Shown piece by piece: positions 1 through 35,627 of a stretch of DNA of 35,627 bases (position 1 is the first letter of the stretch; every line of letters begins with the position of its first letter). The notes beneath the pieces were generated by a model. The model was not told the DNA's origin. It did not search any database and saw only the letters and a program-made list of their open reading frames with translations. The DNA is taken from positions 1 to 35,627 of the forward strand of contig JAHFDT010000011.1 in the NCBI GenBank assembly GCA_023248875.1, in the 5' to 3' direction. The stretch is from Myxococcales bacterium (GTDB taxonomy: Bacteria; Myxococcota_A; Polyangia; Palsa-1104; SHYY01). A program made the position numbers and the translations under genes.

Positions 1-1205
1 TCCGCGGCCACCGTCGTACCTACATCGGGGCGCTCCCGGGGCGGATCCTGCAGAGCATGAAACGGGCGGGCACCAAGAATCCAGTGATGATGCTCGACGA
101 GGTGGATAAACTCGGGACCGATTTTCGCGGCGATCCTTCATCGGCGCTATTGGAAGTGTTGGACCCGGAGCAGAATCACACCTTTTCCGACCACTACTTG
201 GAGGTGCCGTTCGATCTTTCCGAAGTGATTTTCATCGCTACTGCGAATTGGCTCGAGCCGGTGCCGGCGGCGCTGCGCGATCGGATGGAGATCATCGACC
301 TGCCGGGCTACACACGCGAGGAGAAGTTACACATCGCGCGCGGCCATTTGGTTCCGAAACAGCTCGCGGAACATGGTCTCACCGCGGAGCACGTGTCGAT
401 CTCAGATGCTGCGATCGGCGAGATCATCGACCGCTATACCCGCGAAGCCGGTGTGCGCAACCTCGAGCGAGAGATTGCCTCGGTGGTGCGTGGCGTGGCG
501 GTAAAGGTGGCAGGGGGCGAGTCCTTCGTCTCGACCATTGGGGCCGAGGCGGTCGCGGAGTTCCTGGGGCCGGAGCGGTTCTATCCCGAAGTGGCGGAGC
601 GCACCGAGGAGGTGGGCGTGGCGACGGGGCTGGCGTGGACGCCGGCGGGCGGGGATATTCTCTTTATCGAGGCGACCCAGATGCCCGGCAAAGGCAACGT
701 GACACTGACCGGACAGCTTGGCAATGTCATGAAGGAGTCGGCGCAGGCAGCGCTCGCCTACGTGCGCTCGCGGGCGCGAACCTTTGGTCTGCCCCCGGAT
801 TTTTTCGAAAAAATCGACGTCCATCTGCATGTGCCGGCGGGTGCGATTCCCAAGGATGGGCCGTCGGCGGGGTGTGCCATGCTGATGGCCATGGTTTCGC
901 TGTTTTCCGGGCGGCGGGTGCGCGGCGATGTTGCGATGACCGGCGAGATCACGTTGCGCGGCAGCGTGCTACCCGTGGGAGGCATCAAAGAGAAAGTGCT
1001 CGCGGCCCATCGCGCCGGCATCAAGCGGGCCATTCTGCCCGAACGCAATCGCAAGGACCTGGCCGATATCCCGAGCGAGGTGAAGGAGGATCTCGAGATC
1101 CTGTTTGTCCGTCGCGTGGAGGAGATGATCGAGTTGGCGCTCGAGGTCAAATTGCCACCGACCCTCGACGTGCGGCCGCTTCCCGCACCGGCGCCGTCTG
1201 CATGA
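1..1205 (+). CDS. lon: ATP-dependent protease Lon, C-terminal part (5' end outside window)
   Basis: Lon is a cytoplasmic AAA+ serine protease that unfolds and degrades damaged and regulatory proteins. The reading frame is already open at base 3, upstream of the first ATG at 57, and the residues before that ATG ([13 protein letters not shown]) are conserved Lon AAA+ sequence, so the gene is truncated by the window edge and does not start at 57. Visible parts are the Walker B motif (MLDEVDKL), the sensor/lid region and the complete Lon protease domain. The catalytic dyad is present: Ser in DGPSAG (codon 864-866) and Lys, the second lysine of GGIKEK (codon 993-995), 43 residues apart as in E. 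coli Lon. It ends with a short proline-rich tail. The next gene starts 73 bases downstream on the same strand. Confidence 0.97.
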
Positions 1206-1278
1206 TATGGTCAACGGGTGGCTCGACCACCGCAAAATATGCGTCGCGGATCAGCAAGCATGCTAGGGTAAGCACCTC

Positions 1279-2274
1279 ATGCCGGCACCTCAATTTCATC
1301 TGACCTTCGGTGAATCGGTCGCGCACCATCCCGACATTGAACCCGCGGTGCGTCGCGCCGTGGCGAGCGAACCGGTCTATACCCACCTCGGCGCGATTTT
1401 TCACGACCTGCCCTACTACGGAAATATGATCGCCGAGGCGATCCGTTATGGCCTCGAGCGCCCCGCGCTCGACGCGCCGTGGGCCTACCGGATGCACTGC
1501 ATCCGTCCCGATCGCTTTGTCGCCCACTTCATCCGCGCCGCGCGAACGACTCCCGGGCTGACCCGGGAGGAGGGGCTGGCGCTGGTCGGGGGCATCCTCT
1601 CCCACTGCGCGCTCGATTTGACGCTGCATCCACTGGTCAACTACTGCGCTCGGCGTGATACCGCTCTCTACGGCGGCCATGAAACCTATCACCACCGAAT
1701 CGTCGAAAAGTACCACGCGCTCTTTTTCCATCTCGAGCGCTTCGGCGAAGATGTGATCGGCCGGCGCGACTTCTCCCTCAAGACGCGAGTGGTCAAGCGT
1801 GGCTCACTGGTGCGTGCGGATGCGGAGCCGCAGATCGTTGCTTTCATGCACGATGTCTATCGTGGCGCCTACGGCAATGCGCCGACCGCGGGGCAGTGGA
1901 CCGCCTGGGTGCGCAGCTTTCGCCACTTTGGCCTGATGGTGGGCAACGAGATCGCTGCGCGCAATTCCCGCAAGGTGCGACAGAATGAGCTGTTCCGGCA
2001 GCGTTTTTATGTCGGGGACGGCTTTGATTTTCACGACTTTTATGCGCACTCCGAGCGGCGCCTCGCGGAGCTGGTGAATCTCGGTTACCGCTATTTCGAG
2101 GCGGCCGATTTTTCGCCGCCGGCCGAGGCCGAATTTTGCCGCTTCGCGCACATCGATAACCTCGCCGATCCCGATGGCTTGGGGCTGCCGCACCTTCCCG
2201 CGCTGCCGACCGAACTGGTCCGTCCGCGCCGCCGCAGGCCGTTCCAGAAGCCGCCCTTTTCTCGCGCGGCGTAG
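1279..2274 (+). CDS. zinc-dependent phospholipase C-like protein
   Basis: A 331-residue protein resembling the zinc-dependent phospholipase C family, which carries clustered histidines and aspartates for metal binding. Seen directly: HD at residues 42-43, the H-x3-D-x3-H pattern in ILSHCALDLTLHP (H109, D113, H117) and HETYHH at 134-139, spaced as in that family. No signal peptide is evident, so it is probably cytoplasmic, and the substrate is unknown; related proteins in other bacteria are mostly uncharacterised. An AGGG-rich stretch lies about 10 bases before the ATG. The C-terminus is basic and proline-rich. It lies 12 bases before a methyltransferase gene on the same strand, so the two may be co-transcribed. 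The family assignment is by motif resemblance only. Confidence 0.72.
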   Translation: MPAPQFHLTFGESVAHHPDIEPAVRRAVASEPVYTHLGAIFHDLPYYGNMIAEAIRYGLERPALDAPWAYRMHCIRPDRFVAHFIRAARTTPGLTREEGLALVGGILSHCALDLTLHPLVNYCARRDTALYGGHETYHHRIVEKYHALFFHLERFGEDVIGRRDFSLKTRVVKRGSLVRADAEPQIVAFMHDVYRGAYGNAPTAGQWTAWVRSFRHFGLMVGNEIAARNSRKVRQNELFRQRFYVGDGFDFHDFYAHSERRLAELVNLGYRYFEAADFSPPAEAEFCRFAHIDNLADPDGLGLPHLPALPTELVRPRRRRPFQKPPFSRAA

Positions 2275-2286
2275 TACTACCTAGCC

Positions 2287-3063
2287 GTGCCGAAGTTTCA
2301 GGACCACTTTTCAGGCCATGCGACTGCCTACGCGCACTATCGGCCGCACTATCCCGAAGCGCTGTTTCGCGCGCTCCGCACCGCCGCGCCCGAGGGAAAC
2401 GTGGCCTGGGACGTGGGCTGCGGCAACGGCCAAGCCTCGATCGCGCTGGCCAGCCATTTTTCTCGGGTCTTCGCCACCGATGCGAGTCCGCAGCAGATCG
2501 ATCGCGCTGCGCTCCATTCGCGCGTGCGCTATTCGGTCGCTTCGGCGGAGGCGTCGGGACTCGCCGATCATTCGGTCGACGCGATCCTCGTTGCACAGGC
2601 GTTGCACTGGTTCGACTTTGAACGCTTCTATGCCGAGGTGCGGCGCGTCGCGCGGCCCGATGCGGTGATCGCCGCGGTGGTCTATGAGCTCGCCACCATC
2701 ACTCCGGCGATCGATCGGCAGGTGCTGCGCTTCTACCGGGGGGGCATCGGTCCGTTCTGGCCGCCCGATCGGGCTCATATCGAGACCGGGTATCGGAATA
2801 TCCCCTGGCCTTTTTCTGGCGTCGAGCTGCCCCCGCTGACGATGGCCGTGGAGTGGTCGCTGGCCGATCTGATGGGCTATTTGGGAACCTGGTCGGCGGT
2901 GGTGCGCTATCGGCAGGCGACCGGACAGGATCCCCTGCCAGAGTTCGAGCGGGATCTGACGGTGGAGTGGGGGGATCCGCAAAAGAAGCGGACGGTCTCC
3001 TGGCCGCTGGTCACACTGGCGGGGCGGGTCGGCTCTACAGAGCTCGCCGGATCGCATCGGTGA
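2287..3063 (+). CDS. class I SAM-dependent methyltransferase (UbiE/Methyltransf_11 type)
   Basis: A 258-residue Rossmann-fold methyltransferase. Motif I is DVGCGNGQA (residues 42-50), the acidic ribose-binding residue follows in FATDAS, and motif IV-like QALHWFDFERFYAEVRRVARP matches the family that includes yeast trans-aconitate methyltransferase-like proteins. The substrate cannot be deduced. The start is a GTG 12 bases after the preceding stop; the family N-terminus (DHFSGHATAYAHYRP) follows immediately, which supports this start. Family members usually end near a GRV motif; here about ten extra residues follow it and run 29 bases into the 3' end of the convergent isocitrate dehydrogenase gene. 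Such tail-to-tail overlap suggests a compact genome rather than an error. Confidence 0.85.
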   Translation: MPKFQDHFSGHATAYAHYRPHYPEALFRALRTAAPEGNVAWDVGCGNGQASIALASHFSRVFATDASPQQIDRAALHSRVRYSVASAEASGLADHSVDAILVAQALHWFDFERFYAEVRRVARPDAVIAAVVYELATITPAIDRQVLRFYRGGIGPFWPPDRAHIETGYRNIPWPFSGVELPPLTMAVEWSLADLMGYLGTWSAVVRYRQATGQDPLPEFERDLTVEWGDPQKKRTVSWPLVTLAGRVGSTELAGSHR

Positions 3064-4042
3064 AGGTCTGCAGATCCCCCCGGCCGCCGAGATCGGCGGT
3101 GCGGGCCTCCTCGCTGGCGAGGGCGGAGCGCAAGGCCGTACGCACCCGCCGGGCGACGTCACCTTGCCCCACCTGATCCAGAAGCAGCGCCGCGGCGAGC
3201 ACGAGTGCGCTCGGATTGGCCAGTCCTTTGCCGGCGATATCGGGCGCGGTGCCGTGCACGGCTTCGAAGATCGCCACCTCGCGCCCGAGGTTGGCTCCCG
3301 GCGCCAGGCCCAGCCCGCCGATGAGGCCGGCACACAAATCGGACAGGATATCGCCAAACAGATTGGTGGTGACGATCACATCGAAGCGCTCGGGCGCGGT
3401 CACCAGCTTCATCGCGGCGGCATCGACGATGAGATCATCGAAGGCGAGGTCGGGGAACTCCTTGGCGACTTCGCGCCCGACGTCGAGAAACAGGCCATTG
3501 GAGTACTTCAGGATATTGGCCTTGTGGACTAAGGTGACGCGCTTGCGCTGCTCTCGCCGCGCCAACTCGAGTGCGTAGCGCACGATGCGCTCCGAGCCGT
3601 GGCGCGTGATGATGGCGATCGACTCGGCGGCCGAGCGACCGGGACCCACGTAGTGCTCGATCCCGGCGTAGATGTCCTCGGTATTTTCGCGTACCAGCAC
3701 GAGATCGATCCCCTGATAGCGCGAAGGAACCCCGGGATAGTTCTGGATGGGGCGGACATTGGCGTAGAGATCGAAATGCTGCCGCAGGGCTACATTGACC
3801 GAGCGGAAGCCCTGACCGACGGGCGTGCTGAGCGGCCCCTTGAGGGCAAGGCGATTCTTGGTGATCGAATCGATCGTCACTTGGGGCAACGGGTCGCGCA
3901 GCTCCTCGACCGCGCGGACGCCGGCGAGCGCTTCGTCAAACTCGAGCTGCGCGCCCGCCGCGTCCAGAACCTGGATCGTGGCGGCAGCAATCTCGGGGCC
4001 GATCCCATCGCCCCGTAGCAGCGTGACTCGCGTTCGACCCAT
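3035..4042 (-). CDS. isocitrate dehydrogenase, NAD-dependent type
   Basis: A 335-residue beta-decarboxylating dehydrogenase converting isocitrate to 2-oxoglutarate in the TCA cycle. Evidence for isocitrate rather than isopropylmalate is the phosphate-loop-like segment PLSTPVGQGFRSVNVALRQ (about residues 70-88) with the SVNVALR signature. Other family motifs are LVRENTEDIYAGIEH, the catalytic lysine segment VHKANILKYSNGLF, and DAAAMKLV with metal-binding aspartates in NLFGDILSDLCAG. The coenzyme loop reads HGTAPDIAGKGLANP; the Asp-Ile after the proline, instead of the Lys-Tyr of NADP enzymes, indicates NAD. It begins 2 bases after the stop of the proline-rich membrane protein gene (4045-4719), so those two genes are probably one transcript. 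Confidence 0.93.
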   Translation of the reverse strand: MGRTRVTLLRGDGIGPEIAAATIQVLDAAGAQLEFDEALAGVRAVEELRDPLPQVTIDSITKNRLALKGPLSTPVGQGFRSVNVALRQHFDLYANVRPIQNYPGVPSRYQGIDLVLVRENTEDIYAGIEHYVGPGRSAAESIAIITRHGSERIVRYALELARREQRKRVTLVHKANILKYSNGLFLDVGREVAKEFPDLAFDDLIVDAAAMKLVTAPERFDVIVTTNLFGDILSDLCAGLIGGLGLAPGANLGREVAIFEAVHGTAPDIAGKGLANPSALVLAAALLLDQVGQGDVARRVRTALRSALASEEARTADLGGRGDLQTFTDAIRRAL

Positions 4043-4044
4043 GG

Positions 4045-4719
4045 CTACCAGCGAACTGCAAATCCGTGCCCGTGACCCCCGGGCCCGGGGGTGAGGGCAA
4101 AGCGGACTTTGGCACCGGGCGATTCACCGTAGACGCGCACCTGCTTGCTAGTCGTGGCACCGATGATGGCCATGGTGAGGCCGACCGCCTGCATGACGAA
4201 ATCGAACGCGAGGAAGGTCCGGGCGACTGCTTCGCTGGATTCGTTGTAGTAGCCGGGCGCCGTCAGGCTGTTGGGGTTGGTGGAGAGGCCATCGCGCATC
4301 TGCAGAATCGGCCCTATCAGGGGCACCAGCGACTCCCAAGCCGGATTGTGGCCGAGGCCATAGGTGATCGAAACATCGGTGAGCCAGAAGACACCGAACA
4401 GGACGAGGCCTCCGACCATCAGGCCAGTGCGCGGCCTCGTTTCATAGTGCATCGGACGCGGCGCCATGGGCGCGATATAGAGGGGGGGAGCGGGGGGCAC
4501 GACGTAGACCGGTGGAGGCGGAGGCGCGACGTAGACTGGCGGGGGCGCAACGTAGACTGGTGGAGGCGAGAGGTAGACCGGTGGAGGGGGCGGCGTGATG
4601 TAGATTTGCGCCAGCAGGGCGGGATCGGTGTGCAGCGGGGGGGCCTCCAGCGTCACCGTGGAATCAGCGAAGGCGATCCGGGTGGCAAGGACCGATGCAA
4701 GCGCTAACAGACGGGACAT
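4045..4719 (-). CDS. exported proline-rich protein with membrane segments, function unknown
   Basis: A 224-residue protein not recognised as a named family. It starts with a signal peptide ([18 protein letters not shown], likely cleaved after A-F-A). It then has a proline/tyrosine/valine tract at about residues 42-88 built from repeats of the form PPPVYVA, and two predicted membrane helices (roughly 97-118 and 165-187). The C-terminus is glycine-rich. This layout of signal peptide, PPPVY tract and paired helices recurs in cell-envelope proteins of myxobacteria, but no function is assigned. A GAGGAG ribosome site lies 5 bases before the ATG. It immediately precedes the isocitrate dehydrogenase gene and is divergent from the mutase gene, with a 51-base shared promoter gap. 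Confidence 0.8.
4503..4587. repeat. degenerate 16-bp repeats encoding the PPPVYVAP tract
   Basis: Four near-identical 16-base copies, plus-strand core cGTAGACYGGYGGRGG, lie at 4503-4518, 4530-4545, 4551-4566 and 4572-4587, separated by 4-11 bases. They encode the repeated proline/valine/tyrosine units of the exported protein on the minus strand. The unit spacing differs in steps of three bases only in part, so the copies expand the tract unevenly. Such coding repeats are prone to slippage and length variation. Confidence 0.75.
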
Positions 4720-4770
4720 GAGGGCTCCTCGGCTAGGCGTCCATCATACCGGAAGCGGGGGCAGTTTGAC

Positions 4771-6414
4771 ATGCCCGCCGAGGAGCGGGATAAACGGCTC
4801 ATGCCGACGGAAAAGCGCGTAGTCAGCCAGCGCCCGAGCGAGGTTACGACCTTGAGCGGGATCCCGCTCAAGAATCACTACGGCCCGGAGGATGTCACCG
4901 GCGGCTACGCGGACCAGTTGGGCGATCCGGGCCAATACCCCTTTACGCGCGGTCCCCACGCGACCATGTACCGTGGCAAGCCCTGGACGATGCGGATGTT
5001 CGCGGGCTTCGGTGCGCCGGAAGATACCAATCGGCGTTTCAAGCTGCTGCTCGAGCATGGCCAGACGGGCCTCTCGACGGCGTTCGATATGCCCACGCTG
5101 ATGGGCTACGATCCCGATTCGCCCCGCTCGCTCGGTGAAGTGGGGCGCGAGGGCGTTTCGGTCGCTTCGATCGAAGACATGATGCGCCTCTTCGATGGGA
5201 TCCCGCTCGCCGAAGTGACCACGTCGATGACCATCAATGCGCCTGCGATCTATCTGCTGGCCTGCTACGTGGTGACGGCGGAGCGGCAGGGCGTCTCGCC
5301 GGCGCAACTGCGCGGCACGCTGCAGAACGATATGCTGAAGGAGTTCATCGCGCAGAAGGAGTGGATTTCGCCAGTTCGCCCGTCGATGCGCATCATCCGC
5401 GACATGCTGGTCTACTGCACGCGCGAGATGGGGCTGTGGAATACGATTTCGGTCTCGGGCTACCACATCCGCGAAGCGGGGGCGACGGCGGTACAAGAGC
5501 TGGCCTTCACGCTGGCCGATGGGATCGGCTATGTACAGCTCGGCATCGAGGCGGGCCTCGATGTCGACGCCTTTGCACCGCGGCTCTCCTTCTTTTTCGA
5601 TGTGCACAACGATTTTTTCGAAGAGATCGCCAAGTTTCGCGCGGCGCGCCGCATGTGGGCGCGGATCATGCGCGATCGGTTTGGCGCCCAGAACCCGCGC
5701 TCCTGGCTCTTGCGCACCCATGCGCAGACGGCCGGTGTTTCGCTGATGGCGCAGCAGCCGATGAACAATGTGGTGCGCACCACCGTGCAGGCGCTGGCGG
5801 CAGTGTTTGGGGGGACGCAGTCGCTGCATACCAATTCCTTCGACGAGACCTATGCGCTACCGACCGAAGCGGCGGCACGGCTGGCGCTACGCACGCAGCA
5901 GGTGATCGCCGAGGAGACCGGGGTGATGGCGGTGGCCGATCCGTTGGGAGGCAGCTACTTCGTCGAAAAACTGACCGATCAGATGGAGGAGGCGGCGATG
6001 GCCTACCTCGAAAAAATCGATCATCTCGGCGGCATCGTACGAGCGGTGGAGGAGGGCTTCCCCCAGCGCGAGATCGCCAATTCGGCCTATGCCTTTCAGC
6101 GCCAGATTGATACCGGTGCGCGCGGCATCGTCGGTGTCAACCGCTATGTGACCGAGGGGGAGGAGCAGATCCCCACGCTCAAGATCGATCTCGAGCCCGA
6201 GCGGGTGCAGTGCGAACGAATCGTCTCCTTGCGTGCGCGGCGCGAGGCCGGGCGGGCGCGGGCAGCGATCGATGCGGTGCGTCGCGCAGCGGCCGGTGAC
6301 GACAACCTCATGGATCCCGTGATCGAGGCGGTACGGGCCGACGTGACCCTCGGCGAAGTATGCGATGTGTTTCGCCAGGTGTTCGGCGAGCACCGCGACC
6401 CGGCCTATTTGTAG
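4771..6414 (+). CDS. acyl-CoA mutase large subunit (methylmalonyl-CoA mutase family)
   Basis: A 547-residue TIM-barrel subunit of an adenosylcobalamin-dependent acyl-CoA mutase. It lacks the C-terminal B12-binding domain of full-length mutases, so it must pair with a separate small cobalamin-binding subunit, which is not in this window. Recognisable motifs are [17 protein letters not shown] (65-81), PSMRI (204-208), [11 protein letters not shown] (229-239, catalytic His 232) and [10 protein letters not shown]. Compared with P. shermanii MutB, Arg207 is kept (R207 here) but Tyr89 is Phe77 and Arg82 is Lys70. In isobutyryl-CoA mutase the corresponding pair is Phe/Gln, so the substrate is uncertain between methylmalonyl-CoA and another branched acyl-CoA. 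An in-frame ATG at 4801 is an alternative start. It converges on the protease gene with a 7-base gap. Confidence 0.92.
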
Positions 6415-6421
6415 GGGACTT

Positions 6422-7855
6422 TTACCGACGGTCGACCTTCGAATTTCGACTATCGCCGGCCGATTTTCGGCGATCGACCGTGACGGAAGGCGCTGGCGCC
6501 GGCACCGGATCGGCAATCGCTTTGGCATAGCTCACCGTCGGTTCACCCGCCTTGGGCCCGAGGCGGTCCGCCAGATCGCTGAGTGCCTGTGCGGCATCGC
6601 GGTCGAGGGCCGCATGGCGATCGCGCGACCGATCGAGTAGGCGCTGCTGGCGCTCGCCCGACTTGGTGGCTCCGTCGAGTGAGCGATAGCGTACGGCCAG
6701 CATCGCGCTCGCTCGCAGACGCGTGCGAATGCGCTGCAGTTGCGTTTGGGCATCGCCGTCGAGTTGGGCGGCGCGCCAACTCTTCAGTCCGCGGCGATTG
6801 CCGAGGTAGATCCGTCCGTGAGGCGTGTCTTCGAGCACCAGGAGGCGCTGGTCCTGCAGCGGAAAGTTGCGGGCATGAACCTCGAATCGGAGCCCCTCGA
6901 GGGTGGGCGTCACCGAGGCGACCAGCGGTCCAAAGGGGAAGAAGGGCGAGCTACCCGCGCTGCGCAGAAGCGCCAGCTCAGAAGGTCCAAACTGTTCGGA
7001 CGTGCCCTCCGCAACCCGCGCTGTGCGCTTGAGGGTGCTTAGGAGGTCGCGCAGCTGGTCGATGCCGACGATGACGTTGAGTGCGCTGCCGTTGACGTAA
7101 CCGGCATGATAGACGCCCACCAGCTCGTATTCGCCGCTCTTACACGACACCGCCAAGACCGGTGAACCCGAGTTGCCCGGCGAGAGCAGCGCGTCGATGA
7201 CAAAATCGACATGGTCCCAGTCGCGCGCGGTGTCGCGGTCGTAGGCATTGACGACCTTGCCCATGTTGGTCGCCGGAAAGGCGCCGAGCGGATAGCCATG
7301 TACGGCCACCACATTGCCAACGTGGAGTTCGCCGCTGTGGCCGACGCGATAGGGGATCAGGGGGAGCGGCGTGCGGGTTTTCAATAGCGCGATATCGAGC
7401 TCGGGATCGCCGACGATCCGGGTGAGCGTTACATCGTTCGCCTCATACTCGTCGCTTTCGTCATCGACGATCCGGAGGGATTCGGCGACCATTTTGCAAC
7501 CGCTCGGCACCTCTTCTACTTTGTGTTCGTCGTCGGTGACCTGCGGCCATGAGGCGACGTGGTCGTTGGTAATGAGCAGTGTGTCGCCGCCGGTTCGTCG
7601 GTAAGCAAAGGCGGTCCCATGCGCCAGGACCGTTTTACGCGCACGCCGGATGGTACCATCCGGGGCGTAGGAGAGGCACTCGTAGGTGGCGGAGGTGCGC
7701 AGGCAGTGGGAGTAGCGGCTTTGGGGATTGCGCTCGAGTTCGCGGACCTGCGGTGCCAGGACATTGAGGTCATCCGCGTAGGTGCCTTGGCACAGCGGAG
7801 CCTGCGCAAGTGCCACGCTGGGCAGCAGAACGGCATAGAGCGCACGTCGCTGCAT
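6422..7855 (-). CDS. secreted trypsin-like (S1) serine protease
   Basis: A 477-residue exported protease. A short signal peptide (MQRRALYAVLLPSVALAQA) precedes a chymotrypsin-fold domain with a complete catalytic triad: His99 in ITNDHVAS, Asp154 in DPELDIALL and Ser229 in SPGNSGSPV. Cysteines at 22, 51, 60, 120 and 238 could form disulfides, consistent with a periplasmic or extracellular location. No PDZ domain follows, which separates it from DegP/HtrA. The C-terminal 200 residues are arginine-rich, partly helical and of unknown role. A GGAGGT ribosome site lies unusually close (3 bases) to the ATG. The gene is divergent from the PAP2 gene, with a 64-base gap once that gene's start is corrected. 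Confidence 0.88.
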   Translation of the reverse strand: MQRRALYAVLLPSVALAQAPLCQGTYADDLNVLAPQVRELERNPQSRYSHCLRTSATYECLSYAPDGTIRRARKTVLAHGTAFAYRRTGGDTLLITNDHVASWPQVTDDEHKVEEVPSGCKMVAESLRIVDDESDEYEANDVTLTRIVGDPELDIALLKTRTPLPLIPYRVGHSGELHVGNVVAVHGYPLGAFPATNMGKVVNAYDRDTARDWDHVDFVIDALLSPGNSGSPVLAVSCKSGEYELVGVYHAGYVNGSALNVIVGIDQLRDLLSTLKRTARVAEGTSEQFGPSELALLRSAGSSPFFPFGPLVASVTPTLEGLRFEVHARNFPLQDQRLLVLEDTPHGRIYLGNRRGLKSWRAAQLDGDAQTQLQRIRTRLRASAMLAVRYRSLDGATKSGERQQRLLDRSRDRHAALDRDAAQALSDLADRLGPKAGEPTVSYAKAIADPVPAPAPSVTVDRRKSAGDSRNSKVDRR

Positions 7856-7919
7856 GAGACCTCCATTATTAAGTCTTGCAGCGATTGCGCCGTTGGCAAG
7901 GCGATCCTACTCTCCCACC

Positions 7920-8690
7920 GTGCGAGCCGTCATTCTTTTGGCGATATCAGCTTCCACCGCGGTGCACGCGCAGCCGCTGCGATTCGACCGCACTACCGAT
8001 GGAGCGGTACTGGCAGCGGCCGGGCTGGCCTGGCTGGGCGGTGAGTGGATGCAGCCCGTGATCGTTCAACCGAGCTGCCAGCCGTGCCGGGCCGGGGGAC
8101 TCAATCTCCTCGATCGCCCCTTTGCGGGTCGGCACGACAGTGCAGCGGACGCGATCTCCTGGGGGCTCGCGGGGGCCCTGCTGGCGCTCCCGCCGATCGT
8201 CGAAGGGATCGAGGTCTCCCGATCGCACCAGGGCAGTTGGCGCGACGATCTCGGGTTCTATCTCGAAGCACTGGCCATCGATGGTGCGATCAATCAGCTG
8301 GTCAAATTGGCGGTCCAACGGCCGCGCCCTTTCGTCTATGGCGAGACGGTGGTCTACTCGTCAGAAAACTACGTCTCTTTCTATTCGGAACACACCTCAC
8401 TGGCCTTCACAGCGGCGGCCAGCTACACAACCCTGTTTGCGCTGCGCCATCCGGGAGAGCGGCGGACGATCGCAGGGGTGGCGATGGCGCTGTTTGCAGC
8501 CGCGAGTGCGACCGCCGTGCTGCGCGTCGCAGCGGGTAAACACTTTCCTACGGATGTGCTGGTAGGAGCGCTGGCGGGAACGGTGGTCGGGGCCGCGGTT
8601 CCGCTGGTGCACCGACGATCGGTGTCGCCGGGGATTGCGGTTGTTCCTGTCGAGGGTGGAGCAATGGCGCTGGTGCAGCTTACGAACTGA
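7920..8690 (+). CDS. PAP2-superfamily membrane phosphatase
   Basis: A 256-residue phosphatidic-acid-phosphatase-type enzyme that removes phosphate from a lipid or isoprenoid phosphate at the membrane. The three signature motifs are present: K-x6-RP (K129 to P137), SEHT at 156-159 in place of the usual SGH, and R202-x5-H208-x3-D212. Several hydrophobic helices surround them. I chose the GTG at 7920 because it gives a clean signal sequence ([17 protein letters not shown], cleavage before Q-P). The longer frame from ATG 7854 would overlap the start codon of the divergent protease gene and adds residues unlike a signal peptide. The 3' end overlaps the 3' end of ruvB by 11 bases. Confidence 0.86.
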
Positions 8691-9720
8691 ACAGCGAACC
8701 TTGCGGCCCGCCCTTCGGTGGGATCCCGAGGTGCTCGTGCGCGCGGCGAGTCGCGATGCGGCCGCGCGGGGTACGCTGGAGGAAGCCCTCCTGAAGCAGG
8801 TAGGGCTCGTAGACATCTTCGAGTGTCTCGGCCTCCTCGGAAACGGCTGCGGCGAGCGATTCGATGCCGACTGGACCACCATCGAACTTCTCGATCACGG
8901 CGCGCAGAAGCGCGCGGTCCATGTCGTCGAGCCCGGAGGGATCGACGCCCAGGCGATCGAGCGCCGACGAAGCCAGGGCGAGGGTGATGCGGCCGTCGCT
9001 CTCGACCTCGGCGAAGTCGCGCACCCGGCGCAGCAGGCGATTGGCGATGCGGGGTGTGCCACGGGCGCGCTTGCCGATCTCCACCGCACCCTCCGGCTCG
9101 AGGGGCACACCCAGTCGAGTGGCAGAGCGCACGACGATCTCGGTCAGATCCTCGGGCGTGTAGTAGTCGAGCCGCATCACGATGCCGAAGCGGTCGCGCA
9201 GGGGGGAGGTGAGCAGACCGGTGCGCGTGGTGGCGCCCACCAGGGTAAAGCGCGGCAGATTCATCTGCAGGAGCTGTGCAGCCGGTCCATCTCCGACGGG
9301 GATTTCGATGCGGTAGTCCTCCATTGCAGGATAGAGATACTCCTCGACCACCGGCTGCAGACGGTGGATCTCATCGATAAACAGCACTTCGCGCGGCCCG
9401 AGCTGCGTCAAATAGGAGGCGAGGGCGCCCTTGTGCTCGATCGCAGGCGCGCCGACGCTCCGCAGTGTGACGCCGAGCGCATGCGCGATCACATAGGCGA
9501 GGGTGGTCTTGCCCAGGCCCGGCGGGCCGCAAAACAGCACATGGTCGAGCGCATCGCCGCGTCGTCGCGCCGCTTCGACGAAGATTTTCAAGTTGTCGAC
9601 GAGCTTGCGCTGTCCGACATATTCCTCGAATGTGCGTGGCCGCAGCGCCGCATCCAATTCGATCTCGTTCGGCTGTGACTGGGGCGAGAGGGCGTCCTCT
9701 TCGTGCCGTTTACGCGCCAT
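8680..9720 (-). CDS. ruvB: Holliday junction branch migration DNA helicase RuvB
   Basis: A 346-residue AAA+ motor that forms hexameric rings on DNA and drives Holliday-junction branch migration with RuvA. Visible motifs are [13 protein letters not shown] at the N-terminus, Walker [11 protein letters not shown] (64-73), Walker [11 protein letters not shown] (112-121), sensor GATTRTG, the arginine-finger segment PLRDRFGI and the RuvB C-terminal winged helix ending EHLGIPPKG. The length is normal for the family. It is the last gene of the yebC-ruvC-ruvA-ruvB run, 37 bases after the ruvA stop. Its 3' end overlaps the convergent PAP2 gene by 11 bases. Confidence 0.98.
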
Positions 9721-9757
9721 GGGGCGACTTTACCCTGTTTTGACAGTGTGGTGCGGT

Positions 9758-10360
9758 TTAGCCGGTGAGCGCCCGCAGCGCCTCTTTGACCAGCTGCTCG
9801 AGCGGCACCTCGGCTCCCCATTTTTTCGTGGCCTCCTCGGCAGCGCGCTCGGCCTCGGCCTGACGATAGCCGAGGTGGACGAGCGCCGAGGACACCGCAG
9901 CCGCGGTGCCGGTCGATCGTACCATGGGCGCACTGTTCGTGCTGCGCGCGAGGCCGAGCTTTTCGAACTTGTCGCGCAGTTCAACGACCAATCTTTCGGC
10001 GGTTTTCTTGCCGATGCCGGGTGTGCGGGAGAGGCGCGCGACATCGCCGGCGACGATAGTTTGCGAAAGCTCCTCGGGACGCAGGGCCGAGAGCAGCGCC
10101 ATCGCCAGCTTGGGGCCGATGCCGGAGACGCTGATGCAGAGCTCGAAGGCGCGCCGCTCGGCATCGCTGGCGAAACCAAACAGAAGGTGCGCATCCTCGC
10201 GAATCTGCAAATGGGTGCGCAGGGTGACTTCACTCCCCGGCGCCGGCAGTTCAGCGAGCGTCTGTAGGGAGACCAGCACGCCGTAGCCGATGCCAGAAAC
10301 TTCGACGACCACACGGTCGAAGGATTTCTCGAGGAGGGTGCCGCGCAATTGGGCAATCAT
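9758..10360 (-). CDS. ruvA: Holliday junction branch migration protein RuvA
   Basis: A 200-residue junction-binding protein that tetramerises on four-way DNA and loads RuvB. The start at 10360 gives the family N-terminus MIAQLRGTLLEK; the open frame extends ten codons further upstream into ruvC, but that extension is not RuvA-like. Domains in order are an OB fold (about 1-62), tandem helix-hairpin-helix motifs (VSGIGPKLAMALLS and TPGIGKKTAERLV), a variable linker and the C-terminal three-helix RuvB-contact domain (VSSALVHLGYRQAEAERA). The start codon overlaps the ruvC stop as ATGA, so the two genes are translationally coupled. Confidence 0.97.
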   Translation of the reverse strand: MIAQLRGTLLEKSFDRVVVEVSGIGYGVLVSLQTLAELPAPGSEVTLRTHLQIREDAHLLFGFASDAERRAFELCISVSGIGPKLAMALLSALRPEELSQTIVAGDVARLSRTPGIGKKTAERLVVELRDKFEKLGLARSTNSAPMVRSTGTAAAVSSALVHLGYRQAEAERAAEEATKKWGAEVPLEQLVKEALRALTG

Positions 10361-10833
10361 GGCCGCTTTCCAGTGTGGTGCGCGTGGCAAATCGCAACCG
10401 CCAGTGCATCGGCGGCGTCGCTCGCAGGGCGGCGCTTCATTGCCAGAAGAACGCGCACGACCTCGGCCATCTGCTCTTTGCCGGCGCGGCCGTATCCTGC
10501 CACGCTACGCTTCACGGTGGCGGGTGGGTAGGCGTGCACAGCGAGGTCAGCCAAACCCACTGCGGCCAGTGCCACTCCGCGCGCGTGGCCGAGCGTGAGA
10601 GCCGCGCGGGCATCGATGCCATGAAACAGATCTTCGACCGCCACCACCGCGGGGGCCAGCTCACTGATCACTTCGCGGAGCTCCTGGGACAGTTCGGCCA
10701 ACCGAGCGGCCAGTGGCGCTGTCCTTGGGGGCTCGATCACACCGCACTCGAGATAGTGAAGCCGCCCGCTCGACCACTCCACTGCTCCATAGCCGCAACG
10801 CCGCGTGCCGGGATCGATCCCTAGAATGCGCAC
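10357..10833 (-). CDS. ruvC: crossover junction endodeoxyribonuclease RuvC
   Basis: A 158-residue Holliday-junction resolvase that nicks symmetric strands of four-way junctions using two metal ions. All four catalytic acids are visible: Asp7 (GIDPGT), Glu67 (AVEDLF), Asp139 and Asp142 (SDAADALA), matching E. coli D7, E66, D138 and D141. Family motifs LGHARGVAL and YPPATVKRSVAGYGRAGKEQM are intact. The start codon is GTG and shares one base with the yebC stop (TAGTG), implying translational coupling. It is followed by ruvA with a 4-base overlap. Confidence 0.97.
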   Translation of the reverse strand: MRILGIDPGTRRCGYGAVEWSSGRLHYLECGVIEPPRTAPLAARLAELSQELREVISELAPAVVAVEDLFHGIDARAALTLGHARGVALAAVGLADLAVHAYPPATVKRSVAGYGRAGKEQMAEVVRVLLAMKRRPASDAADALAVAICHAHHTGKRP

Positions 10834-11582
10834 TAAGCCGAGAGGCGCTCGAACACTTCGTCGTCGATCTCGGCGTTCACGTAGACGTTCTGCACGTCGT
10901 CATGGTCTTCGAGCGCATTGATCAGCTTGACGGTCGACTCGGCGTCCTTGCCCTCGAGGCGTAGCGTGGTCTCCGGCAGCATCGCCACTTCGGCACCGGC
11001 CGGCTTGAACCCCTGCTTCTCGAGCGCCTCCTTCACCGTGATGAAACTGGACGGTTCGGTCAGCACGGTCACCGAGCCATCGCCCGACTGCAGATCTTCA
11101 GCGCCCGCTTCGAGCGCTGCCTCCATCAACTTGTCCTCGTCCACTTCCGCCGCGTCGAAGACCACGGTGCCGCGCCGCTTGAAGAGGTATGTGACCGCGC
11201 CGGCGGCCGCGAGTTTGGCGTTGTGTTTTTCGAGGAGATGGCGGATCTCCGAAGCGGTGCGGTTGCGGTTATCCGTCAGAATCTCGACGATCACCGCCGA
11301 ACCGCCGGGCCCATAGGCCTCGTAGAGCAGCTCTTCGAGGGAGATGGGGCCGAGCTCGCCGGTCCCCTTCTTGATGGCGCGCTGGATGGTGTCATTCGGA
11401 ATCGCATCGCCCCGGGCCTTGTCGATGGCGGTGCGCAGCGATGGATTGTGCGCCGGATCGCCGATTCCGTTCGAGGCCGCGAGGGTGATGGCTTTGAGCG
11501 ACTTGGTCCAGCCTTTGGACTTCTTCGCGTCGCTGGCGGCCTTCTTGTGTTTGATCTTGGACCAACGGTTATGCCCGGACAT
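10833..11582 (-). CDS. yebC: YebC/TACO1 family protein (translation factor or transcriptional regulator)
   Basis: A 249-residue protein of the YebC family, historically described as a transcriptional regulator (PmpR) and more recently linked to translation of difficult peptide stretches. The diagnostic N-terminus MSGHNRWSKIKHKKAASDAKK and segments DKARGDAIPNDTIQRAIKKGTGE and EAYGPGGSAVIVEILTDNRNRT are intact. An AGGAG ribosome site lies 5 bases before the ATG. Its position directly upstream of ruvC is a classic bacterial arrangement. It follows the flavoprotein gene by 38 bases on the same strand, so transcription may begin further upstream. Confidence 0.97.
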   Translation of the reverse strand: MSGHNRWSKIKHKKAASDAKKSKGWTKSLKAITLAASNGIGDPAHNPSLRTAIDKARGDAIPNDTIQRAIKKGTGELGPISLEELLYEAYGPGGSAVIVEILTDNRNRTASEIRHLLEKHNAKLAAAGAVTYLFKRRGTVVFDAAEVDEDKLMEAALEAGAEDLQSGDGSVTVLTEPSSFITVKEALEKQGFKPAGAEVAMLPETTLRLEGKDAESTVKLINALEDHDDVQNVYVNAEIDDEVFERLSA

Positions 11583-11620
11583 GACTACTCCTGTTCAAAC
11601 GAGTCCGGATAGCATGCCGC

Positions 11621-12709
11621 TCAAACATGTTCAAGCGCCCAGGTGAGCGTCTTTTGCACCGGCGGGACGGCCACCAGGGAGGTGAGCAAGGAAAAGGCGG
11701 GCGTATTGGCGAAGCGCATGAATCCGAGGGCCAGTAGAAAGCGCGCGGTAAAGGCGCGCTGGATCGCGGTTCGATAGGCGGTGAGGAGACGGTCGCCATC
11801 GGTGATGCCATGTCGGGCGATCAGTTCGGCGGCGATCACGCCCGATTTCATGGCGTAGAAAATCCCTTCGCCCGTGGCCGCGTTGGTTAGCCGCGCCGCT
11901 TCGCCGATCCAGAGCGCGCCGGGCGCTGCGACCTCACCGATCTCCTCGGTGTAGACGATCGGGGCACCACGGTATTTTTGCACCTGGGTGGCCTTCCGCA
12001 GCCGCCGGCCGAGGTGGCGATCGACGATCTCGCCGAAGATGTCCTTGGGCGGCACGGGATCCTCGGGACGATAGTAAATGCCGATGTTGACGCGTTCGGT
12101 CGTTTCGGGAAAGAGCCAGCCATACCAGGGGGCGACCCGCCGATCGAACCACATCTCCATGTGGCCCGGCAACACCCCCTCGACACCCTCCCACCAGCCC
12201 ATGAGGGTGGCGATCTGGCGCTTCTTACGCAGGTCGCTGGAAAAGCGGCTGTGAGCACCATCGGCGACGAGCGTGAGGTCGGCTTCGAGGGTGCGCTGGC
12301 CGTCCGACACTCCCGCCACGCGACCGCGTGGATCCCGCACCAGCGTGGTCGCCTTGAAGCCCTGTTCGAATCGTACCCCGAAGCGCTCGGCGGCGAAGGC
12401 GATCTCGGCGTCGAAGCGCGCGCGCGGGATGATCCAGGCACCGCCCGCTTTGCCGGTCAGGGTCGCCTGGCGGCCACTCGGGCCGGTGAAACGCAGACCG
12501 GAGACCGGGTAGGCCAGCGGGGCCATGGTCGTTTCAATGCCGAGCGTGTGACAGAGCGATATGCAGCGTGGCGAGAGCGCCGAGCCGCAGGTCTTGACGC
12601 GCGGGAAGGAGTCGCGGTCGAGCAGGACGATTTCATGGGTTCCCTGGCGGCTGAGCGCCAGAGCCGCAGTGGCGCCCGCGGGTCCTGCGCCAACGATCGC
12701 GATTCGCAT
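11621..12709 (-). CDS. geranylgeranyl reductase family FAD-dependent oxidoreductase
   Basis: A 362-residue flavoprotein of the geranylgeranyl reductase family, whose members reduce double bonds in isoprenoid chains of lipids or quinones. The start at 12709 gives MRIAIVGAGPAGATAA, with the FAD-binding GxGxxG at residues 7-12; the open frame extends 63 codons upstream, but that part has no family resemblance. Other signature parts are DRDSFPRVKTCGSALS near residue 34, the second FAD contact VADGAHS, and the GEAARLTNAATGEGIFYAM segment. No membrane anchor is clear. The substrate is unknown; a menaquinone or polyprenyl lipid is plausible by family. It leads the yebC-ruvCAB run and is divergent from the first PilZ gene. 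Confidence 0.88.
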   Translation of the reverse strand: MRIAIVGAGPAGATAALALSRQGTHEIVLLDRDSFPRVKTCGSALSPRCISLCHTLGIETTMAPLAYPVSGLRFTGPSGRQATLTGKAGGAWIIPRARFDAEIAFAAERFGVRFEQGFKATTLVRDPRGRVAGVSDGQRTLEADLTLVADGAHSRFSSDLRKKRQIATLMGWWEGVEGVLPGHMEMWFDRRVAPWYGWLFPETTERVNIGIYYRPEDPVPPKDIFGEIVDRHLGRRLRKATQVQKYRGAPIVYTEEIGEVAAPGALWIGEAARLTNAATGEGIFYAMKSGVIAAELIARHGITDGDRLLTAYRTAIQRAFTARFLLALGFMRFANTPAFSLLTSLVAVPPVQKTLTWALEHV

Positions 12710-12849
12710 AGGGGCGCTGGGTACACCAGCGGCCGGGGGCGGGTCAAGCGTTGCCTCTGGGGTGTCATGGATCTGGCGTCGTCCGTCAAAAACGTGTCGA
12801 TTTTTCTGACCCAATGGGCGAAACTCCGCAGCTGGCGCGAAGATTGATT

Positions 12850-12865
12850 TGGAACAGGGGTTGCT
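12850..12865 (+). promoter_or_regulatory. candidate sigma-54 -24/-12 promoter
   Basis: The sequence TGGAACAGGGGTTGCT matches the RpoN consensus TGGCACRNNNNTTGCW at every defined position except one (C to A at the fourth base). The invariant GG (12851-12852) and GC (12863-12864) are 10 bases apart as required. It precedes a PilZ gene that is itself followed by an NtrC-type sigma-54 activator. A caution is that the predicted transcript start (about 12876) lies only 4 bases before the chosen ATG at 12880. The ribosome site GAGGTGG (12871-12877) would then be mostly excluded, so the transcript would be nearly leaderless or a second promoter is used. Confidence 0.5.
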
Positions 12866-12879
12866 GGGAAGAGGTGGAC

Positions 12880-13308
12880 ATGGCGAGCCGAAAGTCATCG
12901 AGGCGTAGGTCGGAGCGGGTAGCCATCAAGCTTCCGGTGCGCTGGCGGCGAGGGCAGAGAATCATCGAAGCCATCACCGGCGATATCTCCGGAGAGGGGC
13001 TGTTCGTGGGCACCCAGGAGCAGGTCCCCCCCGGCTCGCTGATGCATCTCGAGGTCGACGTCCCGGGCGAACCGCCGCTCGCCATGTTTGTCACGGCGAT
13101 GTTCGTTGGACAGACCACGAATGGTGCTGGGATCGGCGCGGAGATTTTCGTGATGAGCGAGCCGGAACGGCGCCGTTGGCGTCGTTTTTATTTGGGGCTA
13201 CTCCGGGAGCGCCTTCGCGCGCCCACCACTAGCGTAAGCCAGGATGATCTTTCGAAGGCGGAGCGGACTGCGCCGCCGCCGAATCCTCGGTTGATCGGCG
13301 CGGCGTAA
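12880..13308 (+). CDS. PilZ domain protein (putative cyclic-di-GMP receptor)
   Basis: A 142-residue single-domain PilZ protein, probably a cytoplasmic receptor for cyclic di-GMP. Both ligand-binding signatures are present: RxxxR (R9 to R13) and D-x-S-x-x-G (D35, S37, G40). The open frame reaches back to 12751, but the start at 12880 is supported by a GAGGTGG ribosome site and places the RxxxR loop near the N-terminus as usual. The last 25 residues are a proline-rich, low-complexity tail. Sixty bases downstream lies the NtrC-type regulator and beyond that a second PilZ gene, all on the plus strand, suggesting one signalling module. Confidence 0.88.
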   Translation: MASRKSSRRRSERVAIKLPVRWRRGQRIIEAITGDISGEGLFVGTQEQVPPGSLMHLEVDVPGEPPLAMFVTAMFVGQTTNGAGIGAEIFVMSEPERRRWRRFYLGLLRERLRAPTTSVSQDDLSKAERTAPPPNPRLIGAA

Positions 13309-13367
13309 TCATACCAGGAACGGGGGTAGGGTTGCACCGTGCTGCCTCCGCCAGGTAAGATGGCGCC

Positions 13368-14768
13368 ATGGCGGACCGAACGAACGCTGCCCCACGGGTC
13401 TCCCACCGGGTGTTGGTGGTGGAAGACGACCAGCTCCTACGGCGTGGCCTGGTTCGCCAGCTTATCCGAGAGGGCTGCGAAGTCGCGGAAGCGGCCGACG
13501 GGCAGGCCGCCGCCGAGGAGCTCGAGCGGGGCTTTGCCGCTGAGCTGATCATCAGCGATTTGGAGATGCCACGCTCGGGCGGTCGCGATGTGCTGGCGCT
13601 CGGGCTCAAGCGCCAGGTACCGGTGGTGATCCTCACCGGCCACGGTTCAGTCGAACTGGCGGTGGACCTCATGCGGCAGGGGGCGGCCAACTTTCTCACC
13701 AAGCCCTTTTCCCCCGAGAATCTGCGCGGTGTTCTCGACGAGGCTTTCGGCCGAAAAACGACCTCTCGGTCGGTTCAGGCGGCGCCGCGCCTCACCGAGA
13801 TGTTGGTCGGGCAGGCGGTGGGCTTTCTCCAGGTCCTCGATACCGTCGAGACCGTAGCGGAGACGGATGCCACCGTGCTCATCACCGGCGAAAGCGGCAC
13901 GGGCAAGGAGCTGGTAGCGCGGATGATCCATGCGGCCAGCCGGCGGGCGGCGAAACCGTTTGTGGCAGTCAACTGCGGCGGCCTGCCGGACACCCTGCTC
14001 GAGAGTGAGCTGTTCGGCCACACTCGGGGCGCCTTTACCGGAGCGACGCATGCCCGCGCGGGCCGCTTTCAGCTGGCCGACCGTGGCACCGTGTTTCTCG
14101 ACGAAGTGGGCGATATGCCCGCCAGTTTTCAGGTCAAGCTGCTGCGAGTGCTACAGGAGGGGCAGTTCGAGGTGCTGGGCGAGAGCGTCACTCGCACCGT
14201 CGACGTTCGGGTGATTGCCGCCACTCACCGCGATCTGACCGCGATGGTGGCAGAGGGGACGTTTCGCGAGGATCTCTTCTACCGCCTGAACGTGATCGAT
14301 CTGAAGCTGCCACCGCTGCGAGATCGTCGAGAAGATATTCCGCTGCTGGTGACGCACCTCATTGCCGCGGCCAATACGCGCCACGGGCGGAATGTCGCGG
14401 GCGCCGCGCAAGAGGTGGTGGCTGCCTTTGCAGGCTACCGCTGGCCCGGAAACATTCGAGAGCTGTCCAATGTGGTCGAACGGATGGTGGTGCTCAAGCG
14501 GCAGGGAGAGCTCGATGTCAACGATCTGCCAGCCGCCTTTCAGGGGACACCAGCGGCGAATGCGCGGGTGGTGGAGCTCCCGGCCCACGGCATCGATTTA
14601 CGCCAGGCGGTGACCGAGTTTGAATATGCGCTGATCGAGCAGGCGCTCACCCGCACGGGGGGCAATCGCAACGCCGCCGCGCAGCTGCTCGGCCTCAATC
14701 GCACCACCCTGGTCGAGAAGCTGCGCCGTAAGCCGAGCGCGGAGAGTGGCGAGCCGGAAAAGGGGTAG
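13368..14768 (+). CDS. NtrC-family sigma-54-dependent response regulator
   Basis: A 466-residue transcription activator with three domains. The receiver has the acidic pocket D20/D21, phospho-acceptor Asp64 (ISDLEMPR), Thr90 and Lys112. The AAA+ domain has Walker A GESGTGKE (174-181), the sigma-54-contact loop GAFTGA (221-226) and Walker B TVFLDE (241-246). The C-terminus has a Fis-type helix-turn-helix ([18 protein letters not shown]). All residues needed for ATP hydrolysis and RpoN activation are intact, so it should activate sigma-54 promoters when phosphorylated. No histidine kinase gene lies nearby, so it is an orphan regulator here. The flanking PilZ genes and the sigma-54-like element upstream of the first one make local control plausible. 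Confidence 0.95.
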
Positions 14769-14814
14769 CGCTGGCCCCCCGAGCTCGATATACTAGAATT
14801 TCTGGGAATCAGAA

Positions 14815-15222
14815 ATGAGCCGCCCGCCGATATCTCAACCCCCCAAGACGGACGAGCCCGAACCTGCGGGCGGGGAGCAGCGTGTCCACGCGCGTGCGCC
14901 CCTGTCGATCGAGGTCAACCTTGAGAGTGAGCACAACTTCTATGCGGGGATCACCGGCGACGTCAGCGAAGGTGGCGTCTTCGTTGCGACCGTTTCTCCA
15001 CCGCCGCTTGGAGCACTGGTCGAGCTGCTGCTGACGCTACCCGATGCTCCCGAAGGGTTTCATCTGACGGGCGAGGTCTGCTGGATTCGCGATCGCTGGA
15101 TGGTCAACGACGGGTCACCGCCCGGCTGTGGCATCCGCTGGGTGCAGATTTCACCGGAAGCGCTGCGCGCGGTATCCGAGTTCGTCAATCGCCGCCGCGA
15201 CTCGATCCTATTTGAACATTAA
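14815..15222 (+). CDS. PilZ domain protein, Myxococcus-type paralog family
   Basis: A 135-residue PilZ protein resembling the Myxococcus xanthus paralogous PilZ family (TIGR02266). It carries RxxxR (R23 to R27) and D-x-S-x-G-G (D49, S51, G53, G54), followed by the strand pattern GEVCWIRD and GCGIRWVQIS typical of that family. A proline-rich N-terminal 20 residues precede the domain. It probably senses cyclic di-GMP in the cytoplasm. It begins 46 bases after the NtrC-type regulator. Its 3' end overlaps by 4 bases the convergent unknown gene at 15219-16475. Confidence 0.88.
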   Translation: MSRPPISQPPKTDEPEPAGGEQRVHARAPLSIEVNLESEHNFYAGITGDVSEGGVFVATVSPPPLGALVELLLTLPDAPEGFHLTGEVCWIRDRWMVNDGSPPGCGIRWVQISPEALRAVSEFVNRRRDSILFEH

Positions 15223-16475
15223 GACGGTCGAAACAGCCCCTTGAACAGCGAGCTGGTACGAACGCGATCGAGCTGATGACCGAGGTCAGTAGGATCGGGT
15301 TGGGTGTGATTCTCTTCGACGTAGGCGGCGCGGATTTCAGCGGGGGACAGCCCTTTGAGCAGGCACTCGAGGGCAAATAGAAACCCATCGTCGATCGAGT
15401 CGATGCCCAGCACGTTGGGTTCGCGAGAATGGAGCGCTCGCGTCTGACTCAGATCGATCACCCAGCCGACGATGGTGTCGACTGGATTTTCGTCAGGGTA
15501 GCGCTCTCTGACGAGGTCGAGGACCCGCTGGCGATCTGGCACGTTGAGCAGCAGCGCTAACAAGAAGCGGTGCTCGGGGCGGGTGACGATATCGCGCCGC
15601 AGGATGATGTTGTGCTTGCGCTCCTTTTCCTCGAACACCTGGGGGAAGCGGGCGGCGAGCGGCTGGTTTTGGGTGAACGCGAGGAGACCGGCAAAGCGAT
15701 CGGTGGCCCCGACGAACCGCTGTTCGAGCGCGTCCCGCTGCTGGTGAGCGTAGACGAGATCGAGGAGGGCAAAGGAGGTGTGGAGATCGGCCTTCGTCAT
15801 CAGGTCCGCCAGCAGGCGGTCCGTTTCGGGATGGCGCATGCAGAGGAGCAGCGAAGCGGTCTGAAGCTGCCGGGTCAGCAGGGGATCCTTCAGAAATGGA
15901 TTGAGCGCCACGCCGGGCGGGTAGTAGTCCCATTGCGGCAGGGTCGAAGGAACGCTACTGGTTCGGATCACGACGCTGGTGGAGGGACGATCGAGGTGAA
16001 ACAGCGAGTGGATCAAATCGCCCCCGGGATGGATCGGCCGAACCGCACCGCGGGCGAGCAGCTCGACGCTGTCGAGCTCGACCTGCCCGATGCGAAAGTG
16101 GGAGCTTACGGCCTGCTCTTGCCGGAACCGAAAGCGGCTGTGTAGGCTGGAGCCATCGAGCACCTGAAAGGCACCGGAGAAGGCGTGCTGATGGATGCTG
16201 GTACTGCCATCGAGCCAAAAATAGGCGTCGATGTAGAAGCGAGGCGCGGCGTAGAGCGTGATCGGCGGATTGCCAAAGCGCGCCTCCAGATCGGGCTGCT
16301 GCGGCAGGTCGGTGGTGCCAAACACCCACTGGACGATCTCTAAGGGGGCGACCCGATCCGGCAGCCCCGCCTCGGTGAGCGCCTCGCAGGCGATCGTGAT
16401 GAAGGCCGCCGAGTCATAGTGAGTGGCCCGCCAGCGACTTTCGACACGCTCACCCAATTCACGGAAGATTCTCAC
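15219..16475 (-). CDS. unknown protein with cupin-like histidine cluster
   Basis: A 418-residue protein that I do not recognise as a named family. Residues 78-172 look like a cupin (double-stranded beta helix). They contain the His-x-His pair H95/H97 in STSIHQHAFSGAF, a glycine-containing turn (VLDGSSLHS, H112) and a second histidine group (IHPGGDLIHSLFHL, H149, H156, H160) preceding a strand VVIRT. That is the layout of a metal site, so a metal-dependent oxygenase or isomerase is possible, but this is inference. The C-terminal half is largely helical and contains no motif I know. The start is GTG. There is no signal peptide. The TPR/HEAT gene lies 34 bases upstream on the same strand. Confidence 0.75.
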   Translation of the reverse strand: MRIFRELGERVESRWRATHYDSAAFITIACEALTEAGLPDRVAPLEIVQWVFGTTDLPQQPDLEARFGNPPITLYAAPRFYIDAYFWLDGSTSIHQHAFSGAFQVLDGSSLHSRFRFRQEQAVSSHFRIGQVELDSVELLARGAVRPIHPGGDLIHSLFHLDRPSTSVVIRTSSVPSTLPQWDYYPPGVALNPFLKDPLLTRQLQTASLLLCMRHPETDRLLADLMTKADLHTSFALLDLVYAHQQRDALEQRFVGATDRFAGLLAFTQNQPLAARFPQVFEEKERKHNIILRRDIVTRPEHRFLLALLLNVPDRQRVLDLVRERYPDENPVDTIVGWVIDLSQTRALHSREPNVLGIDSIDDGFLFALECLLKGLSPAEIRAAYVEENHTQPDPTDLGHQLDRVRTSSLFKGLFRPS

Positions 16476-16509
16476 GTCGGTAAAAACTAGACGATCTGAA
16501 CGCGAGAAG

Positions 16510-17577
16510 CTACTCCGTCTGCGGCGATTCGATCCGGTTCAGGTTTTCGCGCGCTATTTCGTAGTCGGGATTGAGCTCGAGGGCACGCTGGAAGCAGCGC
16601 ATCGCTTCGGCGTTGCGCCCCTGGGCAAAGTAGGCGGCCCCGAGGTTCCCCCAGGACGGATAGTGGCGCGGCAGGGCGGTGATCACCTGCTCCAAGCCTG
16701 CGCAGGCCTGGTCGTAGCGGCCGGCAGTGAGCGCGGCGAGCGCGCGCAAAAAGAGCTGTTCGCTGGCCAGAATCTCGGGGAGGCCCACCCCGGGATGAGC
16801 GCGGCGGATGGCGGCCTCATACTCTGTGACGAACTGCCCGGCCTCGCATTGGCGCAGCGCAGATCCTTCGACGCCATCCTCCAGCTTGAGGTAGCGTTTG
16901 AGGGCCAGATAGCAGCGGCACAGCTGGTCCGCCGCTTTGGCGGCGGCCGCCAGGTTCCACTGGTGCAGCGCCTCGTCCGGCTCCACGATCACCGCCCGAT
17001 CGAGATAGGGCAGAGCCGCCTTGGCGTCGCCCAGCTCGAGACAGCAGACGCCGAGAAAAGAGAGCGCCTCGCCATCGTCGGGATCGGCGGCCACCACCCG
17101 CTCGAGAAGCCGCCGGGCGGGGCGAAGCTCGCCCGATTCGAGAAGGTCGAGCCCCTGGCTGCGCTGGTCAGAGAGCGGCGACCGTCGGGTGATGGCGGTG
17201 CAGCGCCGCCGGGTGTTGAGATCGGCCAGCAGCGCGAAGGCGAGCGTCTTGGCCTGGTCGCTGACCCGAGGATCTTCGAGGAGGCGGCTGACGCGCTCTG
17301 CGACACGCGGTCCGCCCAGCTGGCGGAGGAGGTAACACGCCCAGAGCGCCTCGTCCTCCCGCGGGGAGGCCACCGCACGGACCAGCGTGGGGATGGCCGC
17401 GACTCCCGCCGCCCGGACTCGACGGACCAGCCGGCGCCGGGTGTTCCCCTCCGGCGGGGTGCCGCTTCGGGCCGCCGCCAAAGAGGCGACGATATCCCGT
17501 AAGGGGCTAAGAGCATTGGAAATGTCATCGACTTGGCGACCTGTCGATGCATCGACCGCGCTGTGAAGTTGCATCAT
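16510..17577 (-). CDS. HEAT-like plus TPR repeat protein
   Basis: A 355-residue all-helical protein, probably a protein-interaction scaffold. Residues about 45-130 look like HEAT/armadillo repeats (AAIPTLVRAVASPREDEALWACYLLRQLGG). From about 140 onward there are TPR units (GLDLLESGELRPARRLLERVVAADPDDGEALSF, then GAAYFAQGRNAEAMRCFQRALELNPDYEIA at the end). No signal peptide or membrane segment is apparent. It starts with ATGATG at 17572-17577, so either codon may be used. It is upstream of the cupin-like gene with a 34-base gap and may be co-transcribed with it. The partner protein is unknown. Confidence 0.82.
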   Translation of the reverse strand: MMQLHSAVDASTGRQVDDISNALSPLRDIVASLAAARSGTPPEGNTRRRLVRRVRAAGVAAIPTLVRAVASPREDEALWACYLLRQLGGPRVAERVSRLLEDPRVSDQAKTLAFALLADLNTRRRCTAITRRSPLSDQRSQGLDLLESGELRPARRLLERVVAADPDDGEALSFLGVCCLELGDAKAALPYLDRAVIVEPDEALHQWNLAAAAKAADQLCRCYLALKRYLKLEDGVEGSALRQCEAGQFVTEYEAAIRRAHPGVGLPEILASEQLFLRALAALTAGRYDQACAGLEQVITALPRHYPSWGNLGAAYFAQGRNAEAMRCFQRALELNPDYEIARENLNRIESPQTE

Positions 17578-17625
17578 ACGCTACCATGCAAGTATGGTCA
17601 CAGGTTGTCAATATTTAATTGGACG

Positions 17626-17655
17626 CCCGCTCTTTTGTCCCCCGCTCTTTTGTCC
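17626..17655. repeat. perfect tandem duplication of a 15-bp unit
   Basis: The 15-base unit CCCGCTCTTTTGTCC occurs twice with no gap, at 17626-17640 and 17641-17655. It lies in the 120-base region between two divergently transcribed TPR-type genes. A TTGACA-like hexamer and an AT-rich patch lie beside it. It could be a duplicated operator or the trace of replication slippage. Confidence 0.9.
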
Positions 17656-17697
17656 TCTGTTGAGCCGATCAGTGTCCCGTGATAAGAGTCCCCCCGC

Positions 17698-18435
17698 ATG
17701 TTGACGATCGTCCTGGCGCTCCTTTCCGCTCTGGCCGTCACCGGCGCTCTGAAGCTCGCCTTCGTCCACTCGACTTGGAGTCTCTTGTTTCCCTTTCTCG
17801 TCACCCTGGTGGCGGTGGCGGTGCTGCTGATGCGGCGCATGAGCCAGAGATTGGAGCCGCTCATCGAAGAGACGCAGCGCCATCTCGCGGGCGGGCGTCG
17901 TGAGCTGGCGCTCAAGAGCCTGCGCGAGGGGCTGCGGTTCGGCCTGTGGCATCCTCTGGTGGCGGCGCAGCTGCGTGCCCAGATCGGTGAGCTGCAATAT
18001 GCGCTGGGCGATCTGGACCAGGCGGAGGCCGAGCTGGCGCAGTCGTCGCGCTGGCCCTGGACTTCGCGCGCGCTACTCGGCTGCGTCTACTTCAAGAAGC
18101 ACGAAACCGATAAGATGAAGCGCGCCTTCGAAGTCGCGGTCAAGGTCGGTGACAAGGAGGCGCTCTCCTGGACGCTCTACGCCTATTGCGAGCTCGCGCG
18201 CGGTGAGCGCGAGGCGGCGGTCAAGTTGCTCGAACGCGGCCTCAAAAAGTGCCCGGGCGATGCGCGGCTCCTTGCCAATCTGGAGCTCGCCAGGGAGGGC
18301 AAGAAGCTCAAGGTGGCGCCCTATGGGGATCGCTGGACCCGTTTTGGGCTCGATACCGAAGGGCCGGTGCTACCAAAGGCGGCGCGCGGCTTCGCGGTGA
18401 AGCCCGGTTTTCGTCAGCGAAGCCGCCGCAAGTAG
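17698..18435 (+). CDS. membrane-anchored TPR protein
   Basis: A 245-residue protein with two N-terminal membrane helices (about 2-20 and 27-45) followed by a cytoplasmic helical domain. The helical domain contains TPR-like repeats, for example ELALKSLREGLRFGLWHPLVAAQLRA, EAELAQSSRWPWTSRALLGCVYF and REAAVKLLERGLKKCPGDARLLANLELA. The last 40 residues are basic. Function and partners are unknown; such proteins generally organise complexes at the inner membrane. It is divergent from the HEAT/TPR gene across the region holding the 15-bp tandem repeat. Its stop codon abuts the stop of the convergent pentapeptide gene with no gap. Confidence 0.83.
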   Translation: MLTIVLALLSALAVTGALKLAFVHSTWSLLFPFLVTLVAVAVLLMRRMSQRLEPLIEETQRHLAGGRRELALKSLREGLRFGLWHPLVAAQLRAQIGELQYALGDLDQAEAELAQSSRWPWTSRALLGCVYFKKHETDKMKRAFEVAVKVGDKEALSWTLYAYCELARGEREAAVKLLERGLKKCPGDARLLANLELAREGKKLKVAPYGDRWTRFGLDTEGPVLPKAARGFAVKPGFRQRSRRK

Positions 18436-19230
18436 CTACGGTAGGCGGCTCTGCTCGAGCTCGGTACGTTCGAACCGGCGGCCGCCGATGGTAAGGCGCT
18501 GCCATCGCGCCTTGAGCAGTTCGCCCTTTTTGACGAGGGGCGCCAGCTCGCGCGTCGAGAGCAGGGTTCGCAGCGGCTTCCCCTCGTGGTCGAGCTCCTC
18601 CTCGCCGAGGAGGGCCTCCTCGAGGCTAGCACCGCCGAGGAGTGCCCCGGCGAGATCGGCCCCGCGCAGGTCCGCACCATCGAGGATCGCCTCGCACAAA
18701 TTGGCGTCATGAAGATCGGCAAAGGGCAGGGCAGCGCTCCGGAGATCGGCGCGCTGGAGATCGGCGCGGCCGAGCTCGATGCTCTCCATCACGGCGCCGC
18801 ATAGGCGTGCTCCCTGGAGATGGGCCCCTGCGAACTCGGCGCGGTTGCAGATCGTTTCGGAGAGATCTGCACCGCCGAGCTCTGCCCCCTCGAGAGTGGC
18901 TTCGGTAAAGTCAGCTCCCCGCAACAGAGCCCAGCGGAGATCTGCCTGCCGGGCCTGCGCCCAGCTGAGATTGGCGGCGACGAGCGAGGCGCTCTCGAGG
19001 CGGGTTTTTTCCAGGCAGGCCTTCCGTAGATCGGCGCGGTCGAGGTGGGCGCCGCGCAGGTCGGCCGCTGAAAGATCGATCTGGGGCAACTTGGCGCCCG
19101 AGAGATTCGTTGCGCCAAACTCAGCGCGAAAGAAGAAATGGGTGTGCTGAAGCTCCGCTTGAAGGCCGATGCCTGCGAGGGTGGACCAGCAGCGTTGCAG
19201 CGGCGACAGCTTCTCCCAATCCCAGGCCAT
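18436..19230 (-). CDS. pentapeptide-repeat protein
   Basis: A 264-residue protein whose residues about 35-210 are tandem pentapeptide repeats of the A(D/N)Lxx type (for example GADLRGADLAGALLGGASLEEALL), predicted to fold as a right-handed quadrilateral beta helix. Some family members mimic DNA and inhibit gyrase, but most have no known function and nothing here favours one. The N-terminal 30 residues and the basic C-terminal 50 residues are outside the repeat. No signal peptide is seen. Its ATG shares a base with the stop of the upstream lipoprotein gene (TAATG), so the two are probably translated in a coupled way. Confidence 0.9.
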   Translation of the reverse strand: MAWDWEKLSPLQRCWSTLAGIGLQAELQHTHFFFRAEFGATNLSGAKLPQIDLSAADLRGAHLDRADLRKACLEKTRLESASLVAANLSWAQARQADLRWALLRGADFTEATLEGAELGGADLSETICNRAEFAGAHLQGARLCGAVMESIELGRADLQRADLRSAALPFADLHDANLCEAILDGADLRGADLAGALLGGASLEEALLGEEELDHEGKPLRTLLSTRELAPLVKKGELLKARWQRLTIGGRRFERTELEQSRLP

Positions 19231-20990
19231 TACTGTGGGGCGGGGATCTCGTTGAGGTTGAGGCCACCGACGTACAGATAGGAGGTGAAGCTACCGAGAC
19301 CCGAAACCGTGATGCCAAACGGTGCATCCATGGAGGTGACATGGTGGGCCCCGGCCGGGATCATGATTTGGGCGTATTCGTAGCCCGAAGCGCCGATGGG
19401 CGTAAAGGAGTTGAGCACTGGCTGTCCGTCGATCCGGAGGCTCGCGCCAGTCGGTGCAATCACATTGAGGAAGTTGACGGTGTAGGTCTCGGGCGCGAGA
19501 AAGTCGTAGCTCAGACGGTACTGCTCGATTGGCACTCCCAGGCCGAGCGACGGATCTCCCACCGCCTGAAAGGTGCCGGTGTAGTCCTCGCCCACCATGT
19601 ACTGGGCGACTGCGATCCGCCCGGTTCCCGAGACGACAAAGCCTCCCTGGGCGCTGAACTCGAAATACTGCGCCTTCTGTAGGGTGGCAGAGGCGTGCAC
19701 CGGGGGATCGAAGAAGATCTGGTTGTTGTCGGAGCCGCTGATGATGCGCCAGACGTTCGGCTCGTTCTTCGCCTGGGGCATCGTTTGCGCGACGGCAATC
19801 TGCTTCCCCCAGGTTTCGAGGGGAAAGATCTGCTCCTCGAGGTGGTCGCAGGCCCATTTGTTGTAGGGGACGAAGGTGCAGGTGTGGCCGCCGAAGACCG
19901 CAATCGGCTTGTCGGCGTTGATCAAGGTGCCGGTCAGGTCGTAGTTCGGCCCGAGATCGCAGTAGCTTCCCTGGAAGTCGGAGTCGCTTTTGACGCACGG
20001 TTTCGTGGCATGGCCAGAGACAATTTCGAGCACATCGCCCTCTTCGAGCAGGTAGTCCCCCTTGTCGCCGGGATTCATGCCATCGACGTTGAAGCCGCCT
20101 TCGGCGTAGGCGCTCGAGGTCACGTGGACCGTGGTGTGCGGCTTGGTGGCGACCACGGCGACGTAGCCCGACTGCACACTGGTCGAGGTCTTGCCGGTGG
20201 CTGGATTCTTTCGGGTGAGTGCGGTGGTCTGGCGGGAGATCGCGATGTAATCGTTTTGCAGCGCGGTGGTGGGCAGTAGCACCGAGGCATCGTTGGTGTA
20301 GGAGTGGCAGGTGGGCATTTTGTCGTTGGGCGGAGGATCGACACAGTCCTTGGTCCGTGGTTTTTCGAACTGCAGCGGACTGAACTGGTAGACGGTGACC
20401 GGCATGTTGGAAACGAGATGATAGGCGGCGCCCGAGGAGAGCGCAGAGGACTCTACCGGAGAAACGCAATTGCCGTTCTGACAAGTGGGATTTTGGGCGA
20501 TGTCGGAGACCCAGGGCAGTTTGAAGGTGTACACCTCGCCCGGATTGACGGAGCCGGTGGCGATGGTCATCCCCGCCTGTGTGATGGTGATCTGGGCCGG
20601 GGCATTCTGCACGACGTCGCCGACGATCGACGGATTGGCAACAGCGACTGCGAAATCGAAGTAGGGATTCAAAGAGGTCGTCAGCGTCGTGGTCGGCCAG
20701 TAGTCGCAGCCGATGTAGGAGTGGGTGGCGGCCGCGACGTCGCAGGGTCCGAGGCAGGCGTTGCCCATGCACTGCTCACGATGGGCGGTGTCGCAGGTCT
20801 TGATCGTGGAGCCCAGCGTTCCGTCGGAATTACAGGCCACCAGCGTGTCGCCCTGGCAGAAGTTCTGGCCAGGCGTGCAATCTTTGCAGGCGCCTGAGGC
20901 ATCGCACTTCGTACAGGCGGACGGACAGTTGTTGCCCCGATGGAGGCTGCCACAGCCGAAAAGAAATAGGCAAAGCGCTAGATGCTTCAT
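19230..20990 (-). CDS. cysteine-rich lipoprotein with IgGFc-binding-like body
   Basis: A 586-residue exported protein. I set the start at 20990 because it gives a lipoprotein signal (MKHLALCLFLFGC, lipid-accepting Cys13); the longer frame adds 44 residues unlike a signal. A cysteine-rich segment follows (about residues 22-90, including CPSACTKCDASGACKDC). The remaining 500 residues are beta-rich and match the pattern of the bacterial IgGFc-binding-protein N-terminal family: VNPGEVYTFKLPW, YHLVSNMPVTVYQFSP, DASVLLPTTALQNDYIA, NADKPIAVFGGHTC and FPLETWGKQIAVAQT. Such proteins are frequent in Myxococcota; their ligand is unknown and the immunoglobulin name is historical. It lies 46 bases after glgP on the same strand and overlaps the pentapeptide gene by one base. 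Confidence 0.87.
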   Translation of the reverse strand: MKHLALCLFLFGCGSLHRGNNCPSACTKCDASGACKDCTPGQNFCQGDTLVACNSDGTLGSTIKTCDTAHREQCMGNACLGPCDVAAATHSYIGCDYWPTTTLTTSLNPYFDFAVAVANPSIVGDVVQNAPAQITITQAGMTIATGSVNPGEVYTFKLPWVSDIAQNPTCQNGNCVSPVESSALSSGAAYHLVSNMPVTVYQFSPLQFEKPRTKDCVDPPPNDKMPTCHSYTNDASVLLPTTALQNDYIAISRQTTALTRKNPATGKTSTSVQSGYVAVVATKPHTTVHVTSSAYAEGGFNVDGMNPGDKGDYLLEEGDVLEIVSGHATKPCVKSDSDFQGSYCDLGPNYDLTGTLINADKPIAVFGGHTCTFVPYNKWACDHLEEQIFPLETWGKQIAVAQTMPQAKNEPNVWRIISGSDNNQIFFDPPVHASATLQKAQYFEFSAQGGFVVSGTGRIAVAQYMVGEDYTGTFQAVGDPSLGLGVPIEQYRLSYDFLAPETYTVNFLNVIAPTGASLRIDGQPVLNSFTPIGASGYEYAQIMIPAGAHHVTSMDAPFGITVSGLGSFTSYLYVGGLNLNEIPAPQ

Positions 20991-21036
20991 GGGGCGGAGT
21001 CTAATCCTGACCGTGCAATGGCGTCCAGGGGGTGTG

Positions 21037-23505
21037 CTACAGCACCGGTGTCGCGCCCCAGATCTCCTGGGCATATTCCCGGATCGTCCGATCTGAGGAG
21101 AAACGGCCCATGCGGGCGACATTCAAGATCGCCATGCGCGTCCATCGTTCGGGATCGCGGAAGACTTCGCTGACGCGCTCTTGGCCAGCGACATAGGCAC
21201 CGAAGTCGGCCAGCAGCATGAAGGTATCCTGGTCGAGTAGCGAAGCCACGAGCGGCCGAAAAAGATCGGGTTGCTCGGGCGAGAAAAAGCCCGATTCGAT
21301 CAAATGCAGCACCGCGGCCAGCTCAGGGTTGCCCTCGACAAAATCGCGCGGTCGGTAGCCGGCGCGCACCAGCTCTTGCACCTCGGTGGCAGTGAGTCCG
21401 AACAGAAAGAAATTCTCTTCGCCCACCTGCGCGCGGATTTCGATGTTGGCGCCATCGAGCGTGCCGATGGTGAGCGCACCGTTGAGGGCGAACTTCATAT
21501 TGCCGGTGCCCGAAGCCTCCTTACCGGCGGTGGAAATCTGTTCCGAGAGGTCGGAGGCGGGAAAGATGCGTTCGGCCAGCGAGACGCGGTAGTTGGCCAG
21601 GAACACCACCTTGAGGCGGTCGCGCACCTCCGGATCGTGATTGACCACATCGGCGACCGCGGTGATGAGTTTGATGATCTGCTTGGCGGTGTGGTAGGCG
21701 GGCGCCGCTTTGCCGCCGAGGAGAAAGGTGCGTGGTAGGATGGATACATCGGGATTGCGTTTGATGCGCAGGTAGAGCGCGACGATGTGCAGTACGTTGA
21801 GCAGCTGCCGCTTGTACTCGTGGATGCGCTTGACCTGGACATCGAACAGCGACGCGGTATCGATGCGAATGCGGTGCTCACCGAGGATGTAGCGGGCGAG
21901 CGACTGCTTGTGGGCCGCCTTGATGGCACGGAATTGAGTGCGAAAGGCCGCGTCCTCGGCGTAGGGGGCGAGCTTTTCCAGCTGGTCGAGGTCGTTCATC
22001 CAGCGGTCACCGATGCGATCCGTGATGGCGCGCGCCAGGGGCGGATTGACGGCGAGCAGCCAGCGCCGCGGCGTCACCCCGTTGGTCTTGTTGTTGATGC
22101 GATCGGGCCACAGCTCGTCAAAGTCGCGCAATAGATCGGCCTTGAGCAGATCGGTGTGGAGCTGGGCGACTCCGTTGACCGAGTGCGAGCCCACCACGGC
22201 GAGATAGGCCATGCGCAGTCGCCGTGCTCCGGGCGAGCCATCGCCCTCATCGAAGAGCGACATCCGCTGGATGCGCTGCTCATCGAAGGGGAAGCGGCTG
22301 CGCACCTGGCGTAGGAAACGGCGGTTGATCTCATAGGTGATCGAAAGATGGCGCGGCAAAAGCTGCCCGAACAGTTCGACGGGCCAGCTCTCGAGGGCCT
22401 CCGCGAGCAGGGTGTGGTTGGTATAGCCAAAGGTGCGGGTGGTGATGTCCCAGGCGGGCTCCCAGGCAAAATCATAGTCGTCGAGGAGAAGGCGCATCAG
22501 CTCGGGGATCGCCACCGCTGGATGGGTATCGTTGAGTTGGATCGCGACCTTGTCAGCTAGATTTTCTAGATGGGTGTGGGCCGAGAGATGGCGCCTCAGA
22601 ATGTCGGCGAGCGAGCAGGCGACAAAAAAGTACTGCTGCTTGAGGCGCAGCTCCTTGCCAAAGCTCTTGAGGTCGGAAGGGTAGAGCACTTTCGAGATGG
22701 TTTCGGAGCGGTTCTTGTCGAGCACCGCCTTTTCGTAGTCGCCATCGTTGAACACACGCAGGTCGAATTCTGAGGAGGCGCGTGCTCGCCACAGCCGCAA
22801 GGTGTTGACGGCCTGGGTGCCATAGCCCGCGATCGGCGTGTCGTAGGGCATGCCGATCACCTCTTCGGTATCGGTCCAGCGCACCCGCAGTCGCCCGCTG
22901 CCATCGACATACTCCTCGGTGCGGCCGCCGAAGCGCACCGGCAGCGCATATTCCGGCCGCGCGATCTCCCACGGGTTGCCAAAGCGCAGCCATTCGTCGG
23001 GCTTTTCGACCTGGTACCCCTCTTTGATCTCCTGATCGAACATGCCGAACTCGTAGCGGATGCCATAGCCATAGCCGGGGATCCCGAGCGTCGCCATCGA
23101 GTCGAGGAAGCAGGCGGCGAGCCTCCCGAGGCCGCCATTGCCAAGCCCCGCGTCGACCTCCTGTTCGAGGAGATCCGTGAGATCCAGGTCCAGCATGCGC
23201 ATCGCTTCGCGCGCGACATCGAACAGGCCGAGATTGATCAGATTGTTGCCGAGCGCGCGCCCGAGTAGGAATTCGGCCGAAAGGTAGTAGACCCGCTTGG
23301 CGTCGGCCTGGTAGTAGCGCTGCTGCGTAGCGATCCAGCGCTCGGTGAGCCGCTCGCGCACCGTCAGCGCCAGACTCATGTAGCGGTCGTGCAGGGTCGC
23401 GGTGTACTGATCCTTGGCCAGCGAATAGAGCAGATGGTCGGTGAAGGAGTGGAGCAGCTCCGCCACCTGATTGGGCGCGACGCCCGCCTGAGCCAGGGGC
23501 CTCAT
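21037..23505 (-). CDS. glgP: glycogen/starch/alpha-glucan phosphorylase
   Basis: An 822-residue pyridoxal-phosphate enzyme that releases glucose-1-phosphate from alpha-1,4-glucans. Family motifs are visible throughout: AEFLLGRALGNNLINLG, GNGGLGRLAACFLDSMATLGIPGYGYGIRYEFGMF, QLNDTHPAVAIPELMR, NGVTPRRWL and VKRIHEYKRQLLN. The cofactor site EASGTGNMKFALNGALTIGTLDGAN has its Schiff-base lysine codon at 21493-21495. The start at 23505 is supported by the ATGA overlap with cutA and by family length; the frame extends 58 codons further, but that part only reads cutA out of frame. It is the last gene of the minus-strand sugar cluster. Confidence 0.97.
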   Translation of the reverse strand: MRPLAQAGVAPNQVAELLHSFTDHLLYSLAKDQYTATLHDRYMSLALTVRERLTERWIATQQRYYQADAKRVYYLSAEFLLGRALGNNLINLGLFDVAREAMRMLDLDLTDLLEQEVDAGLGNGGLGRLAACFLDSMATLGIPGYGYGIRYEFGMFDQEIKEGYQVEKPDEWLRFGNPWEIARPEYALPVRFGGRTEEYVDGSGRLRVRWTDTEEVIGMPYDTPIAGYGTQAVNTLRLWRARASSEFDLRVFNDGDYEKAVLDKNRSETISKVLYPSDLKSFGKELRLKQQYFFVACSLADILRRHLSAHTHLENLADKVAIQLNDTHPAVAIPELMRLLLDDYDFAWEPAWDITTRTFGYTNHTLLAEALESWPVELFGQLLPRHLSITYEINRRFLRQVRSRFPFDEQRIQRMSLFDEGDGSPGARRLRMAYLAVVGSHSVNGVAQLHTDLLKADLLRDFDELWPDRINNKTNGVTPRRWLLAVNPPLARAITDRIGDRWMNDLDQLEKLAPYAEDAAFRTQFRAIKAAHKQSLARYILGEHRIRIDTASLFDVQVKRIHEYKRQLLNVLHIVALYLRIKRNPDVSILPRTFLLGGKAAPAYHTAKQIIKLITAVADVVNHDPEVRDRLKVVFLANYRVSLAERIFPASDLSEQISTAGKEASGTGNMKFALNGALTIGTLDGANIEIRAQVGEENFFLFGLTATEVQELVRAGYRPRDFVEGNPELAAVLHLIESGFFSPEQPDLFRPLVASLLDQDTFMLLADFGAYVAGQERVSEVFRDPERWTRMAILNVARMGRFSSDRTIREYAQEIWGATPVL

Positions 23506-23810
23506 CGGGAATTCTCCCGAACCCACTCGACGTAGGGGCCGAAGGACTCGGCGATATCGACGGGAAGAACGACGATCTCGGGTAGCTCGTAGGGGTGGAT
23601 CTCCTCGAGCTTGGTGCGCAGCGCGGCCAAGCCATCGGCACCTACCTTGATCCAGAGGGTGCTCTCTGGCTCGACGCACAATTCCCCCTTCCAGCGGTAG
23701 ACGCTCTGGATCTCGCTCAGGTTCACACAGGCCGCAAGACCGCTCTCTACCAGAGTTCGGGCGATGCGTTCTGCCTCCGCTGGGGGACAGTTACAAAGGA
23801 CGACGCGCAT
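23502..23810 (-). CDS. cutA: divalent cation tolerance protein CutA
   Basis: A 102-residue CutA1-type protein, a small trimeric ferredoxin-like-fold protein linked to copper and other divalent-cation tolerance, although its exact role remains unsettled. Recognisable segments are CPPAEAERIARTLVESGLAACVNL, SVYRWKGEL and the family signature KLEEIHPYELPEIVVLPV. The length is typical. Its stop overlaps the glgP start by 4 bases (ATGA), and it follows the RmlD-like gene with a 9-base gap, so it is embedded in the sugar-gene operon. Confidence 0.95.
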   Translation of the reverse strand: MRVVLCNCPPAEAERIARTLVESGLAACVNLSEIQSVYRWKGELCVEPESTLWIKVGADGLAALRTKLEEIHPYELPEIVVLPVDIAESFGPYVEWVRENSR

Positions 23811-23819
23811 GCGGGCTCA

Positions 23820-24701
23820 TTATAGCGGGTGTTTTTCGACGGCGGCACGAAAGCGCTCGATCGTTTCGCGCATCGCAGTGAACTTCATCTCTGTCGCGGC
23901 GCACAGCTTCGATGAATCGAGCACGGAACAGGGGGGGCGCAGGTCGAGAAAGCCAAGCTCCGCTTGAGTTTTGCAGATAATGGGAACGGGATCGCCGAAA
24001 TGGCGGAGGAACAGATCCGCCAGTTCGGCGCGGGTGAAGGATTCCGGGTTGGCGATGTGGTAGGTGCCGACGAGCTGCTGTTCGCAGGCCAATAGGAGGC
24101 CGAGCGCCGCGTCATCCACCAGGGTCGGTGCAAAACGCTGATCGGCGATGCAGCGCAGCGGCTGGCGCTTGTGCCACCAGCCATACCACTCCGAAAAGAG
24201 GTGCTTCTCGGTCGGCCGATCGCCCACCGTCTTGTCGAATCTGACCCGCAGCGAATTGGGTAGGTTCTCCTCGAGAAACTGCTCGGTTGCCGCTTTCTGT
24301 TCGCCGTAGGCATTGATGGGGCGGCGCGGCGCACTCTCCCGATAGCTCGCGTCAGTGCCGGAAAAGACGAAGCTTGAAGAGATGAAGACCGGTTGGGCGC
24401 CGAGCTCAGCCGCATCGACCAGCAACCGCTCGGTCGCTTCGACGTTGAGACGGCGGCTGGCGATCGGATCCTGGCGACACTGGTCGATCTGTTGGATGGC
24501 GGCGCAGGCGATGACCACGGCACTTTGGAACCAGCCGCGGTCGAAGGTTTCTCCCAGCCGCTGTTCCACTAGGTCGAAGTGGACCAGATCGTTGCGCTGA
24601 GCGCTGCGCTGGGTGCCGATCACCTCATGTCCGCGCGCCCGGGCGATCTCGATCAGATGTCCGCCGACAAAGCCCGATGCCCCGACGATGAGGATCTTCA
24701 T
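23820..24701 (-). CDS. RmlD-like NAD(P)-dependent sugar reductase/epimerase
   Basis: A 293-residue short-chain dehydrogenase of the extended type, resembling dTDP-4-dehydrorhamnose reductase. The nucleotide-binding loop is GASGFVG (7-13) and the catalytic Tyr132-x3-Lys136 lies in NAYGEQKAA, with a preceding serine run (ISSSFVFSG). By family it would reduce a 4-keto nucleotide sugar to a deoxysugar; the actual substrate here is unknown. Neighbours are a WbuC-like cupin, sugar methyltransferases and, on the opposite strand, heptose genes, so a modified heptose or hexose is the likely product. It overlaps the cupin gene by 4 bases (ATGA). Confidence 0.85.
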   Translation of the reverse strand: MKILIVGASGFVGGHLIEIARARGHEVIGTQRSAQRNDLVHFDLVEQRLGETFDRGWFQSAVVIACAAIQQIDQCRQDPIASRRLNVEATERLLVDAAELGAQPVFISSSFVFSGTDASYRESAPRRPINAYGEQKAATEQFLEENLPNSLRVRFDKTVGDRPTEKHLFSEWYGWWHKRQPLRCIADQRFAPTLVDDAALGLLLACEQQLVGTYHIANPESFTRAELADLFLRHFGDPVPIICKTQAELGFLDLRPPCSVLDSSKLCAATEMKFTAMRETIERFRAAVEKHPL

Positions 24702-25213
24702 GTTCCGTCCACTGTAGCGCGCAGTCGCGCCATGAAGGCCTGCACCGCCGCGGGGTCGCGCTCCTCGGGGGCCCAGGGCGGAAAAAGCGTGTCCTCGCGG
24801 CGGAATGGCCCGGTCGTCACCTCATGAAAAACCAGCACCTCGGAGCGAATCAGCAGCATGTGAAACAGTTCGGGGGCGATCCGGTAGTAGAAGAGTCCGC
24901 CCTCGCGGTATTCGCCGAGGCGCAGGGTCTCACGGATCACTCCGTCCGACTCGAACACCACCACGTCGGTACTCCCCTCCACGACGAACATCGATTCAGC
25001 CTTGCCCCGATGAGCATGAGGGCGGACGTAGGTATCACGCTCATGGACGATAAACATCTCGTGGAGCGGGTTTTCGACGCGATCGTGAGCGCACAGGCGC
25101 ATCCGACGGCGGGGCACGCGCGTGGCTTCGTGTTTCAGTAGGTCCACATCCCGAGCGGCCAGCTGCACCACCGGTCCCTCGGTGGAAAAGACCTCTTCCG
25201 AGAGGCGCTTCAT
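24698..25213 (-). CDS. cupin-fold metalloprotein, WbuC-like
   Basis: A 171-residue cupin resembling the WbuC family found in O-antigen and other surface-polysaccharide clusters. The metal motif TYVRPHAHRGKAESMFVVEG provides His66, His68 and Glu73, followed by the beta strand VVVFESDGV. The reaction is unknown; WbuC proteins are assumed to act on nucleotide sugars. I chose ATG 25213 because it overlaps the upstream methyltransferase stop as ATGA; the frame extends 18 codons upstream, but that extension has no ribosome site and lies inside the neighbour. Confidence 0.82.
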   Translation of the reverse strand: MKRLSEEVFSTEGPVVQLAARDVDLLKHEATRVPRRRMRLCAHDRVENPLHEMFIVHERDTYVRPHAHRGKAESMFVVEGSTDVVVFESDGVIRETLRLGEYREGGLFYYRIAPELFHMLLIRSEVLVFHEVTTGPFRREDTLFPPWAPEERDPAAVQAFMARLRATVDGT

Positions 25214-26415
25214 CCGTCCCAAGCGCTCTCTCCGATGGGGTGGCGTACCGCGCTGATGTAGTGGCAAGGGGTCCCCCAGTGGGAGCGTAAACAGTCCGCC
25301 GCCTGGTAGGCGCCCGCAAGCTCTTGTAGGTTAGACCCAGCGAGCGCGCGGTAGACCGCACCGAAATCGTCGCCCAGCGCCCGTAGTGTGGGATCCGCGG
25401 AGGTGCACAGGTAATCCTCGAGCGGTTGGGGATAGCTCACCTGCGTGATGTCGCGGGCGGAAGCGGCCCCTATCGAGTAGGCCGAGATCTGATCGGTCAG
25501 GGCGGCCACGGCGCCGATCACTGTTTCGGATGCGGGGCCACCGCTACTGGGGCGGCCCGTCAGGAAGAAGGGGAAAGCGCGACGGAATTCCGCCAGCAGC
25601 GCCTGGTGATGCTCGGCACGCGTGCGCGCAACATCCTTGTACCAGCGGTAGTGGTCCAGCAGCGACCAGCGCGGCGAGGTGGAATGGATCCCGCACCCGA
25701 GCTGGTCAAAAAGCGGGAAGAGCTCGAGATAGCTCCATAGGTAGGCTGCGGAGTAGAACGGGCAGACCAGCATGTCCTTCCACCAGGCCTCGAGCGGACG
25801 CGAAGCATTGACCTTCGCGAGATCCTCCCCGAACAGCCGCTCGGCCAGCGCCAGCGACTCAGGGCTTTCCGGATCGATGCCGCCGAGTTCGCAGGCGCGG
25901 AACAGCACCAGCCGCTTGGTCAGCTCAATGAAGCCGCCATAGCGGTCGTTGAATGTCATGGTCATCAGTCCGCCCGGCGTGATGAGTCGCACCAGCTTGC
26001 CGAGCAGCTCCTCGCGATTGGGCAGGGTGTAGAGAAAACCCTCAGCGACGACCAGAGAATAGGTTTCCGACGACGAGAAAGAGTTGAGGTCCTGATTGTG
26101 GAGTGCAGTAATTTGGCGCCCGAGATGGAAGTGTTCGAACAGCGTGCGCAGGCGCGGCAGCACCTGGTCGTTGGGTTCGACGAGGGTGAGGCGGGCGCCG
26201 GCGTGGGCCAAGACCAGCGCGTTCTCGCCCGAATTGCAGCCGAATTCGATCACCGGCTGCCCCTTGAGCAGCGCCAAGGGGATGCCGAGGTGGCGCTGAT
26301 ACAGATTGCGTCGCTTGGCCAGCTGCAGTTGCCACTTTTCATCGGTGTCGAGAGCGATTGGCACGGGGTTGAAGTGGCGGGTCTGATAGAACTCGAGCAG
26401 CGAATCGCTATCCAT
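25210..26415 (-). CDS. class I SAM-dependent methyltransferase
   Basis: A 401-residue protein with an N-terminal Rossmann methyltransferase domain: motif I VIEFGCNSGENA (55-66), acidic motif II VEPND (79-83) and post-motif segment LITPGGLMTMTFND. The C-terminal 200 residues are helical with aromatic clusters and are not recognised; they may bind the acceptor. The substrate is likely a sugar or glycan intermediate, judging from the surrounding genes. It overlaps the preceding methyltransferase gene by 8 bases and the following cupin gene by 4 bases, so all three should be co-expressed. Confidence 0.87.
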   Translation of the reverse strand: MDSDSLLEFYQTRHFNPVPIALDTDEKWQLQLAKRRNLYQRHLGIPLALLKGQPVIEFGCNSGENALVLAHAGARLTLVEPNDQVLPRLRTLFEHFHLGRQITALHNQDLNSFSSSETYSLVVAEGFLYTLPNREELLGKLVRLITPGGLMTMTFNDRYGGFIELTKRLVLFRACELGGIDPESPESLALAERLFGEDLAKVNASRPLEAWWKDMLVCPFYSAAYLWSYLELFPLFDQLGCGIHSTSPRWSLLDHYRWYKDVARTRAEHHQALLAEFRRAFPFFLTGRPSSGGPASETVIGAVAALTDQISAYSIGAASARDITQVSYPQPLEDYLCTSADPTLRALGDDFGAVYRALAGSNLQELAGAYQAADCLRSHWGTPCHYISAVRHPIGESAWDG

Positions 26416-27628
26416 GTCGGATCTCCAGATGGCGCGGGCTGGCGGGAAGAATCGAGAAGAACTGGCCTCCGCTCTCCAGGAAGGGGCGCTGCCGGTCGAT
26501 GACGGCCTCTTCGCGATCGGGGCGCATCGTCAGAAGACACCAGGTGATGCCGTGCTCGACCAGTGCACTCGACGGTAGAATCGGTAGGCGCGAGCCCGGC
26601 AGATAGAGCCCGATCTTTGGGGGGTGATCATCCGCGACAAACTCGATCAGATCGCCGAGGCCGTAGATCGAGAGAAAGGCGCAGGCGAGATGGCCGGCAC
26701 CGAGCAGTGCGACCTTGCCACCCGCCTGCCGGTGCTGGGAAAGGGCGGTACGAAGCGATTGGGCACGTTCCGCAAAATGCGCGGAGTAGCGTTCGGCACG
26801 CGCGCACTCCGCCGCGGCAGTCGCTGGGGCCAGGGTGCGGGGCGTACCGAGGCGGGCGATGGCCACCAGGGAGTTTTCCGAGGCGTAGGGAAATACGCTG
26901 CTCCACACCACGTCGAGCCCATAGCCATTGAGTGTACCGATCAGTGTGGCCATTGTGAAATAGAGGGTGTGCTGTTCCCAGATCATCAGATAGTCGAGGT
27001 CGGTGAGCGCCTGCTCGCTATCGGGAACTTCGAAAACCAGATAACCGCCGGGGGCGAGCAGCTGCTTTAGGGCGGTGATGAAACGCGTGGGGGCGAAGGT
27101 GTGCTCCAAGATTTGACGACCGATGATGAGATCGCACGGGCCCCATCGGGTTCGCCAGGCGGGCACACCTTCCGGTCGGATCCTCCCCTGGATGGTTTCG
27201 AGACCGGCCCCGGCGGACAGTTCGAGATCGGTGAGCGGATCCAGCCGATGGCTTCGCGAAAAGCCGCGCCGCTGCATCCGTGCGAGTGTGGAATCGTCCT
27301 TGTCCGTCAGACCGCATAGCCGCGATTCGGGCGAGAGGCCCGGTAGTTTCGCCAGGATTTCGGCCAGGTCATCGAGGTGCGCTTCCGGCTCCAGATAGGT
27401 GATCCAGTCGTAGCGTGAAACCAGCTCCTCCACTGGAGGTGGATTCACCAGGAAGAGGAGAGCGCAGCGGGTGCACTGGCCGAGCTGTAGCGGATAGAGT
27501 GGACCCGGGTGGGTGTCAAAAGCGAGGTAGCGATTGCTGATCGGTTGCGCGCCGAAATCGATCCGCCGTACGACGCTGGATGCCTGGCATACAGGGCAGA
27601 GGTCCATCACCAACGCAGAACGTCGCAT
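26408..27628 (-). CDS. zinc-ribbon C-methyltransferase-like protein (TylC3/NovU relatives)
   Basis: A roughly 406-residue protein with the three-part layout of sugar C-methyltransferases: an N-terminal zinc site (CPVC near residue 11 and CTRC about 40 residues later), a central methyltransferase fold (IIGRQILEHTFAPTRFITALKQLLAPGGYLVFEVPD), and a C-terminal nucleotide-fold region (GKVALLGAGHLACAFLSIYGL). The expected glycine-rich SAM loop is replaced by LCGLTDKDDSTLARM, and the usual HEH of the catalytic segment reads EQH. It may therefore be a divergent subfamily. The start is uncertain: ATG 27628 is used here; ATG 27607 or TTG 27640 are possible. It heads the minus-strand sugar operon. Confidence 0.85.
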   Translation of the reverse strand: MRRSALVMDLCPVCQASSVVRRIDFGAQPISNRYLAFDTHPGPLYPLQLGQCTRCALLFLVNPPPVEELVSRYDWITYLEPEAHLDDLAEILAKLPGLSPESRLCGLTDKDDSTLARMQRRGFSRSHRLDPLTDLELSAGAGLETIQGRIRPEGVPAWRTRWGPCDLIIGRQILEHTFAPTRFITALKQLLAPGGYLVFEVPDSEQALTDLDYLMIWEQHTLYFTMATLIGTLNGYGLDVVWSSVFPYASENSLVAIARLGTPRTLAPATAAAECARAERYSAHFAERAQSLRTALSQHRQAGGKVALLGAGHLACAFLSIYGLGDLIEFVADDHPPKIGLYLPGSRLPILPSSALVEHGITWCLLTMRPDREEAVIDRQRPFLESGGQFFSILPASPRHLEIRHG

Positions 27629-27840
27629 CTCGCCGCACAAGCGTCAAGAATCGGGAGTAGCGGCCGATTCAGCGATTACATGCTCCTGTTTCAACAGCTT
27701 CTACACGGGTCGGCCCTGGGATTGCACTGCTCTGCTCCGTGCGCCATGCCTAGCCTACGAACGCAGCGGAAGACGGGCACTTCGGCCCCCTCAGCCCCCA
27801 CGGCCGTCGCCAAATCTGGCAGCGCAGGCGAGGGGCGGAA
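27629..27840. promoter_or_regulatory. divergent promoter region between the two sugar operons
   Basis: A 212-base non-coding gap separates the minus-strand methyltransferase operon from the plus-strand gmhB operon, so promoters for both must lie in or near it. One weak sigma-54-like match, CGGCCCTGGGATTGCA at 27711-27726, has GG and GC 10 bases apart but misses three defined positions. No clear -35/-10 pair or terminator is visible. Confidence 0.45.
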
Positions 27841-28425
27841 ATGATGCCGGCCGTGTTTTTAGACCGCGATGGGGTGCTCGTCGAAGACCTGGGCCCGCTC
27901 TGTTCGATGGCCAGTGTGAGGGTGATCGAGGGAGTGCCGAGGGCGCTGCGTAGTTTGGCCCAGGCCGGCTATCGATTGATTGTCGTCACCAACCAGACCG
28001 TGGTGGCCCGGGGGCTACTTTCAGAGGCCGAAATGGCGCTACTCGAGGCGGAGATCGAAGCCCTGATCGAGCGCGCCGGCGCGCCGCAGTTCGATGGTTT
28101 TTACTATTGCCCGCACCACCCGGAGGCGACCGTTTCGCGCTACCGGATGAATTGTAGTTGCCGCAAACCCCGCGCGGGATTGCTGCTCCGGGCGGGGCAG
28201 GATCGCCAGATCGATCTCGGCAGCAGCTTCGTGGTCGGCGACCGTATGAGCGATGTTGCGGCGGGGCTGCGCGCCGGTTGCCGCACCGTGCTGGTGCGGA
28301 GCGGGCGGCATGGGGATCCGCCGATCGTCAGCCCCGAGCCACTCGATGACGAGGTCCAGCCGCACCACATCTGCGCGGATCTCAGCGCGGCGGCCGACTG
28401 GATCCTGGAAGGGAGGAGCGCATGA
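27841..28425 (+). CDS. gmhB: D-glycero-D-manno-heptose 1,7-bisphosphate phosphatase-like HAD enzyme
   Basis: A 194-residue HAD-superfamily phosphatase of the histidinol-phosphatase/GmhB type that removes the 7-phosphate from heptose 1,7-bisphosphate. Catalytic Asp8 and Asp10 lie in FLDRDGVL, motif II in VVTNQ, the zinc-binding loop in CPHHPE plus CSCRKP, and motif IV in VVGDRMSD. Two ATG codons sit in tandem at 27841 and 27844. Its stop overlaps the next gene as ATGA. The neighbouring gmhA and nucleotidyltransferase genes support a heptose pathway over histidine synthesis. Confidence 0.92.
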   Translation: MMPAVFLDRDGVLVEDLGPLCSMASVRVIEGVPRALRSLAQAGYRLIVVTNQTVVARGLLSEAEMALLEAEIEALIERAGAPQFDGFYYCPHHPEATVSRYRMNCSCRKPRAGLLLRAGQDRQIDLGSSFVVGDRMSDVAAGLRAGCRTVLVRSGRHGDPPIVSPEPLDDEVQPHHICADLSAAADWILEGRSA

Positions 28426-29180
28426 AAGCGATAGTCTTGTGCGCTGGCTATGGGACGCGTTTGGGCTCGCTGACGCGCGAGGTGCCGAAGCCCATGCTCG
28501 GGATCGGCGATTCGCCACTGCTCGAGCACACCCTGCGCCACATCGCCGAGCATGGCTTTCGCGAGATGGTCGTCAACCTGCACTTCCAGGCCGAACAGAT
28601 CAGCTCCTATTTCGGCGACGGGTCGCGCTTTGGCATCCGGCTCCACTACGTCTACGAGCCGGAGCTGCTCGGGACGGCGGGAGCGGTGAAAAACATCGCC
28701 AGCTTTCTGCGTGGCAGCGAGCCCTTTCTGGTCCACTACGGCGACATTCTCACCAACCAGGATTTCACCGCCATGCTGGCCCATCACCGAGAACGTCGGG
28801 CTTTGGCGACGCTGCTGCTCCACCAGCGACAGAAGTCGAACAGCGTGGTGCACCTCGACTACCAGGGGCGCGTCTTGGCCTTCTGGGAGCGGCCGAGCGA
28901 AGTCCCGCTCGAGATCTCGAAGCCCTATGTTTTTTCCGGCGTCTGCCTTTGTGAGCCCGAGTTCATTGACCGGATTCCGGAGGGCCCCTGCGATCTCCCC
29001 CGCGATCTGTTCTCCCAAATGGCGGCGGGCGCACCCATCTATGGCTATGCGCTCACCGGCTATCGCTGCGCCATCGATTCGCCCCAGCGTCTCGAGGAGG
29101 CGCGACAGGCGGTGGCCGATGGAAAATTTCAACCCTATCGACGGAGCCAAGACCATGTTGCAGCCAGCGCGCGAATTTAG
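28422..29180 (+). CDS. sugar-phosphate nucleotidyltransferase, heptose-1-phosphate guanylyltransferase-like
   Basis: A 252-residue nucleotidyltransferase that joins a nucleotide to a sugar 1-phosphate. The signature LCAGYGTRLGSLTREVPKPML near the N-terminus, FLVHYGDILTN (metal-binding Asp) and the single-domain length fit the family of HddC and mannose-1-phosphate guanylyltransferases. Location between gmhB and gmhA favours D-glycero-D-manno-heptose 1-phosphate as substrate, giving an activated heptose, but GTP versus another nucleotide cannot be read from the sequence. The 3' end overlaps gmhA by 26 bases. Confidence 0.88.
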   Translation: MKAIVLCAGYGTRLGSLTREVPKPMLGIGDSPLLEHTLRHIAEHGFREMVVNLHFQAEQISSYFGDGSRFGIRLHYVYEPELLGTAGAVKNIASFLRGSEPFLVHYGDILTNQDFTAMLAHHRERRALATLLLHQRQKSNSVVHLDYQGRVLAFWERPSEVPLEISKPYVFSGVCLCEPEFIDRIPEGPCDLPRDLFSQMAAGAPIYGYALTGYRCAIDSPQRLEEARQAVADGKFQPYRRSQDHVAASARI

Positions 29181-29757
29181 TGAACGCTACCTCAAGGCCG
29201 CGGCCGACTGCTTGAAGCAGCTGTCGGCGGGCGATATTGCCAAGGTCTCACGTGTGTTGCTCGATGCCTACGAGCGCGGAGCCCAGGTGTTCATCATTGG
29301 CAATGGGGGTAGCGCCGCCCTCGCGTCTCACTTCGCCTGCGACTTGGCAAAGACCGTCCTCGGCAAAAACATCGAGAGCACGAGCAAGCGCTTTCGCGCC
29401 ATTTCGCTGTGCGATAACGTGGCGGTTATGACTGCGTGGGCCAATGATGTCGCCTACGAACGCATTTTCTCGGAGCAGCTGAAGGCCTTGGCCCAGCCGG
29501 GCGATGTGCTGCTCGTCATCACCGGCAGCGGCAATTCGCCCAATGTTCTCGAAGCGGTGCGGATGGCGAAATCACTCGGCCTGCATACGATCGGCTGGTT
29601 GGGCTTCGACGGCGGCAAGGCGCGCGCGCAGCTGGACGACTACATTCTTGTGCCGGTGCACGACTACGGGCTCGTCGAGGCGGGCCACGATGTCCTGGCC
29701 CACCTGATTACCGCGTGGCTGATGGCCGCCGTGGCGGCGGAGCGCAAGGCGGCGTAG
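29155..29757 (+). CDS. gmhA: sedoheptulose 7-phosphate isomerase-like SIS-domain protein
   Basis: A 200-residue SIS-domain isomerase that converts sedoheptulose 7-phosphate to D-glycero-D-manno-heptose 7-phosphate, the first step in heptose synthesis. Phosphosugar-binding signature FIIGNGGSAALASHFACDL and the second phosphate loop VITGSGNSPNVLEA are intact. The start at 29155 has a GGAG about 9 bases upstream and gives family length; the frame runs much further back but only as an out-of-frame reading of the nucleotidyltransferase gene. It is the last gene of the heptose operon and ends 22 bases before the left arm of an inverted-repeat element. Confidence 0.92.
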   Translation: MLQPAREFSERYLKAAADCLKQLSAGDIAKVSRVLLDAYERGAQVFIIGNGGSAALASHFACDLAKTVLGKNIESTSKRFRAISLCDNVAVMTAWANDVAYERIFSEQLKALAQPGDVLLVITGSGNSPNVLEAVRMAKSLGLHTIGWLGFDGGKARAQLDDYILVPVHDYGLVEAGHDVLAHLITAWLMAAVAAERKAA

Positions 29758-29779
29758 GTGGATGACAGTAGTTGACCTC

Positions 29780-29954
29780 ACAGGGTTGCCAGAAATCTGC
29801 TGCGCGGCCCGATCGCTGCGGGGGGCTTGCTCCCATTCGATGGTCTTGGGGGGAGGTCACTGCGCTCCACTGCTCAAATACCTCAGTATTCTGCGCTGCG
29901 GTGCTCGCTCCGCCTTGCGCTCGAGCCGCTCGCGACGATTTCTGGCAACCCTGT
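29780..29954. mobile_element. 175-bp MITE-like element with perfect 18-bp terminal inverted repeats
   Basis: The left arm ACAGGGTTGCCAGAAATC (29780-29797) is the exact reverse complement of the right arm at 29937-29954. The core between them is about 139 bases. The trinucleotide TCA flanks both outer ends (29778-29780 and 29954-29956), consistent with a 3-base target duplication if the repeat proper starts at C29781. The core contains the palindrome AATACCTCAGTATT (29877-29890). No transposase is encoded. It occupies nearly the whole gap between gmhA and the aldo/keto reductase, whose stop codon is the right-hand TCA. A non-autonomous transposable element or an extragenic hairpin repeat are both possible. 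Confidence 0.65.
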
Positions 29955-30913
29955 CAGGCGCGGTAGAAATTGCGATTCCAGCGGTGTTGGAGCGCACGCG
30001 TACGTTCGTCGGCCGTAAGTCTGCCGGTCGCCGCCGCCGCGACATTCATTTCTACCTGATCGATCGTGCGCATGCCGGGAATCACCGACGAAACAGCTGG
30101 GTGGCCGAGCACAAAACCGAGCGCGGCTTGGGCCAGAGTGCGATTCGGCCGCTCTAACCAGCGCAGCTGCTCGACGCGGTCGATGGTCTCACCGAGTCGG
30201 CGACCCGCGAAGTAGCGCTGGCGAAAATCGCCCGGCGGAAACTGCGTGTCCCGGCGTAGTTTTCCCGTGAGCGAACCTTCATCGAGGGGTACGCGTCCGA
30301 GTACACCGACGCCTCGCTCGAGGCAGAGGGGATAGAGCTCGTCTTCAGGGGACTGGTCGAATAGGTTGTGGATCACCTGGACCACATCGACGCGCCCTTG
30401 GCGGATCACCTCCAGCGCGCTGGTCGGCTCGTGGTCGTTGATCGAGATGCCGACGAAACGGATCTTCCCGTGGCGCTTGAGCTGCTCCATCGCTTCCCAC
30501 CACTCGTCGCGATCGGCCCAGGCGGGCGCCCAGACGTGTAGCTGCAGAAGATCGATCGTCTCGAGACCAAGATTCCTCAGACTCTGCTCGCAGGAAGAGA
30601 GGATGTGCTGGGAGGGAAACACCTCTTCGAGCGGAGCATCATGGCGCGCGGGCCACTGGTAGTTCATGGGGGGAATCTTGGTGCAGACGAACAGTCCGCG
30701 GTGACGCTGGGCCACCTGTCCAACGAGGCGCTCGGAGCGCCCTTCGCCATAGACCAGCGCGGTGTCGACGAGATTGACACCCAGCTCGATGGCCCGTTCG
30801 AGGGCGCGCAGCGAGGTGGCATCGTCGGCGCCGCCCCACATCGAGCCGCCGATCGCCCAGGCACCGAAGCCCACTTCGGAGACGAGGAGGCCAGTCCTAC
30901 CGAGCGGTCGCAT
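29954..30913 (-). CDS. aldo/keto reductase
   Basis: A 319-residue NADPH-dependent TIM-barrel reductase of the YdjG/IolS-like type. The catalytic tetrad is Asp50, Tyr55, Lys79 and His126 (LVDTALVYG, CTKIPP, LQLHVW), with the ending NRNFY common in the family. It reduces an aldehyde or ketone; the substrate is unknown. ATG 30913 is preferred; GTG 30919, sharing a base with the upstream stop, is an alternative. It is the last of four same-strand genes (MEMO-like, small unknown, lipoprotein, reductase). Its stop lies at the edge of the inverted-repeat element. Confidence 0.93.
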   Translation of the reverse strand: MRPLGRTGLLVSEVGFGAWAIGGSMWGGADDATSLRALERAIELGVNLVDTALVYGEGRSERLVGQVAQRHRGLFVCTKIPPMNYQWPARHDAPLEEVFPSQHILSSCEQSLRNLGLETIDLLQLHVWAPAWADRDEWWEAMEQLKRHGKIRFVGISINDHEPTSALEVIRQGRVDVVQVIHNLFDQSPEDELYPLCLERGVGVLGRVPLDEGSLTGKLRRDTQFPPGDFRQRYFAGRRLGETIDRVEQLRWLERPNRTLAQAALGFVLGHPAVSSVIPGMRTIDQVEMNVAAAATGRLTADERTRALQHRWNRNFYRA

Positions 30914-30918
30914 CACCA

Positions 30919-31482
30919 CTACTTTGTAGTGAGTCCGAAGGGCGAGGCGCCGACGTTCGAGATTTGTCCGCCATTATCGGTGGCGGGGAAGAACACCAGA
31001 TTGGGATAGCGCTTGCCATCGATGAGGAGATCGAAGTAGATGGGATCAGGGCTAGCGGCGAAGTCGAAGCCATCGATCCCGGTGGTGGCAAAGGCGTCGA
31101 AGTCGATGCGCTGGCCCCCGGTGAGGGTCGCCACCGGCGAAACATAGTCGTCGAATTCTAGTGGGCAGGCCCCTTGGACACATCCCTGGGTCACGATGGT
31201 GAAGGTTCCGGTCGTCCAGACCGATCCCCAAAACTCGCGGTAAGTGCCGCTGGTTCCTCCATCGCCGGTCCAGACCAGTCGGTAGCCCCCGCTAGTATTT
31301 GCAGTGATACCGTAGCCGGCCTGGAGGCCCGCTTGGACTACGGTTGGGGTGTTGGGGAGGATGCGGTAGACCGGCGAACCACTGGGCACTGGACCGCCCG
31401 CTCCACTATGGTGGTCGTCCACGACGACCAGGCAGGCGTTACTGAAAAGGGCAAAGGCGGCGAGGGCGAGGTAGCTTCTCAT
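30919..31482 (-). CDS. small exported lipoprotein, function unknown
   Basis: A 187-residue protein with a signal sequence ending in FSNAC (Cys17), an imperfect lipobox that suggests lipid attachment. The mature part is glycine, threonine and tyrosine-rich and predicted beta-stranded (GYRLVWTGDGGTSGTYREFWGSVWTTGTF), with one cysteine pair (QGCVQGAC). I do not recognise a family. A clear AGGAG ribosome site lies 8 bases before the ATG. The stop overlaps an alternative GTG start of the aldo/keto reductase, so the two genes are probably co-transcribed. Confidence 0.78.
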   Translation of the reverse strand: MRSYLALAAFALFSNACLVVVDDHHSGAGGPVPSGSPVYRILPNTPTVVQAGLQAGYGITANTSGGYRLVWTGDGGTSGTYREFWGSVWTTGTFTIVTQGCVQGACPLEFDDYVSPVATLTGGQRIDFDAFATTGIDGFDFAASPDPIYFDLLIDGKRYPNLVFFPATDNGGQISNVGASPFGLTTK

Positions 31483-31531
31483 CGCAAGGTCTCCTGTTTA
31501 GCGCATTGGACGGTGCCGGGGCGGAAACTAT

Positions 31532-31777
31532 TCAACTACTGGGTCCACCCCGCTTGTAGACCGCATCCACCACAGCGGTGACCTCTTTGGCGGAGGGCGC
31601 AGCGCCGGCGCCGATTTCGAAATCCCAGGCCACGTTAGCGAGCAGACGCGCGCGGGCGCGCGGCTTGGAATAGCCGAGGCGGTAGAGCAGGGCGGCGCGG
31701 TCTTCGAGTTCCCGCCGGTACATGGCACTGCGGCCGTGGGAGGGCATTCGCTCAGGGTGCAACCAGGGAAAAGGCAT
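31532..31777 (-). CDS. small helical protein, unknown
   Basis: An 81-residue protein, mainly helical and basic (MYRRELEDRAALLYRLGYSKPRARARLLANVAWDFE), with a short tail ending KRGGPSS. No function is recognised. The open frame reaches back to 31927, but that extension lies inside the upstream MEMO-like gene in another frame and is arginine/proline-rich, so I take ATG 31777. ATG 31723 is another possibility, because the conserved-looking part begins there. No strong ribosome site precedes any of them. It lies 23 bases after the MEMO-like gene on the same strand. Confidence 0.55.
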   Translation of the reverse strand: MPFPWLHPERMPSHGRSAMYRRELEDRAALLYRLGYSKPRARARLLANVAWDFEIGAGAAPSAKEVTAVVDAVYKRGGPSS

Positions 31778-31800
31778 GTGGGGAAGGTAGCGGCTAGGGA

Positions 31801-33051
31801 TCAATAGGTCAATGAAGCGATCGAAACGATCGAGTCCTCTTCGGCGGCACACTGGCCATAGGCAGCCAGGCGGCCGCGGCCCGGCTGGGCGACCGAGAGC
31901 AGGGCGTAAACCGGTGAGAGTCCGCAAACGCGCCGACGGTCCTTTTCCCGGCGGATCTCCTGAAACCAGCCGGTAGCATCGCCTGCCGCCGCCCGCTGCA
32001 GCGCCGCCTGATCGCTCTGTTCCAGCGAGGAGCGATCGGCCTGAGTGAGTGGCCCATCGCCAAAACGGGGGCCGATGTGGGCGAGATCCGCACCAGCAAT
32101 CCAGAGCACGCGTCGACCGGCGACCGCGCGGTGGAGCGCGCCGAGAAACCCGCCGACTTCTTCGGCCGCGGCGGGGTCATCGGCCGATTCGATAAAGTGG
32201 TGCATCGAGCCGCAGAGAATGGGCAGCACAGGAATGGAATCCATCGCGCTGCCCAGTATATGGCGCAGCCACACCGCTTGGAATTCGAGCGAATGCTCGC
32301 CGCGATGGTTGCGCTCGTCGGCCAAGAGCGCTTCGCCGCCACCGTGCTTGCGCAGTTCGTCCACGAGCGCGCCGTCGGTGGTCAGGCGGCCGAGCGGCGT
32401 GTCGTAGTGCTTCTTGGTCAGCGTAAAGGGATGGTGGATGCCATTGTGATCGGTGCCGAATAGGATGATGAGATCGGGCTGCTCGGAAGCCTCGGCGAGC
32501 GGGCGGTAGGCCCAGGCGTAGGCGGGGCCACCTCGCTGGAAATCGATGTGCGGCGCGATGATCGCTTTGGGCAAAGGGCCACTGCCCGGTTGGGGGCGGC
32601 CCGGACCGTGGGGGGGATCGTAGCACTGGTTCAGGAGCGCGATCAGCTTGTCCGCTTCCTCGGGATAGCTTTTTCCCGCATGGACCGCAGAGCGCACCTC
32701 GGCGCGGGCGAATTCGGCGAAGATTTTTGCCGCCTCCTCACGGAAGTGGGCGCTATCCAGGAGCAGCGCCTGGTCGAGCTGGGAGAGCAGACCGTCGAGC
32801 GCCTCCCGCTCAAGTCGTCGCTGGTAGCGGCGGAAGAACTCTTCGCAGATCTGGTCGCGGGTCGATTCTCCATCGCACAGCTGAATGACCGCGACGGCGA
32901 GCGGTGGCAGTTGGGCGACGTGCGGCGAGAGGCCCGAGGGGTCGCGCAGTGCCAGCATCTTTTGGTGATCGTGATCGATCGCGAAACCCTCGAGTGGACG
33001 CAGCTTGGGGCGATCCTCGTCGCTGGGTTGGCCAAGGGGCGGATTCTCCAT
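31801..33051 (-). CDS. amrB: MEMO-family protein with N-terminal PqqD-like domain (AmmeMemoRadiSam system protein B)
   Basis: A 416-residue protein. Residues about 16-102 look like a PqqD-type winged helix (LAVAVIQLCDGESTRDQICEEFFRRY). Residues 121-416 are a MEMO domain, a fold related to class III extradiol dioxygenases, with metal-ligand candidates His168 (APHIDF), His202 (FGTDHNG), the histidine of GEHSLEFQ and the cysteine of LCGSMHH. In many genomes MEMO proteins occur with an AMMECR1 protein and a radical-SAM enzyme of unknown reaction; neither is in this window. The start at 33051 is chosen because the frame beyond it overlaps the divergent MoxR gene. Confidence 0.85.
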   Translation of the reverse strand: MENPPLGQPSDEDRPKLRPLEGFAIDHDHQKMLALRDPSGLSPHVAQLPPLAVAVIQLCDGESTRDQICEEFFRRYQRRLEREALDGLLSQLDQALLLDSAHFREEAAKIFAEFARAEVRSAVHAGKSYPEEADKLIALLNQCYDPPHGPGRPQPGSGPLPKAIIAPHIDFQRGGPAYAWAYRPLAEASEQPDLIILFGTDHNGIHHPFTLTKKHYDTPLGRLTTDGALVDELRKHGGGEALLADERNHRGEHSLEFQAVWLRHILGSAMDSIPVLPILCGSMHHFIESADDPAAAEEVGGFLGALHRAVAGRRVLWIAGADLAHIGPRFGDGPLTQADRSSLEQSDQAALQRAAAGDATGWFQEIRREKDRRRVCGLSPVYALLSVAQPGRGRLAAYGQCAAEEDSIVSIASLTY

Positions 33052-33088
33052 GCGTGCGAGTATAGCCCATCTGTGGCATTCTCCGGCC

Positions 33089-34018
33089 ATGCCATTCTTT
33101 CGTTCGGTGGAAGATGCCGAGGCGCGTCTCGGCGCGGCGAAGTACATCGCCGATCGACGCATTGCGACCGCGGTCTATCTCGCCGATCAGCTGGAGAAGC
33201 CGATTCTGGTCGAAGGGCCGGCGGGGGTCGGCAAGACCGAGCTGGCGAAGACGCTGGCATACGTGACCGGCTGCGAGCTCATCCGCATGCAGTGCTACGA
33301 AGGTCTCGATGAAGCGAAAGCGCTCTACGAGTGGGAATACCCGAAGCAGCTGCTCTATACCCAAATCCTGCGCGATAAGATCGGCGAGGTGGTGGCCGGG
33401 GCCGGTTCGCTGAGCGAGGCGGTGGAGCGGCTGGCGGTGCAGGAGGATGCCTTTTTTTCCGAGCGCTTCCTGCTGGCACGGCCGCTGTTACAGGCGATCC
33501 GTTCGCCGAAACGGACGGTGCTTTTGATCGACGAAGTGGACCGCGCCGAAGCAGAGTTCGAGGCCTTCCTCCTCGAATTGCTATCGGACTTTCAGGTTTC
33601 GGTGCCCGAACTGGGAACGCTGCGCGCGCGCGAGGTGCCGCTGGTGATCCTCACCTCGAACAACGCACGCGAGATGACCGATGCGCTCAAGCGGCGCTGC
33701 CTGCACCTCCACATCGATTTTCCAACGGCCGAGCGCGAGCTCGAGATCGTGCGTCAGCGACTACCCGGGATCGCCGCGAAGTTGTCGGCCCAGGTGGTGG
33801 CGGTGGTGCAGGCCGTGCGCGCGCTCGATCTGAAAAAGCGCCCTTCCGTGTCGGAAACGCTCGATTGGGCGCGGGCCCTGGTGGTGCTCAATGCGGGCGA
33901 GCTCGATGAGGCGCTGGCGCGCGAGACGCTCAATCTCATTCTCAAGTATGAGGGCGATGTCGAGCGCACCGAGGAGAAGCTGGGCGAGATAGTGACAGCG
34001 GCGCGTGCGAAGGCATGA
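33089..34018 (+). CDS. MoxR-family AAA+ ATPase
   Basis: A 309-residue MoxR-type ATPase, a chaperone-like motor that usually acts with von Willebrand factor A proteins in metal insertion or complex assembly. Walker A is GPAGVGKT (43-50), Walker B is VLLIDEVDRAE, sensor 1 is ILTSNNAREM and the arginine-finger region is LKRRCLHLHIDFP. ATG 33089 is used; the frame extends 28 codons upstream but into the divergent MEMO-like gene. No VWA or CoxE partner gene follows in this window; the next gene is on the opposite strand. The start is 37 bases from the MEMO-like start, so the two share a promoter region. Confidence 0.93.
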   Translation: MPFFRSVEDAEARLGAAKYIADRRIATAVYLADQLEKPILVEGPAGVGKTELAKTLAYVTGCELIRMQCYEGLDEAKALYEWEYPKQLLYTQILRDKIGEVVAGAGSLSEAVERLAVQEDAFFSERFLLARPLLQAIRSPKRTVLLIDEVDRAEAEFEAFLLELLSDFQVSVPELGTLRAREVPLVILTSNNAREMTDALKRRCLHLHIDFPTAERELEIVRQRLPGIAAKLSAQVVAVVQAVRALDLKKRPSVSETLDWARALVVLNAGELDEALARETLNLILKYEGDVERTEEKLGEIVTAARAKA

Positions 34019-34140
34019 AGAAAGTTCAGACCCTAAGTCTAAGGCGCCCGGCCGGAATAAACTGCGCAACTGGGCAGCCGATTCATCCCAGCTCGCCTCG
34101 TTGCTTCTCGGTCAAATACATGAAGATCCTCATCGCTACA

Positions 34141-35627
34141 CTATACAACATTCCCGCCGCGGGAGGTCGATCGTCGATAGCGGATCATTAGCAGAGGTAG
34201 AGCCGCCAACAGGATCCCCCACCGCGGGTTGGGCCGAGCCCCCAATGTGCAACCACAGCCCTCGGGTGGCTCGGGAATCCGGTCGTGGGTGTAGCCCGGC
34301 AGACCGGTGACCTCGATCGCCACCGCCGCCTGGGTCTTTTGGCCCATCGCATCCTCCACCAGCACCCGCGCGTGGTAGCTATCACCGGCCAGATTGCTGT
34401 AGACGTGATCGATCGAATCACCCTCGACAAACGTACCATCGCCCGGCAGCCAACGAGTATGATAGGGGGGCAGGCCGCCCGCGACTTGCGCTTGTAATTT
34501 GGTGCTAAGCGGTGCCATCCCCCGCGTCGCCGTCGCGCTCGCCTGCACGGTGGGCAGCGGCGCGCTCCCCGAAGGCATCAGGGAAAAAGTATGCTGCTCG
34601 GAAACGGTTCCATCGGCCACCGCTGCTGCGGGGACCAGCCATGGCTGCGAAGCGAGATAGCCCGGTGCCGAAGCGGTAATCGCCAGCATGCAATCACCGC
34701 GCGGCGCACCCAAGGTCACCGTTCGCGGCAGTCCGCGAAGTGGCCCCGCCGTGGTCTGCGACAAAGTCACATCACTGCAGGTCACCACCGATGAGAAATA
34801 GCCGATTTTGAGCACCTCATTGGTGGTCGTATCCACTAGCCCAAGCTCGGTTGTGCTTTCGAGATCGCCGGGGATCGAGCGCCGCAGCGGCGCGCCAAAG
34901 GCGACCACGCGTCGCTCGTCGATCACGCCGTTCGGGTTGATGGCACCATCGCACAGGGTGGTGCGAACATCGCCATAGCCATTGCTCATCGTACGATCGC
35001 CAAAATGCTCCGGTTTGAGGTCGCCCTTTTCGCAGAGCAGCTTGACCTCGGCGGGCAGCGTGCCGAGCAGCTGATGGCCCTCCTTGTCGGTCGAAACATA
35101 GCCACCCGTCGGAGCGCACTTTCCCGTGAGCGGCAGGCAGGCGAACTTGCCATCCTGATTGACATCGAGCTTGAGCGCATAGGCCAACGAATGTGCTGGG
35201 CGGCCGATCGCTTCGCCGTCGCTCCAGCTGAGATTGCCATCGATGTCGTGAAAGAGCCCACGCTGCTTGAAGGAATCTTGCGCCACGTCGTCTGGCCAGC
35301 CCACGCTGGCGCGTTGATCGTAGAAGCAGGAAGCATCGACGCAGTTCTTGGCATTGAGCCCGATCCAGAGCTGCTCGACCGCAACGCCTGCGCGATGGCT
35401 ATCCCAGAGCGCGCCGGCGATCGCCAGCTCTTCGTACATGCCGCAGGCTTGAAAGGGCGATTGCGGACCGTTGAGATTGATGGTCCAGGTGGGAGCCACG
35501 GCGTATAGCTCGGGCCGCAAACGATGGTCCGCTTCGGCTTTGACCGCCGTTGAAAAATATTCCGCCCACGCTTCGGCAAATGAATCGGCGCTCGACCCAT
35601 TCGAGTAGCCACGATGGTTGCCCGAAC
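34141..35627 (-). CDS. secreted protein with PKD-like domain and MYXO-CTERM-like tail (5' end outside window)
   Basis: About 495 residues of a protein whose start lies beyond the window end; the frame is open to base 35627, so the TTG at 35520 is not the start. The visible N-terminal part contains SADSFAEAWAEYFST, which resembles the downstream glutamate helix of zinc metallopeptidases, so a protease is possible but the HExxH motif would be outside the window. Then come a long uncharacterised segment with paired cysteines, a PKD-like domain (about 110 residues, GLPPYHTRWLPGDGTF), and a terminal signal of CGC, a hydrophobic helix and RYRR. That tail matches the MYXO-CTERM layout, implying surface sorting. 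Confidence 0.8.
   Translation of the reverse strand, partial: SGNHRGYSNGSSADSFAEAWAEYFSTAVKAEADHRLRPELYAVAPTWTINLNGPQSPFQACGMYEELAIAGALWDSHRAGVAVEQLWIGLNAKNCVDASCFYDQRASVGWPDDVAQDSFKQRGLFHDIDGNLSWSDGEAIGRPAHSLAYALKLDVNQDGKFACLPLTGKCAPTGGYVSTDKEGHQLLGTLPAEVKLLCEKGDLKPEHFGDRTMSNGYGDVRTTLCDGAINPNGVIDERRVVAFGAPLRRSIPGDLESTTELGLVDTTTNEVLKIGYFSSVVTCSDVTLSQTTAGPLRGLPRTVTLGAPRGDCMLAITASAPGYLASQPWLVPAAAVADGTVSEQHTFSLMPSGSAPLPTVQASATATRGMAPLSTKLQAQVAGGLPPYHTRWLPGDGTFVEGDSIDHVYSNLAGDSYHARVLVEDAMGQKTQAAVAIEVTGLPGYTHDRIPEPPEGCGCTLGARPNPRWGILLAALPLLMIRYRRSTSRGGNVV

What the first reader, a model, noticed from the sequence alone, without database searches (positions are those of the whole stretch)
23820..29757. 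Divergent heptose locus without a heptose kinase
gmhA, gmhB and a heptose-phosphate-type nucleotidyltransferase form one operon, opposite an operon with a C-methyltransferase-like protein, a second methyltransferase, a WbuC-type cupin and an RmlD-like reductase. By established pathway knowledge, activated heptose also needs a kinase (HddA for the GDP route, HldE for ADP), which is absent here. The co-located modifying enzymes suggest a methylated or deoxygenated heptose, whose structure is undescribed for this locus.
Basis: partly seen in the sequence, partly recalled or inferred. Interest (0 to 1): 0.55.

Follow-up and report, generated by a model that had tools for sequence, protein, structure and literature searches.

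The report
Heptose pathway split over two places
Three genes here are the missing middle of a bacterial seven-carbon-sugar pathway whose kinase lies elsewhere in the same genome, and a separate enzyme appears to have replaced that kinase's worn-out activating half.

Summary
The genes are as described: GmhB, a PF00483 sugar-phosphate nucleotidyltransferase (NTase) and GmhA on +, opposite a C-methyltransferase-like protein, a methyltransferase, a WbuC cupin and an RmlD-like reductase. No kinase lies in the window, but the genome (4.0 Mb, 88% complete) has one: a reversed HldE (degenerate adenylyltransferase-like half, then heptose-7-phosphate kinase) on contig C149, in SDR1-kinase-SDR2-transketolase-HAD-APH. 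In four genomes of the class the order is SDR1-kinase-GmhB-NTase-GmhA-SDR2, so the window trio is the displaced middle of that cluster. It is complementary, not redundant: GmhA and GmhB are single-copy here.

Among 36 such kinases, all 12 with the separate NTase have a broken or absent adenylyltransferase half; all 24 without it keep the motif. The switch occurred at least three times on supported branches, too few for a significant tree-corrected test. I read this as displacement of the adenylyltransferase by an unrelated enzyme. The opposite operon probably belongs to the same pathway: relatives carry counterparts beside the kinase cluster. The C-methyltransferase-like protein has lost its SAM motif I. 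The nearest studied cluster holds Coxiella CBU0678, whose function was called unknown in 2018. Nucleotide, anomer and final sugar remain unproved.

The parts
23820..24701 (-). RmlD-like NDP-sugar reductase (SDR; YxxxK and GxxGxxG visible)
   Evidence: PF04321 6.8e-41; TIGR01214 113.2 bits, under its 224.05 cut-off; 42% match beside the kinase cluster in G015
24698..25213 (-). WbuC-family cupin
   Evidence: TIGR04366 133.8 bits, over cut-off 42; 34% match in G015 cluster
25210..26415 (-). SAM-dependent methyltransferase with intact motif I and an unassigned C-terminal half
   Evidence: PF13489 7.1e-10; homologues only in G032 and G040 besides G000 among 235 phylum genomes, both near the kinase cluster
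26408..27607 (-). C-methyltransferase-like protein that has lost SAM motif I
   Evidence: PF08421, PF13489, PF08484; motif comparison; model pTM 0.85, best PDB match MtmC 4rv9
27841..28425 (+). GmhB, heptose-1,7-bisphosphate 7-phosphatase
   Evidence: PRK08942 140.3 bits (cut-off 178), TIGR00213 133.2 (149.6), alpha-anomer model NF050049 only 74.8 (250); only copy in the genome
28422..29180 (+). stand-alone sugar-1-phosphate nucleotidyltransferase (PF00483), proposed to replace the adenylyltransferase half of HldE
   Evidence: PF00483 2.2e-32; NF052502 man-1-P GTase 147.8, HddC 79.8 bits; 42-52% orthologues in 9 of 15 class genomes with the kinase
29119..29757 (+). GmhA, sedoheptulose-7-phosphate isomerase (alternative ATG at 29155)
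   Evidence: PF13580 1.3e-18, TIGR00441 107.9 bits (cut-off 209.45); only copy in the genome
29776..29958 (.). 183-base stretch bounded by 22-nt inverted repeats (95% complementary), directly after gmhA; possible mobile-element relic or long hairpin
   Evidence: not in the other loci held

Best explanation
The window trio GmhB-NTase-GmhA is the displaced middle of a cluster that makes a nucleotide-activated heptose for a surface glycan. Shown from sequence: the matching kinase is a reversed HldE on contig C149 of the same genome, in SDR1-kinase-SDR2-TkN-TkC-HAD-APH, and relatives carry SDR1-kinase-GmhB-NTase-GmhA-SDR2 in one run. Inferred chemistry: sedoheptulose-7-phosphate (helped by the transketolase pair) -> GmhA -> heptose-7-phosphate -> reversed-HldE kinase -> heptose-1,7-bisphosphate -> GmhB -> heptose-1-phosphate -> stand-alone NTase -> NDP-heptose. 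The NTase has displaced the kinase's own adenylyltransferase half, which is degenerate here and absent in some relatives. The SDRs, RmlD-like reductase, methyltransferase, WbuC and perhaps DegT enzymes then modify the NDP-heptose (inferred). Likelihoods: kinase partner about 0.9; NTase displacing the AT half about 0.75; a modified heptose as final product about 0.6.
For: Own-genome scans: three PfkB kinases, of which only C149:16407-17942 is HldE-like (rfaE_dom_I 126.8 bits, PRK11316 129.4; N-terminal rfaE_dom_II 37.6); PDB best match is heptose-7-phosphate kinase 4e84 for the C-terminal part; catalytic GAGD kept. Synteny: 16 of 144 class genomes have the kinase; of the other 15, 8 carry GmhB, NTase and GmhA within the stretch fetched, 4 of them (G026, G091, G107, G135) in the exact order SDR1-kinase-GmhB-NTase-GmhA-SDR2. 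In C149 the kinase runs straight into SDR2 with the trio absent. Composition agrees: tetranucleotide correlation C149 vs window 18-35.6 kb is 0.825, the highest of 14 comparisons. Displacement: 36 kinase rows, NTase with AT motif GxFD..HxGH broken or absent 12 of 12; without NTase and motif intact 24 of 24; the 18 proteins of 16 later-found genomes fitted a rule set on the first batch. Opposite operon: G015 has WbuC, CMT and RmlD matches beside the cluster; G032 and G040 have the MT, an RmlD match and a weak CMT match about 3-6 kb beyond TkC.
Against: No biochemistry. GmhA, GmhB, kinase and NTase all score under the curated NCBIfam cut-offs of their named equivalogs, so substrates are by analogy. 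Only 3 independent switches on supported branches (5 on the best tree), sign test p 0.25; the Fisher value 8e-10 ignores kinship. No new NTase-bearing genome came in the second batch, so that direction was not retested. The L027 NTase is only 28% identical and was counted because it adjoins the kinase; G040 has an in-frame stop in its kinase. The genome is a fragmented bin, 88% complete. In 3 of 15 class genomes none of the trio was found near the kinase.
Confidence: 0.72

Rival explanations
1. The window trio and the C149 cluster are separate systems: the trio activates some other sugar phosphate (hexose or pentose), and C149 makes its own NDP-heptose.
For: They lie on different contigs; all window enzymes score under equivalog cut-offs; the NTase is closer to mannose-1-P guanylyltransferase and G1P uridylyltransferase than to HddC.
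Against: C149 has no GmhA, GmhB or NTase and the genome holds one GmhA and one GmhB; the trio is contiguous with the C149 kinase orthologue in 8 of 15 relatives and in L008 the kinase, GmhB and NTase adjoin.
Confidence: 0.12
2. The kinase's N-terminal half is still an active adenylyltransferase with divergent motifs, and the NTase serves a different branch of the pathway.
For: The half is still present in G000, G015, G091, G107 and G090, and HxGH survives in G040 and G032.
Against: The half is absent altogether in G026, G073, G135 and L008, which all keep the NTase; motif intact in 24 of 24 without the NTase.
Confidence: 0.12
3. A pathway without a dedicated kinase, or with an unrelated one: heptose-7-phosphate is phosphorylated by C123 or C117 PfkB kinases or by the APH-like protein.
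For: Two other PfkB kinases exist and an APH-family protein lies in C149.
Against: C123 scores as ribokinase-like and C117 as a general sugar kinase; the HldE-like one has conserved synteny with the trio.
Confidence: 0.04

Closest known systems
Reversed-HldE O-antigen cluster of Coxiella burnetii (CBU0678, with GmhA CBU0674 and SDR CBU0676)
   Same: Reversed domain order, HldE-like kinase, phosphoheptose isomerase and epimerases nearby (PMC5843353, passages). A gammaproteobacterial MAG (L027) has reversed HldE-NTase-SDR2-GmhA-SDR-TkN-TkC-HAD-APH.
   Different: The window genome splits it over two places, its AT half is degenerate, and GmhB, a methyltransferase and a motif-less CMT are added. 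CBU0678 sequence was not compared here.
ADP-heptose pathway (GmhA, HldE, GmhB, HldD)
   Same: Isomerase, HldE-type kinase domain, phosphatase scoring nearer the beta-type models.
   Different: Domain order reversed, AT motifs lost, nucleotide transfer assigned to a PF00483 enzyme; no GT9 heptosyltransferase in the genome.
GDP-heptose pathway (GmhA, HddA, GmhB, HddC) of Campylobacter
   Same: A PF00483-type NTase does the last step and SDRs modify the NDP-heptose (PMC10680097, abstract and section 14).
   Different: Kinase is HldE-like, not HddA; NTase scores 79.8 bits with HddC against a cut-off of 300.
NDP-sugar 3-C-methyltransferases (MtmC, TcaB9, KijD1)
   Same: Zinc-binding, central and C-terminal domains; predicted fold matches 4rv9 and 5t6b.
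   Different: SAM motif I lost; HEH/YEH-type motif reads EQH.

Membership tests
ADP-heptose pathway with bifunctional HldE | HldE-type heptose-7-phosphate kinase domain | tested here: inconclusive
   rfaE_dom_I 126.8 bits at 9.4e-37, best family, but under cut-off 345; PDB best 4e84; GAGD kept
ADP-heptose pathway with bifunctional HldE | working adenylyltransferase half (GxFD..HxGH, SST) | tested here: not met
   HxGH position reads EVAD in G000; SST motif lost
ADP-heptose pathway with bifunctional HldE | GT9 heptosyltransferases for LPS core | tested here: not met
   0 matches to PF01075 in the genome, 88% complete
GDP-heptose pathway | HddA GHMP-type kinase | tested here: not met
   GHMP hits only on C141; two of three are mevalonate kinase and MvaD, third not scanned
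GDP-heptose pathway | HddC guanylyltransferase | tested here: not met
   NF049965 79.8 bits, cut-off 300
GmhA | TIGR00441 equivalog score | tested here: not met
   107.9 bits against 209.45; best family all the same, SIS_2 domain over cut-off
GmhB | TIGR00213 / PRK08942 score; DxD and Cys/His zinc loop | tested here: inconclusive
   133.2 of 149.6 and 140.3 of 178 bits; FLDRDG and CPH..CSC seen in the sequence; motif meaning recalled
Reversed-HldE cluster (CBU0678 type) | AT-like half before kinase half | tested here: met
   rfaE_dom_II at 41-136, rfaE_dom_I at 208-521
Reversed-HldE cluster (CBU0678 type) | sequence orthology to CBU0678 | not tested
   the Coxiella protein was not fetched
NDP-sugar C-methyltransferase | SAM motif I (E..SNDG) | tested here: not met
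   window GLTDKDDS and G015 GASHKDAS, against SNDG-like in the 20 other covered rows, 1 row without coverage dropped
WbuC cupin | TIGR04366 score | tested here: met
   133.8 bits, cut-off 42
RmlD (dTDP-4-dehydrorhamnose reductase) | TIGR01214 equivalog score | tested here: not met
   113.2 bits, cut-off 224.05; RmlD-like only

The most novel reading that the evidence does not exclude
A third route to activated heptose: an HldE-type kinase feeds a PF00483-fold nucleotidyltransferase that has repeatedly displaced the fused adenylyltransferase, switching the nucleotide (perhaps to GDP) and possibly the anomer, so that SDRs, a methyltransferase and a motif-less C-methyltransferase relative can build an undescribed branched or amino heptose. 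The same logic would assign a role to the CBU0678 type of cluster.
Probability: 0.4. Interest if true: 0.68.

Novelty: new variant of a known kind. Interest (0 to 1): 0.5.

Why it matters
Activated heptoses build LPS cores, capsules and antibiotics, and ADP-, CDP- and UDP-heptoses are immune agonists (PMC11461863, part 1 of 2 read). Published routes keep the last step either in the HldE/HldC adenylyltransferase fold or in HddC with the HddA kinase. A kinase of one route feeding an enzyme type of the other, with the old half decaying in step, would be a clear case of enzyme displacement inside one pathway. It also gives a testable role to reversed HldE proteins, one of which (CBU0678) was called of unknown function in 2018.

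Tried and rejected
Considered and rejected: HddA elsewhere in the genome; LPS-core heptose as the use (no GT9); a redundant complete cluster (single GmhA and GmhB); a cross-organism bin mix for C149 (favours one organism, though the short locus piece 23.8-29.8 kb alone is not decisive: its correlation with C149, 0.569, is lower than with G026, 0.61, and L008, 0.57). Tried with little gain: promoter and terminator scans (0 found); literature searches for reversed HldE or an HldE/HddC hybrid, which showed none in the held library; searches on Coxiella O-antigen terms. The model and fold search of the CMT confirmed the fold but do not settle whether it binds SAM. NTase donor (GTP, UTP, CTP, ATP) could not be decided by sequence: best NCBIfam model is mannose-1-P guanylyltransferase, best PDB match a UTP-glucose-1-P uridylyltransferase.

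Rows dropped: L018 left out of the 36-row table and second tree (separate kinase and AT genes, long branch; one search used it as outgroup). In some searches NTase matches under 40% identity away from the cluster were counted as absent (the best such in an intact-AT genome: G141, 36%, 1.9e-33); L027 at 28% was counted present because it adjoins the kinase; without it the count is 11 of 11.

Full report
WHAT IS THERE. The plus operon is GmhB (27841-28425), a PF00483 nucleotidyltransferase (28422-29180) and GmhA (about 29119-29757, overlapping). The minus operon is a C-methyltransferase-like protein (26408-27607), a SAM methyltransferase (25210-26415), a WbuC cupin (24698-25213) and an RmlD-like reductase (23820-24701). 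Upstream and downstream genes are unrelated (CutA and glycogen phosphorylase on one side, an aldo-keto reductase on the other), so this is a small island, not an O-antigen region.

THE KINASE. The genome holding the window has 4.0 Mb in 304 contigs and is 88% complete. It has three PfkB kinases. One is ribokinase-like, one a general sugar kinase, and the third, on C149, is HldE-like with its halves reversed: an rfaE_dom_II-like part at 41-136 and an rfaE_dom_I kinase part at 208-521 of the open frame. Its closest solved relative is a heptose-7-phosphate kinase (4e84). The three GHMP hits lie together on C141; the two I scanned are mevalonate kinase and diphosphomevalonate decarboxylase, so there is no HddA candidate. 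GmhA and GmhB occur once each, in the window.

THE SPLIT CLUSTER. C149 reads: alcohol dehydrogenase and two DegT aminotransferases on minus; on plus a glycosyltransferase (PF13524), SDR1, reversed HldE, SDR2, transketolase N and C halves, HAD, APH. In the class, 16 of 144 genomes have the kinase at E <= 1e-20. Among the other 15, 8 have GmhB, NTase and GmhA within the fetched stretch; 4 have GmhA without the NTase there (G117, G090, G123, G140, the last with GmhB as well); 3 have none of the three (G131, G053, G141). Four genomes (G026, G091, G107, G135) read exactly SDR1-kinase-GmhB-NTase-GmhA-SDR2. The window trio is what is missing between kinase and SDR2 on C149. On the kinase tree G000 sits among genomes with the joined arrangement, so the split looks derived (inference). 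G090 has its NTase orthologue (51%) on another contig.

ENZYME DISPLACEMENT. In G026, G073, G135 and L008 the kinase has no adenylyltransferase half; in G000, G015, G091, G107 and G090 the half lacks HxGH; in G040 and G032 HxGH survives but the preceding FD is FH and SST is lost. All of these have the PF00483 NTase. The 5 class genomes without it that have long enough contigs keep both motifs. I then searched 377 genomes of the phylum: 27 had the kinase, 16 of them new. None of the 16 has an NTase orthologue (one 33% hit at E <= 1e-25), and all 18 of their kinases keep GxFD..HxGH; 17 of the 18 also keep an SST or SSS motif, the exception being one of two copies in G161. In all, 36 rows: 12 of 12 with NTase broken or lacking the half, 24 of 24 without it intact. 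Fisher's p of 8e-10 ignores kinship; on the tree there are 3 independent pairs on starred branches (5 on the best tree), all in the expected direction, sign test p 0.25. The association is strong in count and modest in independent events.

THE OPPOSITE OPERON. The C-methyltransferase-like protein has only one close relative among 144 class genomes, in G015, where it stands with WbuC, a second, canonical C-methyltransferase and an RmlD-like gene directly beside the kinase cluster. The methyltransferase has relatives in 2 others of 235 phylum genomes, G032 and G040, both about 3.4 kb past the transketolase of the same kind of cluster and next to an RmlD-like gene and a further methyltransferase with weak CMT similarity. 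So counterparts of both halves of the window locus recur together in independent lineages, which supports one pathway. The window CMT and its G015 relative have lost SAM motif I, which the 20 other covered rows keep; the G015 one also lacks about 40 residues of the SAM-binding core. The model keeps the MtmC/KijD1 fold. It may act without SAM, or be a partner subunit (inference).

KNOWN COUNTERPARTS. Passages of PMC5843353 describe CBU0678 of Coxiella burnetii as HldE with reversed domains, needed for full-length LPS, function unknown; phosphoheptose isomerase CBU0674 and epimerase CBU0676 are named near it. A gammaproteobacterial MAG (L027) carries reversed HldE-NTase-SDR2-GmhA-SDR-TkN-TkC-HAD-APH, with the same final TkN-TkC-HAD-APH run as C149. 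Campylobacter makes GDP-heptose with HddA and HddC (PMC10680097, section 14). ADP-, CDP- and UDP-heptose enzymes are summarised in PMC11461863; the Science paper itself was not read. The searches showed no paper describing the displacement reported here in the held library; most subscription papers are not held.

LIMITS. No activity was measured. Substrates rest on family resemblance under curated cut-offs. Nucleotide, anomer and final sugar are open. The genome is a fragmented bin.

Noticed in passing
window 29776-29958: A 183-base stretch with 22-nt inverted repeats (95% complementary, 139 nt between) directly after gmhA, perhaps a mobile-element relic at the edge of the moved trio.
   Followed up: partly
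window 26408-27607 and L045:17564-18679: A C-methyltransferase relative that keeps its zinc and C-terminal domains but lost SAM motif I, in two distant genera.
   Followed up: partly
L100:5859-7292 and 17722-19218: Genome G161 carries two reversed HldE genes on one contig, one of them on a very long branch.
   Followed up: no
L076:8874-9902: The reversed-HldE kinase frame of G040 holds an in-frame stop, whereas its near-identical sister G032 has none.
   Followed up: no
L042:1708-1953 and 2136-2831: Repeated 123-base and 72-base units in the genes at the start of C149, probably repeat-domain surface proteins.
   Followed up: no
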